A stretch of 64,000 bases of DNA from an uncultured Polaribacter sp. (lineage in GTDB: Bacteria; Bacteroidota; Bacteroidia; Flavobacteriales; Flavobacteriaceae). A program made the translations under genes and the position numbers. The notes under the pieces were generated by a model that saw only the letters and a list, made by a program, of their open reading frames with translations, was not told the origin of the DNA and did no database searches. Shown here one piece after another: positions 1 to 64,000 of this stretch (positions within the stretch are counted from its first letter, which is position 1; every line of letters begins with the position of its first letter). The stretch covers positions 1,116,001 through 1,180,000 of the forward strand of contig NZ_CANMBY010000001.1 of the NCBI RefSeq assembly GCF_947496195.1, written 5' to 3'.

Positions 1-699
1 AGCTATTACGTGATATGGTTTTTCAACTTCTTTAACAACATTTAATTCTATAGTTGGTAAAGGATTAGAGATAACAAAGGTAGCAGACTGAATTTTTTCT
101 TCTAAAGCTTTTTCTTGATTGGCAAGTATTTCTTTTTGTTCGTTTTGTTGATACATGTTATTACCAGCAAAACCAAGCGTTAATAAAATGGCAGCAGTTG
201 CAGCATATTTTATAAATGGAGGTATACCTGTTTTTTCTTTTTTATTTACAACAGCTACTAAAGGCTTTACTTTCTCTTTATATCTATCAACTTTAGTAGA
301 CTCAACTTCAGATAAACCAAAAGATTCTGTTAAGTAATTGACTTTAGTATTAGGTTCAAAAATGTATTGTTTACTTTCATTTAAACTCAAACTTCCTAAA
401 GCACCAATAGTAATTGTATTTGTTTGAAGTTCAATTTTCCAACTATTAACACAGTTTAAGATGTCTTTAGTTGCTTTATCGTAAGAAATATTTTCTGATG
501 TTGCTACGTAATTAACCAGCAATCCATCATTAACATTTAAATGTTTATTAAACGAAATTTTTTTTGAAGGTGGATAAATTGAGTTTGTATTCTCATTTAT
601 TTTTGCACTTACTTTATTAGTTATAAAACCTCCAAAATTTGGAACAATAACACAATCGTATCTGTATAATAAATCGTTGATGTAGCTAGCTAAATTCAT
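1..699 (-). CDS. HU-CCDC81-type (SPOR-family) membrane protein, 3' part cut off by window edge
   Basis: Read by hand on the minus strand from an ATG at 699 and open to base 1, so the C-terminus lies outside the window. The N-terminus (MNLASYINDLLYRYDCVIVP) matches what I know of the CCDC81-like prokaryotic HU domain proteins of Bacteroidetes, which typically end in a peptidoglycan-binding SPOR domain. A basic stretch is followed by one membrane span (around residues 165-185) and the start of a charged periplasmic part, consistent with DNA- or cytoplasm-facing N-terminus and periplasmic C-terminus. It diverges from dprA, a common flavobacterial arrangement. The SPOR domain itself cannot be seen here. 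Confidence 0.75.
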   Translation of the reverse strand, partial: MNLASYINDLLYRYDCVIVPNFGGFITNKVSAKINENTNSIYPPSKKISFNKHLNVNDGLLVNYVATSENISYDKATKDILNCVNSWKIELQTNTITIGALGSLSLNESKQYIFEPNTKVNYLTESFGLSEVESTKVDRYKEKVKPLVAVVNKKEKTGIPPFIKYAATAAILLTLGFAGNNMYQQNEQKEILANQEKALEEKIQSATFVISNPLPTIELNVVKEVEKPYHVIA

Positions 700-791
700 A
701 TTAACAAAATTAATTTTTTAACTGACTTATCCAAATAAAGCATAACACTACTTATTAACAATTTTTTTTATCTTGTGATTCATTGTAAATT

Positions 792-1895
792 ATGAAAGAA
801 GAAGAATTACTGTCTATACTTAGACTTCAAAAAAGTAAAGCTATTGGAGATATTTTAGCTAAAAAATTAATTGTTTCTGTTGGTGATGTGCAGCAGATAT
901 TTGAAGAGAAACCTCAAATTTTAGCAAAAATAAATGGTATAGGTAGTCATGCTATAAAACATTTGTTTGCTAAAGAAAATTTAGAACTTGCCCAAAAAGA
1001 ACTAGAATACATTAAATCAAATAAAATAGATTACACCTATTTTTTAGAAGATGATTATCCAAAAAATCTTTTAAATTGTATAGATAGTCCAATTTTACTC
1101 TTTAAAGATGGCAACATAAACCTAAAAAATGAAAAAATCATTTCTATTGTTGGTACTAGAAATATGAGTTCTTATGGTAGAGATTTCACTAATAAACTTA
1201 TAGAAGATTTAGCTGAGTATAATCCAATAATTGTAAGTGGTTTTGCTTACGGAGTTGATATTTGTGCTCATAAAGCAGCAATAAAAAACAATTTACAAAC
1301 AATTGCTGTTTTGGCTCATGGTTTTGAGCAGATTTACCCAAAAGTACACAAGAAATACATTAATCAAGTAAATGATAATGGTGGTTTTTTTACTGAGTTT
1401 TGGAGTGAAGATCAACCTTTACGTGAAAATTTTTTAAAAAGAAATAGAATTGTAGCTGGTATTTCTAAAGCAACCATAATCATAGAAAGTGCAGAAAAAG
1501 GTGGTTCTTTAGTTACTGCAGATATCGCAAATTCTTATGATAGAGATGTCTTTGCAGTACCTGGAAGATCTACAGACTTGTTTAGTAAAGGATGTAATAA
1601 TTTAATAAAAAACAATAAAGCTCATTTGCTTACATCTGCATCTGATATAGTGAAATTTTTAAATTGGGATATTCATCAAAAACAAAAAAAAGAAATACAA
1701 AAACAATTATTTGTAGAACTTAATAATCAAGAACAAAAAATCTACGATTATTTAAGTATGAATGGTAAACAATTGTTAGATGTTGTTGCTTTAGAATGTC
1801 ACATTCCTCTATATCAATTGTCTTCTGTATTATTACAAATGGAATTAAAAGGGGTTATAAAACCATTACCAGGTAAAATGTTTGAAGTAGTCTAA
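792..1895 (+). CDS. dprA: DNA processing protein DprA (Smf)
   Basis: 367 residues, the usual family length. DprA binds incoming single-stranded DNA in the cytoplasm and loads RecA during natural transformation. The Rossmann-like core is clear: IVGTRNMSSYG near residue 115, then VSGFAYGVDICAHKAA, and the late RNRIVAGIS and EKGGSLVTADIA motifs, followed by a short C-terminal winged-helix-like region (residues about 305-367). An N-terminal helix-hairpin-helix-like stretch (KINGIGSHAI) is also present. It diverges from the HU-like gene and is followed after 35 bases by a conserved unknown gene. No other competence gene is in the window. Confidence 0.95.
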   Translation: MKEEELLSILRLQKSKAIGDILAKKLIVSVGDVQQIFEEKPQILAKINGIGSHAIKHLFAKENLELAQKELEYIKSNKIDYTYFLEDDYPKNLLNCIDSPILLFKDGNINLKNEKIISIVGTRNMSSYGRDFTNKLIEDLAEYNPIIVSGFAYGVDICAHKAAIKNNLQTIAVLAHGFEQIYPKVHKKYINQVNDNGGFFTEFWSEDQPLRENFLKRNRIVAGISKATIIIESAEKGGSLVTADIANSYDRDVFAVPGRSTDLFSKGCNNLIKNNKAHLLTSASDIVKFLNWDIHQKQKKEIQKQLFVELNNQEQKIYDYLSMNGKQLLDVVALECHIPLYQLSSVLLQMELKGVIKPLPGKMFEVV

Positions 1896-1930
1896 ATAGT
1901 TTCCTTATTTTTGAGATAAACTCTAATATA

Positions 1931-2998
1931 ATGTCTTCACCTAAAAAATTAATGTCCAAAAAAAAGCCAACATTTCCTGTAAATGAAATGTTAGATGGAT
2001 ATTTAAAACGATATAAGCGAAACATAAAAATTCCTATATTTTATGACGACTTACTTCGTTTTCAAGGCTCTGTAGCTGTTTTTGATAAAAACGATGAAGA
2101 CACTCTTTGGGTTAGAACTTATTATTCTGAGTGGGATAGAAAAGAGATTGATAAAAGCCTAAAGAAAATATATACCATGTTACATTCTGATGGTAGTAAT
2201 GAGACAATTCCTTTTTTAAATATTGATGCCATTGATTATTGTACGTTTGGTAATTCTAAACCTTTTCGTATTAAAGTAAGAAATATTTTAAATGATAACT
2301 TCATTTATTTTTATGTAAAAAAAGCAGATGCTTCTCGTATTTACGGACTGGAATTGGAGCACATTTTATCTCCACATAACATGAACTTTTTAGTTCATAA
2401 AGAAACTTTAATAGAAGAACATATTGCTGGAATTCCTGGAGATGATTTTATTAGAGATTTTTTACCAAAATGTACAGAATCAGAAAAATCACAAATTGCT
2501 AAAGAATTTGTAAAATTTAAAGAACGTTGCTTAATACGTTTGTTGGGTGATATGCGCTCTTACAATTATGTGATTACACCTACTCACGACTTTGATCAAA
2601 TCGTTTACAAATTTAGAGCCATAGATTTCGATCAACAATCTTTTGAAGGTAATCTAAAAGTCTATAATCTTCAGTTTATGAAAGAGAATTTTAAGATGAT
2701 AGAAATGGTGGGTAGAAAACTACAAAATAGTTCTATAAATCAGTATAAAGTAGAGGAGCGTTCTTTTATGGCTAAAAGAATGATTACCTCTCCTAAAAGA
2801 ACTTCACGTTTAATAAAGTGTATGAAAAAAGACACTATCTCTTTTCCAGAAAATATAGAATTACTTAAAAAACATTTAATACAATATGTAGGTGATGTTA
2901 AGTTTAAAGATTGTAAAAATATGGGAGAAATTTTGGAAACTATTTTAGATTTTGTAAAACGTAACTATCTAAATATTAGTAATAAAGAGTTGTTTTAG
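1931..2998 (+). CDS. Conserved protein of unknown function
   Basis: 355 residues, soluble, no signal peptide or membrane span; lysine-rich start (PKKLMSKKKP). I do not recognise a named domain. Visible points are a central acidic-aromatic motif (FRAIDFDQQSFEGN, about residue 234) that faintly recalls the metal-binding end of a kinase-like fold, and many conserved-looking aromatic and charged residues. It lies 35 bases after dprA on the same strand and could be co-transcribed. A role with dprA is possible by position only. The gene is real judged by length, codon use like its neighbours and tight spacing. Confidence 0.85.
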   Translation: MSSPKKLMSKKKPTFPVNEMLDGYLKRYKRNIKIPIFYDDLLRFQGSVAVFDKNDEDTLWVRTYYSEWDRKEIDKSLKKIYTMLHSDGSNETIPFLNIDAIDYCTFGNSKPFRIKVRNILNDNFIYFYVKKADASRIYGLELEHILSPHNMNFLVHKETLIEEHIAGIPGDDFIRDFLPKCTESEKSQIAKEFVKFKERCLIRLLGDMRSYNYVITPTHDFDQIVYKFRAIDFDQQSFEGNLKVYNLQFMKENFKMIEMVGRKLQNSSINQYKVEERSFMAKRMITSPKRTSRLIKCMKKDTISFPENIELLKKHLIQYVGDVKFKDCKNMGEILETILDFVKRNYLNISNKELF

Positions 2999-3049
2999 TA
3001 TCATAAATATTTAAATAAATGATATGTATTAAATAAAGGATTATTAAAT

Positions 3050-3208
3050 ATGAAAAAAGAAACTCTTATAATATATTTACTTTTAAGTTTAATTTTTTTA
3101 ATCCAAATATTTGATAGTAAATTTGAATATCAATGGTTACAATATGTAATATTGGTTGTAATGATTTTATTAGCTATTTACTATAAATTAATTAAAAAAA
3201 CCAAATAA
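3050..3208 (+). CDS. Small two-span membrane protein (52 aa)
   Basis: Read by hand: ATG at 3050, stop at 3206-3208. The product starts MKKETLIIYLLLSLIFLI and has two hydrophobic segments (about residues 6-21 and 32-45) separated by a short charged loop, ending in lysines (KLIKKTK), which fits a small inner-membrane protein with both ends inside. An AGGA lies nine to ten bases before the start. No family recognised. It follows the unknown gene by 51 bases and is convergent with the EamA transporter gene. Moderately sure that it is coding. Confidence 0.5.
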   Translation: MKKETLIIYLLLSLIFLIQIFDSKFEYQWLQYVILVVMILLAIYYKLIKKTK

Positions 3209-3237
3209 CGACTACGTAATCATATATTATTAACCTT

Positions 3238-4095
3238 TTACTTTTTACTTCGTAAACTTTCAAAAACAACCGTAAGTAAAATTAAACTACCACCCCAAAA
3301 AGTATTCCAATTAGGTATCTCTTTTAAGAAGAAAAAAGCTAGAATAATACCAAATATTGGTTGTAAACTACTAATTATGCTTGCAGTAGAAGCAGAAAAG
3401 AATTTTAAAGAATGTAGCATTAAACTATGACCAACTGCTGTAGTTAAAATCGCTAATAATAAAATGTATGGAAACTGAGTATCTAAACCAGATAAATCCA
3501 TAAAAAACAAAGTAGGTAAAAGTAGTATACTTATAATTACTGTTTGATAAAACATTAACATAGAGCCATTGTAATTAGCTACATGTTGTTTCATTATTAA
3601 AATTCTTAATGCATAGCAAAAAGCAGAAAAAATACCAAAGAGTATGCCTTTAACTTGAGCGCTTTCAATATTTAATTCAGGTGTTAAAATATACAATCCT
3701 GTAAGTACCATAAAACCAAATAAAATATAAATAGGATTAAATTTTATTTTTAAAAAGAAAGGTTCTAATAATGCAATAATAATCGGAAACGTATATAATG
3801 ATAAAACACCTAAAGCTACATTTGCTAATTTTAACGCATAAAAATAAGTAATCCAATGTACAGCCATTAATACTCCCCCAATTAAAAAGGGTTTATAATC
3901 TTTACTAGACTTTATGGTTAAATCTATTTTTTTATACTTACAAAAACCATAGATAAAAAACATGGCTAAGAATGCTCTAAACCATATGATAATTTCTACA
4001 GGTAATTTTATATAACGACCTAAAACACCAGAAGTACTTATAAAAAAAGTAGCTAATAATAAACCAGATAAATTTTGTAAATGATTGTTTTGCAT
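3238..4095 (-). CDS. EamA/DMT-superfamily transporter (RhaT/YdcZ-like)
   Basis: 285 residues with about ten hydrophobic spans in two homologous halves, the layout of EamA permeases of the drug/metabolite transporter superfamily. The second half carries the typical SSLQPIFGIILAFFFLKE segment near residue 240. Such proteins export or import small metabolites across the inner membrane; the substrate cannot be told. Its ATG overlaps the mfd stop codon by one base, so it is probably co-transcribed and translationally coupled with mfd. Confidence 0.85.
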   Translation of the reverse strand: MQNNHLQNLSGLLLATFFISTSGVLGRYIKLPVEIIIWFRAFLAMFFIYGFCKYKKIDLTIKSSKDYKPFLIGGVLMAVHWITYFYALKLANVALGVLSLYTFPIIIALLEPFFLKIKFNPIYILFGFMVLTGLYILTPELNIESAQVKGILFGIFSAFCYALRILIMKQHVANYNGSMLMFYQTVIISILLLPTLFFMDLSGLDTQFPYILLLAILTTAVGHSLMLHSLKFFSASTASIISSLQPIFGIILAFFFLKEIPNWNTFWGGSLILLTVVFESLRSKK

Positions 4096-7000
4096 TAGAT
4101 TTTCTGTAGTGTTTCTAATGCTTTTTTTACAGTATCTATTTTTATAAAAGTAATTAACAAACGTAAACCATTTTTAGTTTGTTTCTCTTTCATTACACAG
4201 CTTTTTGGATTCTGTTGTAGGTATTTTAAAGTTTTAGTAAATGCTTCTGTTTGATAAAACTCACTTTGTTGATCAGATACAAAATAGCCAATCATTCTTT
4301 TTTGTTTTAAAATGATTTTTTCTAAACCTAATTTTTTAGCCAACCATTTTATTCGAACAGAATCTAATAAATCTTCTACTTGAGTAGGTATTTCTCCAAA
4401 TCTGTCTATAATTTCATTTTCAAAAGCAATTAGTTCATCTTCAGAAGTTAAGTCAGATAACTTTTCATATAAACTTAAACGTTCTGTTACAGAATTTACA
4501 TAATCATCAGGAAAAAGAATTTCGAAATCTGTATCAATTTGTACCTCTTTTACAAATTCTTTTGGTTTAGAATTATCTGTTATATATAAATCTTTAAACT
4601 CATTTTCTTTAAGTTCTTCAATGGCTTCTTGCAATATTTTTTGATAAGTATCAAACCCAATATCATTAATAAATCCACTTTGTTCTCCACCTAATAAATC
4701 TCCTGCTCCACGAATTTCTAAATCTTTCATGGCTATATTAATTCCACTTCCTAAATCAGAAAATAATTCTAAAGCTTGTATTCTTTTTCTGGCATCATCT
4801 GTCATCATATGATAAGGAGGCGTAATAAAATAACAAAACGCTTTTTTGTTAGAACGCCCAACTCTTCCTCGCATTTGGTGTAAATCACTCAATCCAAAAT
4901 TATTGGCGTTATTGATAAAAATTGTATTAGCATTAGGTACGTCTAAACCACTTTCTATAATAGTTGTTGATACTAATACATCAAAATCGCCATTCATAAA
5001 AGCAAGCATTAGTTCTTCTAACTTTTTTCCTTCCATTTGTCCATGACCAATACCAATTTTAGCTGATGGTACTAATCTTTGTAACAACCCAGCTACTTCT
5101 TTAATATTTTCTATTCTGTTGTGAATAAAGAAAATTTGACCACCTCTAGATATTTCATAAGAAATAGCATCTCTAATGGTTTCTTCAGATAAACGAATTA
5201 CATTGGTTTCTATTGGATGTCTGTTTGGTGGTGGTGTTTTTATAACAGATAAATCTCTTGCCGCCATTAAGCTAAATTGCAATGTTCTTGGTATTGGAGT
5301 TGCAGTTAAAGTTAATGTATCAACATTTTCTTTTAAGGTTTTTAATTTGTCTTTTACAGCCACACCAAATTTTTGTTCCTCATCAATAATTAATAAACCT
5401 AAATCTTTAAATTTTATACGTTGATTTGTTAGCTGATGTGTACCTATTATAATATCTACAGAACCATCATTAACTCCATCAATAGCAGCAGTTTTTTGTT
5501 TAGCAGTTCTAAATCGATTTAAATAATCAATCTTGATTGGAAAATCTTGTAAACGTTCTGAAAAGGTTTTATAATGCTGAAAAGCTAATATAGTTGTAGG
5601 CACTAAAATAGCAACTTGTTTGCCATTATCAACTGCCTTAAATGCAGCTCTTACAGCAACTTCTGTCTTACCGAAACCAACATCACCACAAACTAACCTA
5701 TCCATAGGTTGTTCTTTTTCCATGTCATTTTTTACATCCAAAGTAGCTGTAAATTGATCTGGAGTGTCCTCATACATAAAACTACCTTCTAGTTCATGTT
5801 GCATGTGTGTGTCAGGTCCAAAAGCGTAGCCTTTTTGTAGTTTTCTTTTCGCATACAATTGAATTAAATTAAATGCTATATGCTTAACTCTAGCTTTGGT
5901 TTTTTGTTTAATTTTTTTCCAAGCCCCAGAACCTAATTTGTAAATTTTTGGAGCTTTACCATCTTTACCATTAAACTTAGAAATCTTATGAAGAGAGTGT
6001 ATACTTACATATAAGATGTCTCTATCTCCATAAATAAGTTTGATAGCTTCTTGTTTTTTTCCTTGAACATCAATTTTTTGAAGACCTCCAAATTTTCCAA
6101 TACCATGATCCATGTGTGTTACATAGTCACCAATTTCTAATTTGTTCAATTCTTGTAAAGTAATGGCTTGCTTTTTTGCATAGCCATTTTTTAATTGGAA
6201 TTTATGATAACGTTCAAAAATTTGATGGTCTGTATAACAAACTAACTTGTTGTCTGCATCTATAAATCCTTGATATAAAGGAAAAACTACAGTTTCGTAA
6301 TGAACTTTTTGTTCTGCATCATCAAAAATATCATGAAAACGTTTTGCTTGCTGATCGTTTGCACAAAAAATATAATTCGTAAAACCTGCTTTATGGTATT
6401 CATTTAAATCATCAATTAATAAATTAAACTTTTTATTAAAAGAAGGTTGTGGTTTTGCATCGAATACAATTTCTAAATTTACATTTTGATTTGTAGTACC
6501 AAAATGAACAACAGAAAACTCTTGTATCTGTTGATTTATAAAATTACCATCACAAAATAATTCTTCTGGCTTTGCATGTTTTATTTCTTTGGAAAGTCCA
6601 TCAAAAGCTTCTTCTGCTTTTTTAAAAAACTTATCTAAATTTCCTGATAGTAATTCTATGTTTTTAGCAAAAACAATAGTTTTAGAAGAAATATATTTTA
6701 AAAAACTTTCTCTGCTTTCTTGTAAAGTTTTGTTTTCTACATTGGGCATTATAGAAACCTTTTTTAATTTTTCTTTAGAGAGCTGCGTTTCTACATCAAA
6801 TGTTCTTATACTGTCTATTTCATCACCAAAAAACTCAATTCTAAAAGGCTCATCATTTGAAAATGAGAATACATCTATTATACCTCCTCTAACAGAAAAA
6901 TCACCAGGTTCTGTAACAAAATCTACTCGTTTAAATTTGTATTCAAATAATACTTCGTTTACAAAATCTAAAGATAAGTTTTCACCTACTTTAACATGCA

Positions 7001-7427
7001 ATGTATTTTTTTCTAACTCTTTTTTAGTAACAACTTTTTCGAACAATGCTGTTGGATAGGTTACAATTATTGCTGGTTTTTTTCTAGAATTAATTCTATT
7101 TAAAACCTCAGAACGCAATAAAACATTAGCATTATCTGTCTCTTCAATTTGATAAGGTCTTCTGTAAGAACCAGGATAAAAAAGTACATTTTTATCACCT
7201 AATAATTGTTCTAAATCATTTAAATAATAAGCAGCCTCTTCTTTATCATTAAAAATTAAAAGATAGGGTTTGTCTACTTTTTTAAAAGTTTCTGAAATTA
7301 CAAAAGACAAAGAGGAACCAGCCAAATTCGAAATTTGAATTTGGTTTTTTTCTTTTTGTAGGGCAGAAATAATCTGCTCAACTTTTGCAGATTTTTGATA
7401 TTGATTTACAATATATTGTTTACTCAA
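4095..7427 (-). CDS. mfd: Transcription-repair coupling factor Mfd
   Basis: About 1110 residues. Mfd is a cytoplasmic translocase that removes stalled RNA polymerase at DNA lesions and recruits UvrA. Visible parts in order: UvrB-like N-terminal region, an RNA polymerase interaction (CarD-like) domain with HMDHGIGKFGGLQ, helicase motifs with Walker A GDVGFGKT (about residue 585) and a DEEQ box, the MRGRVGRS motif VI, and the C-terminal TRCF domain. The longest reading starts at a TTG at 7445, but that TTG is the end of a TAnnTTTG promoter element (7443-7450), so I place the start at the in-frame TTG at 7427 (MSKQYIVNQYQ). Downstream EamA gene is coupled. Confidence 0.93.
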   Translation of the reverse strand: MSKQYIVNQYQKSAKVEQIISALQKEKNQIQISNLAGSSLSFVISETFKKVDKPYLLIFNDKEEAAYYLNDLEQLLGDKNVLFYPGSYRRPYQIEETDNANVLLRSEVLNRINSRKKPAIIVTYPTALFEKVVTKKELEKNTLHVKVGENLSLDFVNEVLFEYKFKRVDFVTEPGDFSVRGGIIDVFSFSNDEPFRIEFFGDEIDSIRTFDVETQLSKEKLKKVSIMPNVENKTLQESRESFLKYISSKTIVFAKNIELLSGNLDKFFKKAEEAFDGLSKEIKHAKPEELFCDGNFINQQIQEFSVVHFGTTNQNVNLEIVFDAKPQPSFNKKFNLLIDDLNEYHKAGFTNYIFCANDQQAKRFHDIFDDAEQKVHYETVVFPLYQGFIDADNKLVCYTDHQIFERYHKFQLKNGYAKKQAITLQELNKLEIGDYVTHMDHGIGKFGGLQKIDVQGKKQEAIKLIYGDRDILYVSIHSLHKISKFNGKDGKAPKIYKLGSGAWKKIKQKTKARVKHIAFNLIQLYAKRKLQKGYAFGPDTHMQHELEGSFMYEDTPDQFTATLDVKNDMEKEQPMDRLVCGDVGFGKTEVAVRAAFKAVDNGKQVAILVPTTILAFQHYKTFSERLQDFPIKIDYLNRFRTAKQKTAAIDGVNDGSVDIIIGTHQLTNQRIKFKDLGLLIIDEEQKFGVAVKDKLKTLKENVDTLTLTATPIPRTLQFSLMAARDLSVIKTPPPNRHPIETNVIRLSEETIRDAISYEISRGGQIFFIHNRIENIKEVAGLLQRLVPSAKIGIGHGQMEGKKLEELMLAFMNGDFDVLVSTTIIESGLDVPNANTIFINNANNFGLSDLHQMRGRVGRSNKKAFCYFITPPYHMMTDDARKRIQALELFSDLGSGINIAMKDLEIRGAGDLLGGEQSGFINDIGFDTYQKILQEAIEELKENEFKDLYITDNSKPKEFVKEVQIDTDFEILFPDDYVNSVTERLSLYEKLSDLTSEDELIAFENEIIDRFGEIPTQVEDLLDSVRIKWLAKKLGLEKIILKQKRMIGYFVSDQQSEFYQTEAFTKTLKYLQQNPKSCVMKEKQTKNGLRLLITFIKIDTVKKALETLQKI

Positions 7428-7442
7428 TTGTAAAAGTTTTTG

Positions 7443-7450
7443 CAAATGTA
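7443..7450 (-). promoter_or_regulatory. mfd promoter -7 element
   Basis: The minus strand reads TACATTTG, a full match to the Bacteroidetes -7 consensus TAnnTTTG. It sits 16 bases before the TTG at 7427, the same spacing seen at several other genes here. It overlaps the alternative TTG start at 7445. Confidence 0.55.
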
Positions 7451-7505
7451 AGTATCTTATATAGAAAATATAAAAGAACTAAAGTCATTTCTAGATTGAA
7501 TACAA

Positions 7506-7513
7506 TATATTTG
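7506..7513 (+). promoter_or_regulatory. -7 promoter element of outer-membrane protein gene
   Basis: TATATTTG matches TAnnTTTG and lies 41 bases before the ATG at 7555, in the gap diverging from mfd. Confidence 0.5.
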
Positions 7514-7554
7514 TTTCTTTTACAGTTGTAATTATTATAAAAATCCCTTTAATC

Positions 7555-8106
7555 ATGAAAAACATTTCCCCCCTTAAAATTTTTTTATTAGTTTTTTTAT
7601 TTCACAGTTTAGCCATTCAAACTATAAACTCTCAAGGTTTTGATGGAACTTTAGGTGTTGGTTTAAATCTTGGTTCTGCATTATATTCTGAAGAAGATGG
7701 AAAAATTTTAGGAGGTAGATATATAGCAACAATTCCTGGTGTAAGTTTTAGTAAATACTTAGGAGATAAAATGACGATTTCTTTAACATTGTCTAATTCT
7801 GTAAGAGATACTCAAAACTATTTTTCTACAGATTTAAATTTAAGCTACGATATTTTTAACCCAGAAGGTAAGTTAAGGCCTTATGTGCTTGCTGGTTTTG
7901 GTCTTGTAAACTTATTAGATAGCGGTTTTACTTTTAATGCAGGTGCAGGAGGAACTTATTGGATAACAGATGTAATTGGTTTAAATGCTCAGTTATTTTA
8001 TAAAGTAAGTATTTTTAGTACAGAGTTTCAACGTTCGCATATTTTTGGTTCTGCAGGTTTAATCTATAGTATAGATTTAGGAACTAATAAACGTATTTGG
8101 GAATAA
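7555..8106 (+). CDS. Outer-membrane beta-barrel-like exported protein
   Basis: 183 residues. A signal peptide (MKNISPLKIFLLVFLFHSLA, cleavage near residue 26) precedes alternating hydrophobic strands with glycines and aromatic ends (GVGLNLGSALY, LRPYVLAGFGLVNLLD, FGSAGLIYSIDLG), typical of small eight-stranded barrels of the OmpA/OmpW-like kind found in Bacteroidetes. The ligand or role is not evident. It is convergent with the thioredoxin-like gene with only seven bases between stops. Confidence 0.75.
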   Translation: MKNISPLKIFLLVFLFHSLAIQTINSQGFDGTLGVGLNLGSALYSEEDGKILGGRYIATIPGVSFSKYLGDKMTISLTLSNSVRDTQNYFSTDLNLSYDIFNPEGKLRPYVLAGFGLVNLLDSGFTFNAGAGGTYWITDVIGLNAQLFYKVSIFSTEFQRSHIFGSAGLIYSIDLGTNKRIWE

Positions 8107-8113
8107 TTAAAGT

Positions 8114-8587
8114 TTAATCTTTCTTTAAAATAGAGATTAGTTTTTTAGGAGATAAATACTCAAAATACCTTCCTTTAATTTTAAAAGATTCATCTAGAAC
8201 AATATTTGCTGGTAATGAAAATGGCATATTTATTCTTGAAGCCAAAAGCAAAGGAATTTGATGAGTAGGCTTTCTACTTTTCCCAATGTTTTTATTGATA
8301 TATTTTTTTCCTTCAAAAACAATAGTGTCTTTTGTTTCAGCATTTAATTTTATAGCATAGTAATTATTATTTAAAATACGGATAATTTCTATGTCTTTAA
8401 AAGCTGTTGCATCCATTTTTTTACAGTAGGTGCACCAATCTGCATAAAATGAAATAAATACTTTTTTAGGTTTTATCTTTAGAGAATCTTCAAGTTGTTC
8501 AAAGCTTATCCAATTTATTTTAGACTCTTGAGTATGAAGTTTAAGAGTAATTAAAATAAATGATATAAGAATAACAATTCTTTTCAT
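8114..8587 (-). CDS. Exported thioredoxin-like protein (WCTYC)
   Basis: About 157 residues. I choose the ATG at 8587 (MKRIVILISFILITLKLHTQ, a signal peptide) over the TTG at 8605, since it starts one base after the TonB receptor stop. The core FISFYADWCTYCKKMD carries a CxxC redox motif of the thioredoxin/DUF255-like type, expected to act in the periplasm as a disulfide reductase or thiol carrier. It is the second gene of an operon with the TonB receptor and probably shares its metal-responsive control. A general disulfide role is the alternative. Confidence 0.85.
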   Translation of the reverse strand: MKRIVILISFILITLKLHTQESKINWISFEQLEDSLKIKPKKVFISFYADWCTYCKKMDATAFKDIEIIRILNNNYYAIKLNAETKDTIVFEGKKYINKNIGKSRKPTHQIPLLLASRINMPFSLPANIVLDESFKIKGRYFEYLSPKKLISILKKD

Positions 8588-8588
8588 A

Positions 8589-10937
8589 CTAATGTAATTT
8601 GCCAAATTTTACTCCAATAAAGAATGTTCTTGGAGCACTTGGTCCATAAACATAATCAGAGTCTCTTGTTGGCCCAATATCAAAATCATTTTGATAAGCA
8701 TTAAACATATTTTTTACGCCAGCTGAAATAGTAGTCATAAAGTTATCACTAAAATCTATGTGAGATTCAAGTTTTAAATTTAAATCAAAAAAAGAATCTA
8801 CCTCGTTTAATTGTAAAAAACCAGTATTGCTAATTACTTTTGGTACAGTCATAGAACCAGTATAAGTTCCTGTAAGATCCATATTAAATTTTTTATTAGG
8901 AATCCAACTTGTGCTTAAGAATCCATAAAAATTAGGGTTTCTTAAAAATTCATTAATGATGATGTTAGATTCTCCTGCAGTTCCATCAGTTTCAAAAATA
9001 ACTTGAGGTTCATCATATTTTGTTTTTTGCAAAGTACCACCTAATTGAAATTGCCACTTTGGATTTGGAGAAAGGCTAAATTCAAAATTTGTTCCATATA
9101 CTTTTGCTCCAGAACCATTTCTTACTTCCTCTAAAATAGAGCCATTTGGTAATACACTTCCAGTACTTACTAAAGTGAAAGGATTTTCTAATGTTGTGTA
9201 AAAACCTTCAATTAAAAAATCCATTTGTAATAAGTTAATGCTTTTTGAGTAGTTAAAGCTACCTGTATAAGCATTAGAATATTCAGTTTTTAAATTATCA
9301 GATAGAATTACAAATTGGGGTTCTCCACCAACACTGGATATGTGTAAATCTTCATTAAATGCTTGAGATGCTCTAAATCCTCTAGCATAACCTCCTCTAA
9401 ATTTAAGGGCGTCAGTAAACTTGTAAGAAAACGTTAATCGTGGAGAAAACGCATTTTGATTTACATTTATTTCTCTGTTTATAGAACCTACTTTATAAAT
9501 ACCATCAACAGAAATATTATCAAATCTAGACCCTAATAAAGCTGTAAATTTTTCTGTAGGTTTCCACTCATATTGTGCATAAATTCCAAAAGAATTTACG
9601 GTTTGATCTATTAATCTATTATAACCTAAAATTTCATCTTTAGTATTTGTATGATTGTATTCTGAACCTAAAGTTATAACATCATTATTCTTAAATGATT
9701 TTGTGAATTGTAAACCATTTACCCAAGCTAAATCTTTGGTTGTTCCAAAAGCATTATTTGCAGTAATACTGTCTTGTTTTGTTCTTGCACCTCCTAAACC
9801 ACCATAATAACTATCTCTATTTGTATGAGAAACAGAAGTGTAGACTTCAAATTTTTTTGTGTCATCTTTACTAAAAGATTCGTAATCCAAGCCACCAATA
9901 AAAGTATCATGATTTAATTCTTCTGTAATATCTGTGAATTGAGGTGCTAAATCAAGTTTATTTCCACCTCTTCTATATTCTTGAATAGATGCTAAATTTA
10001 GAGAGATTTTACTTTTTTCAGTAGGTTTTAAATAAGCATTAGCACCTACTGTTGTATTTTTAATTTTAACTAATTCTGTAAAGCCATCATTATTAGCGTC
10101 AAAGGCATCTCTTTTTCTATAATTACCAAAAAATGAAATTCCACTATTTAAATCATCTGCAATTAACGAATTATTAAAAGTAAGTGTTCTATCTATAGCA
10201 GAACCATCTATTAAAGCTAGGTTAGTTCCTATTTCCCAAGTATTTAAAATGGGGTCTTTGGTAATTACATTTATAGTCCCAGCTATTGCACTAGAGCCAT
10301 ATAATGCAGATCCTCCACTTCTTACTACTTCAATTCTTTCTATAATATTAGTAGGTATTTGTTCTAAGCCATAAACACCAATTAAAGAAGTAAATACAGG
10401 TCTACTGTTTAATAGTACTTGAGTATAACCACCACCTAAACCATTTAACCTAACCTGAGTAAAACCACAATTTTGGCAGTTAGTTTCAACACGAATACCT
10501 GGTGCATAATTTAAACCATCAGCCATTGAAATAGATTGGGTGGCTTGTAATAATCTTGGTTTTATAGTTGATACAATAACAGGAGCTTTTCTTTTTGTAA
10601 CTCGATTTCTTGTTGCTGTAACCACAACTTCTTCTAATCCTAACTGATCTTCCATCAATACAAAATCTATTACTTTGTTTTCATTATGATTTACAGTTAT
10701 AGTTTTACTTAAATTTCTATACCCTTGATAACTTACTTCAATTGTGATTTGTCCAGAAACGTTTTCTAATTTATAAAACCCTTTTTCATTGGTAGATGTT
10801 CCTTTATTGCTATTTTTTAAATAAACAAAAGCATAAGGAATACTATTACCATCAATAGAAGTCACTTTTCCTGATACAGTTTGACTAACAGATTTAAATG
10901 AAAAGAATAGTAATAATAAAATTAAACTAAAGCGCAT
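8589..10937 (-). CDS. TonB-dependent outer-membrane receptor with carboxypeptidase-like N-terminal domain
   Basis: 782 residues from the ATG at 10937 (MRFSLILLLLFF signal peptide). Domains in order: CarboxypepD_reg-like domain (about 20-105), plug with EEVVVTATRN start and the GGGSALYGSSAIAGTINVI-like end motif, then a beta-barrel ending in an aromatic strand. The plug contains a CQNC pair (C154 and C157). It takes up a siderophore, metal complex or metal ion with TonB energy. The TTG at 10955 gives a longer reading but lies inside the -7 element. Divergent from a DtxR-type regulator with a palindromic operator between, which argues for iron, manganese or another metal. No SusD partner, so not a glycan receptor. 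Confidence 0.93.
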   Translation of the reverse strand: MRFSLILLLLFFSFKSVSQTVSGKVTSIDGNSIPYAFVYLKNSNKGTSTNEKGFYKLENVSGQITIEVSYQGYRNLSKTITVNHNENKVIDFVLMEDQLGLEEVVVTATRNRVTKRKAPVIVSTIKPRLLQATQSISMADGLNYAPGIRVETNCQNCGFTQVRLNGLGGGYTQVLLNSRPVFTSLIGVYGLEQIPTNIIERIEVVRSGGSALYGSSAIAGTINVITKDPILNTWEIGTNLALIDGSAIDRTLTFNNSLIADDLNSGISFFGNYRKRDAFDANNDGFTELVKIKNTTVGANAYLKPTEKSKISLNLASIQEYRRGGNKLDLAPQFTDITEELNHDTFIGGLDYESFSKDDTKKFEVYTSVSHTNRDSYYGGLGGARTKQDSITANNAFGTTKDLAWVNGLQFTKSFKNNDVITLGSEYNHTNTKDEILGYNRLIDQTVNSFGIYAQYEWKPTEKFTALLGSRFDNISVDGIYKVGSINREINVNQNAFSPRLTFSYKFTDALKFRGGYARGFRASQAFNEDLHISSVGGEPQFVILSDNLKTEYSNAYTGSFNYSKSINLLQMDFLIEGFYTTLENPFTLVSTGSVLPNGSILEEVRNGSGAKVYGTNFEFSLSPNPKWQFQLGGTLQKTKYDEPQVIFETDGTAGESNIIINEFLRNPNFYGFLSTSWIPNKKFNMDLTGTYTGSMTVPKVISNTGFLQLNEVDSFFDLNLKLESHIDFSDNFMTTISAGVKNMFNAYQNDFDIGPTRDSDYVYGPSAPRTFFIGVKFGKLH

Positions 10938-10952
10938 TTGATTATTTTTATG

Positions 10953-10960
10953 CAAATATA
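10953..10960 (-). promoter_or_regulatory. TonB receptor promoter -7 element
   Basis: The minus strand reads TATATTTG, matching TAnnTTTG, 16 bases before the ATG at 10937. Its likely -33 region falls within the palindrome at 10967-10986. Confidence 0.6.
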
Positions 10961-10966
10961 AAATAA

Positions 10967-10986
10967 TTTTTAGACAAGTCTAAAAA
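10967..10986. promoter_or_regulatory. Palindromic operator, probably DtxR-family
   Basis: Perfect inverted repeat with nine-base arms TTTTTAGAC and GTCTAAAAA around a two-base centre AA. It lies between the divergent TonB receptor and DtxR-like genes, covering the -33 region of the receptor promoter and sitting just upstream of the regulator promoter. Size and symmetry fit the dyad sites of DtxR/MntR proteins. Binding is inferred from position. Confidence 0.7.
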
Positions 10987-11011
10987 ATGATTTTGATATA
11001 ACAAAACTTTG

Positions 11012-11019
11012 TATATTTG
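11012..11019 (+). promoter_or_regulatory. Regulator/ZIP operon promoter -7 element
   Basis: TATATTTG matches TAnnTTTG, with a TTTG at 10992-10995 as a possible -33 element. It lies 16 bases before the ATG at 11036 and excludes the upstream TTG at 11009 as a start. Confidence 0.6.
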
Positions 11020-11035
11020 TCTTTTTATTTTACAA

Positions 11036-11692
11036 ATGTTTAGTCAGTCTGAAGAAAACTATATAAAAGCAATTTACCATTTAGAGGTTTCTCCTAATAA
11101 AGGAATTAGCACTAATGCTATTGCAGAAAAATTAGAAACGAAAGCTTCTTCTGTTACAGACATGATTAAGAAATTATCTGAAAAAGAATTAGTTGCTTAC
11201 AAAAAATACCAAGGTGTTAAATTAACTTTTCATGGTAGAAAAGTGGCAGCAAACATCGTAAGGAAACACAGATTATGGGAAGTTTTTCTCGTAGAAAAAT
11301 TAAATTTTTCTTGGGATGAGGTTCATGATGTTGCAGAACAGTTAGAGCATATTCAGTCTCCAAAGTTAATAAATCAACTAGATGCGCTTTTAGGTTTCCC
11401 TACACACGACCCTCATGGAGATCCCATACCTGATAAAGATGGAAATTTGAATATGATTGATAAAAAATTATTATCAACATTAGAAATAAATGAAATTGGT
11501 TTGTGTGTTGGTGTAGAAGATTCTTCCTCAGAGTTTTTACAATATTTAGATAAAAAAAATATTGAATTAGGCAAAACAATAAAAGTTATAGAAAAAGAAG
11601 AGTTTGATAATTCTGTTATTATAGAAATAAATCAGAAAAGAATATCAGTTTCAAATAAAATTGCAAATAATTTATACATAAAAACATCATGA
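11036..11692 (+). CDS. DtxR/MntR-family metal-dependent transcriptional regulator
   Basis: 218 residues from the ATG at 11036 (MFSQSEENYIKAIYHLE). The N-terminal winged helix (IAEKLETKASSVTDMIKKLSEK) is followed by the dimerisation and metal-binding domain with HRLWEVFLVEKL, HDVAEQLEHIQS and the FPTHDPHGDPIP motif typical of the family, then a C-terminal FeoA/SH3-like part. It represses uptake genes when loaded with Fe2+ or Mn2+. Its stop overlaps the ZIP transporter start by four bases (ATGA), so the two are one operon, and the adjacent palindrome makes autoregulation likely. Metal specificity cannot be fixed from sequence. Confidence 0.93.
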   Translation: MFSQSEENYIKAIYHLEVSPNKGISTNAIAEKLETKASSVTDMIKKLSEKELVAYKKYQGVKLTFHGRKVAANIVRKHRLWEVFLVEKLNFSWDEVHDVAEQLEHIQSPKLINQLDALLGFPTHDPHGDPIPDKDGNLNMIDKKLLSTLEINEIGLCVGVEDSSSEFLQYLDKKNIELGKTIKVIEKEEFDNSVIIEINQKRISVSNKIANNLYIKTS

Positions 11693-12525
11693 GTTATTTT
11701 GATCAAATAGTTGCATTTGGTAAAGAACACCCAATACAAGCAGCTTTATATGCATCTCTTTTTACATGGGGTTTAACAGCTGCAGGTGCTGCTTTGGTTT
11801 TTTTCTTTAAAAAATTAAATAGAGCAGTATTAGATGGTATGCTTGGATTTACAGGAGGAGTTATGGTAGCTGCAAGTTTTTGGAGTTTGTTATCTCCTGC
11901 AATAGAAAATAGTCCTGGAGAAGGTTTTATAAAAGTAATTCCTGCTGCTTTTGGTTTTGCTTTAGGGGCTTTAGCATTATTTGGTATGGATAAATGGTTG
12001 CCACATTTACATATTAATTTTAAAGAAACAGAGGCTGAAGGTGTAGAAACAAATTGGCACAAAACAACTTTATTAGTTTTAGCAATTACACTACATAATA
12101 TTCCTGAAGGATTAGCAGTTGGTGTTTTATTTGGTGCTGCATCAACTTTAGTAGGTGTTGAGCAAACAGAAATGATTATTGCAGCAATTTCCTTAGCAAT
12201 AGGTATTGGAATACAGAATTTTCCTGAAGGTTTTGCAGTTGCTATGCCTTTAAGAAGACAAGGTGTAAGTAGAAGAAAAAGTTTTTGGTATGGACAGCTT
12301 TCTGCTGTGGTTGAACCAATAGCTGCAGTTTTAGGAGCTTTAGCAGTATCATTTTTTACACCTATTTTACCTTATGCCTTAGCATTTGCAGCAGGTGCAA
12401 TGATTTTTGTTGTAGTAGAAGAAGTTATACCAGAAACACAAAGAGATAAATATACAGATATAGCCACTTTAGGTTTTATTGGCGGATTTATTGTAATGAT
12501 GTCACTTGATGTTGGTCTAGGTTAG
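11689..12525 (+). CDS. ZIP-family divalent metal transporter
   Basis: 278 residues, about eight membrane spans. The metal-binding helices show the ZIP signatures HNIPEGLAVG (about residue 133) and NFPEGFAVA (about residue 178), and a QLSAVVEPIAAVLG helix. ZIP proteins bring Zn2+, Fe2+ or Mn2+ into the cytoplasm. The gene overlaps the DtxR-like regulator gene by four bases, so transport and regulation are coupled. The first motif has N-H-N-like ligands HN.PEG and the second NF.PEG, as in ZupT/GufA types. Confidence 0.92.
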   Translation: MSYFDQIVAFGKEHPIQAALYASLFTWGLTAAGAALVFFFKKLNRAVLDGMLGFTGGVMVAASFWSLLSPAIENSPGEGFIKVIPAAFGFALGALALFGMDKWLPHLHINFKETEAEGVETNWHKTTLLVLAITLHNIPEGLAVGVLFGAASTLVGVEQTEMIIAAISLAIGIGIQNFPEGFAVAMPLRRQGVSRRKSFWYGQLSAVVEPIAAVLGALAVSFFTPILPYALAFAAGAMIFVVVEEVIPETQRDKYTDIATLGFIGGFIVMMSLDVGLG

Positions 12526-12606
12526 AAAACCCAACTATTCATTTTTCTTTTCTTTTGATGCTTGTCTTTTGCTTGTAAAAAGATTATTTTGCAATAAAAT
12601 AATTCT

Positions 12607-15600
12607 GTGCATCAACCTTCAACTTTTCAAGTTTACAATGCTTCTGCAGGTAGTGGAAAAACCTTTACACTCGTAAAAGAGTATTTAAAAATCATTTTAA
12701 CTTCAGAAAATATTTTTTCGTTTCAGAATGTATTAGCAATTACTTTTACTAATAAAGCTGCAGCTGAAATGAAAGAGCGAGTTTTAAAAAGTTTAGAGGA
12801 TTTTTCTGAAGAAAAAGAAAATGATTTAATGCCAGAAATTTTACAAGAAACAGCTTTAGATAAGAGTATAATAAAACAAAGAAGCATAAAAATTTTAGAT
12901 GCAATTCTGCAGAATTACTCAGCTTTTTCTATTACTACCATAGATAGTTTTACACATAAAATCATTAAAAGTTTTGCTTACGATTTGGGTTTACCTCTAA
13001 ATTTTGAAGTAGAATTAGATGCACAAACTTTATTAAATGAAGCAGTAGACGTTTTAATATCTAAAATAGGTACAGACAAAAAACTAACAAATTTATTAAT
13101 AGAGTATTCTTTAGAAAAAGCAGATGATGATAAATCTTGGGATATTTCAAGAGATTTAAATGAGTTTGCAAAAGTGTTGTTAAACGAAGATGACATTTTG
13201 CATTTTAAAAAATTGTCAAATAAATCTTTAGATGATTTTATCACTTTAAAAAAGAAGGTTAAAGATCAAATGGATGTTATAGAAAAAGAGTTTACTTCTA
13301 TAGCAGATAAAACGTTACAATTTATTAAAGATCATAATCTACAATTTTCAGATTTTAGTTATTCTGGAGAATATCCAAAGCATTTTCAAAAAATGCAAAA
13401 ACTAAGCACTTTAAAATTTGAAGAATTAAAGTTTGATGGTAGATTAAATAAAAATATTGAGGAAAATAAAAATCTATATGCTGCAAAAACCCCTGAAAAT
13501 GCAAAACAAACTATTGATGCTATAAAAGAGCAATTGTATCAATTCTATTTCGAATCAAAAGAAATATATAATACGTATTATTCAGATTATTTATTGTGTC
13601 AGCTTTTATTAAAGAGTATAATCCCTTTAGCTGTTTTAAACAAGATTAATAATGAGCTTTCTGTAATTAAAGAAGAAAATAATTTGCAGTTAAATGCTGA
13701 GTTTAATCAGTTAATTTCAGAAAATATAAAAGAACAACCTGCACCTTTTATTTATGAAAGAATTGGGCAACGTTTTCAAAATTATTTTATTGATGAAATG
13801 CAAGATACTTCTGTTTTACAATGGCAAAATTTAATACCCTTAATAGATAATGCACTAGCACAAGAAAAAAGTAGTTTATTGTTGGTAGGTGATGCAAAAC
13901 AAGCTATTTATAGGTGGAGAGGAGGTAAAGCAGAACAATTTATTGCTTTGGGTTCAGAAAATAACAATCCTTTTTCTATTAAAAAAGAGAAGCAACAATT
14001 AGAAACCAATTATAGAAGCTATTCAGAAATTATAGATTTTAATAATAAATTTTTTAAGCATACTTCAAATTTTTTAGAGAATTCTGTTTATAAAAAAATG
14101 TTTATTGATGGCAATAATCAGTCAGAAAATAAAAAAAAAGGAGGCTATGTTTCATTAACTTTTCTAGAGGAAGAGGTTGATAAACATGATAAAGATTTAA
14201 GATATCCAAAACAAGTTTTAGCAAAAGTACTTGAGTTAAGAACACAATTTTCTTTAGGAGAAATTTGTGTGTTAACTAGAACTAAAAAAGATGGTATTGC
14301 TATAGCTAACTATTTGTCTGAAAATGAAATTCCAATAGTTTCATCAGAAACTTTATTATTAAAAAATAGTGCTAAAGTTACTTTCTTAATAGATGTTTTA
14401 AAATTAATTCAGAACCCAGAAGATGAAGAAACTAAGTTTGAAATTTTGTATTTTTTAAGTGATCATTTAAAACTTAATACTACCAAATCTCAATTTCTTC
14501 ATCAATTTGCTAAAAAAGAACTTTTTTTACTATTTGATGAGTTGCAAGTCTTTGGTGTCGACTTTCAAATTTCTAAATTACATCAACTACCTTTTTACGA
14601 AAAAATAGAAAATATTATTAGAAGTTTTAATTTGATTAATACTTCAGATGCCTATGTACAGTTTTTTTTAGATGTTGTTTTAGAACAACAAAGAAAAGGA
14701 GCAGAGTTAAATGAATTTTTAGATTTTTGGGAGTTAAAAAAAGAAAAACTAAGTATTGTTGCTCCAGAAAGTGCAGATGCTGTGCAAATTATGACAATTC
14801 ACAAATCTAAAGGATTAGAATTTCCTGTTGTAATTTTTCCTTGTGATGTAAATATTTACAATCAAATAAACCCAAAAGTTTGGTTAGATAAATTGCCAGA
14901 AAATTTTAATAATTTTTCTGAATTGTATGTAGATTTTAAAAAATCTATAAGTGCTGTAAATGAAAGAGGTTTAGAAATTTATAATCAACAAAGGCAAGAG
15001 TTAGAATTAGATAATTTTAACTTATTGTATGTAGCTTTAACAAGAGCAGTTGAGCAACTTTATGTAATTACAGAAAAGAAAATATCTAGTAAAGGTATTG
15101 TGAACACAAATTATTTTTCTGGTGTTTTTATACATTATTTGCAAGAAAATAATCTTTGGGACAATCATAAACTTAATTACAATTTTGGCAATAAAGTAAG
15201 AGTTAGTAAAAAAACAGAAAGTAAAAGTGTCTCAGAAAATCATGAGCAATTTATATCTAATCCTTGGCAAGAACATAATATTGTTTTATTAGCTAGTGCT
15301 TCAAAATTATGGAATACAGAACAAGGAAAAGCAATAGATTTTGGAAATTTAATTCATGATATATTTTCAAAAATTTACACTGAAAAAGACGTAGAAAAAG
15401 TAATTCAGCAATTTTACGAACAAGGTTTTTTAGATGATGATCAGCTAGCTTATATTAAGAGCTCTATAGAAAATGTTGTGCATCATCCAGAATTAAAACC
15501 CTATTATTCAGATAAAGTTACAGTTTTTAATGAAAGAGATATTGTTGATATAGATAATCAAATTGTAATTCCTGATAGATTGGTGTTTCAAGATTCAAAA

Positions 15601-15756
15601 ACAGTTACAATTATAGATTACAAAACAGGGAGTGAATCTCAAAAACATCAGCAACAAATTAAAAATTATGCAAGAGTTTTAGAGCAAATGAATTTTAAAG
15701 TTGCTAAAAAATTATTGATTTACATAAATGATAATATTGATATTGTTGAAGTATAA
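12607..15756 (+). CDS. AddA-type UvrD-family helicase with C-terminal PD-(D/E)XK nuclease
   Basis: 1049 residues from a GTG. Helicase motif I ASAGSGKT at residues 12-19, then TFTNKAAAEMKER, DEMQDTS, GDAKQAIYRWRGG and LLYVALTRA place it in superfamily 1A. The C-terminus has a RecB/AddA nuclease core: H917 in GNLIHDIF, D990 in PDRLVF and D1004-Y-K1006 in IIDYKTG. Acts with an AddB partner to resect double-strand breaks for RecA. No addB is visible next to it in this window. Kbl follows after 48 bases with its own promoter-like sequence. Confidence 0.9.
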   Translation: MHQPSTFQVYNASAGSGKTFTLVKEYLKIILTSENIFSFQNVLAITFTNKAAAEMKERVLKSLEDFSEEKENDLMPEILQETALDKSIIKQRSIKILDAILQNYSAFSITTIDSFTHKIIKSFAYDLGLPLNFEVELDAQTLLNEAVDVLISKIGTDKKLTNLLIEYSLEKADDDKSWDISRDLNEFAKVLLNEDDILHFKKLSNKSLDDFITLKKKVKDQMDVIEKEFTSIADKTLQFIKDHNLQFSDFSYSGEYPKHFQKMQKLSTLKFEELKFDGRLNKNIEENKNLYAAKTPENAKQTIDAIKEQLYQFYFESKEIYNTYYSDYLLCQLLLKSIIPLAVLNKINNELSVIKEENNLQLNAEFNQLISENIKEQPAPFIYERIGQRFQNYFIDEMQDTSVLQWQNLIPLIDNALAQEKSSLLLVGDAKQAIYRWRGGKAEQFIALGSENNNPFSIKKEKQQLETNYRSYSEIIDFNNKFFKHTSNFLENSVYKKMFIDGNNQSENKKKGGYVSLTFLEEEVDKHDKDLRYPKQVLAKVLELRTQFSLGEICVLTRTKKDGIAIANYLSENEIPIVSSETLLLKNSAKVTFLIDVLKLIQNPEDEETKFEILYFLSDHLKLNTTKSQFLHQFAKKELFLLFDELQVFGVDFQISKLHQLPFYEKIENIIRSFNLINTSDAYVQFFLDVVLEQQRKGAELNEFLDFWELKKEKLSIVAPESADAVQIMTIHKSKGLEFPVVIFPCDVNIYNQINPKVWLDKLPENFNNFSELYVDFKKSISAVNERGLEIYNQQRQELELDNFNLLYVALTRAVEQLYVITEKKISSKGIVNTNYFSGVFIHYLQENNLWDNHKLNYNFGNKVRVSKKTESKSVSENHEQFISNPWQEHNIVLLASASKLWNTEQGKAIDFGNLIHDIFSKIYTEKDVEKVIQQFYEQGFLDDDQLAYIKSSIENVVHHPELKPYYSDKVTVFNERDIVDIDNQIVIPDRLVFQDSKTVTIIDYKTGSESQKHQQQIKNYARVLEQMNFKVAKKLLIYINDNIDIVEV

Positions 15757-15775
15757 TCAAACAAAAGAAACTTTG

Positions 15776-15783
15776 TAACTTTG
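15776..15783 (+). promoter_or_regulatory. kbl promoter -7 element
   Basis: TAACTTTG fits TAnnTTTG, 22 bases before the kbl ATG and just after the AddA-type gene stop. Confidence 0.5.
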
Positions 15784-15804
15784 TAATTCTTAAATTGATA
15801 AAAA

Positions 15805-16998
15805 ATGTACGGAAAAATTAAAGATACTTTAAAGAAAGAAATAGAAGAAATTAAAGAAGCAGGTTTATACAAATCAGAGCGTATTATAACTTCTTCTCAA
15901 GATGCAGTTATAAAAATTTCTACAGGAGAAGAAGTAATAAATTTTTGTGCAAACAATTATTTGGGTTTATCAAATCATCCAGAAGTAATTCAAGCTGCTA
16001 AAGATGTAATGGATACTCACGGATTTGGTATGAGTTCTGTGCGTTTTATTTGTGGCACACAAGATATTCATAAGCAATTAGAAAAAAAGATTGCAGAATT
16101 TTATCACACAGAAGACACCATTTTATATGCAGCTTGTTTTGATGCAAATGGTGGAGTTTTTGAACCATTACTTACAAAAGAAGATGCTATCATTTCAGAT
16201 AGTTTAAATCATGCTTCAATTATAGATGGTGTTCGTTTATGTAAAGCTGCACGTTACAGATATGATAATAATGATATGGCTTCTTTAGAAGAGCAGCTTA
16301 TAGCAGCTAACAAACAAAACCATAGATTTAAAATTATTGTTACAGATGGAGTTTTTTCTATGGATGGTATTGTTGCTAAACTAGATGAAATTTGTGATTT
16401 AGCAGATAAATATGATGCTTTAGTTATGGTTGATGAATGCCACGCAACAGGCTTTATTGGTAAAACTGGTAGAGGTACAGTTGAGCTAAAAAATGTAATG
16501 GATAGAGTAGATATAGTAACAGGTACATTAGGTAAAGCTCTTGGTGGAGCAATGGGTGGTTACACTACTGGTAAAAAAGAAATTATAGAAATTTTACGTC
16601 AACGTTCTAGACCTTATTTGTTTTCAAATTCTTTAGCGCCAGCAATAGTAGGAGCTTCTTTAAAGGTTTTTGAACTTATAGAAAACGATACTTCTTTAAG
16701 AGATCAGTTAGAATGGAATACCAATTACTTTCGAACAGAAATGGAAAAAGCAGGTTTCGATTTAGTAGGTGCAGATGCAGCAATAGTTCCTGTAATGTTA
16801 TATGACGCAAAGTTATCTCAAATTATGGCAAATAAGTTATTAGAAAAAGGCATTTATGTCATAGGATTTTTCTTTCCAGTTGTGCCAAAAGAAAAAGCAA
16901 GAATAAGGGTTCAACTATCTGCGGCTCACAAAAAAAAACATTTAGATAAGGCTATTTCTAGTTTTATTGAAGTAGGTAAAGAGCTACAAATTATTTAG
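15805..16998 (+). CDS. kbl: Glycine C-acetyltransferase (2-amino-3-ketobutyrate CoA ligase)
   Basis: 397 residues, family length. Cytoplasmic PLP enzyme that splits 2-amino-3-oxobutyrate with CoA to glycine and acetyl-CoA in threonine breakdown. Class II aminotransferase fold is clear, with [16 protein letters not shown] and the PLP lysine K244 in GTLGKALGG, and a C-terminal arginine-rich RIRVQLSA segment. The start [13 protein letters not shown] fits the family. A threonine dehydrogenase gene is not in this window. Alternative names in the same alpha-oxoamine synthase family (BioF, SPT) are less likely given the N-terminus. Confidence 0.94.
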
Positions 16999-17035
16999 AA
17001 TCATTAAAAAAACTTGTTTTTTGTTTAACTTTTTG

Positions 17036-17043
17036 TAGATTTG
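17036..17043 (+). promoter_or_regulatory. OmpA-family gene promoter -7 element
   Basis: TAGATTTG matches TAnnTTTG and leaves a leader of about 70 bases before the ATG at 17116. Confidence 0.45.
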
Positions 17044-17115
17044 TCTTTGAAGATAAGTTAATACAACTTATTTTTGCTCTTAATAATAATGAACTTTTAA
17101 TTTAAAAATTTGATA

Positions 17116-18483
17116 ATGAAACAATTAAAATTAGCTGTGTTAGCGTTGTTTACGTTAATGACATTAAGCAATGTTAATGCACAAGATGAAAATAACCCTT
17201 GGGTTATTGGTTTTGGTACTAATATCGTTGACTTTTATGGATCTGGAAATTTTGGAGACCATGTAAAAGATCACTTAGGTAATAGTGATTGGAACTTTTT
17301 ACCATCTATATCTAGATTAACTGTAGATAAATACCTAGATAAAGGTTTTTCTTTACAATTTGCTGGAACAATGAATAAAATTGACATTTTAAGAACAGAA
17401 GGTGATGTAGATGAGTTTTATTATTCACTTGGTTTAAATGTTAAGTATGACTTAAACAATTTAGTTGGTGAAACTGCTTGGTTTGATCCTTTCGTATCTT
17501 TAGGAGGAGAATATGTTTCTTTTGGAGGACAAGGTAAAGAAGGTATGTTAGTTACTGGTGCTGGTTTTAATGTTTGGTTTAACGATAACTTAGGTGTAAA
17601 CTTCCAAACTGCTGCTAAATTCGGATTTGCTGATAAAGTAAATGATCATATCCAATCTTCTTTAGGACTTGTAATTAAGTTCGGTGGAAAAGATACTGAT
17701 GGAGATGGTATTTATGATAAGAATGATGCTTGTCCAGATGTTGCTGGTTTAGCTGAGTTTAATGGTTGTCCAGATGCTGATGGTGATGGAATCAAAGATT
17801 CTGATGATGCTTGTCCTAATGTTGCTGGTTTAGCTTCTATGAACGGTTGTCCAGATTCAGATGGAGATGGTGTTGCTGATAAAGATGATATGTGTCCAAA
17901 TGATAAAGGAACAAAAGCTAACAAAGGTTGTCCAGATTCAGATGGTGATGGTGTATTAGACAAAGACGATAAATGTCCTACTACTGCAGGTCCTGCAGCT
18001 AATGGTGGATGCCCTTGGCCAGATACTGATGGAGATGGTGTTTTAGATAAAGATGATAAGTGTGTTAACGAAGTAGGTCCTGCTTCAAACATGGGTTGTC
18101 CAGAAGAAGTAATTACTAAAGAAGCTGCTGAAGTTATTAACTTTACTGCTAAGTCTATATTATTTAACTCTGGTAAAGCTACTTTTAAACCAGGAGTTAC
18201 AGATCAATTAGATGCTATTGTTAAAATCATGAATGATTTTCCAAAAGCTAATTTTGTAATTGAAGGTCACACAGATAGTACTGGTAGTGCTGCATTAAAC
18301 TTAAGAATCTCAGAAAAAAGAGCTTTAGCTGTAAGAGATTACTTAACTAAAAATGGTGTAGACAAGTCAAGATTAGAAGCTGGTGGATTTGGAGAAGAGT
18401 ATCCAATAGACACAAATAGCACTAGAGCTGGAAGAGCAAAAAACAGAAGAGTAGATATTAAAGTAGTAAACGATAAAAAGTAA
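17116..18483 (+). CDS. OmpA-family outer-membrane protein with thrombospondin type 3 repeats
   Basis: 455 residues from the ATG at 17116 (MKQLKLAVLALFTLMTLSNV, signal peptide ending NAQ). An N-terminal beta-barrel (about 25-190) is followed by five calcium-binding DxDGDGxxDxxDxC repeats (about 195-325) and a C-terminal OmpA domain (about 345-450) with EGHTDSTGSAALN and RVDIKV, which binds peptidoglycan. It is a major structural porin-like protein in Bacteroidetes and links the outer membrane to the wall. A strong terminator follows, and codon use is that of a highly expressed gene. Confidence 0.93.
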   Translation: MKQLKLAVLALFTLMTLSNVNAQDENNPWVIGFGTNIVDFYGSGNFGDHVKDHLGNSDWNFLPSISRLTVDKYLDKGFSLQFAGTMNKIDILRTEGDVDEFYYSLGLNVKYDLNNLVGETAWFDPFVSLGGEYVSFGGQGKEGMLVTGAGFNVWFNDNLGVNFQTAAKFGFADKVNDHIQSSLGLVIKFGGKDTDGDGIYDKNDACPDVAGLAEFNGCPDADGDGIKDSDDACPNVAGLASMNGCPDSDGDGVADKDDMCPNDKGTKANKGCPDSDGDGVLDKDDKCPTTAGPAANGGCPWPDTDGDGVLDKDDKCVNEVGPASNMGCPEEVITKEAAEVINFTAKSILFNSGKATFKPGVTDQLDAIVKIMNDFPKANFVIEGHTDSTGSAALNLRISEKRALAVRDYLTKNGVDKSRLEAGGFGEEYPIDTNSTRAGRAKNRRVDIKVVNDKK

Positions 18484-18503
18484 GCTATTTTTAAATAAGA
18501 AAT

Positions 18504-18534
18504 AAGAGCCTCAGTAATGAGGCTCTTTTTTTTT
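18504..18534 (+). terminator. Rho-independent terminator after OmpA-family gene
   Basis: Ten-base stem AAGAGCCTCA / TGAGGCTCTT with a GTAA loop followed by a T tract. Confidence 0.9.
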
Positions 18535-18565
18535 ATAAATGTTTTTTAATTTCAATCAAATAAAG

Positions 18566-18573
18566 TACCTTTG
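18566..18573 (+). promoter_or_regulatory. atpDC promoter -7 element
   Basis: TACCTTTG matches TAnnTTTG about 60 bases before the atpD start, between a terminator and the gene. Confidence 0.5.
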
Positions 18574-18587
18574 CACCTTGAAAATGA

Positions 18588-20144
<1,557 letters not shown>

Positions 20145-20169
20145 ACGAGTTTTGAGTTTTTAGGATTGA

Positions 20170-20222
20170 GTTATGATTAAATAGCTAAAAACTAAAAATT
20201 AAAAACTAAAAACTAGAAAATT
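20170..20222 (+). repeat. Short AT-rich tandem repeat in atpD-atpC spacer
   Basis: The spacer holds about four imperfect copies of an AAAAACTA-type unit (AAAAACT, AAAAATT, AAAAACT, AAAAACT) directly before the atpC ATG. It encodes nothing. It resembles low-complexity fillers seen between flavobacterial genes; another AT-rich one is at 34230-34292. Confidence 0.5.
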
Positions 20223-20516
20223 ATGTTTTTAGAAATTGTAACACCAGAGGCTATTTTATTTTCATCAGAAGTAGATTCTATATCTGTTCCTGGCGTAAAT
20301 GGTGAATTTCAGATGCTAAATAATCACGCACCTGTAGTTTCTAATTTAGCAAAAGGTACTGTATATATTCATGTTCATTCTCAAGAACATGTAGAGTTAA
20401 ACGATTTAAAAGGAAAATTAACTCAACATGCAGATGATGATAAAATTTTAATGTTACCTATAGATTCAGGTACCATAGAATTGAATGATAATAAAGCGAT
20501 TATTTTAGCAGATTAA
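20223..20516 (+). CDS. atpC: F1F0 ATP synthase subunit epsilon, short form
   Basis: 97 residues. Starts MFLEIVTPEAILFSSEVDSI and includes the PGVNGEFQMLNNHAPVVS motif of the N-terminal beta-sandwich. The C-terminal helical hairpin that inhibits the enzyme in E. coli is missing; this short form is usual in Bacteroidetes, not a truncation. Second gene after atpD, 78 bases downstream, followed by a terminator. Confidence 0.94.
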   Translation: MFLEIVTPEAILFSSEVDSISVPGVNGEFQMLNNHAPVVSNLAKGTVYIHVHSQEHVELNDLKGKLTQHADDDKILMLPIDSGTIELNDNKAIILAD

Positions 20517-20530
20517 TAAAGTAATCAATT

Positions 20531-20571
20531 AAAAAAAATCTCGAAACCTAAAAGTTTCGAGATTTTTTTTT
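20531..20571 (+). terminator. Rho-independent terminator after atpC
   Basis: Twelve-base stem AAATCTCGAAAC / GTTTCGAGATTT flanked by an A run and an eight-base T run. Confidence 0.92.
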
Positions 20572-20764
20572 GCAATTTTCCCAGTAATTGAGTTAACGAA
20601 TTCAAATAAAATTCTTTCTTCATTACAAATGTTGTGATTTTTATTCAATTTACCGTTAGTAAAAACACCCTTTAAAAAAAAGAAAAACCCCTTTTCTTTT
20701 TTACGAAAATCAACTATCATTTTATATATTGTACTTTAGTAATCATTCAACTTAAATTTTAAAC

Positions 20765-21379
20765 ATGAAAACAAAGTTTTTAAAACCAACAATTTTAGTA
20801 TTATTTTCAATATTATTTTATTCTTGTAATACTACTACTTGTAATCATCAATTAGAAAGTAAATCTTGTTATCCTAATGATAGTTTACCATCACAAGTAA
20901 TTACGTATTCAGAAATGATTAATATGATGGATGCATATGATAATGGAGCTAAAAAAGAATTAAATAAATATTTAAAAAAAGTATCAAAAGGTAAAGATTC
21001 TGTTTCAACTAAGTATAGTTGGTATAAATTAGAGGATTTAAAGCAATATATAGCTTATGTAGAAAGAATATCTAAAGAAAAAGATATTACATTAACTGGT
21101 TTTAGAATTATACCTAGCAGCTACCCTAAAGATCATAAAAATCCAAAATTAAGAAATAGAACAACTTTAATCTTTACACCAACTACTGTTGTTAATAATA
21201 AGATGGATGTTGCATTTGAACCTTTATATTCGAAAAAAGGTGAACCTACATTAGTAGAAGATTATTTAAACTTGGTTAGAAATAATAAATTAAAAAATAG
21301 TTCTTTTTCTAATGAAAGATATTCTGATTCATTATTAAGTTCATCAGCAAATAGATTAAGGCCAACTCCACCATATTAA
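20765..21379 (+). CDS. Lipoprotein of unknown function
   Basis: 204 residues. Lipoprotein signal: MKTKFLKPTILVLFSILFYSC with the lipobox cysteine at residue 21. The mature part is hydrophilic, with a basic helical region (residues about 55-110) and a segment RIIPSSYPKDHKNPKLRNRT; no family recognised. It is the first of four closely spaced genes leading to a histidine kinase and response regulator, with five bases to the next gene. An accessory or sensed component of that system is a positional inference. Confidence 0.7.
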   Translation: MKTKFLKPTILVLFSILFYSCNTTTCNHQLESKSCYPNDSLPSQVITYSEMINMMDAYDNGAKKELNKYLKKVSKGKDSVSTKYSWYKLEDLKQYIAYVERISKEKDITLTGFRIIPSSYPKDHKNPKLRNRTTLIFTPTTVVNNKMDVAFEPLYSKKGEPTLVEDYLNLVRNNKLKNSSFSNERYSDSLLSSSANRLRPTPPY

Positions 21380-21384
21380 TAGAT

Positions 21385-22011
21385 ATGATTTCAGATGATG
21401 GTTTATTTATTAAAGAATTTGGAAGAGCTTTACATTATATAACATTTTTACTTGCATTAGTATATTACCCTAAGTATAAAGTTTATACATTTTATAAGTA
21501 TTTTATTTTATATTTTTTAGTTATAGTAATTGTAGATCTTTTAGCAGAATTTTATATAACAGGCCATACAATAGATCTTTATAATGTATATACATTTTTC
21601 GAATTTAATAGTATTGCACTTATTTATTATCATTTAATAAAGCAAAAAACAAGACTAAAAATCTTAGCTCTTTTTTTTAATATTGTTTATCTATTAAGTA
21701 TTGTTTTTGATTTTTACGTACTATATACAGTACCACTTGAAGGCGTAGTAAATAGCATTTTTGTTATTTTATTTTTTATTGAATTATTAAATTCAGACAG
21801 AATTTTAAATTACAAGAAATTATTTTCATTTTGGATGTCTGTTAGCTTTTTAATTTTCTACCTAACATCTGTTCCTTTCTGGTCTTTATACTATTCAAGT
21901 ATTTTTAATACAAGAGATATGTTTCCTATAATTTACTATCTTGCTACTGTATATCAATTAATTTTTATTTACGGTTTAATAGCATGCAAGAAAATGGAGA
22001 ATTTGTATTAA
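21385..22011 (+). CDS. Multi-span membrane protein, likely sensor partner of the downstream kinase
   Basis: 208 residues, nearly all hydrophobic, with about six membrane helices starting near residue 14 (LHYITFLLALVYYP) and ending in MENLY. No enzymatic motif is visible and no family is recognised with certainty. Its last 28 bases overlap the histidine kinase gene, which has only one membrane span and no periplasmic domain of its own, so this protein may supply signal reception. That role is inference. Confidence 0.75.
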   Translation: MISDDGLFIKEFGRALHYITFLLALVYYPKYKVYTFYKYFILYFLVIVIVDLLAEFYITGHTIDLYNVYTFFEFNSIALIYYHLIKQKTRLKILALFFNIVYLLSIVFDFYVLYTVPLEGVVNSIFVILFFIELLNSDRILNYKKLFSFWMSVSFLIFYLTSVPFWSLYYSSIFNTRDMFPIIYYLATVYQLIFIYGLIACKKMENLY

Positions 22012-22733
22012 TAGTTTCTACTATATTAATACTAATTATAGTAATTGCATTAATAATATTATTTACAACTTTTCAAAAAAAGAAAAATTTTTTAGTTGAA
22101 AAACAAAAAGAAGAACAAGAAAGATTTGAAAAAGAAATTGCAGAAACTCAAATAGAAATTAGAGAAGCAACACTTAGAAATATTAGTTGGGAGCTTCATG
22201 ATAATATTGGGCAACTACTTACATTAGCAAAAATACAATTACAAAATTCAACTCCAGAAAATATAAAAGAAGTTTCAGAAACCATTACAAAAGGATTAAC
22301 AGAAGTACGTTCTTTATCTAAATTAATTAATCCTGAAGCCATAAAAAACATTAATTTAAGAGAAGCTTTACAATTAGAAGTAGATCGTTTTAACCGTTTA
22401 AATTTTATAGAAACCAATTATAAAGTTGAAGGTGATGAAGTTGAAATTGATAAAAAAGCAAGTATTGTTCTTTTTAGAATTTTACAAGAATTTTTTTCAA
22501 ATACAATAAAACATTCTAAAGCAACTAATTTAGAAGTAACTTTAAATTATAAAAAAGATAAACTTATTTTGTTTGCAAAAGATAATGGAGTTGGGTTTTT
22601 GATAAACGAAAAGAAAGAAGGTATAGGCTTAAGTAACATAAAAAATAGAATTAAATTAATAGGTGCAGAAGTAAACTTTGTAACTGCCGAAAATAAAGGA
22701 ACATCAATAGAGATAACTTATAAATATGAATAA
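21984..22733 (+). CDS. Sensor histidine kinase, NarL/NarX-type (HisKA_3)
   Basis: 249 residues. One N-terminal membrane span (residues 7-30), a coiled coil (35-65), then the HisKA_3 phosphoacceptor helix with H72 in SWELHDNIGQLL and an HATPase_c domain (N box SNTIKHSK, G1 DNGVGF, G2 GIGLSNIKNRI). It phosphorylates the response regulator encoded next, whose start overlaps by eight bases. There is no extracytoplasmic sensor domain. The start chosen overlaps the preceding membrane protein gene by 28 bases and keeps the membrane span intact. Confidence 0.92.
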   Translation: MQENGEFVLIVSTILILIIVIALIILFTTFQKKKNFLVEKQKEEQERFEKEIAETQIEIREATLRNISWELHDNIGQLLTLAKIQLQNSTPENIKEVSETITKGLTEVRSLSKLINPEAIKNINLREALQLEVDRFNRLNFIETNYKVEGDEVEIDKKASIVLFRILQEFFSNTIKHSKATNLEVTLNYKKDKLILFAKDNGVGFLINEKKEGIGLSNIKNRIKLIGAEVNFVTAENKGTSIEITYKYE

Positions 22734-23370
22734 TTATACTGTAGTTGTTGTAGATGATCATACATTGCTATCACAAGCCATAGAAGCTATGGTTAATACT
22801 TTTGAGCAATTTAAAGTATTATATACTTGTAAAAATGGAAAAGAACTTACAGAGCATTTTGCAGATAGTCCATCAAAAGTGCCAAACATTGTATTAATGG
22901 ATATTAATATGCCAATTATGAATGGTATAGAAACTACTGCTTGGATTACTACTAATTATCCAGAAGTTAATGTCATGGCATTATCTGTAGAAGATGATGA
23001 TAGTACTGTTTTAAAAATGCTAAAAGCTGGTGCAATTGGTTACTTATTAAAAGATACAGAAAAATCAGTTTTAGAAAAAGCTCTTTTAGAAACTGCTAAA
23101 CATGGTTTCTATCATACAAAATCTGTTACTCAATTACTTATGAAATCTATTACAGGTAAAATAGAAAATCAATTAGATTTAAAAGAAAAAGAAATAGAGT
23201 TTTTAAAATTAGCCTGTTCAGAGTTAACTTATAAAGAAATTGCAGACATAATGTGCTTAAGTCCTAAAACCATTGATAATTATAGAAATGAACTTTTTAC
23301 AAAACTAAATGTAAAAAACAGAGTTGGTTTAGTAATGTATGCCATAAAAAATAAGATTTACACTCCGTAA
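22726..23370 (+). CDS. Response regulator, NarL/FixJ family (REC + LuxR HTH)
   Basis: 214 residues. Receiver domain with acidic pair D10-D11, phosphoacceptor D59 in VLMDINMP and conserved lysine in GYLLKDTE. C-terminal LuxR-type helix-turn-helix: YKEIADIMCLSPKTIDNYRN. Cognate partner of the overlapping histidine kinase. Target genes are unknown; the upstream lipoprotein and membrane protein genes are candidates. Confidence 0.95.
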   Translation: MNNYTVVVVDDHTLLSQAIEAMVNTFEQFKVLYTCKNGKELTEHFADSPSKVPNIVLMDINMPIMNGIETTAWITTNYPEVNVMALSVEDDDSTVLKMLKAGAIGYLLKDTEKSVLEKALLETAKHGFYHTKSVTQLLMKSITGKIENQLDLKEKEIEFLKLACSELTYKEIADIMCLSPKTIDNYRNELFTKLNVKNRVGLVMYAIKNKIYTP

Positions 23371-23378
23371 ATTAATTG

Positions 23379-23386
23379 TAAATTTG
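23379..23386 (+). promoter_or_regulatory. -7 element just before rbfA
   Basis: TAAATTTG fits TAnnTTTG, but ends only four bases before the rbfA ATG, so a transcript from here would be leaderless or nearly so. Confidence 0.35.
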
Positions 23387-23390
23387 CACT

Positions 23391-23786
23391 ATGGAAGAAA
23401 CTAACAGACAACGAAAAATAGCAGGTGTACTGCAAAAAGATTTGGTAGATGTGTTGCAAAAAGCGGCACAAGATGGAATGAAAGGTGTTATAATATCTGT
23501 TTCTAAGGTTTTTGTAACTTCAGATTTAGGAGTAGCAAAAGTTTATTTAAGTATTTTTCCATCAGAAAAAAGAGACGAAATTATAAAGGGTGTACAATCT
23601 AATGCTCCATTAATTAGACACGAAATGTCTCAAAGAACTAGAAATCAATTGCGTAGAATGCCAGAATTGTTATTTTTTGGTGATGATACATTAGATTATT
23701 TAGAAGAAATAGACAAGTCTTTACAAGGTAAAGATGAAGACCCAATAAAAAACCCTGATGTTTTACCAAGACGTCAAAAACGTTAA
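23391..23786 (+). CDS. rbfA: 30S ribosome-binding factor RbfA
   Basis: 131 residues. Cytoplasmic assembly factor that binds immature 30S subunits and helps mature the 5' end of 16S rRNA. The single KH-like domain is recognisable: QRKIAGVLQKDLVDVL at the start, SVSKVFVTSDLGVAKVYLS in the middle and RNQLRRMPELLFFGDDTLDY at the end. It is followed by a LolC/E-like permease gene after 15 bases, a pairing common in Flavobacteria. Confidence 0.93.
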   Translation: MEETNRQRKIAGVLQKDLVDVLQKAAQDGMKGVIISVSKVFVTSDLGVAKVYLSIFPSEKRDEIIKGVQSNAPLIRHEMSQRTRNQLRRMPELLFFGDDTLDYLEEIDKSLQGKDEDPIKNPDVLPRRQKR

Positions 23787-23801
23787 ATTCATATAAACTA
23801 T

Positions 23802-25004
23802 TTGAATTTTTCTTACTACATAGCTAAAAGGTATTTATATTCTAAATCTTCAAATAGTGCTATAAATATTATAACTATTATAGCTTCTTTTGGTATTATA
23901 GTAGGTTCTATTGCTTTATTTATTATCCTATCTGGTTTCTCTGGTTTAAGAACGTTTAGTTATAGTTTATTAGATGCTGCAGACCCTGATATAAAAATAA
24001 CTTCTGTAAAAGGTAAATCATTTATTTTATCAAATAGTAACTTACAAAAACTAATTGAAAATGATAATATAGACGATTTTTCTAGTGTTATTGAAGAACG
24101 AGTGTTTTTAGAGTATAATGATAAAAATGAAATTGCTTACATAAAAGGCGTTAAAGAAAATTATACAAACATTACCAAAATAGATTCATCTTTAAGTATT
24201 GGTAGCTGGTTAAATCCTAATTATAGTAACACAGCAGTTGCAGGCAGAATTATTGCATTAAAATTATCTATGGGAATTAGAAATTTTACTGAGCCATTAA
24301 CAATTATGGTACCCAAACCAGGTAAAGGATTTATAAACCCAAATAATGCTTTTTACAAAACTAATGTTCAAATTGTAGGCTTGTACACAGGTACTGAAGC
24401 TTTTGAAAGTAAATTTGTATTTGTAGATTTTAATTTAGCAAAAGACTTATTAAAATTTAAATCAAACGAAATAACTTCTATAGAAATAAAACTAAAGGAT
24501 ACCAATTTTTCAGATGAAGTAGCAGAAGATTTACAAAAAGCATTTGGAGATAATTATAAAGTACAAACTAAAGAGCAATTAAATGCTATTTTTTATAAAG
24601 TAATAAATACCGAAAATTTAGTTTCATATTTAATATTTACACTCATCATTATTATTGCTTTGTTTAATGTTATAGGTGCTATAATTATGATGATTATAGA
24701 TAAAAAAGAAAATTTAAAAACTTTATTTAATTTAGGAACTACAGTTAAAGAAATAAAAAAGATATTTGTTTTACAGGGATTTTTATTAACGCTATTTGGT
24801 ATGAGTATTGGGCTAATAATAGGAGTTACTCTAGTTTTTGTTCAAAAACAATTTGGTCTTTTTATGATAACTCAAAATTTACCTTATCCTGTTGAGTTTC
24901 GATTTACAAATCTTATTGTAGTAATTTTAACAATATCAACATTAGGCTATATAGCAGCAAAAATTGCTAGTAGTAGAATAAATAAAAATTTTATAGAAAA
25001 TTAA
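23802..25004 (+). CDS. ABC transporter permease, LolC/LolE-FtsX family
   Basis: 400 residues from a TTG (MNFSYYIAKRYLYSKSS). One N-terminal span (about 20-45), a large periplasmic MacB-type core domain (50-265) and three C-terminal spans with the FtsX signature around IIDKKENLKTLFNLGTT. This layout is that of the lipoprotein-releasing permeases at the inner membrane. The ATPase partner is not encoded here. It ends at a bidirectional terminator. Confidence 0.87.
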   Translation: MNFSYYIAKRYLYSKSSNSAINIITIIASFGIIVGSIALFIILSGFSGLRTFSYSLLDAADPDIKITSVKGKSFILSNSNLQKLIENDNIDDFSSVIEERVFLEYNDKNEIAYIKGVKENYTNITKIDSSLSIGSWLNPNYSNTAVAGRIIALKLSMGIRNFTEPLTIMVPKPGKGFINPNNAFYKTNVQIVGLYTGTEAFESKFVFVDFNLAKDLLKFKSNEITSIEIKLKDTNFSDEVAEDLQKAFGDNYKVQTKEQLNAIFYKVINTENLVSYLIFTLIIIIALFNVIGAIIMMIIDKKENLKTLFNLGTTVKEIKKIFVLQGFLLTLFGMSIGLIIGVTLVFVQKQFGLFMITQNLPYPVEFRFTNLIVVILTISTLGYIAAKIASSRINKNFIEN

Positions 25005-25013
25005 ATTGTACAT

Positions 25014-25054
25014 AAAAAAAGGCTTTAAATTTCTTTAAAGCCTTTTAAAAAAAA
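25014..25054. terminator. Bidirectional terminator between LolC/E-like gene and hpf
   Basis: Thirteen-base perfect stem AAAAGGCTTTAAA / TTTAAAGCCTTTT with a TTTC loop; A and T tracts on both sides let it serve both convergent genes. Confidence 0.9.
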
Positions 25055-25357
25055 CTACATGTATGGTTTTAACACACCTTTTCTTTTTTTCAATTGTTTC
25101 TCTAAATCTCTTATGGTATTCTTTACAGCTAACTCATAATTTTTTTCATTAGAAGAAGCAAATATTCTTGGACCATATAAACTTAGTTGCATTTCACAAA
25201 TTCTACCTAAATTTTCTTGGCTATTTTCCTTTTTTAAAAAAACATTTACAAAAATAATATTGTCAAACTTCTTTGCTAACCTATTCAGTTTTTTAGTAAT
25301 ATAAGCTTCCATAGTTTCACTTGTAGGCATATTTACAAATTGAATTTCTGTGTTCAT
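25055..25357 (-). CDS. hpf: Ribosome hibernation factor HPF/RaiA, short form
   Basis: 100 residues, the length of the short HPF/YfiA (RaiA) proteins. The dsRBD-like fold is visible in SETMEAYITKKLNRLAKKF and a conserved lysine/arginine-rich C-terminal helix (RDLEKQLKKRK). It binds the 30S decoding site and silences ribosomes in stationary phase. The gene faces the LolC/E-like gene and is preceded by the longest gene-free stretch in the window. YfiA or HPF type cannot be separated by sequence alone. Confidence 0.88.
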   Translation of the reverse strand: MNTEIQFVNMPTSETMEAYITKKLNRLAKKFDNIIFVNVFLKKENSQENLGRICEMQLSLYGPRIFASSNEKNYELAVKNTIRDLEKQLKKRKGVLKPYM

Positions 25358-25740
25358 AATCTTAGGTTTTGAATTAATAAAATAAAGTTAAGATTATGTA
25401 CTATAAAAAAGTATGATAAATATCAGTTTTAAAAAGATATTTATAAGGTAGATGTATCTCTATTATGATACATATGAATTAATAATTTTCAAAAAATAAT
25501 AATAAAACCTAGCTAGGATTTAACTTTATGTATTAAACCTAAATGACCTAAAAACTCTTAATAGTGATGAGTATTTATTAAACACTAGGTTTATGAGTTT
25601 AGGGGTTTGTAACTACTAATTATTAGGGATTAATTAGTAATTACACTACAAATATATATAGTATTGTTTATTGAAAAGTTCAAAATAATTCAGACTGCAT
25701 TTAAGTGTAGACGAATTGTAAAGTTTTGTAGATGATTTGA
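25358..25740. other. Gene-free stretch of 383 bases between dus and hpf
   Basis: Very AT-rich, no open reading frame of note. It holds a ten-base palindrome CCTAGCTAGG (25508-25517), an imperfect long dyad (25535-25566 against 25583-25608) and a perfect hairpin ACTAATTA / TAATTAGT with an eight-base loop (25615-25638). It must include the hpf promoter region on the minus strand; no clear TAnnTTTG match was found. Confidence 0.5.
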
Positions 25741-26745
25741 TTATTGAGGAATCTCTGTGATTAAAGTATTACCAAATTTTTCTTCTACTTCGTTAAATGT
25801 AGCAAAAACGTCTTTTGGATCGTCTGAAGTAACCATCTTTGTTCTGTATTCTTTAAAATGAGGAATTCCTTTAAAGTAATTAGTGTAGTGTCTTCTAGTC
25901 TCTACAACTCCTAAACGTTCTCCTTTCCAATCTATAGACATTTGTAAATGTCTTCTTGCCATTTCTGTGCGTTCTGCAATTGTAGGTTTAGGTAAATGTT
26001 CTCCTGTTTTAAAGAAGTGTTTTACTTCATTAAAAAACCATGGATATCCAATAGAAGCTCTACCAATCATAGCTCCATCTAAACCATATTTATCTCGCAT
26101 TTCCATAGCTCTTTCAGGTGTATTTACATCACCATTTCCAAAAACAGGAATATGCATTCTTGGATTGTTTTTAACTGCTGCTATTGGTTTCCAATCTGCA
26201 TCACCTTTATACATCTGTGCACGAGTTCTTCCATGAATAGAAATTGCTTTACAACCAACATCTTGTAAACGTTCTGCAACTTCAACAATTTTAATAGAAT
26301 CATGATCCCAACCTAAACGTGTTTTAACAGTAATAGGTAATTTAGTATGTTTTACCATTTCACTGGTTAACTTTACCATTAAATCAATATCTTTTAAAAT
26401 ACCTGCACCAGCACCTTTAGAAACAACTTTTTTTACAGGGCAACCAAAGTTGATGTCAATAATATCTGGATTTGTTTTCTCAACAATTTCAACAGATCTT
26501 AGCATAGAATCTAAGTTAGCTCCAAAAATTTGGATACCAACTGGTCTTTCTTTTTCATAGATGTCTAATTTCATCACACTTTTAGCAGCATCTCTAATTA
26601 AGCCTTCTGAAGAAATAAATTCTGTATATACAACATCTGCTCCATTTTCTTTACACAATGCTCTAAAAGGTGGGTCAGAAACGTCTTCCATTGGTGCAAG
26701 CAATAATGGAAAGTCAGATAATTCTATGTTGTCTATTTTTACCAA
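25741..26745 (-). CDS. dusB: tRNA-dihydrouridine synthase (DusB-like)
   Basis: 334 residues. FMN enzyme that reduces uridines in tRNA D-loops. Start PLLLAPMEDVSDPPFRALC, catalytic C102 in INFGCPVKKVVSKGAG, the SIHGRTRAQMYKG segment and GRASIGYPWFF are characteristic of the bacterial Dus TIM barrel. It is last of a three-gene minus-strand group with the DUF4345 and M28 peptidase genes, spaced by two and three bases. Confidence 0.94.
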   Translation of the reverse strand: MVKIDNIELSDFPLLLAPMEDVSDPPFRALCKENGADVVYTEFISSEGLIRDAAKSVMKLDIYEKERPVGIQIFGANLDSMLRSVEIVEKTNPDIIDINFGCPVKKVVSKGAGAGILKDIDLMVKLTSEMVKHTKLPITVKTRLGWDHDSIKIVEVAERLQDVGCKAISIHGRTRAQMYKGDADWKPIAAVKNNPRMHIPVFGNGDVNTPERAMEMRDKYGLDGAMIGRASIGYPWFFNEVKHFFKTGEHLPKPTIAERTEMARRHLQMSIDWKGERLGVVETRRHYTNYFKGIPHFKEYRTKMVTSDDPKDVFATFNEVEEKFGNTLITEIPQ

Positions 26746-26747
26746 GA

Positions 26748-27149
26748 TTATTTTTTTTGCAAAAATACCTTTTTATTATTGATAACCCAAAATCCGTAAA
26801 ATCCTAAAAACAATTCTGCTGCAGTTCCAAAAGTATATCCAAAAGTAGGTGTGCCATCAATAAAAATACTTAGAAGTCTTCCAAACCCTAGACCTAGCAT
26901 AAAGATCATATTACTTAGTAAAGCCGATTTTAGAAATTTTGTTTTAAATATTCCAAAAATCCATAGTAAAGAAAAACCAATGTATAAACCCATAATAGCT
27001 TTAAAAAAGTTGTTTTCATCTACTGTGTTAAGGGAAATATCAAACTGAGAACTTGGGTTAAACCCATAAATGAAAGAAACAGGTATTACTATAATTACAG
27101 ATATAACTAAATGTATTTTGGTAATAAAAGCTTCTTTAGATAACTTCAT
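26748..27149 (-). CDS. DUF4345-family small membrane protein
   Basis: 133 residues, four membrane spans. Pattern FFKAIMGLYIGFSLLWIFGI and LGFGRLLSIFIDGTPTFGY is what I associate with DUF4345. Function unknown. It lies between the M28 peptidase and dus genes with two to three bases on either side, so it is part of one operon. Confidence 0.8.
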   Translation of the reverse strand: MKLSKEAFITKIHLVISVIIVIPVSFIYGFNPSSQFDISLNTVDENNFFKAIMGLYIGFSLLWIFGIFKTKFLKSALLSNMIFMLGLGFGRLLSIFIDGTPTFGYTFGTAAELFLGFYGFWVINNKKVFLQKK

Positions 27150-27152
27150 TTT

Positions 27153-28376
27153 TTAGAAGTTAATAACCTTTTCAACTTCTTTATCTCCTCTTTTTACAAT
27201 TACTTTTGTGCTATTTCCTTTTTCAAAAATTGATAAAGCACGCATATAACTCATCATATTTGTAATTGTGCTATCTCCTAATTTTATAACAATATCTCCT
27301 TTTTTAAGACCTGCTTTTTGTGCTGGTTTATTCTCTGAAACTCCATCTATTCGCATTCCTTTTCCATCAAATAAATAATCTGGTATAACACCTAAACCAA
27401 CTTTAAATCTTGGCGTACTTTCACTTTCATTTTTAGTTTTTCTAAAAGCTAATTTTCCATTATCGTCTAAATCTGTGATAATATTAAAAATATATTCAGA
27501 AATTAAATACATGCCATCGTAATTCAATTTTTCTGAATCATCTCCTGGTTTATGATAGTCTTCATGTTGTCCTGTAAAAAAATGTAAAACAGGTATATCA
27601 GCCAAATAGAAACTTGTATGATCAGAAGGGCCAACACCAGATTCTTGCTGAATTAATTTAAAGTTATCATTATGAGATTTTAATACTTGTTTAAAAATAG
27701 GTGAAGTACCTGTACCATAAACAGCTAAAGTTGAATCTTTTTTCATACGTCCAACCATATCCATATTTATCATATATGATACTTTTTTAGTGTCTATAGT
27801 AGGGTTTTTTACAAAATAATTAGAACCTAAAAGTCCCATTTCTTCTCCAGAAAAAGCCATAAATAAATAGTTATTATTAGTGTTTTTTTCTTTCAATTTT
27901 GCAGCTAGATTTAGTAAAACAGATACTCCAGAAGCATTATCATCTGCTCCATTATGCACTGCTTTAATAGAATCTCTATATAAAGAGCCTTCTCCTCCAA
28001 AACCTAAATGATCAAAATGAGCACCAATTATAATCGTATTTTCTGCTTTGTTATCTACAAAACCAATAACATTATTTCCTGTAATGGTTCCATCTCCATT
28101 TACATCAAATTTTACTTCATCATGAGGGTTTGTTTTAGGCTTAAAAGTAAAAGGTTGTAAATATCCTTCAGTACCTTTAGCTTCTAATGCTAACTCTTTA
28201 AAACGATTTGCTATATACTTTGCAGCTTTTTTTTCACCATCTGTACCAGTTTGTCTGCCTTCTAAAGCGTCAGAAGCTAAAAAAGTAACATCTTCTTTAA
28301 TTCTGTTTTCTTGATTAATATCTGTTTTACAAGATATAAATGCTACTAAAAATATAAGAAATAAGGTATTTTTCAT
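27153..28376 (-). CDS. M28-family zinc aminopeptidase lipoprotein with C-terminal PDZ domain
   Basis: 407 residues. Lipoprotein signal MKNTLFLIFLVAFISC (cysteine at 16). The M28 core has the two-zinc ligands in IIGAHFDHLGFGG, HNGADDNASG, FSGEEMGLLGS and MINMDMVGR, plus PSDHTSFYLADIPVLHFFTG. Residues about 320-407 form a PDZ domain (NKPAQKAGLKKGDIVIKLGD). Expected to trim peptides at the cell envelope. First gene of the M28-DUF4345-dus group, divergent from a TolB-like lipoprotein gene 43 bases away. Confidence 0.93.
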   Translation of the reverse strand: MKNTLFLIFLVAFISCKTDINQENRIKEDVTFLASDALEGRQTGTDGEKKAAKYIANRFKELALEAKGTEGYLQPFTFKPKTNPHDEVKFDVNGDGTITGNNVIGFVDNKAENTIIIGAHFDHLGFGGEGSLYRDSIKAVHNGADDNASGVSVLLNLAAKLKEKNTNNNYLFMAFSGEEMGLLGSNYFVKNPTIDTKKVSYMINMDMVGRMKKDSTLAVYGTGTSPIFKQVLKSHNDNFKLIQQESGVGPSDHTSFYLADIPVLHFFTGQHEDYHKPGDDSEKLNYDGMYLISEYIFNIITDLDDNGKLAFRKTKNESESTPRFKVGLGVIPDYLFDGKGMRIDGVSENKPAQKAGLKKGDIVIKLGDSTITNMMSYMRALSIFEKGNSTKVIVKRGDKEVEKVINF

Positions 28377-28387
28377 GATTAGAATAT

Positions 28388-28395
28388 TATTTTTG
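28388..28395 (+). promoter_or_regulatory. TolB-like gene promoter -7 element
   Basis: TATTTTTG fits TAnnTTTG, 24 bases before the ATG at 28420 in the 43-base divergent gap. On the other strand TAACTTCG at 28395-28402 is a weaker candidate for the M28 gene. Confidence 0.45.
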
Positions 28396-28419
28396 CGAAG
28401 TTAATTAATAAATAAGAAA

Positions 28420-29517
28420 ATGAGAATTCTTTTTGTATTGATGATTGCATTGACCATGCTTTCTTGTAAAACAGATAAAAAACAAAATGATAATAAGCCA
28501 GAAGCTAAAGCCGAAGTTAAAAATTCTTTAATTTACCCTGAAGAAAAACATTTTAAAAGCTTAAAGCAAATTACTTTTGGTGGTGATAATGCAGAAGCCT
28601 ATTGGAGTTTTGATGATAAACAAATTGTTTTTCAATCTAACTTTAAAAATTGGGGAGTTAATTGTGATCAAATGTTTTTGATGAATGCAAACGAAACATT
28701 TAAAGATTCAAAACCACCAATGATTTCTACTGGTTTTGGACGTACAACATGTGCTTATTTTTTACCAGATAACAAACATTTTGTCTATGGCTCTACTCAT
28801 TTAAAAGATAAAGAATGCCCAGAAGTTCCTTTGCGTAAAAACGGTAAATATGTTTGGCCAATTTATGATAGTTTCGACATTTTTGTATCTGATCTAGAAG
28901 GTAATGTTGTAAAACAATTAACAAATGAAGTTGGTTATGATGCAGAAGCAACAGTATCACCACAAGGAGATAAAATTGTGTTTACTTCTACTAGAAGTGG
29001 AGATTTAGAATTGTACACTATGAATATTGATGGTACAGATGTAAAGCAAATTACAGATGAATTAGGTTATGATGGTGGTGCTTTCTTTTCTCCTGATGGA
29101 ACAAAGTTGATTTTTAGAGCTTCAAGACCAAAAACAGAAGAAGAAATTAAAGCGTATAAAGATTTGTTAGCTCAAGGTCTAGTAGAACCAACAGATATGG
29201 AATTATTTATTTGTGATGCAGATGGTTCTAACTTAAGACAATTAACAGATTTAGGAAATGCAAACTGGAGTCCGTTTTTTCATCCTTCAGGTAAAAAAAT
29301 ATTATTCTCTTCTAATTTTGAAGCAGAAAGAGGTTTTCCTTTTAATTTATACATGATAGATTTAGATGGTAAAAATTTAGAAAGAGTTACTCATGGAGAA
29401 ACTTTTGATGCATTTCCTGTTTTCTCTAATGATGGTAAAAAACTTATTTTTTCATCTAATAGAAATAATGGAGGTGGTAGAGATACCAATTTATTTATTG
29501 CAGAATGGCAAGACTAA
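28420..29517 (+). CDS. TolB-like PD40 beta-propeller lipoprotein
   Basis: 365 residues. Lipoprotein signal ending in TMLSC (cysteine at 16). Repeated PD40 units are visible: DAEATVSPQGDKIVFTSTRSGDLELYTMNIDG, then YDGGAFFSPDGTKLIFRASR, NWSPFFHPSGKKILFSSN and FPVFSNDGKKLIFSSN, predicting a six-bladed propeller at the cell envelope. Unlike TolB it has no N-terminal TolB domain and no tol-pal genes around it. The last bases of the gene are duplicated in decayed form just downstream. Confidence 0.88.
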   Translation: MRILFVLMIALTMLSCKTDKKQNDNKPEAKAEVKNSLIYPEEKHFKSLKQITFGGDNAEAYWSFDDKQIVFQSNFKNWGVNCDQMFLMNANETFKDSKPPMISTGFGRTTCAYFLPDNKHFVYGSTHLKDKECPEVPLRKNGKYVWPIYDSFDIFVSDLEGNVVKQLTNEVGYDAEATVSPQGDKIVFTSTRSGDLELYTMNIDGTDVKQITDELGYDGGAFFSPDGTKLIFRASRPKTEEEIKAYKDLLAQGLVEPTDMELFICDADGSNLRQLTDLGNANWSPFFHPSGKKILFSSNFEAERGFPFNLYMIDLDGKNLERVTHGETFDAFPVFSNDGKKLIFSSNRNNGGGRDTNLFIAEWQD

Positions 29518-29582
29518 AAGGCTTGTTTTCTGAAATAAAAATAATGAGATACCAACTTATTTATTGTAAAATAGCAGATTAA
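29481..29582 (+). repeat. Decayed tandem duplication of the TolB-like gene 3' end
   Basis: The gene end beginning AGATACCAATTTATTTATTG at 29481 recurs 66 bases later at 29547 as AGATACCAACTTATTTATTG, and similarity continues through the region of the stop codon (29517 against 29582). The second copy is non-coding and lies in the 68-base gap before the EF-hand gene. Confidence 0.7.
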
Positions 29583-29585
29583 CTT

Positions 29586-29861
29586 ATGGCTTGGTCTAAA
29601 GAAAAAATACTGATAAACATAGAAAACTTAATGAGAAGTAAGTTTACTAATCCTAAAGAAGCATTTGAGTATTTTGATAGTGATAATGATGGGCAGTTAA
29701 CAAAAGCCGATCTTAAACAACTTTTAAAAGAAGCCAAAGTTAGTAGCTTAATAAGAGGCTTAGTTGCAGAATTTATGTTAAATGAATTTGACAAATCAAA
29801 ATCTGGAACTGTAAATTGGGAAGAGTTTAAAACAGTAGCACATACCTATGTTAAAGAATAG
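29586..29861 (+). CDS. EF-hand calcium-binding protein
   Basis: 91 residues, no signal peptide. Two EF-hand loops: D31-x-D33-x-D35-G36 ending at D42, and D69-x-S71-x-S73-G74 ending at E80. The first loop ends in Asp where Glu is usual. A calmodulin-like pair of hands in a small cytoplasmic protein suggests calcium binding or sensing; no target is evident. It follows the TolB-like gene by 68 bases and is convergent with the purine nucleoside phosphorylase gene. Confidence 0.82.
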   Translation: MAWSKEKILINIENLMRSKFTNPKEAFEYFDSDNDGQLTKADLKQLLKEAKVSSLIRGLVAEFMLNEFDKSKSGTVNWEEFKTVAHTYVKE

Positions 29862-29913
29862 CGCTTTTAGTTATTCTAAAAAATAGTCTTAGATTTTTAA
29901 TTAATATTTTAAT

Positions 29914-30732
29914 TTATAAATTTTTGATTACTTCTTTAAAAAGAGTAATCATTTTAGGTTCAGCTTCACCAGCAATAGCAATAATTTCTGCAATATTAAC
30001 AGGCTGTAAATTTTTAGGATCGCATTCATCTGTTAAAACTGAGATAGCAGCACAAGGTAAGTTTAATTGTTTAGCAACAATAACTTCTGGAACAGTGCTC
30101 ATACCTACAGCATCTGTTTCTAAAATTTGTAGCATTCTATATTCTGCTCTTGTTTCTAATTGTGGTCCTAAAACACTAGCATAAACACCTGTATGTAGTT
30201 TAATATTCTCTTTTTTGGCGACTTCAACTATTTTTGAATTAATATATTTTGAATATGGTTCTAACATATCAGCAAAAATATTTCCAAAGTCATTTGCACC
30301 TTTAAATGCTAGTGGAGAACTGCCTTGCAAATTAATATGATCTTCAATTAACATTAAATCACCCTTTTTGTAGTTTAGATTTATAGCTCCTGCTGCATTA
30401 GATATTAATAAATTTTTAATGCCTAAACCATGCATGGTTCTAATACCATAAGTTACTTCCCAAGAATTGTAGCCTTCATACAAATGAAATCGACCAGACA
30501 TCACAACAACTTTTTTGCCTGATAAATCTCCAAAAATTAATTTCCCAGAATGAAACTCTACTGTTGCTTCTGGAAAATGTGGTATTTCTGAATAGGCGAT
30601 TTCTTTTTCAATTGAAATTTCATGAATTAATTTCCCTAAACCTGTACCTAAAACTACGCCTATTTCAGGATTGGTAAATCCATTTTCTTTTAAAAATAAA
30701 ATACTTTCTTGAAGTTGTTGCTGTTTATTCAT
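29914..30732 (-). CDS. Purine nucleoside phosphorylase (trimeric type I)
   Basis: 272 residues. Phosphorolysis of purine nucleosides to base and (deoxy)ribose-1-phosphate in the cytoplasm. Family marks: GVVLGTGLG phosphate loop, EFHSGKLIFG, MSGRFHLYEGY, ISNAAGAIN and EYRMLQ..ETDAVGMSTVPE. It is the last gene of the arsenosugar cluster, four bases after the glycosyltransferase gene. In that setting it may remove adenine from a 5'-deoxy-5'-dimethylarsinoyl adenosine intermediate, though ordinary purine salvage is equally compatible with the sequence. Confidence 0.93.
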   Translation of the reverse strand: MNKQQQLQESILFLKENGFTNPEIGVVLGTGLGKLIHEISIEKEIAYSEIPHFPEATVEFHSGKLIFGDLSGKKVVVMSGRFHLYEGYNSWEVTYGIRTMHGLGIKNLLISNAAGAINLNYKKGDLMLIEDHINLQGSSPLAFKGANDFGNIFADMLEPYSKYINSKIVEVAKKENIKLHTGVYASVLGPQLETRAEYRMLQILETDAVGMSTVPEVIVAKQLNLPCAAISVLTDECDPKNLQPVNIAEIIAIAGEAEPKMITLFKEVIKNL

Positions 30733-30736
30733 ATTG

Positions 30737-31339
30737 CTATTTTAAAAAGTGCTGAAATGCTTTATGATCTTTAATATCTTCAAAAACATCGATATCATTT
30801 AATTCTTCTAACAAATGTATGGTATTCTCTTTTAAGTCTTTTAATGTATCTTTTCTTACAGAAGATGTACCCCAATCTTTATTCTTAAAGATTTGTTCAT
30901 GAAGTTTAGTTAATCCTAATAAATAATAACCACCATCTTTTGCAGGTCCAATTACTACATCATTAGAATCTAAATAAGAAAAAGCTTGTTCTATATGATT
31001 TGGTGTTAAATCATACAAATCACTACCAATGATTATAATTTTTTTATACCCTTCATCAAATCCGTGTTTAAAAGCATTTAGCATTCTAATCCCTAAATCT
31101 TCTCCTTTTTGAAGGTGTTTTTGATAAATTGATGCATCCCAAATATCATTTTCTCTTACTTTAACAGAATAGTAAACTGCTTTATCTGCATTTACTTTTG
31201 ATGAAATTTCATTCGTTTTTTTTAGTAAAAATTTATAGATTTCGAGAGCAGTTTCATCTCCAACAGTTTTTGCTAAACGTGTTTTAGCTTTACCAAGCTC
31301 AGGGTTTCTAGTAAAAATTAAAAGAAGATTTTTAGTCAT
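30737..31339 (-). CDS. DUF2064/TIGR04282-type glycosyltransferase of arsenosugar clusters
   Basis: 200 residues from the ATG at 31339 (MTKNLLLIFTRNPELGKAKT), which is better than the longer reading from 31390 because the extra residues only overlap the rhodanese gene. The nucleotidyl/glycosyltransferase A-type fold is shown by GKAKTRLAK, IIIGSDLYDLT and VVIGPAKDGGYYLLGL. In arsenosugar clusters this family is assigned sugar transfer; the acceptor here is unknown. It overlaps the rhodanese gene end by eight bases and precedes the PNP gene. Confidence 0.88.
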   Translation of the reverse strand: MTKNLLLIFTRNPELGKAKTRLAKTVGDETALEIYKFLLKKTNEISSKVNADKAVYYSVKVRENDIWDASIYQKHLQKGEDLGIRMLNAFKHGFDEGYKKIIIIGSDLYDLTPNHIEQAFSYLDSNDVVIGPAKDGGYYLLGLTKLHEQIFKNKDWGTSSVRKDTLKDLKENTIHLLEELNDIDVFEDIKDHKAFQHFLK

Positions 31340-31826
31340 AAATTTTCTTTCCTTTTTTAAGCCATTTGCCCCAATCTTTACTAAAAGCATGTACTTTTTC
31401 TGTAGGTTTGTTTAAAGTATCTACAACTGTATAGTTATTATTTTTCCATTCAAAAATACCACCATATAAGTTGTAAACATTATTATAACCAGCTTCAATA
31501 AGTTTGTGAGCAACTGTCTCTGAACGAATACCCAAAGAGCAATAAACAACAATTTTTGTGTTTTTATCTTCAGGTAATTTTGCTAAAGTTTCTTTTAGTT
31601 TAAAATTATCATAGCCAACACAAATGGCATTTTTTAAATGACTTACTTTAAACTCTTTTTCTTCTCTTGCATCTAATAAAATTGCATCAGTTTTTGGTAA
31701 AGCTAGAGTTTCTACAGACATGTAAGGAACATTTCTTTTGTTCCATTTGTTTAGTAGTTTATCTAGTTTTTTTTGCCCAAAAGTTGAGGTGCTAACTAGT
31801 ATAAATAGGATGAAGAGTTTTTTCAT
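31332..31826 (-). CDS. Exported rhodanese-domain protein
   Basis: 164 residues from the ATG at 31826 (MKKLFILFILVSTSTFGQ, signal peptide). A single rhodanese domain follows: ILLDAREEKEFKVSHLKNA and the active-site cysteine in VVYCSLGIRSETVAHKL, then YNNVYNLYGGIFEWKN. The C-terminal tail is lysine- and tryptophan-rich (FSKDWGKWLKKGKK). It would handle sulfane sulfur outside the cytoplasm. It sits between the lipoyl-like and glycosyltransferase genes of the arsenosugar cluster, overlapping the latter by eight bases. Its part in the pathway is unknown. Confidence 0.88.
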   Translation of the reverse strand: MKKLFILFILVSTSTFGQKKLDKLLNKWNKRNVPYMSVETLALPKTDAILLDAREEKEFKVSHLKNAICVGYDNFKLKETLAKLPEDKNTKIVVYCSLGIRSETVAHKLIEAGYNNVYNLYGGIFEWKNNNYTVVDTLNKPTEKVHAFSKDWGKWLKKGKKIYD

Positions 31827-31840
31827 AAAGATTAAAGATT

Positions 31841-32155
31841 TCAAATTCCAATTATTTCAGATATAAGGTCACCTTTTTCTATTTTTTGTTGCTCTACTTT
31901 GAAGTAATTTATTCTTCCAGTTACAAATGATTCAAATTCAATTTGATTTTTATCATTTTCAATACAACATATCTTTTGTCCAAGTTTTACTTTCTCCCCT
32001 TTATTTACATACCACTTTTTTAGCCTCCATTCTTGGTTGTCTTGTTTTTCAAGAGGAAAAATTATTTCTTGTTTTTCACCCTTTTCAAGTAATTTTGAAT
32101 TTATTGTGGGGCTCTTTTTTATTTTTTCAATTTGATTTAAAAACCAATTTATCAT
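31841..32155 (-). CDS. Free-standing lipoyl/biotinyl-like domain protein
   Basis: 104 residues. A short N-terminal helix (MINWFLNQIEKIKK) is followed from about residue 43 by a hammerhead-like fold: WYVNKGEKVKLGQKICCIENDK, with K69 in the position of the modified lysine (usual ExDKA, here ENDKNQIEFE), then VTGRINYFKVEQQKIEKGDLI. A C63-C64 pair precedes the lysine. No enzyme domain is attached. It lies within the arsenosugar cluster, 25 bases after the arsM gene and 14 before the rhodanese ATG. Whether K69 is lipoylated is unknown. Confidence 0.78.
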   Translation of the reverse strand: MINWFLNQIEKIKKSPTINSKLLEKGEKQEIIFPLEKQDNQEWRLKKWYVNKGEKVKLGQKICCIENDKNQIEFESFVTGRINYFKVEQQKIEKGDLISEIIGI

Positions 32156-32180
32156 TTGATATTAAAGCTAAAAAGTAATA

Positions 32181-33149
32181 CTAACAACAACCACCTCCAT
32201 CATAATGAAAAGTAGATTCTGAAATAAAAATATCATCTCTACCTAAACTAGCTAAAGCTCCTGCAGTTTTATCGCAAATAGCAAGAGGTTGATTTTTAAG
32301 TAGTACATGACCAGCTTTGTCATCAAAATAATCTTCTTCTCCAAAATAAATTGCTGCTTTACCCGTAAAAATACAAGGGCCATCTGCAGGCATAGGGTCT
32401 TTAATGGCAGCAACTTCTATAGACTCAATGTAAATCAACTCATCTGTTGGATAATGCTTTGGATCTAAGATTCTATAAGGTTTTCTTGCTCTAATTTCTA
32501 TTGTTCCAAAACCAGCATCTGTTAATGCTTTTACATAATCTGCAATAGACAAACTTCCACTTAAACAAAGTGCACGTAAACGTTCGTCATTTCTTAATTC
32601 ATCATTCATGTCTTGTTCACAAGTTGGATCACTCATTACCAAACGTCCATGAGGTTTTAAAACTCTATACATTTCTGCAATCGCCTTTTTTAAATCATCA
32701 GATTTAAAAATATTGAACAAACAATTTTGCGCTGCTACATCAATAGAATTGTCTTCAACAGGTAAATTCATTGCATCACCTTTACGTAAATCTACAAACT
32801 CACTTTTAAACCAATCATTTTGTTCTTCAGCAATTTTAAAGTTTTTTCTTGAGGCTTCTAGCATTTCATCAACCACATCTAAACCTATAACTCCGCCTTT
32901 AGTTCTGTTGAAATAAGCAAATTGTAACAATTCCATACCTCCACCAACACCAACATATAACATTTTTGGGTTGTTTGTTAAATCTCTTGCATGCACAGTA
33001 GAACCACAACCGTAATTCATCTCTTGCATAATTCTTGGGATTTTTAATCCTGGTAATTCCCAAATAGGATTTGTAGTACAGCAAAGCCCAACATCAGGAG
33101 TTAAGGCTGCTTCTTTATAGACGTCTTTTGTAGTTTCTAAATAACTCAT
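32181..33149 (-). CDS. arsM: Arsenosugar-pathway arsenite methyltransferase ArsM
   Basis: 322 residues. SAM-dependent methyltransferase that converts arsenite to methylated forms. SAM motif YVGVGGGMELL (about 65-75), DVVDEML, and AQNCLFNIFKSDDLKKAI. Candidate arsenic-binding cysteines are C23-C24, C48, C145-region Cys (AQNC) and the terminal pair C321-C322 in GGGCC. N-terminus and the C-terminal extension (residues about 240-322, GPCIFTGKAAIYFG) mark the subfamily found beside ArsS. The gene is 16 bases from arsS. Cytoplasmic. Confidence 0.9.
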   Translation of the reverse strand: MSYLETTKDVYKEAALTPDVGLCCTTNPIWELPGLKIPRIMQEMNYGCGSTVHARDLTNNPKMLYVGVGGGMELLQFAYFNRTKGGVIGLDVVDEMLEASRKNFKIAEEQNDWFKSEFVDLRKGDAMNLPVEDNSIDVAAQNCLFNIFKSDDLKKAIAEMYRVLKPHGRLVMSDPTCEQDMNDELRNDERLRALCLSGSLSIADYVKALTDAGFGTIEIRARKPYRILDPKHYPTDELIYIESIEVAAIKDPMPADGPCIFTGKAAIYFGEEDYFDDKAGHVLLKNQPLAICDKTAGALASLGRDDIFISESTFHYDGGGCC

Positions 33150-33165
33150 TTTAATATATTTTTTG

Positions 33166-34221
33166 TTAGGCTACAGTTCCTTGGCAGCTACTACCTGCTC
33201 CAGCTGTACATCCATAACAATGTTGATTTATAATAATATTTCTATCTTGAAGAAGATCTTCATTGTAATCTTTAATATGTTTTACTTTACTTGCTACTTT
33301 TAAATTTAGCATTTGATTAAAATCGCAATCGTATAACCAACCATTCCAACTAACAGAAAGTGTGTTTGTACACATTACATTAGCTACTGCTGACGGATTA
33401 TAAGCATCAACTAAAGCATACATATAGTCTTCGTAATTTTCTGATGCAATTAAATAATCTAAAAATCTACTTATTGGTAAATTTGTAATGGCAAAAAGAT
33501 GATGAAAATCGATATTAAAATCGGCTTTTAAAGCTTTTTTAAAATCTGCTTCTAAAGCCATTTGATCTCCAGGTAAAAATGCTCCTGAAGGATTGTAAAC
33601 TAAATCTAGTTTTAAATCAGAATTAGGCATTCCATAACCTACTGCATTTAGTTCTTGTAATGCTTTTATAGATTTATCGAAAACACCATCTCCACGTTGT
33701 TTGTCTGTTTTTCCACGGGTCCAATGAGGCATAGAAGAAACTACATGAACATTATGTTTTTTAAAGAATTCTGGTAAATCGTAATACTTTTTATTAGCTC
33801 TTATGATAGTTAAATTAGAACGCACAATAAAGTCTTTAATACCTGCTTTTGATGCTTCTTCTACAAACCATCTAAAATTAGGATTCATTTCTGGGGCACC
33901 ACCTGTTAAATCTAAAGTATGCGCTCCAGTATTTTTAATTACATCTAAACATTGTTGCATGGTTTCTACAGTCATAATTTCTTTACGATCAGGACCAGCA
34001 TCAACATGACAATGTTCACATACTTGATTACACATATATCCTAGATTGATTTGTAAAATCTCAAGCTTTTTAGGACGTAAAGGAAACTGATTTGTCTCCT
34101 TAATTTTTGCTGCAAAAGTTGGTAACTCTCCATCAGCGAAAATTCCGTTTGAAAGAATTTCTAATTGACGAGAAGTATTTGCAATATCGTTATTTCTTGC
34201 TTTTAGCGATTTTGTAGCCAT
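33166..34221 (-). CDS. arsS: Arsenosugar biosynthesis radical SAM protein ArsS
   Basis: 351 residues. Radical SAM cluster motif C64-x3-C68-x2-C71 in GYMCNQVCEHCHVDAGP, glycine motif LDLTGGAPEMN, and the family-specific C-terminus with C335, C338 and C346 in CYGCTAGAGSSC. ArsS proteins join the 5'-deoxyadenosyl group to dimethylarsenic. Some family members carry selenocysteine; here all positions are ordinary Cys codons. Adjacent arsM, CMD and glycosyltransferase genes support the assignment. Start at the ATG preceded by an AT-rich hairpin spacer. Confidence 0.94.
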   Translation of the reverse strand: MATKSLKARNNDIANTSRQLEILSNGIFADGELPTFAAKIKETNQFPLRPKKLEILQINLGYMCNQVCEHCHVDAGPDRKEIMTVETMQQCLDVIKNTGAHTLDLTGGAPEMNPNFRWFVEEASKAGIKDFIVRSNLTIIRANKKYYDLPEFFKKHNVHVVSSMPHWTRGKTDKQRGDGVFDKSIKALQELNAVGYGMPNSDLKLDLVYNPSGAFLPGDQMALEADFKKALKADFNIDFHHLFAITNLPISRFLDYLIASENYEDYMYALVDAYNPSAVANVMCTNTLSVSWNGWLYDCDFNQMLNLKVASKVKHIKDYNEDLLQDRNIIINQHCYGCTAGAGSSCQGTVA

Positions 34222-34229
34222 TTATTTAA

Positions 34230-34292
34230 TTACGAATTTCAAATTAAAAATTACGAATTGATAAATTATTCATTCGTAATTTGTAATTGATT
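34230..34292. repeat. AT-rich hairpin spacer between arsS and CMD genes
   Basis: Repeated ATTACGAATT-type units; one pair forms a perfect 11-base stem AAATTACGAAT (34248-34258) / ATTCGTAATTT (34272-34282) with a 13-base loop. No T tract follows, so it is not a clear terminator. Confidence 0.55.
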
Positions 34293-34628
34293 TTACATTT
34301 CAAGTTTATTCACTTTGTTCATCATTTGTACTCCATGAACAAGAGTTGCTCCACTTTTAATGGCAGCTCCTACATGAATAGCTTCCATCATTTCTTCTTT
34401 GGTAATACCTCTTTGTAAACCGTCTTTAGTATAAGCATCTATACAATAAGGGCATTGCTCTGTATGAGCTACAGCTAATGCTATCAAAGATTTTTCGCGA
34501 GCTGTAAGGGCTCCTTCTTCAAAAACTTTTCCATAATAATCAAAAAACTTGTTTCCAAGCTCTTCACTCCATTCTGTTATTTTACCGAATTTTCTTAAAT
34601 CGGCTGCATCATAATAGTTTTTAGACAT
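34293..34628 (-). CDS. Arsenosugar-associated CMD/AhpD-like protein
   Basis: 111 residues. Carboxymuconolactone decarboxylase family with the AhpD-type redox motif C59-P-Y-C62 in HTEQCPYCIDAY and the helical ALTAREKSLIALAVAH lead. This is the peroxidase-like small protein typical of ArsS clusters. It may reduce or shuttle thiols for the arsenic intermediates; the reaction has not been inferred further. It lies 71 bases before arsS. Confidence 0.9.
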   Translation of the reverse strand: MSKNYYDAADLRKFGKITEWSEELGNKFFDYYGKVFEEGALTAREKSLIALAVAHTEQCPYCIDAYTKDGLQRGITKEEMMEAIHVGAAIKSGATLVHGVQMMNKVNKLEM

Positions 34629-34666
34629 AAGTTAATTTGTAATTAAGAAGACGAAAGATACAGAAA

Positions 34667-35377
34667 TTATTTACCATTTAAAGACCAGTCATATTTTAAA
34701 TAACTGATTTTTGCATTCGATTTAATTTCAGTTTCTGAGTATTTATTTAAATAATCTATAATTGAACCATTTTTAGTAAAATCACCTTTAAACCAGTTAA
34801 AAATTTCTGAAATTTGAATTCTTTTTTCAGTTATTTTATTTCTATTAGGGTCGTTTATAAAAGCCTTCATTAACTTAGTTAATTCTGCATCTATATTTTC
34901 TTCTGTAAATGCTACATTACCAAGTTTTGGGCAAGACATAGAAGCACAATTTACACCTACATGAATTTTTGGATCAAATAATTTTTTTCTTAAAATTTGA
35001 TGTTCAATATGATCTAAAGTATAAGTCGTATTTCCAACTTTAGCAAATGGAATTTTCCAAGCATTTTTATCTTTTCTTTCGATTTTCATTATAGATTTTA
35101 GAGGATAATTTTCTAAAATTAATTTGATGGTATAAGCATTATAGGCGTTAATCCAAAACGCTCTTTTTTTGTTGTCAGACCAAGAAGATTCAGGAGTCGT
35201 TTTTTCTAAATATTTGATATAACTATCTAGTTTAGCCTCATCTTTTTTAAATGATTGGTAGCCTACAATTCCTTCATCAGAGACATGTTGTTGTAATAAA
35301 TCATTAAATATAGAGGTTTGTGCATTTGTATGTAAAAGCATTAAAAATGCAATGAATGTAAAAAGTATTTTCTTCAT
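34667..35377 (-). CDS. Exported DUF547 protein
   Basis: 236 residues. Signal peptide MKKILFTFIAFLMLLHTNAQ. DUF547 marks: KKRAFWINAYNAYTIKLILE near residue 64, HVGVNCASMSCPKLG near residue 139, and a C-terminal FNWFKGDF. DUF547 proteins are papain-like in fold by family knowledge, with the Cys-Ser-Cys region as a possible catalytic site. Function unknown. It is 38 bases upstream of the CMD gene, so probably the first gene of the arsenosugar operon, but it could be independent. Confidence 0.85.
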   Translation of the reverse strand: MKKILFTFIAFLMLLHTNAQTSIFNDLLQQHVSDEGIVGYQSFKKDEAKLDSYIKYLEKTTPESSWSDNKKRAFWINAYNAYTIKLILENYPLKSIMKIERKDKNAWKIPFAKVGNTTYTLDHIEHQILRKKLFDPKIHVGVNCASMSCPKLGNVAFTEENIDAELTKLMKAFINDPNRNKITEKRIQISEIFNWFKGDFTKNGSIIDYLNKYSETEIKSNAKISYLKYDWSLNGK

Positions 35378-35431
35378 TTTTAAAAATATTCTAATGTTTT
35401 AGACGAGCGCTTTTTTAATTAATTACAAAAA

Positions 35432-36133
35432 TTAATCTAAAATTTCTTCATTTATTTTTAGGTTAAATCTTTTCTTAAAAGCATAAACAACTAAATATAA
35501 TATAGGTGTGTCTAAAGCAGCAATCATTATTTTAAATAAAACGCCACTAATAAGAAGTCCTAAAAAGTTATCCCAGTTAATAATTCCGAAAGAACAAAGT
35601 AGTATTAAAACAGTAAGTGTATCTATAAATTGAGAAGAAAAAGTAGAGAAATTATTACGTAACCAAAGATGTTTACCTTTAGTAAGTTGTTTCCAAAAAT
35701 GATAGACTTTAATATCAATAAATTGAGCAAAAAGATAAGCTAACATTGATGCTAAAACTGCTAATGGTGCAGCACCAAAAACATTTACAAATAAACCATC
35801 ATTTACTGGAGACCAAGGTGTAGCAGGTACATTTTTAGAGACATAAATAATTATTAATGAGAAAAATGAAGCAAAAATTCCTGCAATAACAACTTCGTTG
35901 GCTTTTCTTTTACCATAGATTTCAGATAAAATATCTGTAATTAAAAAAGTTATTGGGTAAGGTAATAAGCCTACAGAAACTTCAAATAATTTTGTGTCAA
36001 ATATTTCAATATCAAAAGGATACCAGTAAAAAAACTTTTGAAATATTAAATTTGAGGTAACTAAAGAGGCTATAAAAAGAGCTGCAAGAATTAAATAGAT
36101 TCTATTGGCTAATAATTTATCTTTTGATGTCAT
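35432..36133 (-). CDS. VUT/YhhQ-family queuosine precursor transporter
   Basis: 233 residues from the ATG at 36133 (MTSKDKLLANRIYLILAALF); the longer reading from 36196 adds 21 residues without similarity to the family and covers a TAACTTCG promoter-like sequence. Six membrane spans. Motifs: PYPITFLITDILSEIYGKRKA, LFAQFIDIKVYHFWK, LRNNFSTFSSQFIDTLT. The family imports queuine or preQ precursors into the cytoplasm. Runs in the same direction as the arsenosugar genes but shows no link in function. Confidence 0.9.
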   Translation of the reverse strand: MTSKDKLLANRIYLILAALFIASLVTSNLIFQKFFYWYPFDIEIFDTKLFEVSVGLLPYPITFLITDILSEIYGKRKANEVVIAGIFASFFSLIIIYVSKNVPATPWSPVNDGLFVNVFGAAPLAVLASMLAYLFAQFIDIKVYHFWKQLTKGKHLWLRNNFSTFSSQFIDTLTVLILLCSFGIINWDNFLGLLISGVLFKIMIAALDTPILYLVVYAFKKRFNLKINEEILD

Positions 36134-36303
36134 AAAAGCGAAGTTAATAAATAAAACAACGTGTTTCTTCTTATCTAAAATTTGATTGACTTGCATAACA
36201 CTATTTACACTACTTGTTTGTGATCATTTTAAGAATCTAAACTAAATTTCGGTATAGAAAAAGTGAGTAATAAAAGCAGGTGTTAGCTTCTGATAAAAAT
36301 GAT

Positions 36304-36311
36304 TATTTTTG
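36304..36311 (+). promoter_or_regulatory. fabD promoter -7 element
   Basis: TATTTTTG matches TAnnTTTG and lies 28 bases before the fabD ATG. Confidence 0.5.
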
Positions 36312-36338
36312 CCACAACAAACAACAATAAAATAATTT

Positions 36339-37223
36339 ATGAAAGCATATATTTTTCCTGGTCAAGGTGCACAATTTACAGGAATGGGTTTAGATTTATA
36401 TGAAAAATCGCCTTTAGCTCAAGAATATTTTGAAAAAGCAAATGATATTTTAGGCTTCTCTATTACAGACATAATGTTTGAAGGAACAGCAGAACAATTA
36501 AAAGAAACTAAAGTAACACAGCCTGCTATTTTTTTACATTCTGTAATTTTAGCAAAGGTGTTAGGTGATTCTTTTCAACCAGAAATGGTAGCTGGTCATT
36601 CTTTGGGCGAATTATCTGCTTTGGTAGCAAATGGAGTATTAACTTTTGAAGATGGTTTACAATTAGTTTCTAAACGTGCTTTAGCGATGCAAAAAGCTTG
36701 TGAAATGCAAGAATCTACAATGGCTGCAGTATTAGGTTTAGGTGATCATGTAGTAGAAGAAGTTTGCGATGCTGTTGATGGTGTTGTAGTTGCTGCAAAT
36801 TATAATTGTCCTGGTCAATTAGTGATTTCTGGAGAAATTGAAGCTGTAAAAAAAGCTTGTGAAGTCTTAACTGAAAAAGGAGCAAGAAGAGCTTTATTAT
36901 TACCTGTTGGTGGTGCTTTTCATTCACCAATGATGGAGCCTGCTAGAGAAGAATTAGCTGCTGCTATTGAAGCAACAGAATTTAGTGAGCCAACATGTGC
37001 TGTATATCAAAATGTAGTTGCTAAGGCAGTTACTAATCCTAATGAAATAAAAGAAAACCTAATTGCTCAATTAACAGCACCAGTAAAGTGGACACAATGT
37101 GTACAAGCTATGATTGCTGATGGTGGAACTGAATTTATTGAAGTTGGACCAGGTAAAGTTTTACAAGGTTTAATGCGTAAAATTGATAGAAATGTTTCTG
37201 CAAGTGGAGCAAGTTTTGAGTAA
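36339..37223 (+). CDS. fabD: Malonyl-CoA:ACP transacylase
   Basis: 294 residues. Moves malonyl from CoA to acyl carrier protein in fatty acid synthesis. Start MKAYIFPGQGAQFTGMG, nucleophile S88 in AGHSLGELSA, active-site histidine in GGAFHSPMM and the closing EVGPGKVLQGLMRK are complete. Flanked by terminators and alone as a unit, which is common in Bacteroidetes. Confidence 0.97.
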   Translation: MKAYIFPGQGAQFTGMGLDLYEKSPLAQEYFEKANDILGFSITDIMFEGTAEQLKETKVTQPAIFLHSVILAKVLGDSFQPEMVAGHSLGELSALVANGVLTFEDGLQLVSKRALAMQKACEMQESTMAAVLGLGDHVVEEVCDAVDGVVVAANYNCPGQLVISGEIEAVKKACEVLTEKGARRALLLPVGGAFHSPMMEPAREELAAAIEATEFSEPTCAVYQNVVAKAVTNPNEIKENLIAQLTAPVKWTQCVQAMIADGGTEFIEVGPGKVLQGLMRKIDRNVSASGASFE

Positions 37224-37247
37224 ATAATTTTAAAATATATTTAAAAC

Positions 37248-37285
37248 AAAAATCCCAATTTCATATTAGAAATTGGGATTTTTTA
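37248..37285. terminator. Bidirectional terminator between fabD and M16 peptidase gene
   Basis: Fifteen-base perfect stem AAAAATCCCAATTTC / GAAATTGGGATTTTT with a six-base loop, between convergent genes. Confidence 0.9.
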
Positions 37286-37306
37286 TGCTACTTAAAAAGA
37301 AAACAT

Positions 37307-40129
37307 TTACTTCTTAATTTTTTCTTGTCTCTTATTTAATAGAATAGGTTCACCATAACCTAATTCTTTCATTCTATCAAACTGAGTTTCTGCATCACCC
37401 ACTACTAACCAAATCATTTTCTCTGGATTCACGTATTTATTAGCTAATTCAGTAATACGTTCTTTGGTCATATTATTTACTATTTTTTCTCTATCTTTTA
37501 CATAATCTGGACTCATACCATAATCACTAATATTTGTAAGCATATTTAATTTTGCTCTAGAAGTTTCGAAAGCTCTTGCATTACTTTTTATTAAAAAGCT
37601 TTTTGTGGTTTCTAAATCTTTATCAGAAAAAGTAGTTGGATATTCTTCTAATATTTTTTTCACAAGCTGAGCAGATTCTAAAGTTACATTACTTCTAACT
37701 CCACTAGAAATGGTAAATGCTCCTTTTGCATTAGTCCCCGAAAATCCAGAACGAATTCCGTAAGTATAGCCTTTTCCTTCGCGTAATTCTTGTGTTAATC
37801 GTGAAGCAAAACCACCTCCACCTAAGATGTAATTCATAACTGATGCAGGATAATAATCTTCATCTGTTGCAGCTAATGCTGGTGCACCAAATAATAACAC
37901 AGATTGTTTTGCATTTGGAATATCATAAAAATAAACAGTTGGTTTTTCTGGAGCATCAGGAGTTTTATATTCAGGAATCGTAACTTCTTTTGCTTTCCAA
38001 TTTTGATTTAATTTAGCTAAAGATTGTGTTACGTTTTCTTTAGAAATGTCACCAACAACTAATAATTTAGAAACAGAAGGAGAAATAAATTTGTTGTAAT
38101 ACTTTTTTAAATCATCTAGAGTTATTGATGTTACAGAATTAATATTACCTAAAGTATTTTTAGCTCTAATATTATTTTCACCATAAATCAATTCATTATA
38201 CTTATTACTTGCAACAGAATTAGGGCTAGCTTCTTGTTGCCTTAATCTAGAAAGAGTTGCTTTTTTAAGAAGTTCAAATTCTTCTCCATCAAACCTTGGC
38301 TCTAGTAACATTTCTTGAGCTAAAGCTAAAGTCTTTTCGTAATTTCTTTTTAAGGTAGTACCACTTATTGTAATATTTTCTTTTGAAGCATAAATATTAA
38401 TAGAAGCACCTAATTCTTGAATAGCTTCCTCTAACTCAGAAACAGTTTTGTTTTTTGTTCCTTTGTTTAAAAGACTAGCAGTTAAATTAGCAACACCTAA
38501 TTTATCCATAGATTCCACTAATTGTCCACCATTAATAACCAAATTAAATTGAACTAAAGGCACTTCATTATTTTCAATACCATATACTTCTAATCCGTTT
38601 TCAAGTTTATTTTGATAAACTTCTGGCACAGCTAAAGAAGGAGTTTCTCCATAAGGTGGCTCAATACTTCTATCAAAAGTAGAAGGTGTTTTTGTATAGG
38701 TAGCAGCAATTTTTGGGTCAAACTTTTCTTCAGCTCCAATAACAATTTGTTCTTCTACAACATCTGCCAAAGTAGAATTTTCTAAAGCTAACTCAGCACT
38801 ATTTTTAGGTACAAAACTAGTTGCAATAAAGTTTTTATCTTTTAAGTATGTGTTATAAACACGCATTACATCATCTGTTGTAACACCTAAAGTTCTTTGG
38901 ATATCTTTAGTTACAAAACCAGGATTACCTGTATAAGTATTGTATGATGCTAAATTGGTGCCTTTACCTAAAACACTAGATAAACTTCTATAAAAACGAG
39001 TTTCTTGTCCTGCTTTAATTCTATTTAAATCTTTCTCAGAGATGCCTTCTTCTTCGAATTTAGCAAAAGCTTTTTCAACACCTTTTTTAACTTCATCTAA
39101 ATCCTTTCCTTTAAAAGCTCTAATAACCAATTGCGTTTGACCTGCTAATTCAGATGAATAATTATACATACTAGTATTAGATGTTAATTTTAAATCATCT
39201 ATTAAAACTTGATTAAAAGGTGCTTTTTTACCAGAAGTTAAATATTCTGTTAATACCTCTAAAGCATATGCATCTGGGTGATAATTTTCGACTGCTGGCC
39301 AAACCATTGTTAATTGTGGAACTCTTGCAAAATTATCTTCATAATATAAAAATTTAGTTTCATTTACGATACCAGATTTTTTTTCTAGAGGTTCAATTTC
39401 TTCACCTCTTGGTATTTCATTAAAATACTTTTTAACCCATTTTGTTGCTTGTTCAATATCAATATCACCAGATAAAACTAAGGTAGCATTATTAGGTACA
39501 TACCACTTTTTAAAGAATGTTTTTACATCTTGTAAAGTAGCATTTTGTAAATCTTCTAAAGAACCAATGACTTGCCAGTTGTATGGATGATCTTTTGGGT
39601 ATAAATTTTTATCAATTACATATTGGTTATGACCATAAGGCCTATTATCTACACTTTGTCTTTTCTCATTTTTAACCACCTGCTTTTCTTTTGCTAAAAC
39701 AGGTTCTGTAACAGTATTAATAAACCAACCTAACTTATCTGCCTCTGCCCAAATCATTTTTTCTAAAGCATCTTTTGGTACAGTTTGTAAATAATTAGTT
39801 CTATCTCTAGATGTAGAACCATTAGCTCCAGAACCTCCAATTCTAGCACTCATTTTATCTAAACCTCCTTTGCCTAAATTTTCTGATTCTAAAAATAATA
39901 AGTGTTCAAATAAATGCGCAAAGCCTGTTCTACCTTCTACTTCTCTTGCAGATCCAACATGAACCATAAGTTCAACAGCGACTACAGGGTCAGATTTATC
40001 AACATGAAAAACTACATCTAAACCATTTTCAAGTTCTATTTTTTTATAATTGATACTAAGTTCAGGAGTTTTTTCTTTACAAGCTGATAAAACAAAAGCA
40101 GCTAAAACAAATACAATAATTTTTTTCAT
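37307..40129 (-). CDS. M16-family zinc metallopeptidase lipoprotein (two-module)
   Basis: 940 residues. Lipoprotein signal MKKIIVFVLAAFVLSAC. The N-terminal half has the inverted zinc motif H72-L-F-E-H76 in GFAHLFEHLLFLES and the distal glutamate region VKNEKRQSVDNRPYG. The second half (about 480-940) is the inactive homologous module with NKGTKNKTVSELEE and the R/Y pair region GKGYTYGIRSGF. This is the fused pitrilysin-like arrangement that degrades peptides in a clamshell; expected at the periplasmic side of the envelope. Confidence 0.93.
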   Translation of the reverse strand: MKKIIVFVLAAFVLSACKEKTPELSINYKKIELENGLDVVFHVDKSDPVVAVELMVHVGSAREVEGRTGFAHLFEHLLFLESENLGKGGLDKMSARIGGSGANGSTSRDRTNYLQTVPKDALEKMIWAEADKLGWFINTVTEPVLAKEKQVVKNEKRQSVDNRPYGHNQYVIDKNLYPKDHPYNWQVIGSLEDLQNATLQDVKTFFKKWYVPNNATLVLSGDIDIEQATKWVKKYFNEIPRGEEIEPLEKKSGIVNETKFLYYEDNFARVPQLTMVWPAVENYHPDAYALEVLTEYLTSGKKAPFNQVLIDDLKLTSNTSMYNYSSELAGQTQLVIRAFKGKDLDEVKKGVEKAFAKFEEEGISEKDLNRIKAGQETRFYRSLSSVLGKGTNLASYNTYTGNPGFVTKDIQRTLGVTTDDVMRVYNTYLKDKNFIATSFVPKNSAELALENSTLADVVEEQIVIGAEEKFDPKIAATYTKTPSTFDRSIEPPYGETPSLAVPEVYQNKLENGLEVYGIENNEVPLVQFNLVINGGQLVESMDKLGVANLTASLLNKGTKNKTVSELEEAIQELGASINIYASKENITISGTTLKRNYEKTLALAQEMLLEPRFDGEEFELLKKATLSRLRQQEASPNSVASNKYNELIYGENNIRAKNTLGNINSVTSITLDDLKKYYNKFISPSVSKLLVVGDISKENVTQSLAKLNQNWKAKEVTIPEYKTPDAPEKPTVYFYDIPNAKQSVLLFGAPALAATDEDYYPASVMNYILGGGGFASRLTQELREGKGYTYGIRSGFSGTNAKGAFTISSGVRSNVTLESAQLVKKILEEYPTTFSDKDLETTKSFLIKSNARAFETSRAKLNMLTNISDYGMSPDYVKDREKIVNNMTKERITELANKYVNPEKMIWLVVGDAETQFDRMKELGYGEPILLNKRQEKIKK

Positions 40130-40172
40130 AAGTAGTTGATTTTTTATAATTCTCTAAAAGTACTAATTCATT

Positions 40173-40189
40173 AAAAAGTAGTACTTTTT
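40173..40189. promoter_or_regulatory. Palindrome in the divergent M16/lipoprotein gap
   Basis: AAAAAGTA and TACTTTTT arms around a single G. A related AAAAGTACT lies at about 40156. Candidate operator for one of the divergent genes; no regulator is known. Confidence 0.25.
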
Positions 40190-40341
40190 TTGTTGTTAAA
40201 TTATTTTAAAAAGATTTTTATACTTTTAATTTTTCCTTTTTAAGGTTGTTTTTTTCCTTTTTAGAAACATTATTAGAAGGAAATTGTTTTAGTAGTCATT
40301 TCTTTGTAGTAACAAAAAACAAACCAATTAAAACTAAAATT

Positions 40342-40764
40342 ATGAGAGTAGTAGCAAAGACAATTTACACAGCATTAATTACTTTTTCAATTGTATTCTT
40401 TTCAAGTTGTGAAAATTCAGCAGATGATATACAAACAGAATTGTCTATTCAACAAAAGGTAGAGCAACTTAAAAGTGGGCAATGGCTTTTAAAAGATTTT
40501 GAAGATAGAGTGATGCATACCTATAAAGATGGAAAACAGTTTACGTATTATGGTACAAATAATGTTTTTCCTGATGAAGCTATACCAGGTACTCAAACTT
40601 ATACTATAGAAGGTGATAGACTAACTTTTGATTATAATTTTGGAAATATTATCACTTTTGATGTAAAAGTATCTTGTGATAACAATATTATAGAGTTTTA
40701 TAAAGACGGAGAATTAAATAAAACACTTTATAGAAGAAACTCAAATTACAAAGACTGTTTATAA
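40342..40764 (+). CDS. Small lipoprotein (lipocalin-like), unknown function
   Basis: 140 residues from the ATG at 40342 (MRVVAKTIYTALITFSIVFF) with lipobox FSSC (cysteine at 23). A longer reading from 40246 only adds non-signal residues. The mature part has alternating strands (SGQWLLKDFEDR, YTIEGDRLTFDYNFG, VSCDNNIIEFYKDGE) that suggest a small beta-barrel or lipocalin-like fold as in many Bacteroidetes lipoproteins. No partner is evident; a terminator follows. Confidence 0.75.
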   Translation: MRVVAKTIYTALITFSIVFFSSCENSADDIQTELSIQQKVEQLKSGQWLLKDFEDRVMHTYKDGKQFTYYGTNNVFPDEAIPGTQTYTIEGDRLTFDYNFGNIITFDVKVSCDNNIIEFYKDGELNKTLYRRNSNYKDCL

Positions 40765-40774
40765 AAAAAAGCTC

Positions 40775-40811
40775 AAAAAGCTTCTAAAAAAATATTTTAG
40801 AGGCTTTTTTA
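40775..40811 (+). terminator. Terminator after the small lipoprotein gene
   Basis: Fifteen-base stem AAAAAGCTTCTAAAA / TTTTAGAGGCTTTTT with one G-U pair and a five-base loop, ending in T residues. Confidence 0.85.
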
Positions 40812-40851
40812 ATTTAGAGTAGTTACACTTTTAGCTTACAAAGAATAAACG

Positions 40852-40859
40852 TAAATTTG
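40852..40859 (+). promoter_or_regulatory. leuS promoter -7 element
   Basis: TAAATTTG matches TAnnTTTG, 21 bases before the leuS ATG and after a terminator. Confidence 0.55.
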
Positions 40860-40880
40860 CACCCTCTAAATTCATAGAAG

Positions 40881-43712
40881 ATGCAATACAATCATCAAGA
40901 AATAGAAAAAAAGTGGCAAAAATATTGGGCTGAAAACCAAACTTTTAAAGCTTCTAATAACTCTGAAAAACCTAAATATTATGTGTTAGATATGTTTCCT
41001 TATCCTTCAGGAGCAGGTTTACATGTTGGGCATCCTTTAGGCTATATTGCATCTGATATTTATGCACGTTATAAGCGTCATAAAGGGTTTAACGTATTGC
41101 ATCCTCAAGGATATGATTCTTTTGGTTTACCTGCAGAACAATATGCTATTCAAACTGGGCAACATCCTGCAAAAACAACCGAAGAAAACATAAAAACTTA
41201 CAGAAGACAATTAGATCAAATTGGTTTTTCTTTTGATTGGAGTAGAGAAGTGAGAACATCGAGTCCTGAATATTATAAATGGACACAATGGATTTTTATT
41301 CAACTATTCAATTCTTGGTACAATAAAGATTCAGATAAGGCAGAAGACATCTCAACTTTAATTTCAATTTTCGAAAAAGAGGGTAATGCAAATGTAAATG
41401 CAGTTTGTGATGAAGATATAATTCCATTTTCAAGTGATGATTGGAATGGTTTTTCATCAACCAAACAACAAGAGATTTTATTACAATACAGATTAACATT
41501 TTTGTCTGATACAGAAGTAAACTGGTGCCCTGCATTAGGTACTGTTTTAGCAAATGACGAAATTGTAAATGGAGTTTCAGAAAGAGGTGGTCATCCTGTT
41601 GTTCGTAAAAAAATGACACAATGGTCTATGCGAATTTCAGCCTATGCACAACGTTTGCTAGATGGTTTACAGACTATTGATTGGCCTCAACCACTAAAAG
41701 ATTCTCAAACCAATTGGATTGGTAGAAGTCAAGGTGCAATGGTTTCTTTTGCTGTTGATGGTTTTGAAGGTGAAAAAATTGATGTCTTTACAACAAGGCC
41801 TGACACCATTTTTGGAGTGTCTTTTATGACACTAGCTCCAGAGCACGAATTGGTGTCAAAAATTACAACTGAAGCTCAAAAAGCTGAGGTTGAAGCGTAT
41901 GTAAAAGCTACAGCAAAACGTTCTGAACGTGATAGAATGGCAGATGTAAAAACCATTTCTGGTGCATTTACAGGAGCGTATGCAATTCATCCTTTTTCTG
42001 GTGAGAAAGTTCAAATTTGGATTGGTGATTATGTGTTAGCATCTTATGGAACAGGAGCTGTTATGGCTGTTCCTTGTGGTGATCAACGTGATTATGATTT
42101 TGCCAAACATTTTGGTATTCCTATTCCTAATATTTTTGAAAATGTAGATATTTCTGAAGAGGCTCATACAGATAAAGAAGGAACTGTCATTGCAAATTCA
42201 GATTTTTTATCAGGATTAAAATACAAGAAAGCCTTAAAATTAGCTATTTACGAAATCGAAAAAAGAGGTTTTGGTTATGGTAAAACCAATTATAGATTAC
42301 GTGATGCAGTGTTTAGCAGACAACGTTATTGGGGAGAGCCTTTTCCTGTTTACTATAAAGACGGAATGCCACAAATGATTGATGCAAAGCATTTACCAAT
42401 AGTCTTGCCAGAAGTAGAAAAGTACTTACCAACAGAAGATGGTAAACCACCTCTAGGAAATGCTGAAGTTTGGGCTTGGGATATCAAACAGTGTTCAGTG
42501 GTCAGTAATCAGTTAATTGATAATGAAACTGTGTTTCCACTAGAATTAAATACAATGCCTGGTTGGGCTGGAAGTTCTTGGTATTTTAACAGGTATATGC
42601 AATCTGAAGAAGAGCAAAAAGAAAATACTGTTTTTGCTTCTATAGAAAACTTGGAATATTGGAAAGAAGTTGATTTATATATAGGTGGTTCAGAACACGC
42701 AACAGGACATTTATTATATGCACGTTTTTGGCAAAAGTTTTTATTTGATAGAGGTTTAGTACCTGTTGATGAGTTTGCAAAAAAACTGATTAACCAAGGA
42801 ATGATTTTGGGGACTTCTGCTTTTGTATTTAGAGTTGAAGGTGAAAATAAATTAATTACATCATCAAAAACTAGCAACTTAAAAGTTCAACCAATTCATA
42901 CAGACGTCTCATTTGTAAACGCCTCTGATGAATTAGATATTGAAGCTTTTAAAAATTGGAGACCAGAGTTTAAAGATGCTGAGTTTATTACTGAAGAAGA
43001 TGGCACTTTTAAAGTTTCAAGAGAAGTAGAAAAAATGTCAAAATCCAAATATAATGTGGTGAATCCAGATTTGATTTGCGAAGAATATGGGGCAGATGCA
43101 TTACGTTTATTTGAGATGTTTTTGGGGCCTTTAGAGCAAACCAAACCTTGGAAAACTTCAGGAATTTCAGGTGTATATTCGTTCTTGAAAAAACTATACA
43201 AACTGTATTATAATGGTGAAAATTTTGAAGTTTCAGAAGCAACAGCAACAAAAGACGAGTTAAAAACATTACATAAAACCATCAAAAAAGTTGAAGAAGA
43301 TATAGAGAATTTTTCTTTTAATACTTCAGTCTCTACCTTTATGATTGCTGTAAATGAGTTAACCACTCAAAAATGTAATAAACGTCAAATTTTAGAACCT
43401 TTATTGGTTTTATTATCACCTTATGCACCACATATTACAGAAGAATTATGGAGTCAATTAGGTCATACAACTTCAATTTCTAAAGTACCTTTCCCTAAAT
43501 TTGATGGAAAACATTTGGTAGAAAGCACTAAAAATTATCCTATTTCATTTAATGGAAAAATGCGTTTTACCCTAGAATTATGCTTAGATTTATCTAAAGA
43601 AGAAATTGAGAAAATAGTGATGGCTCACGAAAAAACACAAGCACAATTACAAGGTAGAACTCCTAAAAAAGTAATTATTGTTCCTGGTAAAATTGTAAAT
43701 ATTGTTGGCTAA
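40881..43712 (+). CDS. leuS: Leucyl-tRNA synthetase
   Basis: 943 residues. Class I synthetase charging tRNA-Leu. HIGH-type motif H48-V-G-H51 after FPYPSGAGL, the editing (CP1) domain with TTRPDTIFGVSF and AVPCGDQRDYDF, and KMSKS at 718-722 are intact. Longer than the E. coli enzyme because of extra segments typical of Bacteroidetes (around residues 165-200 and in the leucine-specific region near 665-700). Promoter and terminator upstream suggest its own unit; SemiSWEET follows after nine bases. Confidence 0.97.
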   Translation: MQYNHQEIEKKWQKYWAENQTFKASNNSEKPKYYVLDMFPYPSGAGLHVGHPLGYIASDIYARYKRHKGFNVLHPQGYDSFGLPAEQYAIQTGQHPAKTTEENIKTYRRQLDQIGFSFDWSREVRTSSPEYYKWTQWIFIQLFNSWYNKDSDKAEDISTLISIFEKEGNANVNAVCDEDIIPFSSDDWNGFSSTKQQEILLQYRLTFLSDTEVNWCPALGTVLANDEIVNGVSERGGHPVVRKKMTQWSMRISAYAQRLLDGLQTIDWPQPLKDSQTNWIGRSQGAMVSFAVDGFEGEKIDVFTTRPDTIFGVSFMTLAPEHELVSKITTEAQKAEVEAYVKATAKRSERDRMADVKTISGAFTGAYAIHPFSGEKVQIWIGDYVLASYGTGAVMAVPCGDQRDYDFAKHFGIPIPNIFENVDISEEAHTDKEGTVIANSDFLSGLKYKKALKLAIYEIEKRGFGYGKTNYRLRDAVFSRQRYWGEPFPVYYKDGMPQMIDAKHLPIVLPEVEKYLPTEDGKPPLGNAEVWAWDIKQCSVVSNQLIDNETVFPLELNTMPGWAGSSWYFNRYMQSEEEQKENTVFASIENLEYWKEVDLYIGGSEHATGHLLYARFWQKFLFDRGLVPVDEFAKKLINQGMILGTSAFVFRVEGENKLITSSKTSNLKVQPIHTDVSFVNASDELDIEAFKNWRPEFKDAEFITEEDGTFKVSREVEKMSKSKYNVVNPDLICEEYGADALRLFEMFLGPLEQTKPWKTSGISGVYSFLKKLYKLYYNGENFEVSEATATKDELKTLHKTIKKVEEDIENFSFNTSVSTFMIAVNELTTQKCNKRQILEPLLVLLSPYAPHITEELWSQLGHTTSISKVPFPKFDGKHLVESTKNYPISFNGKMRFTLELCLDLSKEEIEKIVMAHEKTQAQLQGRTPKKVIIVPGKIVNIVG

Positions 43713-43721
43713 TATGTATGT

Positions 43722-43976
43722 ATGAAGTATTTTGAAATTATTGGTTTTTTGGCAGCAATTTTAACAACTGTGGCATTTTTTCCTCAAGACATTAAAGTGT
43801 ATAAAACCCAAAACACCCAATCAATTTCACTTTCTATGTATATTGTATTTTCTATCGGTATTTTACTATGGTTAGTGTATGGTTTTTACCTAAATAGTTT
43901 ACCTATGATTATTGCTAATGCTATAACTTTAGTTTCTTCTATTTACATTTTATACATGAAACTTAAACACAAATAA
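43722..43976 (+). CDS. SemiSWEET / PQ-loop sugar transporter
   Basis: 84 residues, three membrane spans. The half-transporter works as a dimer for sugar facilitation. Motifs AILTTVAFFPQDIKVYKTQNTQSIS (PQ loop, here as F-P-Q) and the SIGILLWLVYGFYLNSLPMIIAN span are typical. Nine bases after leuS, so possibly transcribed with it; the substrate is not known. Confidence 0.92.
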   Translation: MKYFEIIGFLAAILTTVAFFPQDIKVYKTQNTQSISLSMYIVFSIGILLWLVYGFYLNSLPMIIANAITLVSSIYILYMKLKHK

Positions 43977-44025
43977 GTAATCTAAATCTCAAGTACATTT
44001 GATTGATTTTCTCTTAATAAAGACT

Positions 44026-44033
44026 TATTTTTG
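44026..44033 (+). promoter_or_regulatory. -7 element before the enoyl-CoA hydratase gene
   Basis: TATTTTTG fits TAnnTTTG, 17 bases before the ATG at 44051. Confidence 0.5.
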
Positions 44034-44050
44034 AATAAATTCAAAAACCT

Positions 44051-44821
44051 ATGACTATAAATAGACAAAATGGAAGTCTTTATGTAAATATTCAAAATAA
44101 AATTGCAACTGTAGAATTTGGTCATCCTGCAAGTAACTCTTTTCCAAGTGAACTTTTAGAAAGATTAACTAATGAGTTACATATAATAGCTAAAAATGAT
44201 GAAGTATCTGTGGTTATTTTAAAATCTGAAGGAGAAAGAGCTTTTTGTGCAGGTGCATCTTTTGATGAATTAGTGGCTATTACCAATTTAGAAGAAGGGA
44301 AAAAATTCTTTTCAGGTTTTGCAAACGTAATTAATGCCATGAGAACTTGTGGAAAAATTATCATTGGAAGAATTCAAGGAAAAACTGTGGGTGGAGGAGT
44401 AGGATTAGCTGCTGCATGCGATTATGTTTTAGCAACAGAAGCAGCAAGTATAAAATTATCTGAATTAACTATTGGTATTGGTCCTTTTGTCATAGAACCA
44501 GCTGTTAGTAGAAAAATAGGTTTAGCAGCAACATCAACTTTAACTTTAGATGCTACAAGTTGGCAAAATGCCTATTGGGCTAAAGAAAAAGGATTATATG
44601 CTAAGGTTTTTGAAAGTATAAAAGAGTTAGATGAAGAGGTAGCGCATTTAGCAACAAAATTATCATCTTATAATTCAGAAGCTTTATCAGAAATGAAAAA
44701 AGTATTCTGGAAAAACACAGATCACTGGGATGATTTACTAATTGAAAGAGCAAAAATTTCAGGTGAGTTGGTTTTGTCTGATTTTACAAAAAAAGCCTTA
44801 TCAAAATTTGCCAAAAAATAA
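44051..44821 (+). CDS. Enoyl-CoA hydratase/isomerase family protein
   Basis: 256 residues. Crotonase fold: oxyanion-hole segments SEGERAFCAGASFDEL (about 59-74) and IQGKTVGGGVGLAAACDYVLAT (about 105-126), then ELTIGIGPFVIEP. The usual catalytic glutamates of hydratase are partly recognisable (E in SELTIG), but the exact reaction (hydratase, isomerase, other crotonase) is open. Directly followed by the MOSC gene with no intergenic base, so co-transcribed. Confidence 0.88.
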   Translation: MTINRQNGSLYVNIQNKIATVEFGHPASNSFPSELLERLTNELHIIAKNDEVSVVILKSEGERAFCAGASFDELVAITNLEEGKKFFSGFANVINAMRTCGKIIIGRIQGKTVGGGVGLAAACDYVLATEAASIKLSELTIGIGPFVIEPAVSRKIGLAATSTLTLDATSWQNAYWAKEKGLYAKVFESIKELDEEVAHLATKLSSYNSEALSEMKKVFWKNTDHWDDLLIERAKISGELVLSDFTKKALSKFAKK

Positions 44822-45382
44822 ATGAAGATTATTTCTACAAATATTGGCGATCGTAAAGAAATAACTTACAAAAATAAAAAAGTAACTACAGGTATTTTTA
44901 AATATCCTGTTGATGAACCTATTTTTTTAGACAAAGAAGAGGTTAAAGGAGATGAAATTTCAGACAGAAAACATCATGGAGGAATCAACCAAGCTGTGTA
45001 TGGATATTCTCAAAAACATTATGAGTTTTGGAAACCAAAATATCCAGAATTAGAATGGAATTTTGGAATGTTTGGAGAAAATTTAACTATTGATGAACTA
45101 GATGAAACTAAAATTCATGTTGGTGATACTTATAAAGTTGGTGAAGCTATAATTGAAGCTACTTTACAAAGAAATCCATGTTATAAGTTAGGCGTGCGTT
45201 TTAATGATATGAAAATAGTTAAACAGTTTTGGAGTACCACTATGTGTGGAGTCTATTTTAAAGTAATACAACCTGGCTTAGTAAATGTTGGAGATGAGTT
45301 GAAACAAACTAAATCTTCTAAAACTAACCCAACAATAGCAGACTTATATAAACAACAAAAAGAAATAAAGGGGATTAAATGA
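44822..45382 (+). CDS. MOSC-domain protein (YiiM-like)
   Basis: 186 residues. MOSC proteins handle sulfur for molybdenum cofactor and related chemistry. Motifs: DRKHHGGINQAVYGYSQKHY (about 48-67), FGMFGENLTI (about 80) and the likely active cysteine in QRNPCYKLGVRF (about 115-130), then MCGVYFKVIQPG. Starts right after the stop of the crotonase gene and overlaps the next gene by four bases. Substrate unknown. Confidence 0.92.
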   Translation: MKIISTNIGDRKEITYKNKKVTTGIFKYPVDEPIFLDKEEVKGDEISDRKHHGGINQAVYGYSQKHYEFWKPKYPELEWNFGMFGENLTIDELDETKIHVGDTYKVGEAIIEATLQRNPCYKLGVRFNDMKIVKQFWSTTMCGVYFKVIQPGLVNVGDELKQTKSSKTNPTIADLYKQQKEIKGIK

Positions 45383-45942
45383 AAAGAAAAAAATCGATAG
45401 GCTTAAGGTATATTTTTTTAATTTTTTTAGCAGTTTTACCCTTTTATAAGTTTTATCATCCAGAAGATTATTGTTTTGGAGATAAAGATTTAGTTGTAGT
45501 TTGGGGGTTTATCATTTTATTTACTATTCCTTTTTTAGTTATATTATTTTATAATTTATATGAGTTTTCATTAAAAAAAATACTATTTGACTTTAGACCT
45601 GTAATTATTCTAGTTCTTTTTTTGATAGGATTATATATTGCTTTTAATCATCAGCACAATATATTTTTTAAAAAAGAAATTTTAAAATTTAAAATAACTA
45701 ACTCTTTAAAAGGCATAACAATTACTTTGTATGAAGATTCTACCTTTGTTTTGCAAAAATCTTTTACAAATTATGATTGCTTTTATAATGGTGAATTTGA
45801 TAAAAAAAATGATACTTTATTATTTAAAACACCACAAAAAATAAATGATTTAGAAGATACTTATATTTATAATACAGAAAGAGGCACATTAAAATCTCTA
45901 AAAACAAAAAAAACTACTTACAGAGAAATTTTAATCGATTAA
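45379..45942 (+). CDS. Membrane protein of unknown function
   Basis: 187 residues. Three N-terminal spans (about 12-24, 40-60, 74-90) then a hydrophilic C-terminal domain (about 95-187) rich in beta-strand-like stretches (KGITITLYEDSTFVLQKSF, YNGEFDKKNDTLLFK), likely outside the cytoplasm. No family recognised. Coupled to the MOSC gene by a four-base overlap (ATGA). Confidence 0.75.
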   Translation: MKRKKSIGLRYIFLIFLAVLPFYKFYHPEDYCFGDKDLVVVWGFIILFTIPFLVILFYNLYEFSLKKILFDFRPVIILVLFLIGLYIAFNHQHNIFFKKEILKFKITNSLKGITITLYEDSTFVLQKSFTNYDCFYNGEFDKKNDTLLFKTPQKINDLEDTYIYNTERGTLKSLKTKKTTYREILID

Positions 45943-46048
45943 TTATTAAATAAAATTATCAAAAAATTATCATAGGATAATTTTTTTAAGAATTTTTAAA
46001 AAAAACAGATCTGTTTATGATTAATTGTTAATTAATAATTATATTTGT

Positions 46049-46076
46049 GTGTGGTTTTTTTAAAACCACACTTTTT
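46049..46076 (+). terminator. Hairpin terminator 1 before cyoE
   Basis: Ten-base perfect stem GTGTGGTTTT / AAAACCACAC with a TTT loop, followed by TTTTTC. It is preceded at once by a promoter-like TATATTTG at 46040-46047. Confidence 0.8.
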
Positions 46077-46094
46077 CTTTTTCATAGCAATTTT

Positions 46095-46122
46095 CCCACT
46101 CAAATTTTGAGTGGGTTTTTTT
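46095..46122 (+). terminator. Hairpin terminator 2 before cyoE
   Basis: Stem CCCACTCA / TGAGTGGG with an AATTT loop and a seven-base T tract. Second of two tandem hairpins. Confidence 0.88.
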
Positions 46123-46177
46123 ATTTATTTAACATTCAAAAAGGATTAAATTCTATGGTAAATTCATAATTATCAAA

Positions 46178-46185
46178 TATCTTTG
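46178..46185 (+). promoter_or_regulatory. cyoE promoter -7 element
   Basis: TATCTTTG matches TAnnTTTG and ends 18 bases before the ATG at 46204. The TTG at 46183, an alternative start, is the last part of this element. Confidence 0.6.
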
Positions 46186-46203
46186 CAAACTAGTTGTGAT
46201 AGA

Positions 46204-47106
46204 ATGAATACCACAGTTATTTCTCAGACAAAACCATTAATGAAAACAATTATTTCTGATTTAAAGCAACTCACAAAGGTGGGCTTATCTTTAAGTGTTG
46301 TTTTCTCTTCTGTTGCTGGTTACTTTTTAGCAGCAGAAATAATAAACTTTAGCACTGTGCTATTATTAGCATTAGGTGGTTTTTTTATGGTGGCTGCCTC
46401 AAATGCTTATAATCAAGTTATAGAGAAAGATACAGATGCTATAATGCAACGTACAAAAAATAGACCTTTGCCAACAGGTAGAATGTCTGTTAATTTTGCA
46501 ATGACTATAGCTGTTTTATTTACAGTATTAGGGCTTGCTATTCTTTATAGTATAAATCCAAAAACTGCATTGTTTGGTGCAATATCTATTTTTCTTTACA
46601 CGTGTGCTTATACTCCTTTAAAAGCTGTAACACCTTTGGCTGTTTTTGTTGGTGCAATTCCTGGTGCTATACCTTTTATGTTAGGTTGGGTTGCTGCCAC
46701 TGGAAACTTTGGTATAGAAGCAGGTTTTTTATTTATGATTCAGTTTTTCTGGCAATTTCCACATTTTTGGGCTATTGGTTGGTTACAATATGAAGAATAT
46801 AAGAAAGCAGGGTTTAATATGTTACCTATGAATACAAAAGATAAAGGAGCTGTAAAGCAAATTATCTTTTATACCATTATTATGATTTTAGTATCTGTAG
46901 CACCAGTACTTAAATTATCAGGGGCGTTTTATATTCACCCAATTACAGCAGTAATAGTTGCTTTACTTGGTTTTATAATGTTGTATTATGCTTTAGCTTT
47001 ACATAAATCACAACAAAATATAGATGCTAGAAAACTAATGTTGGCAAGTGTTTTGTACATTACATTAGTTCAAATAATATATGTAGTAGATAAATTTTTA
47101 CATTAA
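46204..47106 (+). CDS. cyoE: Protoheme IX farnesyltransferase (heme O synthase)
   Basis: 300 residues from the ATG at 46204 (MNTTVISQTKPLMKTIISDL). UbiA-type prenyltransferase with about nine spans; makes heme O for heme-copper oxidases. Motifs: AASNAYNQVIEKDTDAIMQRT (Asp-rich, about 68-88), RPLPTG, and a second loop with WLQYEEYKKAGFNMLP. First gene of a run encoding oxidase subunits and copper-delivery proteins, with one base to the next gene. Confidence 0.95.
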   Translation: MNTTVISQTKPLMKTIISDLKQLTKVGLSLSVVFSSVAGYFLAAEIINFSTVLLLALGGFFMVAASNAYNQVIEKDTDAIMQRTKNRPLPTGRMSVNFAMTIAVLFTVLGLAILYSINPKTALFGAISIFLYTCAYTPLKAVTPLAVFVGAIPGAIPFMLGWVAATGNFGIEAGFLFMIQFFWQFPHFWAIGWLQYEEYKKAGFNMLPMNTKDKGAVKQIIFYTIIMILVSVAPVLKLSGAFYIHPITAVIVALLGFIMLYYALALHKSQQNIDARKLMLASVLYITLVQIIYVVDKFLH

Positions 47107-47107
47107 A

Positions 47108-47695
47108 ATGATGGAAGGACAAACTTTAGAACAAGAATATGTAGCAGCAAAGAAAAAATCTGCAAAACCTATGTTATGGGTTGCTATGATTAGTATGGTA
47201 ATGTTTTTTGCAGGACTAACAAGTGCTTATGTAATAAGTATGAAAAGAGACGATTGGGTTTCTTTTGATTTACCTCAGGCTTTTTACATTAGTACAGCTT
47301 TAATAATAGTAAGTAGTATTACTTTATTATTATCACAAAGATTTTTAAAACAAGATAAGAGGCAATTATCGATAATTTTGTTATTAATTACCTTTGCTCT
47401 TGGTGTTGCTTTTGTTTGGCAACAATATGTTGGTTTTAATCAACTAAAAAGTATAGGATTATTTTTTACAGGTCCAGAAAGTACAGTATCTACATCCTTT
47501 ATTATAGGAATTAGTTTTATGCACGTTTTGCATATTCTAGCAGGTATAATTGTACTACTTGTTGTAATTTATAATCATTTTAAATACAAATATAAACCAA
47601 CAGATATGTTAGGCTTTGAGCTAGGCGCAATTTTCTGGCATTTTGTTGATGTTTTATGGATATATCTATTTTTCTTTTTCTATTTTATTAGATGA
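47108..47695 (+). CDS. Heme-copper oxidase subunit III, short paralogue
   Basis: 195 residues, five membrane spans. COX3 family: MFFAGLTSAYVIS in the first span, SFMHVLHILAGIIVLL and FWHFVDVLWIYLFFFFYFI in the last ones. Starts one base after cyoE. A second, longer subunit III gene follows 51 bases later. This short copy lacks the first two spans of mitochondrial COX3, usual for bacterial forms. Confidence 0.92.
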   Translation: MMEGQTLEQEYVAAKKKSAKPMLWVAMISMVMFFAGLTSAYVISMKRDDWVSFDLPQAFYISTALIIVSSITLLLSQRFLKQDKRQLSIILLLITFALGVAFVWQQYVGFNQLKSIGLFFTGPESTVSTSFIIGISFMHVLHILAGIIVLLVVIYNHFKYKYKPTDMLGFELGAIFWHFVDVLWIYLFFFFYFIR

Positions 47696-47746
47696 TGAAA
47701 AATGATTAATTTTGACAAACTTTTAAGATTTAATTAAAATTTATAT

Positions 47747-48730
47747 ATGGAAGCAAATATTGCTATACCTTCTGACGGAAAAAACACTTGGGATGGTGGA
47801 GGAGTAAGACCATTTGGAGCAAGTTATGGTAAAATGATGATGTGGTTCTTCATTTTGTCTGATGCCTTAACATTTTCTGGATTTCTTGCAGCTTATGGTT
47901 TAACACGTTTTAAATTTATAGACTCTTGGCCAATTGCTGATGAGGTTTTTACACACGTTCCTTTTATACATGGAGAATTCCCTATGTATTATGTGGCCTT
48001 TATGACTTTTGTACTTATCTTTTCTTCTGTAACTATGGTGTTAGCTGTAGATGCAGGTCATAAGATGCAGAAGAACAAAGTAGCTTGGTATATGTTTGCT
48101 ACAATTATTGGAGGTTTAATATTCGTTGGTTCTCAAGCTTGGGAATGGAATACTTTTATTAATGGTACTTATGGTGCAGTTAAAACAACAGATGGTAAAA
48201 TTTTACAGTTTGCTAGAGATGGAAAACAAATAGCACTATCTGACTTTGTTGTTGGAGATAGAATGGATGATAGAGTACAGCACACAAGAAAAAACGGTTT
48301 GTGGTGGAATAAAGCAGATGAAACTTTACCTCAATATTCTGTTGCTCAAGTATTAGCTTCTTATAAAGCAGATCCTTCAGTACAGATTCGAAGTGAAGAA
48401 ATTAATATGGATGAGAAACAAAAGTTTATCCTAACAAGAGAAAAAGGTTTAGCAGAATTATCTAAAGCCAAAATGGTAGTAGAAGGAGCTAACTTAAAAG
48501 TAAATGAGTATGGGAATACTATTTTTGCTGATTTCTTCTTCTTTATAACAGGTTTCCATGGTTTTCACGTATTCTCAGGAATTGTTATTAATATTATCAT
48601 TTTCTTTAATGTAATCTTAGGGACTTACGAAAAAAGAGGACATTATGAAATGGTAGAAAAAGTAGGTTTATATTGGCACTTTGTAGATTTAGTTTGGGTA
48701 TTTGTATTTACATTCTTCTACTTAGTTTAA
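47747..48730 (+). CDS. Heme-copper oxidase subunit III, long paralogue with insertion
   Basis: 327 residues. The COX3 core is split: spans near 28-50, 75-100 and 112-130, then a hydrophilic insertion of about 95 residues (about 138-245; GDRMDDRVQHTRKNGLWWNK and DEKQKFILTREKGLAELSKA), then the final spans with FFFITGFHGFHVFSG and YWHFVDLVWVFVFTFFYLV. The insertion lies between spans and is probably outside the cytoplasm. Placed between the short subunit III and subunit IV genes of the same operon. Confidence 0.92.
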   Translation: MEANIAIPSDGKNTWDGGGVRPFGASYGKMMMWFFILSDALTFSGFLAAYGLTRFKFIDSWPIADEVFTHVPFIHGEFPMYYVAFMTFVLIFSSVTMVLAVDAGHKMQKNKVAWYMFATIIGGLIFVGSQAWEWNTFINGTYGAVKTTDGKILQFARDGKQIALSDFVVGDRMDDRVQHTRKNGLWWNKADETLPQYSVAQVLASYKADPSVQIRSEEINMDEKQKFILTREKGLAELSKAKMVVEGANLKVNEYGNTIFADFFFFITGFHGFHVFSGIVINIIIFFNVILGTYEKRGHYEMVEKVGLYWHFVDLVWVFVFTFFYLV

Positions 48731-48750
48731 TCATATTTAAAGCATAACAA

Positions 48751-49092
48751 ATGTCACACGCACACGAATCAAATGTAAAAAGAATATGGATGGTATTTGG
48801 AATATTATCCTTAATTACCATTGTTGAAGTTGGTTTTGGTATCTATAAACCAGATGCTTTACACTTAACAAATTTTTTAGGTACTAGTCCTTTAAATTGG
48901 TTATTTATTATATTAACCTTAGCTAAAGCTTATGGTATTACCTGGACTTTCATGCATATGGAAGGTGAAAAAAAATGGTTTAGAAGAGCTGTTGTATGGA
49001 CAGCAGTATTTCTAATCTGTTACTTAGTAGCATTGCTATTAATTGAAGGTGGTTATTTATACGAAACATTATCACCGTTAGTAAAATGGTAA
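48751..49092 (+). CDS. Cytochrome c oxidase subunit IV-like protein
   Basis: 113 residues with three spans (about 12-30, 50-68, 80-105). Motifs KRIWMVFGILSLITIVEVGFGIY and YGITWTFMHMEGEKKWFRRAV fit the COX4/prokaryotic subunit IV family. N-terminus is histidine-rich (SHAHES). Ends the first oxidase sub-operon at a terminator. Confidence 0.9.
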   Translation: MSHAHESNVKRIWMVFGILSLITIVEVGFGIYKPDALHLTNFLGTSPLNWLFIILTLAKAYGITWTFMHMEGEKKWFRRAVVWTAVFLICYLVALLLIEGGYLYETLSPLVKW

Positions 49093-49101
49093 AAAAATAG
49101 T

Positions 49102-49127
49102 AAGGTGGTTTTAACCACCTTTTTTTA
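49102..49127 (+). terminator. Terminator after oxidase subunit IV gene
   Basis: Stem AAGGTGGTT / AACCACCTT with a TT centre followed by a T run. The copper-delivery genes continue downstream, so partial readthrough is possible. Confidence 0.85.
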
Positions 49128-49150
49128 TCCCTTTTTTTAAATATTGATTT

Positions 49151-49804
49151 ATGAAGTTTTTGACAAAAAAAAGAGTTGTATTATTTCTACTTTTTATTTT
49201 TCCTTTAATCTGTTTTTTAATTTTATCAACAGGCGAAAATAACTTTAAAAAACTGCCCATACTTACAGAAAATATAAGTAATACAGCATCTTTGTCTTTA
49301 GACAATAAAGTAAGTGTTATTTGTTTTTTAGGTAATAATGTAAAAACATTAGAATCAGGTATTTTTAACTTAAATGAAAAAATTTACAAGAAGTTTTTAG
49401 ATTATAACGATTTTCAAATCATAGCAGTTTATCCATCTCAAAATGAAAATGAAGTTATTAAACTAAAAGAAAATATGGGTGCTTATACAGATATGCAAAA
49501 ATGGAAGTTTACAGCATTAAATTCTGATGAAATTAACACTTTTTTTAATAGTTTGTTTGTTAAAGATAGTTTGGAAAACTTAGGTATTTCAAAAGCATTT
49601 ATTATCGATAAAAATTTAAATTTAAGAGGTAGAGTTAATGATAAAGATTTTATTGATGGTAGGTTAGAAGGTTATAATTTAAATTCTGTTTCTGAATTAA
49701 AAAGTAAAATGAAAGACGATATTAACGTGTTATTTTACGAATATTATGCAGCGTTTAAAAAAAGAAATAAAAATAAAGCAGACAGAAAAGAAGTAGGCTT
49801 ATGA
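49151..49804 (+). CDS. SCO-like/thioredoxin-fold membrane protein without the CxxxC
   Basis: 217 residues. One N-terminal membrane anchor (about 8-28), then a domain whose pattern (VICFLGNN, FQIIAVYPSQNENEV, KWKFTALNSDEI, AFIIDKNLNLRGRVND) resembles the SCO/thioredoxin fold, but no CxxxC or CxxC is present. Its stop overlaps the true SCO gene by four bases. It may be an inactive SCO-like partner in copper delivery; that is inference from fold pattern and position. Confidence 0.75.
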   Translation: MKFLTKKRVVLFLLFIFPLICFLILSTGENNFKKLPILTENISNTASLSLDNKVSVICFLGNNVKTLESGIFNLNEKIYKKFLDYNDFQIIAVYPSQNENEVIKLKENMGAYTDMQKWKFTALNSDEINTFFNSLFVKDSLENLGISKAFIIDKNLNLRGRVNDKDFIDGRLEGYNLNSVSELKSKMKDDINVLFYEYYAAFKKRNKNKADRKEVGL

Positions 49805-50445
49805 GCAAAAAATATTCATACATAGGTATCTCATTTGTTATTTTGTTGTTTGGTATTTATTCAATTCCAAAAATTGTAAATCGTTTTCAAGATTCTGGTT
49901 TAGTAAAATTTAATAAAGTCCCAGATTTTGAATTTACAAATCAAGAAGGTAAAACAATTTCAAATAAAACTTATGAAGGTAAAGTATATGTAGTAGAGTT
50001 TTTCTTTTCTACTTGTCCTACCATTTGCCCAATTATGAATAAAAAAATGCTAATACTACAAGATGCATTTTTTGGAAATCCAGAGTTTGGTATAGCTTCA
50101 ATATCTATAACTCCAGAGATTGATACTCCAGAAATTTTAAAGGAGTATGCTAAAAATAATGGTATCACTCATAAAAATTGGCACTTACTAACAGGCAAGT
50201 CAGATGATATAGTTTATGCACTTTCAAATAAAGGATTTAAATTATATGCAGGAAAAGGAGATGAAGAACATGGAGGTTTTGAACATTCAGGCTTATTTGC
50301 TTTAGTAGATAAAGATGGCTTTATACGCTCTAGAAAAGATGAATATGGAAATCCAATAATGTATTACAGAGCTATAGAAGAGCAAACTTTTCCTGATCAA
50401 ATAAAAGAATTAAAAGAAGATATAAAACTGTTGTTAAATGAATAA
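49801..50445 (+). CDS. SCO1/SenC-family copper chaperone
   Basis: 214 residues. One N-terminal anchor, then the SCO domain with copper-binding CxxxC in FFFSTCPTICPIMNKKM (about 75-92), ITPEIDTPEILKEYAKNNGI and the later histidine in HGGFEHSGLFALVDKDG. It delivers copper to the CuA or CuB site of the oxidase encoded upstream. Overlaps the preceding gene by four bases and the DUF420 gene by eight. Confidence 0.93.
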   Translation: MSKKYSYIGISFVILLFGIYSIPKIVNRFQDSGLVKFNKVPDFEFTNQEGKTISNKTYEGKVYVVEFFFSTCPTICPIMNKKMLILQDAFFGNPEFGIASISITPEIDTPEILKEYAKNNGITHKNWHLLTGKSDDIVYALSNKGFKLYAGKGDEEHGGFEHSGLFALVDKDGFIRSRKDEYGNPIMYYRAIEEQTFPDQIKELKEDIKLLLNE

Positions 50446-50977
50446 TCTAGCACAAGAAAGAAAATATAGAAAACTAATTACAGCATTATCGATAATAATA
50501 CCTATTGCTGTTGCTGCACTTTTTGGAATTAATTTAAGAAAGTTAGGATTTGATGTAGAACCATTTACATTTTTACCTCCAATTTATGCTACTATTAATG
50601 GAGTTACAGCTGTTCTATTGGTTGCTGCTGTTGTAGCTATTAAAAAAGGAAAAAGAAAATTACATGAAAAATTAAATACATTAGCAATACTATGTTCTTT
50701 GGCTTTTTTGTTAATGTACATTGCATATCATATGACTTCTGATTCTACCTCTTTTGGAGGAGAAGGAGTTATCAAATACATTTATTATTTTATTTTAATT
50801 AGTCATATTCTATTATCTATTGCAGTTATTCCTTTAGTTTTAACTACGTTAATGAGAGCCAAATTAGGAGACTTTAAAAAACATAGAAAAATTGCAAAAA
50901 TTACCTTTCCAATTTGGCTATATGTTGCAATTACAGGTGTTGTAGTTTATTTAATGATTTCTCCTTATTATGTATAA
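50438..50977 (+). CDS. DUF420 membrane protein
   Basis: 179 residues, five spans. Motifs PFTFLPPIYATINGVTAVLLV (about 38-58), RKLHEKLNTLA and FKKHRKIAKITFPIWLYVAITGVVVYLMI match DUF420, a family found with oxidase maturation genes. Histidines lie at span ends (HEK, YHM, SHILL, KKH). Function not established. Overlaps SCO and the next small gene by eight bases each. Confidence 0.9.
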   Translation: MNNLAQERKYRKLITALSIIIPIAVAALFGINLRKLGFDVEPFTFLPPIYATINGVTAVLLVAAVVAIKKGKRKLHEKLNTLAILCSLAFLLMYIAYHMTSDSTSFGGEGVIKYIYYFILISHILLSIAVIPLVLTTLMRAKLGDFKKHRKIAKITFPIWLYVAITGVVVYLMISPYYV

Positions 50978-51188
50978 AAAAATAATATTATTCTTAGTCT
51001 TTTCTTTTTTTACTTTAAGCAATGCTTTTTCACAATGTGCTATGTGTAAAGCAGTTGTAGAAAATGGAGATGTAGATATGGCTGAAGGAGTTAATAATGG
51101 GATTACCTATCTTATGGTTTTTCCATACCTTTTAATAGGCTTTCTTTTTTTTGTAATTTATAGATATAGAAAGCAACTTAAAAATTAA
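50970..51188 (+). CDS. Small exported-anchored CxxC protein
   Basis: 72 residues. Signal-like start MYKKIILFLVFSFFTLSNAF, then SQCAMCKAVVENGDVD with a C23-x2-C26 pair directly after the likely cleavage point, one membrane span (about 45-65) and a basic tail (YRYRKQLKN). It overlaps DUF420 by eight bases and closes the copper/oxidase run. It could bind metal or exchange thiols in the periplasm; not assigned to a known family. Confidence 0.8.
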   Translation: MYKKIILFLVFSFFTLSNAFSQCAMCKAVVENGDVDMAEGVNNGITYLMVFPYLLIGFLFFVIYRYRKQLKN

Positions 51189-51223
51189 CATTTCAATAAG
51201 ATTAATATCTTGTAACATATTTT

Positions 51224-51231
51224 ACTTTTGG
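51224..51231 (+). promoter_or_regulatory. -7 element before the TolC-family gene
   Basis: TACTTTTG matches TAnnTTTG and leaves a leader of about 80 bases before the TTG start at 51314. Confidence 0.4.
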
Positions 51232-51313
51232 TCGTCTTATAAACGTTACCAACTATAAAAATCACTTTTTTTAGTTATCATTTATAAATAAACCAACCAA
51301 AAATATATACGTT

Positions 51314-52645
51314 TTGAAATTAAAACTTATTCTATTTGTAGCATTATTATCAACTGTTGCTACATTTTCTCAAAAACAATGGACTTTACAAGAATGTGTA
51401 GATGAAGCGTTAAGAAAAAACATCACTATACAACAAAATAAGCTTAGTTTAGAATTAGCAAAAAAAGATGTAGATATTGCTAAAGGTAACTTTTTACCAA
51501 ACTTAAACGCAAATACTGGAGGTAACTTTAACTTCGGTACAAGTTTTGACCCAAGAACAAATGATAGAATTAATACGAGTCTTTTTGGAGGTTCTATGAA
51601 TGTGAGTTCTGGTGTTACAGTTTTTAATGGTTACAGAAACACAAATACTTACAAACAAGCTCAACTTGGTGTTGAAACTAGTTTGTTAGATTTAAAGTTT
51701 ATAGAAAATGACGTTTCTTTAAGAGTTGTTAATACTTATTTAAATGTATTGTTTGCTAAAGAAAATTTAGAGGCAGCTAGAGTACAATATGATATTAGTA
51801 AAAAACAAATTGAAGCTGCTGAGTTAAGATTTAAAAACGGAGTAATACCAAAAGGAGATTTACTTAATGTACAATCTACTGCTGCATCTAATTTACAATC
51901 AGTAATAACGCAAGAAAACGCTTTAGATATTGCACGTTTAACTTTAGCACAATTATTACAAGTACCAGTAGAGAATTTTGATGTAGCACCTGTAGATGTT
52001 GGTGCACCTACAGCTAATTTATTATATAAAAATTCATCTTCTGTTTATGACAAATCTATAGAAGTAATGCCAGAAATTACTAGAGCAAAATTAGCTATAG
52101 AAAACGCAGATTTAAATATAGAACTTTCTAAAGGCGCTTATTTACCAACATTATCAGCTACAGCTGGTTTGTCTACAAATTTTGGTTTTAATTTAAATCC
52201 TCCTGCTGGAATTTCTAATACTGGTTTTGGTACACAACTAAGTGATAACTTTGGTTATGGTTTTGGGTTTAATTTAAACATCCCTATTTTTAATAGATTG
52301 CAAACTAAAAATAGAGTTGCTAGATCTGTGATAAGTAAAGAAATTTCTGAGTTTAGATTACTTAATGAAAAACTTAATTTAAAGCAGACTATTGAGCAAG
52401 CTTTTTTAGATGTTAAAACAGCTCTAAAAACTTATGAAGCTTCAAAACTTTCTTTAGAAGCTCAAGAAGAAGCTTTTAAAAATGCACAAGAGAGTTATAA
52501 TTTTGGTACAATGACTCAGTTCGATTTTGATCAAGTTAGAAATAGATTAGTTAATGCGCAATCTGCTTTAATAAGATCTAAATACGATTATGTATTTAAA
52601 ACTAAAGTATTACAGTTCTATTCCGGAGAATTAGTTTTCGATTAA
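51314..52645 (+). CDS. TolC-family outer-membrane efflux protein
   Basis: 443 residues from a TTG that begins a good signal peptide (MKLKLILFVALLSTVATFSQ). The outer-membrane efflux protein repeats appear twice: around LELAKKDVDIAKGNFLPNLN and IENADLNIELSKGAYLPTLS, with long helical stretches between. It forms a trimeric channel for an RND or ABC pump, but no pump genes follow; a terminator and tsaB come next. In many Flavobacteria the adaptor and permease follow TolC, so this is a solitary copy in this window. Confidence 0.92.
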   Translation: MKLKLILFVALLSTVATFSQKQWTLQECVDEALRKNITIQQNKLSLELAKKDVDIAKGNFLPNLNANTGGNFNFGTSFDPRTNDRINTSLFGGSMNVSSGVTVFNGYRNTNTYKQAQLGVETSLLDLKFIENDVSLRVVNTYLNVLFAKENLEAARVQYDISKKQIEAAELRFKNGVIPKGDLLNVQSTAASNLQSVITQENALDIARLTLAQLLQVPVENFDVAPVDVGAPTANLLYKNSSSVYDKSIEVMPEITRAKLAIENADLNIELSKGAYLPTLSATAGLSTNFGFNLNPPAGISNTGFGTQLSDNFGYGFGFNLNIPIFNRLQTKNRVARSVISKEISEFRLLNEKLNLKQTIEQAFLDVKTALKTYEASKLSLEAQEEAFKNAQESYNFGTMTQFDFDQVRNRLVNAQSALIRSKYDYVFKTKVLQFYSGELVFD

Positions 52646-52666
52646 AAATCGAATTCATAAAATATT

Positions 52667-52701
52667 AAAAACCTCGTAAGTAAAACTTATGAGGTTTTTT
52701 G
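52667..52701 (+). terminator. Terminator after the TolC-family gene
   Basis: Fifteen-base stem AAAAACCTCGTAAGT / ACTTATGAGGTTTTT with one G-U pair and an AAA loop, then T residues. Confidence 0.88.
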
Positions 52702-52711
52702 TTGATATAAC

Positions 52712-52719
52712 TATCTTTG
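52712..52719 (+). promoter_or_regulatory. tsaB promoter -7 element
   Basis: TATCTTTG matches TAnnTTTG, 13 bases before the TTG start at 52733. Confidence 0.55.
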
Positions 52720-52732
52720 TAAAAAAATACAG

Positions 52733-53419
52733 TTGGCTTACATTTTAAATATAGAAACATCTACAAAAAACTGTTCTGTTAGTATTGCTAAGAATGGAGA
52801 AATACTTGCTATTAAAGAACTAAATAATGGGCAATATTCTCATGCAGAAGTTTTGCATCCTTTTATACAAGATATACTAGTAGAAGCAAATATTAAAATG
52901 AATAAAATTGATGCAGTAGCTGTTAGTAAAGGCCCAGGTTCTTATACTGGTCTTAGAATAGGAGTTTCTGCAGCAAAAGGATTTTGCTTTGCATTTAATA
53001 AGCCTTTAATTTCTATTGATACTTTAACTTCTTTATCATATTCAATTACAATAGAAGAAGGTTTTATTGTACCAATGATAGATGCTAGACGCATGGAAGT
53101 ATATTCTTGTGTTTTTAATGATAAACATAAAAAAGAAAGATCAATAAAAGCAGAAATTATTGATGATAACTCTTTCAATGCTTATTTATCTGAGAATAAA
53201 GTATATTTTTTAGGTGATGGTTCTCAGAAATGTAAAGAAATTATTACACATAAAAATGCCGTATTTGTAGATGATAAATATCCATCAGCAAAAGAAATGG
53301 CCATATTATCATATGAGAAATACAAAAAAAGCGACATAGAAGATGTCGCTTATTTTGAACCTTTTTATTTAAAAGATTTTATTGTTATTCCAGAAAAAAA
53401 GAAAAAACCTCTTTTCTAA
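52733..53419 (+). CDS. tsaB: tRNA threonylcarbamoyladenosine modification protein TsaB
   Basis: 228 residues from a TTG (MAYILNIETSTKNCSVSIAK). ASKHA-fold partner of TsaD in t6A37 synthesis in the cytoplasm. Motifs ILNIETSTKNCSVSI, HAEVLHPFI and SKGPGSYTGLRIGVSAAKGF are characteristic. A TAnnTTTG element 13 bases ahead supports this start. Convergent with mscS with six bases between stops. Confidence 0.94.
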   Translation: MAYILNIETSTKNCSVSIAKNGEILAIKELNNGQYSHAEVLHPFIQDILVEANIKMNKIDAVAVSKGPGSYTGLRIGVSAAKGFCFAFNKPLISIDTLTSLSYSITIEEGFIVPMIDARRMEVYSCVFNDKHKKERSIKAEIIDDNSFNAYLSENKVYFLGDGSQKCKEIITHKNAVFVDDKYPSAKEMAILSYEKYKKSDIEDVAYFEPFYLKDFIVIPEKKKKPLF

Positions 53420-53425
53420 TATTGT

Positions 53426-54232
53426 TTATTCTGTTTTATTAATATTTACTCTATGTGGGTAAGGAATTTCAATTCCAGCCTTATCAAGTTCTAACTTAAC
53501 ATTTTCTGTAGTCTCAAAAAATACATCCCAATAATGTTCTGTTTTACACCAAGGTCTAACAGCAAAATTAACAGAACTATCTGCTAAAGCTAAAACTGTA
53601 ACACTAGGCTTAGGATCTTTTAAAACTTTATCATTAGATGTAAGAATATTCATTAATACTTCTTTGGTTTGTTTAATATCTGAATCATATGAAACACCAA
53701 CAACTAAATCTACACGTCTAGTACCTTCTGTAGAATAGTTTACGATATTTCCATTAGATAAAGAACCATTAGGTATTATAATTTCTTTATTAGATAAACC
53801 AGTTAATTTCGTTGTAAAAATTTCTATTTCTTTTACAACACCAATTTCTCCTTGAGCTTCTATTAAGTCTCCAATTTTTATAGGTCTAAAAATCATAATT
53901 AAAACACCTCCTGCAAAATTAGCTAAAGAACCTTGTAGCGCTAAACCAACAGCTAAACCTGCAGCAGCTACTATTGCTGCAAAAGATGTGGTAGCAACTC
54001 CTAATTGAGAGATAACAGTTATAAAAAGTAGAATTTTTAGAATCCAACTACCCAAGTTTAATAAGAATTTTTGAAGTGTAATATCTACACCTCTTTTATC
54101 CATAATTTTTCTTGATGAATTAACAATAAATTTAATTGCAAATAAACCTACTATTAAAATAACAAGTGCAGTAATTACACTTGGTGCATATTCAAATAAT
54201 AAATCTTTGATGTCTTCTATATAATTTTCCAT
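53426..54232 (-). CDS. Small-conductance mechanosensitive channel MscS
   Basis: 268 residues. Three membrane spans, with the pore-lining third helix in FAAIVAAAGLAVGLALQGSLANFAGGVLIMIFRP, then the beta domain (GDLIEAQGEIGVVKEIEIFTTKL, IIPNGSLSNGNIVNYS) and the C-terminal alpha/beta domain. Releases osmolytes on hypo-osmotic shock at the inner membrane. Confidence 0.95.
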   Translation of the reverse strand: MENYIEDIKDLLFEYAPSVITALVILIVGLFAIKFIVNSSRKIMDKRGVDITLQKFLLNLGSWILKILLFITVISQLGVATTSFAAIVAAAGLAVGLALQGSLANFAGGVLIMIFRPIKIGDLIEAQGEIGVVKEIEIFTTKLTGLSNKEIIIPNGSLSNGNIVNYSTEGTRRVDLVVGVSYDSDIKQTKEVLMNILTSNDKVLKDPKPSVTVLALADSSVNFAVRPWCKTEHYWDVFFETTENVKLELDKAGIEIPYPHRVNINKTE

Positions 54233-54290
54233 TTGTATTTTATTAATTATTGTAAATGTAATAGAACATATTTAATTTTAAAAAGATATA

Positions 54291-54644
54291 CTATATAAAT
54301 ATAGAAATGATTCCTATTAAAGCAGGAACACTTTGTATGTATAAAATCTTTATTTTTTTGGTTGAATAAGCCCCATAAATTCCAGCTATTACTACACAAC
54401 TTAAAAAGAAAGTAGCAATATCAAATTCTTTAATAATTAATGACCATATTAAACCAGCAGCTAAAAATCCATTATATAATCCTTGATTAGCTGCAAGTAC
54501 TTTTGTTTCTTCTGCAAACTCTTTACTTTTTAACCCAAATGCCCTTTTGCCTTGTTTAGAAGTCCATAAAAACATCTCTAAAATTAAAATGTAGATATGA
54601 ATAATAGCTACGAAAAGGATAATTATTAACTGAAAAGTACTCAT
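54291..54644 (-). CDS. DUF1304 membrane protein
   Basis: 117 residues from the ATG at 54644 (MSTFQLIIILFVAIIHIYIL), preferred over a longer reading from 54692 that adds a non-family N-terminus. Four spans. Motifs HIYILILEMFLWTSKQGKRAFGL and LAANQGLYNGFLAAGLIW define DUF1304. Function unknown. Confidence 0.9.
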   Translation of the reverse strand: MSTFQLIIILFVAIIHIYILILEMFLWTSKQGKRAFGLKSKEFAEETKVLAANQGLYNGFLAAGLIWSLIIKEFDIATFFLSCVVIAGIYGAYSTKKIKILYIQSVPALIGIISIFI

Positions 54645-54755
54645 TTTAATGATTTTTATATATTTCAAATATATTAAATTATTGTAAATCAAGTAAATAT
54701 ATTTTTAATGTTAATTTAATGTTATGTAAATGTTGCTTAATAGTTACATAAATGT

Positions 54756-54763
54756 TATATTTG
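54756..54763 (+). promoter_or_regulatory. -7 element of the MORN-like gene, with upstream direct repeats
   Basis: TATATTTG matches TAnnTTTG. Two near-identical 13-base boxes, TTATGTAAATGTT (54722-54734) and TTACATAAATGTT (54744-54756), precede it at a 22-base period. Confidence 0.5.
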
Positions 54764-54796
54764 TAAATGTAATGTAAACCTTAAAATATTGTGGTC

Positions 54797-55150
54797 ATGA
54801 AAAAAATATTAACAACAGTAATGCTAAGCTTAGGAATCGTAGCATTTGCACAAGAGAAACAACCAACTTTTAAGGCAGAAGGTGATTTAGTAAAAGCTAC
54901 TTACTATTATGCTGATGGATCAATAAAAACACAAGGGTTTTTTAAGAATAAAAAACTAACTGGAGAATGGGTTCGTTTTGATAAGTCTGGGAATAAAACT
55001 CAATTAGCTTATTATAATAATGGTAAAAAAGTTGGAAAATGGTTTATTTGGACAAAACAAACGTTAAAAGAAATTAACTATGAAAATAATAGTATAGCTT
55101 CTGTAAATGTATGGGAACCAAAATCTAAAGTAGCTGTCAATAACGATTAA
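54797..55150 (+). CDS. Exported MORN-variant (YwqK-like) repeat protein
   Basis: 117 residues from the ATG at 54797 (MKKILTTVMLSLGIVAFAQ, signal peptide). Repeats of the YYADGSIKTQGFFKNKKLTGEW and YYNNGKKVGKWFIW kind are MORN-variant beta hairpins seen in YwqK-like proteins. The product is probably periplasmic or secreted. It is not an antitoxin on present evidence, despite family names. Flanked by a terminator with a perfect 16-base stem. Confidence 0.85.
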   Translation: MKKILTTVMLSLGIVAFAQEKQPTFKAEGDLVKATYYYADGSIKTQGFFKNKKLTGEWVRFDKSGNKTQLAYYNNGKKVGKWFIWTKQTLKEINYENNSIASVNVWEPKSKVAVNND

Positions 55151-55170
55151 GTTAAGTTTAAAAAAAAATA

Positions 55171-55202
55171 AAAAAAGCATCTTAAATTTAAGATGCTTTT
55201 TT
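55171..55202. terminator. Terminator 1 between MORN-like gene and tonB
   Basis: Perfect 32-base palindrome with 16-base arms (AAAAAAGCATCTTAAA and its complement) and flanking A and T tracts. Confidence 0.9.
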
Positions 55203-55211
55203 TATGAGCAA

Positions 55212-55244
55212 AAAAAATCTACTAATAAAATTAGTAGATTTTTT
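55212..55244. terminator. Terminator 2 between MORN-like gene and tonB
   Basis: Fifteen-base stem AAAAAATCTACTAAT / ATTAGTAGATTTTTT with an AAA loop. Probably serves tonB on the minus strand. Confidence 0.88.
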
Positions 55245-55262
55245 AATTTATTATATTAAATA

Positions 55263-55982
55263 TTACTCTACAATTAATGTAAAAGGAATACTATATTTAA
55301 CACCTACTGGTTTACCTCTTTGTCTTCCAGGCTTCATTTTAGGTAATTTTTTCATTACACTTACAACCTCACTCTTAATTTTTGGGTGTGGTGCTCTAGC
55401 TTGTATATTTACAATATTACCTTGTCTGTCTATTTTAAAACCGATAAAAACTCTTTTCTTTCCAGGAGATAAACCTAATTCGTTTGGTAATTCTGCATCA
55501 AACTTTCTAGAGAAATGCTTTTGTACCATTTTACTGAAACAAGCTTTTAACTCTTCATTATTTCCAGTACAACCAGGAAAAACAGGAACGTTTTCAATAA
55601 TCATGAAACTTACATCTTCCACAACTTCTTCAACCTCTTCTATTTCTTCAATTTCTTCAACAACAACAGCTTCAGTCTCATCAGTTTCAGTAGACTCAAT
55701 CACAGTTTCTTCAACCTCTTTTTCATCTTCTACAACTTCAATTTTTTCTGGAGTTGGTGGTGGTGGAGTTTTTGGCTTTTCTGGTTCAACTCTTTCAGTA
55801 ATCGGAATTTCTTCTTCTAACTCTGCATTCATATTAACAGTACCTAAATCTCCATAGGTTTTGTCATATGTTTTTTGTTCTATAGCTTGATATGTTACAA
55901 ATAGGGCTAATACTAATCCTATTTGCATGAAAATTTTACTAAAATTTTCTAAATTCGATTTCGGATTTTTTTTAATTTGCAT
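55263..55982 (-). CDS. tonB: Energy transducer TonB
   Basis: 239 residues. One N-terminal span (about 17-35), a proline stretch (KPKTPPPPTPEK, about 70) leading into a long acidic linker rich in Glu/Val (about 80-125) instead of the Pro-Lys linker of E. coli, and a C-terminal TonB domain (about 140-239) with VFIGFKIDRQGNIVNIQARAPHP and KMKPGRQRGKPVGVKYSIPFTLIVE. It transmits proton-motive force to outer-membrane receptors such as the one at 8589-10937. A terminator follows; vanZ lies upstream. Confidence 0.93.
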   Translation of the reverse strand: MQIKKNPKSNLENFSKIFMQIGLVLALFVTYQAIEQKTYDKTYGDLGTVNMNAELEEEIPITERVEPEKPKTPPPPTPEKIEVVEDEKEVEETVIESTETDETEAVVVEEIEEIEEVEEVVEDVSFMIIENVPVFPGCTGNNEELKACFSKMVQKHFSRKFDAELPNELGLSPGKKRVFIGFKIDRQGNIVNIQARAPHPKIKSEVVSVMKKLPKMKPGRQRGKPVGVKYSIPFTLIVE

Positions 55983-56045
55983 ACTAAAGAGTTTTAATAG
56001 GTTGCTAATTTAATTAAATTATTGTGTTTAACGCAAGTCTTTAAC

Positions 56046-56423
56046 TTAATTAATAGTTTTTTTTCTTAAAAAAATATTAAAAATAACTAACGCAAACAAT
56101 ACACCTACAGAATTTGCTAAAACATCAAAGTAATCTGCTGTTCTGTAAACTGTTATGGTATCTTGTAACACTTCAATTATTATGCCAAGAATTATACATA
56201 AAATAACTATTAGGTATTTTTTATTTGGCTTCTTATAAAAAGATAATAACCAAGATAGTGTTAAAACAAAATAAGCTATACTATGATATCCTTTATCTAT
56301 ATGTTTAATTTCTATACCAGTGTTTGGCATTTTCATTAAACTTAGATAAAGAATAACTAAGGTTATTGCAATAGCAAAAAATATGAGATTATCCTTGAAT
56401 AAGGTTTTTATACGCTTCAGCAT
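56046..56423 (-). CDS. VanZ-family membrane protein
   Basis: 125 residues, four spans. VanZ pattern with [21 protein letters not shown] and [29 protein letters not shown]. Function unknown beyond the family name. Its start overlaps the gcvH 3' end by 35 bases; no later start keeps the first span, so I accept the overlap. Confidence 0.9.
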
Positions 56424-56769
56424 CTAATAAATTATCTATTTGAGAAGCATCTGATATTGTAATTTTAATCATCCAACCTTTACCATAAGGATCTGTATTT
56501 ACCAATTCTGGCTCATCTTCTAATTCTTCATTAAATTCTGATACTTCACCTGATAATGGCATAAATAGGTCTGAAACTGTTTTTACAGCTTCTACAGAAC
56601 CAAAAACTTCACCTTCTTCTACTGTGTCATCTAAAGTATCTACATCTACATAAACGATGTCACCTAATTCACCTTGTGCAAAATCTGTAATACCAACTGT
56701 TGCTGTATCACCATCAATTTTTATCCACTCGTGATCTTTTGTAAATTTTAAATCTGCTGGAATATTCAT
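56389..56769 (-). CDS. gcvH: Glycine cleavage system H protein
   Basis: 126 residues. Lipoyl carrier of the glycine cleavage system in the cytoplasm. Lipoylated K63 in [21 protein letters not shown], starting [16 protein letters not shown]. Between sprA (13 bases) and vanZ (35-base overlap), the conserved order in Flavobacteria. Confidence 0.97.
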
Positions 56770-56782
56770 TTTTATTTTATTA

Positions 56783-59700
56783 TTAATTTCCTCCTAAATT
56801 ATAAACAATATTAAACCCTCCATTAATCGCTTGTCTAGGGAAAGTTGTAGATATTGCGTATTCTGATGTTTGATGATTATAATAGAAAGATGCTGTTAAA
56901 CTTCTACTCAATATATAATCGGCTGTAAATTTAATAGAAAATAATCTTTGTCCACCACTAATTTGGTTATTATCTTCATCAATATATCTAATTTGTGTAA
57001 TATTATCTCTTAAAGATACATCTGCCCTTAAATTTATATCACCTTTTAATGTAGTTTTCTTACCTGTAAAACGAGTATTCATTTTTACATTTTTAAACAC
57101 GTAACCTAAACCAAAAATATATTCAGTACCAGCAATGTCTGTTAAAGTACTATTGTTAAAGTTCATAGTTAAGGTTCTGTCTCTTTTAACCTCTCCTCTA
57201 AACGAAAATGAATTTTTCATTTTCATATCTACTTTAATAAGTGGAGAAAATTCATCTACTAATGTTGCACTAGAAATAAGTCTGTCTACTTCGTAATTTC
57301 CTGCAGCATTTGTATTTGCAAATGGGTTATTAGCATCGTACTGTAAATTATTAGTAAAACTAGAAATAGTATACGAAGATTTATAACCATGTGAAACAAT
57401 AAAATTAGAGAAGTTTTTCTTGAACCAATTAAATTTCATTAACCCACTATATCTTAATGTCCAGTTTGGTATTGGTATATTTCTAAACAACCCAGTATTT
57501 ACTTTATTAGGATTTTTACCTGAGTAAGCTGCCATAAAAGCAGGTAATAATACTTGTTGACTGTTTTCTCCAAAACCAGAAATTGGTGCTCCTGTTTCAT
57601 TAGATAATCTATTTGCAACTGTAGCTCTATAGTCTTTCATGGTTTGAAATAGTGCATCACCATCTTTAAAAGCTGTTGATAACATTGAATGACTAGAACT
57701 AAAGTTACCAGTTTCAAAAATTGGAGTATCCTCTAAAGTATTATTTCCAGTAATTAAATCTAATTGCTGAGAGATGTCTCTTGTTTTAATCTTATTACCT
57801 CTAACATCTATATTTAAATCGTTAATAGGCTTTAATGTAAAAGTATAATCTAATTTATTGTAAGAAGTTCTACTATAAGTTTTATTAAAATATTCATCCC
57901 CAGCATTTCTAGAAACTAACCAACCATTTTCTAAAGCTGTATTTCTAAAATCTACTTGACTACCAAAAGCAAATGCAGTTGGTGCCCCTCCTAAGAAACC
58001 TATTCCTTGGTTGTATCCTTGTAAAAACTGACCATTATTTTCTGTATAACTAATTTTACCTTGTTTTACAGATGTTAAAATATCCCAAGTACCTTTTAAT
58101 ATTTTTTTACCTAAAGGTAAATTTTTGCTAGGTCTAATTCTAGCTCTATTACCAGCCTTTGCATTTTTTCGTTGAGCTTTTGTAAGTAAAAGTTTTTCGA
58201 AGTTTATGGCTTTATAAATTTTATCAAAAGACCAAGTAGTATTTAAATTATGCGTATTTGCATTCTGTACAACATTACCAATTTGTTCTACAATAGTTTT
58301 ATCTTGAGATGAAACTTGCCAATCAAAATCTGCAGTGTATGCATAATCTGCTTGTAAAAAACTTAAGAAAGGAAACTTGTCTAAAGGTAAATTATAAGTA
58401 GCATTTAATTTTTGATGATATTGATTTGGTCTACCTACATTAAAGAAGTTATCGAAAACTTGTAAATCTTCTCCACTACCAAAAGCATCATAGATATAAC
58501 TATTTGTAGCATTAAAGTTTAATTGTAATGATTTTGTTAAATCGAAACCAATAGTGTAATCCCAATCGAATAAAAATCTACGTTGTTTTAATTCTGGCTG
58601 AGGTGATAAACCAGCAATTAAGTTTCTAGATTGTTGCTCATTATAACTTCTGTTAATTCTTGAGTTAATAGCAAGAGTTGTTGGTATAGGATTGATATTA
58701 ATATCCTTTAAAAAACGCCAATATTTACTTCTAAAAATAGAGTCATTATTTTTAAATGGCTCTAAAGGTTTAGAGCTAAAGTTAAAATTATAGTTTGCAG
58801 ATGCAACTACATTTTCATTTACATATTTTTGAATATTATAGTCTCTGTGAAACTCTCTATTATGTGCATAAGAAAATGCTAAATTTTCTACATCATAAAA
58901 TTTTGGTTTTTTAGTAGAATTTGGATTTCTATTCTTTTTTACATTATTAAAACTAATACTAGTTCTTTTTGTATAATCTCTAGAAAACTCACTATTTGGG
59001 TTTTGATTAATAGCATCCTCTAATTTTACATCTTGGTATTGAGGATCAAATTTTGGATCAATAAAAGTTTCACCAACACTATAACTCATAGGGATTTGTA
59101 TACCCCATTTTTTAGGAGTTATTACTTTTCCAAGATTTACAGTTGTAGAAACATCATATTTTTTTGTTTCATCTAAAGAACGTTGATTTACTCTGTCTTC
59201 AACATTACCAAAACCAATAGTTTGTATACTACCAGCTAAAGAAACATTAGCAACATCAGCAAAATTTGCATCAGCATTTATAACAGCAGCCCAACTTGCA
59301 TCATTGTCAAAACCAGAAGAACGTAATTCGTTAAACCAAACTTCCCCAGATTTAGAAACAACACCTGTGTTTTTTAATCCTAAAACAATAGTTCTTAATT
59401 GGGCTAGAGTAGGGTTACCTCTTACACTTAATGTATAGGGCTGACTTGCACCTATTGCTGTAGAAGTATATAGCTGATTTATAGGAGCGCCTGCAGCATC
59501 TCTTTCTAATTTAACTTTTCCAAATTCTTCTAAGATAGCATCTAAATTGTTGACTTCTGGCCAAATATCTAATTGACCATTTCCTCCAGAACTAACTGTT
59601 AAAGGTAATTCTATTTCGTAATAATTTTCTGCTAAATCTGTACCTAAACGTATAATACCAGAAAAACCACTATCACCTTCTAAATGCATAAACATTTTAA

Positions 59701-62700
59701 GGTTATTAAAACGTCTTAAATCTACACTTATGTTTTTGTAGATAGCTCTAGTTTTACCTGGCCCTAAATTATTAACTTTTAAAGTAACAGATTGTTCGTT
59801 TTGTAATTGTACAGTAGTACTACCTTGTAAACGTTCACGCTCAATTCCTGGTGGTTGTATATAACTACCATCGTTTTGTTCTATACTCACAACTCCTACT
59901 TCAAAACCTTCTAATTCTTGTTGTGTTAACTCTCTATCTGGGTCTATATTTGGGTCAATAGTTCTTGTATAACGTCTCCAATCTCCACGAACTAAATCTA
60001 ATTCTCCAAAACGCATTACAACAGGCATTCTAAAGTTTGTTAAAAACATTCTTATAAAACGAATACTATTAAAATCTGTAATACCATTCACAGGAGTTCC
60101 ATTTCTTATAGGTACTCTAAATTGATACCAAGTTGTAGATTGTTGATTTCCGTTTTCTAAGGTTATAGTAGTAGTTTTTTCATCAACAATATAATTTCTT
60201 CCTTTTACTAAATCTGCTTTATTCATAGAGATTTTATACTCATAAAAACTTTCTACAGTATTCATTGTTTGGTCTCTATTGATGTCTTCTACATCTGGAT
60301 ATGTAGTTGAAGAGGTTGGGTAAGGTTCTGTTGATTGATTTAAGGTTGGTGAGTTACCTTGTGTATTATTAAAGTTCTTATATCTTCTTAAAATAGATGC
60401 ATTTATAGCATCTAATTCTGTACCTCTAAAAAATTGATAATCATCTGCAGCAGGATCTAAAAGCGTTCTATATTTAGCATCAATATTTGCTAAATTTTGT
60501 TCTTCTAAGTTGGTTAAACCATCAAAACCTAAATCTTGATTTGTTCTAGCTGCATCTTCTTCACTAAATGCATATATAATTGATGGATTTCTTGGTACAT
60601 CACCCCAAATTGTTCTATTTACATTATTACCATTTATTTTTAAACCATCTTCTGGTAATCCGTTTTCGAACATTTTACGATTATCTTTTACAATATCTTC
60701 AGAGATATTTCCAAGATTAATATATAAGTCTCCAACTTGATTTGCTAAATTATTTGGATTTAAACCTTGAGGCAATCCTTCTTCAGCAGTAAGAGAATAA
60801 TTTTCATAAGGATCCATAATCCAAAACTGAATATATTCTACGTTAGCAACATCAAAATTATTAGTGTTTAGAGGACGCATAATTCCACCCCAATTTTCTT
60901 GAGGATTAGGTAAAAAGGCTTCTCCATTTACCACATTTGCATTTGGATTAAAATTGTAAGAACCTCTTTCTTCAGGGAAATAAGCTAAATCTAAAGTTCT
61001 AATTTGTGCATTTTGTGTAATATCTAATTGCTGATTTGGAAAAAGCTCTTGAAAATTAATTTGCCTTGTTTCTGCTCTCGAAAGTTGATCTGCATCTATA
61101 CTTGGTGGCGTTTCACCAAAACCATAAAAAATTTGATCTATACTATACCAAGCTAATTTTGCACGTTTGTAATTGTAAGACAAATCGTTGTTTGCTCCAT
61201 TAAAAATATCATTGGTTTCATATCTTGGTGTACTAGCTTCATACCATTCTAAAGGAGAAATTAAGCTAATAGGAATTTGTGAAGCTTCAAAATCATCTAT
61301 GTAAGAAGTAGCAGCTCCAGTTACATCTAATCCACTTGGTGTACCAGGTAATAAATATGCCATATCTGCTCTAACAGATAAATTTGATGGTACATCTGTA
61401 TCTACAAATGGTAATTTGTTAGCTAATTTTGTGAAATATGGAACTTCTGTTGAGTAATCTAAATTAAACCCAAACATGGTATTATTTATAGGGTCTGAAC
61501 CATAATTTACTTTTGGTGTTAATGGTCTTTCAATAACATTTAAAATTGTACCACCTACTGTTAATTCATCAGAAAATTTATGTTCAACATCTATTCCCAT
61601 AAAGGTTTTTCGTTGCTGATTAAATACAGCATTGTTTTCTGTGGATACATTTATTGGAGTACCTGATGCTTGTAAGCCTGGATCAATAATCTGTACTCTT
61701 CCTAATTGATAATCAACAACATAATCTATGCCTTCTACCAATTGTTTACCACCAGCAGTTACTGTTACAGAACCTCTAGGAACATTAAAAGCACCAATTG
61801 GGATACCTCCAGAATTCTCAGATTTAAAGTACCCTTTTAAAAAGTACTTGTCTTTATTCTGGAAATTATTTTGAATATTAATTTTAGTATTTAGGTATAA
61901 TTCATCAAATAAAAACTTATCATCTGCAGGATTAGTTAAATCATTTTCTAATCCATTTCCAAAAGGTTCTGGATGAGGAAAAATGACATATCCGTTTTGA
62001 GAGTTAACTGTAATTCCTTCTAAATAATCGAAAAATCCATCAGGTGTTCTAAATTGACTTTGGTCTAGCTGATCTAAATTTAATACTTGAATTAAAGGTG
62101 TGTTTGGTATACCAGGAGTTGCTGCATTTTGTAATACATTAGAGGGTATACCTGTATCATCATCTCTATATTGAATTTCAAAACGAAAACCTTCTCTAGT
62201 TAATGGGAAAGCTCCTAAAGCATAAATGTTTTTCATCATTAAACGCCAAGTTGGGAAAGCCTCATCATTACCTGTTGTAGTATTTGTTCTTTTTGTTTGT
62301 AAAACTTCTGAACGTAATAATTTTACAGCTAAATTGTTTGGTGCTTGTACACCATCATTAGAAAACTCTCCAACTTTAAAAGATTTTTGAGTACTACCAT
62401 TTACAGAACCAGCTATAGTATATTCATAAGCTACAGCTAAAACTTCACCATCATTTAATCTTCTATTTAAAGAAATGTAACCTAATTGAGGGTTTAATGA
62501 ATATTCATTTGTATTTAATTTTCGGGCATTCTCTAAGATAGAGTAGTCTGTACCTTGTTGCATTTGGTATGTTGAAGACAACGTATTATCTACGTTAGAA
62601 ACATCTCTAATACCACTTAAAGTACTATTTATATAAATATTATTTGCATTGTTTTGTGGTAAAAATAAGGTTTGCCCATTACTATTAACACTTACAGGAT

Positions 62701-63844
62701 TTGCAGGTTGGACTGTGCCACTATCATCTACTAAATTATTGTAAGTAGTGTTAGGATTATCATTTTCACCTAAATCAGCAAACGCAACAATACTTCTAAA
62801 ATCTTCTGTGGTTGCATTTCTATTAGTAATCCAAACTTCTATCCTTGTAATATTAACCTGACTACTTATTAATGGATAATTTTTTAATGAATTTGCATAA
62901 TTATCTATAAAAAATTGAGATAAGAAAAAGTGACGATCTGTATCATAATCTGTAGCTCTTAATTCGAAAGGCTGAATTGATGCACCTGCTTCTGCAATTA
63001 CATTTGTACTCTCTGAATTTTGCTGAGAAAAAACAGCTGTAATATTTGTATTGCCAAATTGTAGTTTTGTTTTAACCCCAAATAAACTTTGTGCTCCATT
63101 TATTAAAGAGTTTTTAATAGGCATAGATACGTTACCAGCTTCAATACCTTGTATAATATCATCTTCAGTTGGAGTATAATCTATTTTTACTAAATTTTGA
63201 AAATCAAAAGTGGCTTGAGTGTCGTAATTAGCAGTAAACTCAAGTCGTTCTCCAACTTTTGCTCTAATGCTTGCATTTATTTGTTGATCAAAATCAAACA
63301 CAAAACTACTTCTGTTTTCTTCTGAAATTTGAGGATTTTCTGTATTCTGATAAATAAAACCTAATCGTAAATTTATGTTACCTGTAGGTGTAACTTTTAC
63401 TGTATTTCCTCCAAAAATATCTTCAAAAAACTTTGAGTTCACATAATAAGTTGGTAGTAAATCTTTACGCGCTTCTTCAGAATTTTTCTTCTTACTATTT
63501 GTTGCACTTACTTTTTGTTTAAAGTACAATAACATATCTCTCTTTAAACGATATTTTGCGTACTCTTTTCTAGTTAAAAAAATCGGAGTTTTAGTGTAGT
63601 AGTCTCCTATTTTTTCTATGATAACATACCTGTTTAAATCTTTATCAAAAATAACTTCTTTCTTAGCTAAATCATCTAAAAATAACCCTCCTTTTTGTGT
63701 GTTTTTAAAGTCGTATTTTAATTGAATTGTGTCTTTTTTTACAGCTGTAGAATCTTTACTAGAATTAGTTTGAGAGTATAAATTTTGATTTACTAAAAAA
63801 GTAAAAAGAGATAAAAAGAATATATTTTTTAATAATCTATACAA
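56783..63844 (-). CDS. sprA: Type IX secretion outer-membrane translocon SprA (Sov)
   Basis: 2353 residues from a TTG ([20 protein letters not shown], signal peptide). SprA is the giant single-chain outer-membrane barrel of the type IX secretion system, exporting proteins with C-terminal T9SS signals and gliding adhesins. Visible: [10 protein letters not shown] early, long strand-rich body with many Asn/Tyr/Gly repeats and periplasm-facing loops such as [29 protein letters not shown], and a C-terminal strand FNIVYNLGG. Length fits the family (about 2300-2500). Only four bases separate it from ruvA, so they are co-transcribed. No other gld/spr/por genes are in the window. Confidence 0.97.
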
Positions 63845-63848
63845 TGGA

Positions 63849-64000
63849 TTATAAGTTTTTTAGAGCTGATTTTATAATATTTTCTACAGAAGCATCTGGC
63901 TGTTCTTTTAAAATAGTGTTTACAATTTTCTCAGATTGTTTTCTATGATAGCCTAAAACTTCTAAAGCAGATAACGCTTCATCTTTATTAGTATTGCTTG
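63849..64000 (-). CDS. ruvA: Holliday junction DNA helicase RuvA, 3' end
   Basis: Partial; read by hand on the minus strand to a TAA at 63849-63851. The visible 50 residues (DEALSALEVLGYHRKQSEKI, then ENIIKSALKNL) are RuvA domain III, which contacts RuvB. The remainder lies beyond base 64000. Located directly upstream of sprA, as expected in Flavobacteria. Confidence 0.88.
   Translation of the reverse strand, partial: SNTNKDEALSALEVLGYHRKQSEKIVNTILKEQPDASVENIIKSALKNL

Follow-up and report, generated by a model that had tools for sequence, protein, structure and literature searches.

A probable arsenosugar-type operon of a flavobacterium with an arsenic part, a putative ribose-handling part and an apparently inserted lipoyl-like gene

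The eight minus-strand open reading frames between positions 29914 and 35377 of the window (the whole 64,000-nucleotide stretch of DNA that was analyzed) represent a known kind of arsenosugar cluster, which recurs across the flavobacterial family. With a probability of about 0.6, we read them as an arsenosugar-type operon composed of an arsenic part (CMD, ArsS, ArsM) and a ribose-handling part (rhodanese, TIGR04282, PNP, DUF547), into which a stray lipoyl-like gene was inserted, with a path leading from ArsM via ArsS, PNP and TIGR04282 to TIGR04283. On this path, As(III) would be methylated by ArsM, the 5'-deoxyadenosyl group would be added by ArsS as reported for these families elsewhere, and the product would be phosphorolyzed by PNP to 5-arsinyl ribose-1-phosphate. 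TIGR04282 would convert the latter to an NDP-sugar, and the riboside would finally be transferred to glycerol or a lipid by TIGR04283. The rhodanese, for which the cell envelope is the probable place of action, would work on or alongside TIGR04282 or the product of TIGR04282 and would be dispensable for the arsenic steps, while the lipoyl-like protein would have no role in the conserved pathway.

The reading frames are real and correctly named. Curated NCBIfam cut-offs were passed by six of the proteins, all encoded on the minus strand: the purine-nucleoside phosphorylase PNP (29914..30732; NF006054, 321.8 bits, cut-off 218), the TIGR04282/DUF2064 protein with the database name arsenosugar glycosyltransferase (30737..31339; 214.2 bits, cut-off 134), the rhodanese (31332..31826; NF045521, 211 bits, cut-off 145), the arsenosugar-type arsenite methyltransferase ArsM (32181..33149; NF038099, 581.5 bits, cut-off 400), the radical SAM enzyme ArsS of arsenosugar biosynthesis (33166..34221; TIGR04167, 439 bits, cut-off 300) and a CMD/AhpD-like protein with a CPYC motif (34293..34628; TIGR04169, 195.2 bits, cut-off 120). 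The proposed arsenosugar-type locus with ArsM and ArsS was supported, both enzymes scoring above curated cut-offs. The other two proteins gave Pfam matches only: the 104-aa lipoyl/biotinyl-like domain protein (31841..32155, minus strand; PF00364, 46.6 bits, cut-off 22.1) and the DUF547 protein with its N-terminal hydrophobic stretch (34667..35377, minus strand; PF04784, 90.7 bits). For the rhodanese, a start at ATG 31826 is more likely than at TTG 31844, and for TIGR04282 ATG 31339 is more likely than 31390. With these revised starts both genes overlap by 8 nt, which is also the commonest overlap in relatives (29/68 pairs). Counted with these starts from DUF547 to PNP, the intergenic gaps (38, 71, 16, 25, 14, −8 and 4 nt) are consistent with a single operon. 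A promoter and terminator scan found no excess of either signal, with 32 promoter-like sites against 35.5 in shuffled sequences and 2 terminator-like sites against 2.1.

For comparison, 111 other ArsS loci were collected, 35 from the genus and 76 from the family, giving 112 with the window. The ArsS of the window is the Cys form with no in-frame stop and carries CxxxCxxC and HCYGCTAGAGSSC; as the sequence-only reading had noticed, the enzyme combines this motif with a C-terminal Cys tail, and CxxxCxxC together with the tail HCxGCTAG(A/S)GSSC was present in 112/112 loci, the window counted. ArsM showed GLCCTT and a GGGCC end in 76/76 sequences, and 109 of the 111 other loci had CMD at a distance of no more than 10 kb from ArsS. 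DUF547 was found in 80 and the rhodanese in 74 of these loci, and the DUF547 alignment (A2, 30 sequences) contained an invariant H and an invariant CASxSCP. The order CMD-ArsS-RHOD-GT-PNP-ArsM(-f9)-DUF547-f7, with f7 being TIGR04283-like, occurred in 32/76 family loci. This set of genes is found together again and again in genomes of the family, more than chance would give. Conserved linkage of the neighbors to ArsS had been named as the genomic half of a refutation test, and because this linkage recurs for most neighbors across the 111 loci, the earlier proposal was not refuted here. Among 14 named control genomes scored against curated cut-offs, TIGR04167, TIGR04282 and TIGR04283 were each found once and NF006054 six times, and NF045521 and NF038099 in none.

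The locus resembles the Synechocystis SsArsM/SsArsS pathway in that NF038099 and TIGR04167 enzymes are encoded next to each other, both above cut-offs. According to PMC8552651, SsArsS works with SsArsM in the initial steps. In contrast to Synechocystis, the flavobacterial operon adds DUF547, rhodanese, TIGR04282, PNP and the lineage-specific lipoyl-like gene. The cluster had been called complete, a description that is not supported, as the second glycosyltransferase that clusters of this kind contain, TIGR04283, is not linked to ArsS in the window genome. The sole match above cut-off (C1:688076; 192.1 bits, cut-off 182) lies about 460 kb away. A TIGR04283-like gene was located within 10 kb of ArsS at 0/35 genus loci and 42/76 family loci.

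For the TIGR04282 protein, sequence and model both suggest that it is probably a CofC-like nucleotidyltransferase. Its sequence exceeded the cut-off of the CofC family PF01983 (31.3 bits, cut-off 22), while it stayed below that of the F420 CofC model TIGR03552 (38.4 bits, cut-off 105). In VIA-align, the predicted structure (pLDDT 93.1) reached Z scores of 20.1 to 7p97, a 3-phosphoglycerate guanylyltransferase, 19.4 to 2i5e and 17.4 to 6bwh. We take 2i5e to be CofC and Rv2983 to be FbiD. The CofC/FbiD-type guanylyltransferases (2i5e, Rv2983 in 6bwg/6bwh, and 7p97) share the fold of the model with Z 17.3–20.1 and rmsd 2.3–3.0. A true glycosyltransferase, which would put the aglycone on arsinoyl-ribose, appears rather unlikely: the NCBIfam name and the match of the model to the GT-A glycosyltransferase mannosylglycerate synthase (Z 13.2–13.5, lower than for the nucleotidyltransferases) speak for it, while the top structural matches except 3cgx are known or probable nucleotidyltransferases (Z 20.1–14.8) and the sequence exceeds the PF01983 cut-off. 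Nucleotidyltransferase and GT-A folds are related. The closest relative, 3cgx, is annotated as a putative nucleotide-diphospho-sugar transferase only; it was recovered in the PDB sequence search alongside 2i5e at E 0.21 and designed ankyrin repeats, the latter taken as chance matches. The protein, earlier termed a DUF2064 glycosyltransferase, is nearer to nucleotidyltransferases than to glycosyltransferases in both sequence and fold. A CofC-like TIGR04282 would make the order PNP, nucleotidyltransfer, TIGR04283 plausible, and the separation of an arsenic part from a ribose part that also occurs without it gives a concrete, testable order of reactions. In a literature search covering mainly open-access papers, no paper was found that assigns the steps after ArsS to genes, nor one that describes what TIGR04282, DUF2064 or TIGR04283 does.

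The PNP is the single NF006054 match in the genome and is thus probably a housekeeping enzyme as well. As it also occurs in 7/12 genomes devoid of both ArsS and TIGR04282, its role with arsenicals may be incidental. For DUF547, the PDB sequence search gave no match, and the AlphaFold2 model (pLDDT 92.9) had no Foldseek match against the PDB at E ≤ 0.001 and a best VIA-align Z of 4.6, which is not evidence for a new fold.

The rhodanese is tied to TIGR04282 rather than to arsenic. It lies directly upstream of TIGR04282 in 68 of the 74 other ArsS loci that contain it, with overlapping genes in 45, and the window protein, with a hydrophobic stretch at its N-terminus and the active loop CSLGIRS, is an ordinary TIGR04282-adjoining member of NF045521 (rhoda_near_glyco), a model named without a function. 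The CxxGxRS loop was intact in 75/75 sequences, and a crude hydropathy test indicated a hydrophobic N-terminus in 74/75. The active-site Cys sits in a six-residue loop (C-X4-R); a C-X5-R loop marks arsenate reductases of the Acr2/Cdc25 type. In a sample of 65 family genomes without ArsS above cut-off, 12 carried the rhodanese, in 11 cases directly beside TIGR04282, and none of these 12 had ArsM above cut-off. Rhodanese, TIGR04282 and PNP were intact and in order at 10/12 loci (10 genera), and a further locus lacked only PNP. The rhodanese does co-occur with ArsS (141/184 genomes with, 12/65 without), as a pathway link would predict. However, because the block with TIGR04282 and PNP persists without ArsS and ArsM above cut-off, the arsenic-specific sulfur chemistry proposed earlier is unsupported, and the thio-arsenosugar idea gained no support. 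A rhodanese that supplies sulfane sulfur to arsenosugars, so that the cluster would make thio-arsenosugars, seems very improbable: such compounds are named in the literature, and the intact loop, the presence at 74/111 loci and the strong co-occurrence would suit it, but the 11 genomes that keep the rhodanese beside TIGR04282 without ArsS or ArsM above cut-off, the 15/75 PNP-containing ArsS loci without any rhodanese, the 48-aa remnant that is all L178 contains and an N-terminus resembling a signal peptide, of which none was noticed in the arsenic enzymes, all argue against it.

The same loci allow for a wider reading, which we put forward tentatively and at less than even odds. The rhodanese, TIGR04282, PNP, DUF547 and TIGR04283 may constitute an arsenic-independent route from a (5-modified) nucleoside via an activated ribose to a riboside, with TIGR04282 as the nucleotidyltransferase, onto which ArsM and ArsS were docked. 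If so, a broader route to ribosyl-glycoconjugates would yield arsenosugars as one of its products, and 'arsenosugar biosynthesis glycosyltransferase' would be too narrow as a database name. Caution is advisable with this label in any case, as it is also given to proteins of genomes without ArsM or ArsS above cut-off (12/12 genomes). It is equally conceivable, though again not the likelier case, that the blocks in ArsS-less genomes are remnants of fused arsenosugar clusters after loss of ArsM and ArsS. The much higher frequency of the rhodanese with ArsS and the occurrence of TIGR04282 above cut-off in just 16/65 ArsS-less genomes fit such a loss, while the intact, ordered blocks across 10 genera and the lack of visible decay in the 3.5-kb stretches oppose it. 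Outside the family, the rhodanese was above cut-off in 7/20 genomes from other families of the class, in 0/2 genomes from a different family within the order and in 0/111 genomes of other classes. TIGR04282 adjoined only two of these seven (L222 and L226), which argues against a universal partnership. DUF547 was present at L220, L222 and L223, and neither gene was found within about 1.5 kb of the rhodanese at L221, L224 and L225.

The lipoyl-like gene is apparently a lineage-specific insert between ArsM and the rhodanese. It was found at 0/111 other ArsS loci, and the nearest loci, L187 and L188, have an identical gene order without it; a general pathway role of its product is not supported, and membership in a conserved pathway was rejected. 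Eight homologues were detected, scattered and all away from ArsS, the closest of which (43% identity, genome G229) is on another contig than the ArsS of that genome. The lipoyl lysine is retained in three of the nine family members, namely the window protein, its closest homologue (L065) and L069, and the other six have D, N, E, S, D or Q. Weak matches, mostly to lipoyl domains of 2-oxoacid dehydrogenase complexes, were obtained in the PDB sequence search. Most unlikely is a function as the strain's dithiol arsenic carrier, for example delivering reducing equivalents to PNP-bound arsenate or As(III) to ArsM. In its favor are the spacing of 14–25 nt to the neighboring genes and the lysine of the lipoyl hairpin, which the window protein and also its closest homologue retain, and PMC12608789 cites arsenate reduction by PNP together with dihydrolipoic acid in mammalian systems. 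It is countered by the absence from all other ArsS loci including the two closest, the separate contig in G229 and the replaced lysine in 6/9 members. A foreign or mobile origin of the gene left no sign except its absence elsewhere: its GC content is 0.260 compared to 0.287 for the window, and the short direct repeats that were detected do not lie on either side of it.

Just upstream of DUF547, the operon is flanked by a minus-strand gene for a queuosine-precursor (YhhQ-type) transporter (35432..36196; TIGR00697, 137.6 bits, cut-off 50.95), which is possibly part of the same transcript. Such a gene lay within 10 kb of ArsS in 19/35 genus loci and 4/76 family loci.

The eight head-to-tail genes on the minus strand of the window, from 35377 to 29914, encode, in this order, DUF547, a CMD/AhpD-like protein, ArsS, ArsM, a lipoyl-like protein of 104 aa, a rhodanese, a TIGR04282/DUF2064 protein and a purine-nucleoside phosphorylase (PNP). 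This gene content, proposed by the sequence-only reading, was confirmed by open reading frames and by NCBIfam and Pfam family matches. Six of the eight genes passed a curated NCBIfam cut-off; DUF547 and the lipoyl-like protein matched Pfam families only. The rhodanese gene more likely starts at 31826 and the TIGR04282 gene at 31339, resulting in an 8-nt overlap. Two TIGR04167 (ArsS) matches were found in the own genome, and only the window copy was over the cut-off. Upstream of DUF547, after a gap of 54 nt, comes a queuosine-precursor transporter gene (35432-36196); 19 of 35 genus loci have such a gene no further than 10 kb from ArsS. Downstream of the cluster, on the opposite strand, a 91-aa EF-hand pair protein is encoded at 29586-29861 (+). 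According to excerpts of PMC8552651 and PMC12159101, ArsM and ArsS work together in Synechocystis, and arsenosugar biosynthesis includes the adenosylation of arsenic by a radical SAM enzyme. TIGR04167 is listed among selenoprotein families in a passage of PMC13188914; the window ArsS is the Cys form.

TIGR04167 was over the cut-off in 184 of 249 Flavobacteriaceae genomes and in 49 of 58 genomes of the genus. From these, 111 ArsS loci outside the window were chosen by hand, mostly as best-scoring rows on longer contigs (76 from the family draw, including one from the genus of the window, plus 35 further genus loci), and together with eight lipoyl-like homologue loci and one own-genome locus, 120 stretches were compared. 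On the same strand and within 10 kb of ArsS, we found CMD in 109 of the 111 loci, TIGR04282 in 83, DUF547 in 80, ArsM and PNP in 75 each and the rhodanese in 74, followed by a TIGR04283-like gene (42) and a fatty-acid-hydroxylase-like gene (31), for each of which one member was checked in Pfam and NCBIfam. The commonest full order, CMD-ArsS-rhodanese-TIGR04282-PNP-ArsM-(fatty-acid-hydroxylase-like)-DUF547-TIGR04283-like, occurred in 32 of the 76 family loci, and 18 of the 76 held CMD-ArsS alone of this gene set. The window order, in which ArsM immediately follows ArsS and DUF547 precedes CMD, was found again in its genus. Since both gene set and order recur, the cluster, correctly spotted, belongs to a known kind of locus, whose NCBIfam name is already 'arsenosugar biosynthesis'. 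It had also been called complete, which does not hold for the cluster in itself, as the TIGR04283 gene of the own genome lies about 460 kb away; a TIGR04283-like gene was found within 10 kb of ArsS in none of the 35 genus loci. Where TIGR04283 does lie in the own genome (L160, G000:C1:678500-698400), its neighbour on the opposite strand is a divergent DUF547 paralogue (49 bits).

Fifteen of the 111 loci (L066, L077, L115, L127, L133, L137, L141, L165, L171, L175, L181, L183, L189, L190 and L196) have, no more than 10 kb from ArsS, genes for a SusC-like TonB receptor, for a SusD-like lipoprotein and for a sodium:solute symporter (Pfam was checked for one member of each). In 12 of these loci the three genes stand between ArsS and the rhodanese. 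This suggests that an arsenosugar, a nucleoside or a related compound is imported in those lineages.

The lipoyl-like protein, regarded earlier as an unexplained cluster member, looks like a passenger, as its gene was absent from all 111 other ArsS loci. In the closest loci, L187 and L188, no gene separates the ArsM and rhodanese ORFs, which are 75 nt apart in one and overlap in the other. A search of the 249 family genomes returned one clear homologue (G229, 43% identity), located on a different contig from the ArsS of that genome. With the window protein as reference, eight standalone homologues scored between 27 and 75 bits, all but one at 27 to 44 bits, little above the roughly 36 bits reached by lipoyl domains of large E2-like proteins; the short proteins do match one another. 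Their neighbours, read by eye, include a replicative helicase and an oxidoreductase near rpoC, among others, and ArsS was not found in the eight stretches. Given its absence from other ArsS loci and the presence of homologues among other genes, the gene belongs, as far as seen, to a scattered family that landed once in an ArsS locus. In a nine-protein alignment, three proteins keep the lipoyl lysine (the window protein, L069 and L065, the closest homologue of the window protein), and the other six have D, N, E, S, D or Q at this position. As the lysine is retained both in the window copy and in L065, a private lipoylated role is possible. In several genus relatives (L177, L184, L189 and L190), the ArsM-rhodanese gap, which in the window holds the lipoyl-like gene, is filled by short imperfect inverted motifs of the TCATTGC...GCAATGA type, as seen by eye.

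The rhodanese, the second supposedly unexplained member, stood as a conserved neighbour (74 of 111 loci), but it is part of a ribose-handling block that also occurs without ArsM and ArsS. Its CxxGxRS loop is invariant (75/75), and 74 of 75 N-termini are hydrophobic by a simple hydropathy test. It lies directly upstream of TIGR04282 in 68 of the 74 loci, 67 within 200 nt and 45 overlapping, with ORFs taken from the first start codon. NF045521 (rhodanese) was over the cut-off in 153 of the 249 family genomes, 141 of the 184 with ArsS over the cut-off and 12 of the other 65 (Fisher p 1.5e-16, odds ratio 14.5, relatedness uncorrected). These 12 genomes cover 10 genera, and 11 are 99-100% complete (G158, 87%). 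TIGR04282 was over the cut-off in all 12, adjoining the rhodanese in 11, and ArsM in none; among all 65 genomes without over-cut-off ArsS, 16 have TIGR04282 above its cut-off. Within about 1.5 kb of visible flank, the 12 loci (L200-L211) held rhodanese in 11, TIGR04282 in 12, PNP in 11, DUF547 in 8 and a TIGR04283-like gene in 5. Some genomes, G032 and G160 among them, carry both ArsS and the rhodanese block far from each other, in these two more than 600 kb apart. Because the pair adjoins in ArsS-less genomes and the block lies far from ArsS in others, the rhodanese tracks TIGR04282 and PNP within the family, rather than ArsM and ArsS. The partnership is not strict, as the rhodanese is missing from 15 of 75 ArsS loci with PNP, and outside the family TIGR04282 adjoins two of seven over-cut-off rhodaneses. 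In one relative, the gene seems to have decayed to a 48-aa remnant between ArsM and TIGR04282 (L178:11423-11569). A simpler alternative is that the block is a once-fused cluster left after loss of ArsM and ArsS, with no independent function. An arsenic-free role of the block is possibly hinted at by its upstream neighbours in ArsS-less genomes, an ADP-ribosylglycohydrolase-family gene in L200 and a divergent GH32 gene in L206; several other ArsS-less loci resemble these two by eye.

The most useful outcome is a testable order, in which PNP would act first, TIGR04282 second as a nucleotidyltransferase and TIGR04283 third. The TIGR04282 structure model (pLDDT 93.1) is closest to 3cgx, a structural-genomics entry named 'putative nucleotide-diphospho-sugar transferase' (Z 27.1, rmsd 1.7, 198 aligned), followed by 3-phosphoglycerate guanylyltransferase (Z 20.1, rmsd 2.5, 185 aligned), the probable nucleotidyltransferase 2i5e, which we take to be CofC (Z 19.4, rmsd 2.3, 182 aligned), Rv2983 (Z 17.4, rmsd 3.0, 188 aligned) and the cytidylyltransferases IspD and TarI (Z 14.8). 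The glycosyltransferase mannosylglycerate synthase ranks below these nucleotidyltransferases (Z 13.5). The protein passes Pfam CofC (31.3 over 22) and misses the TIGR03552 cut-off (38.4 under 105). A shared fold indicates likeness, not function; a nucleotidyltransferase step between PNP and TIGR04283 would be chemically sensible, because PNP makes a sugar-1-phosphate and TIGR04283 is a family-2 glycosyltransferase. PNP was present in 21 of 26 genomes examined, single-copy in all 21, among them 7 of 12 genomes that lack both ArsS and TIGR04282 at cut-off level, so it is probably a general purine-nucleoside phosphorylase too. A nucleosidase route is proposed for an algal arsenolipid in an excerpt of PMC10456119, and part of PMC12608789 cites PNP as reducing arsenate in mammalian systems; the title of one reference there names dihydrolipoic acid.

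A second, divergent TIGR04282/DUF2064 paralogue occurs in 31 of the 111 ArsS loci in all. The family-draw copies scored 47-73 bits against the window protein, and the one tested against TIGR04282 reached 97.3 bits, below the cut-off of 134. In 13 loci without PNP (L066, L082, L087, L091, L103, L107, L110, L112, L113, L118, L119, L137 and L142), this paralogue accompanies ArsS and a TetR regulator.
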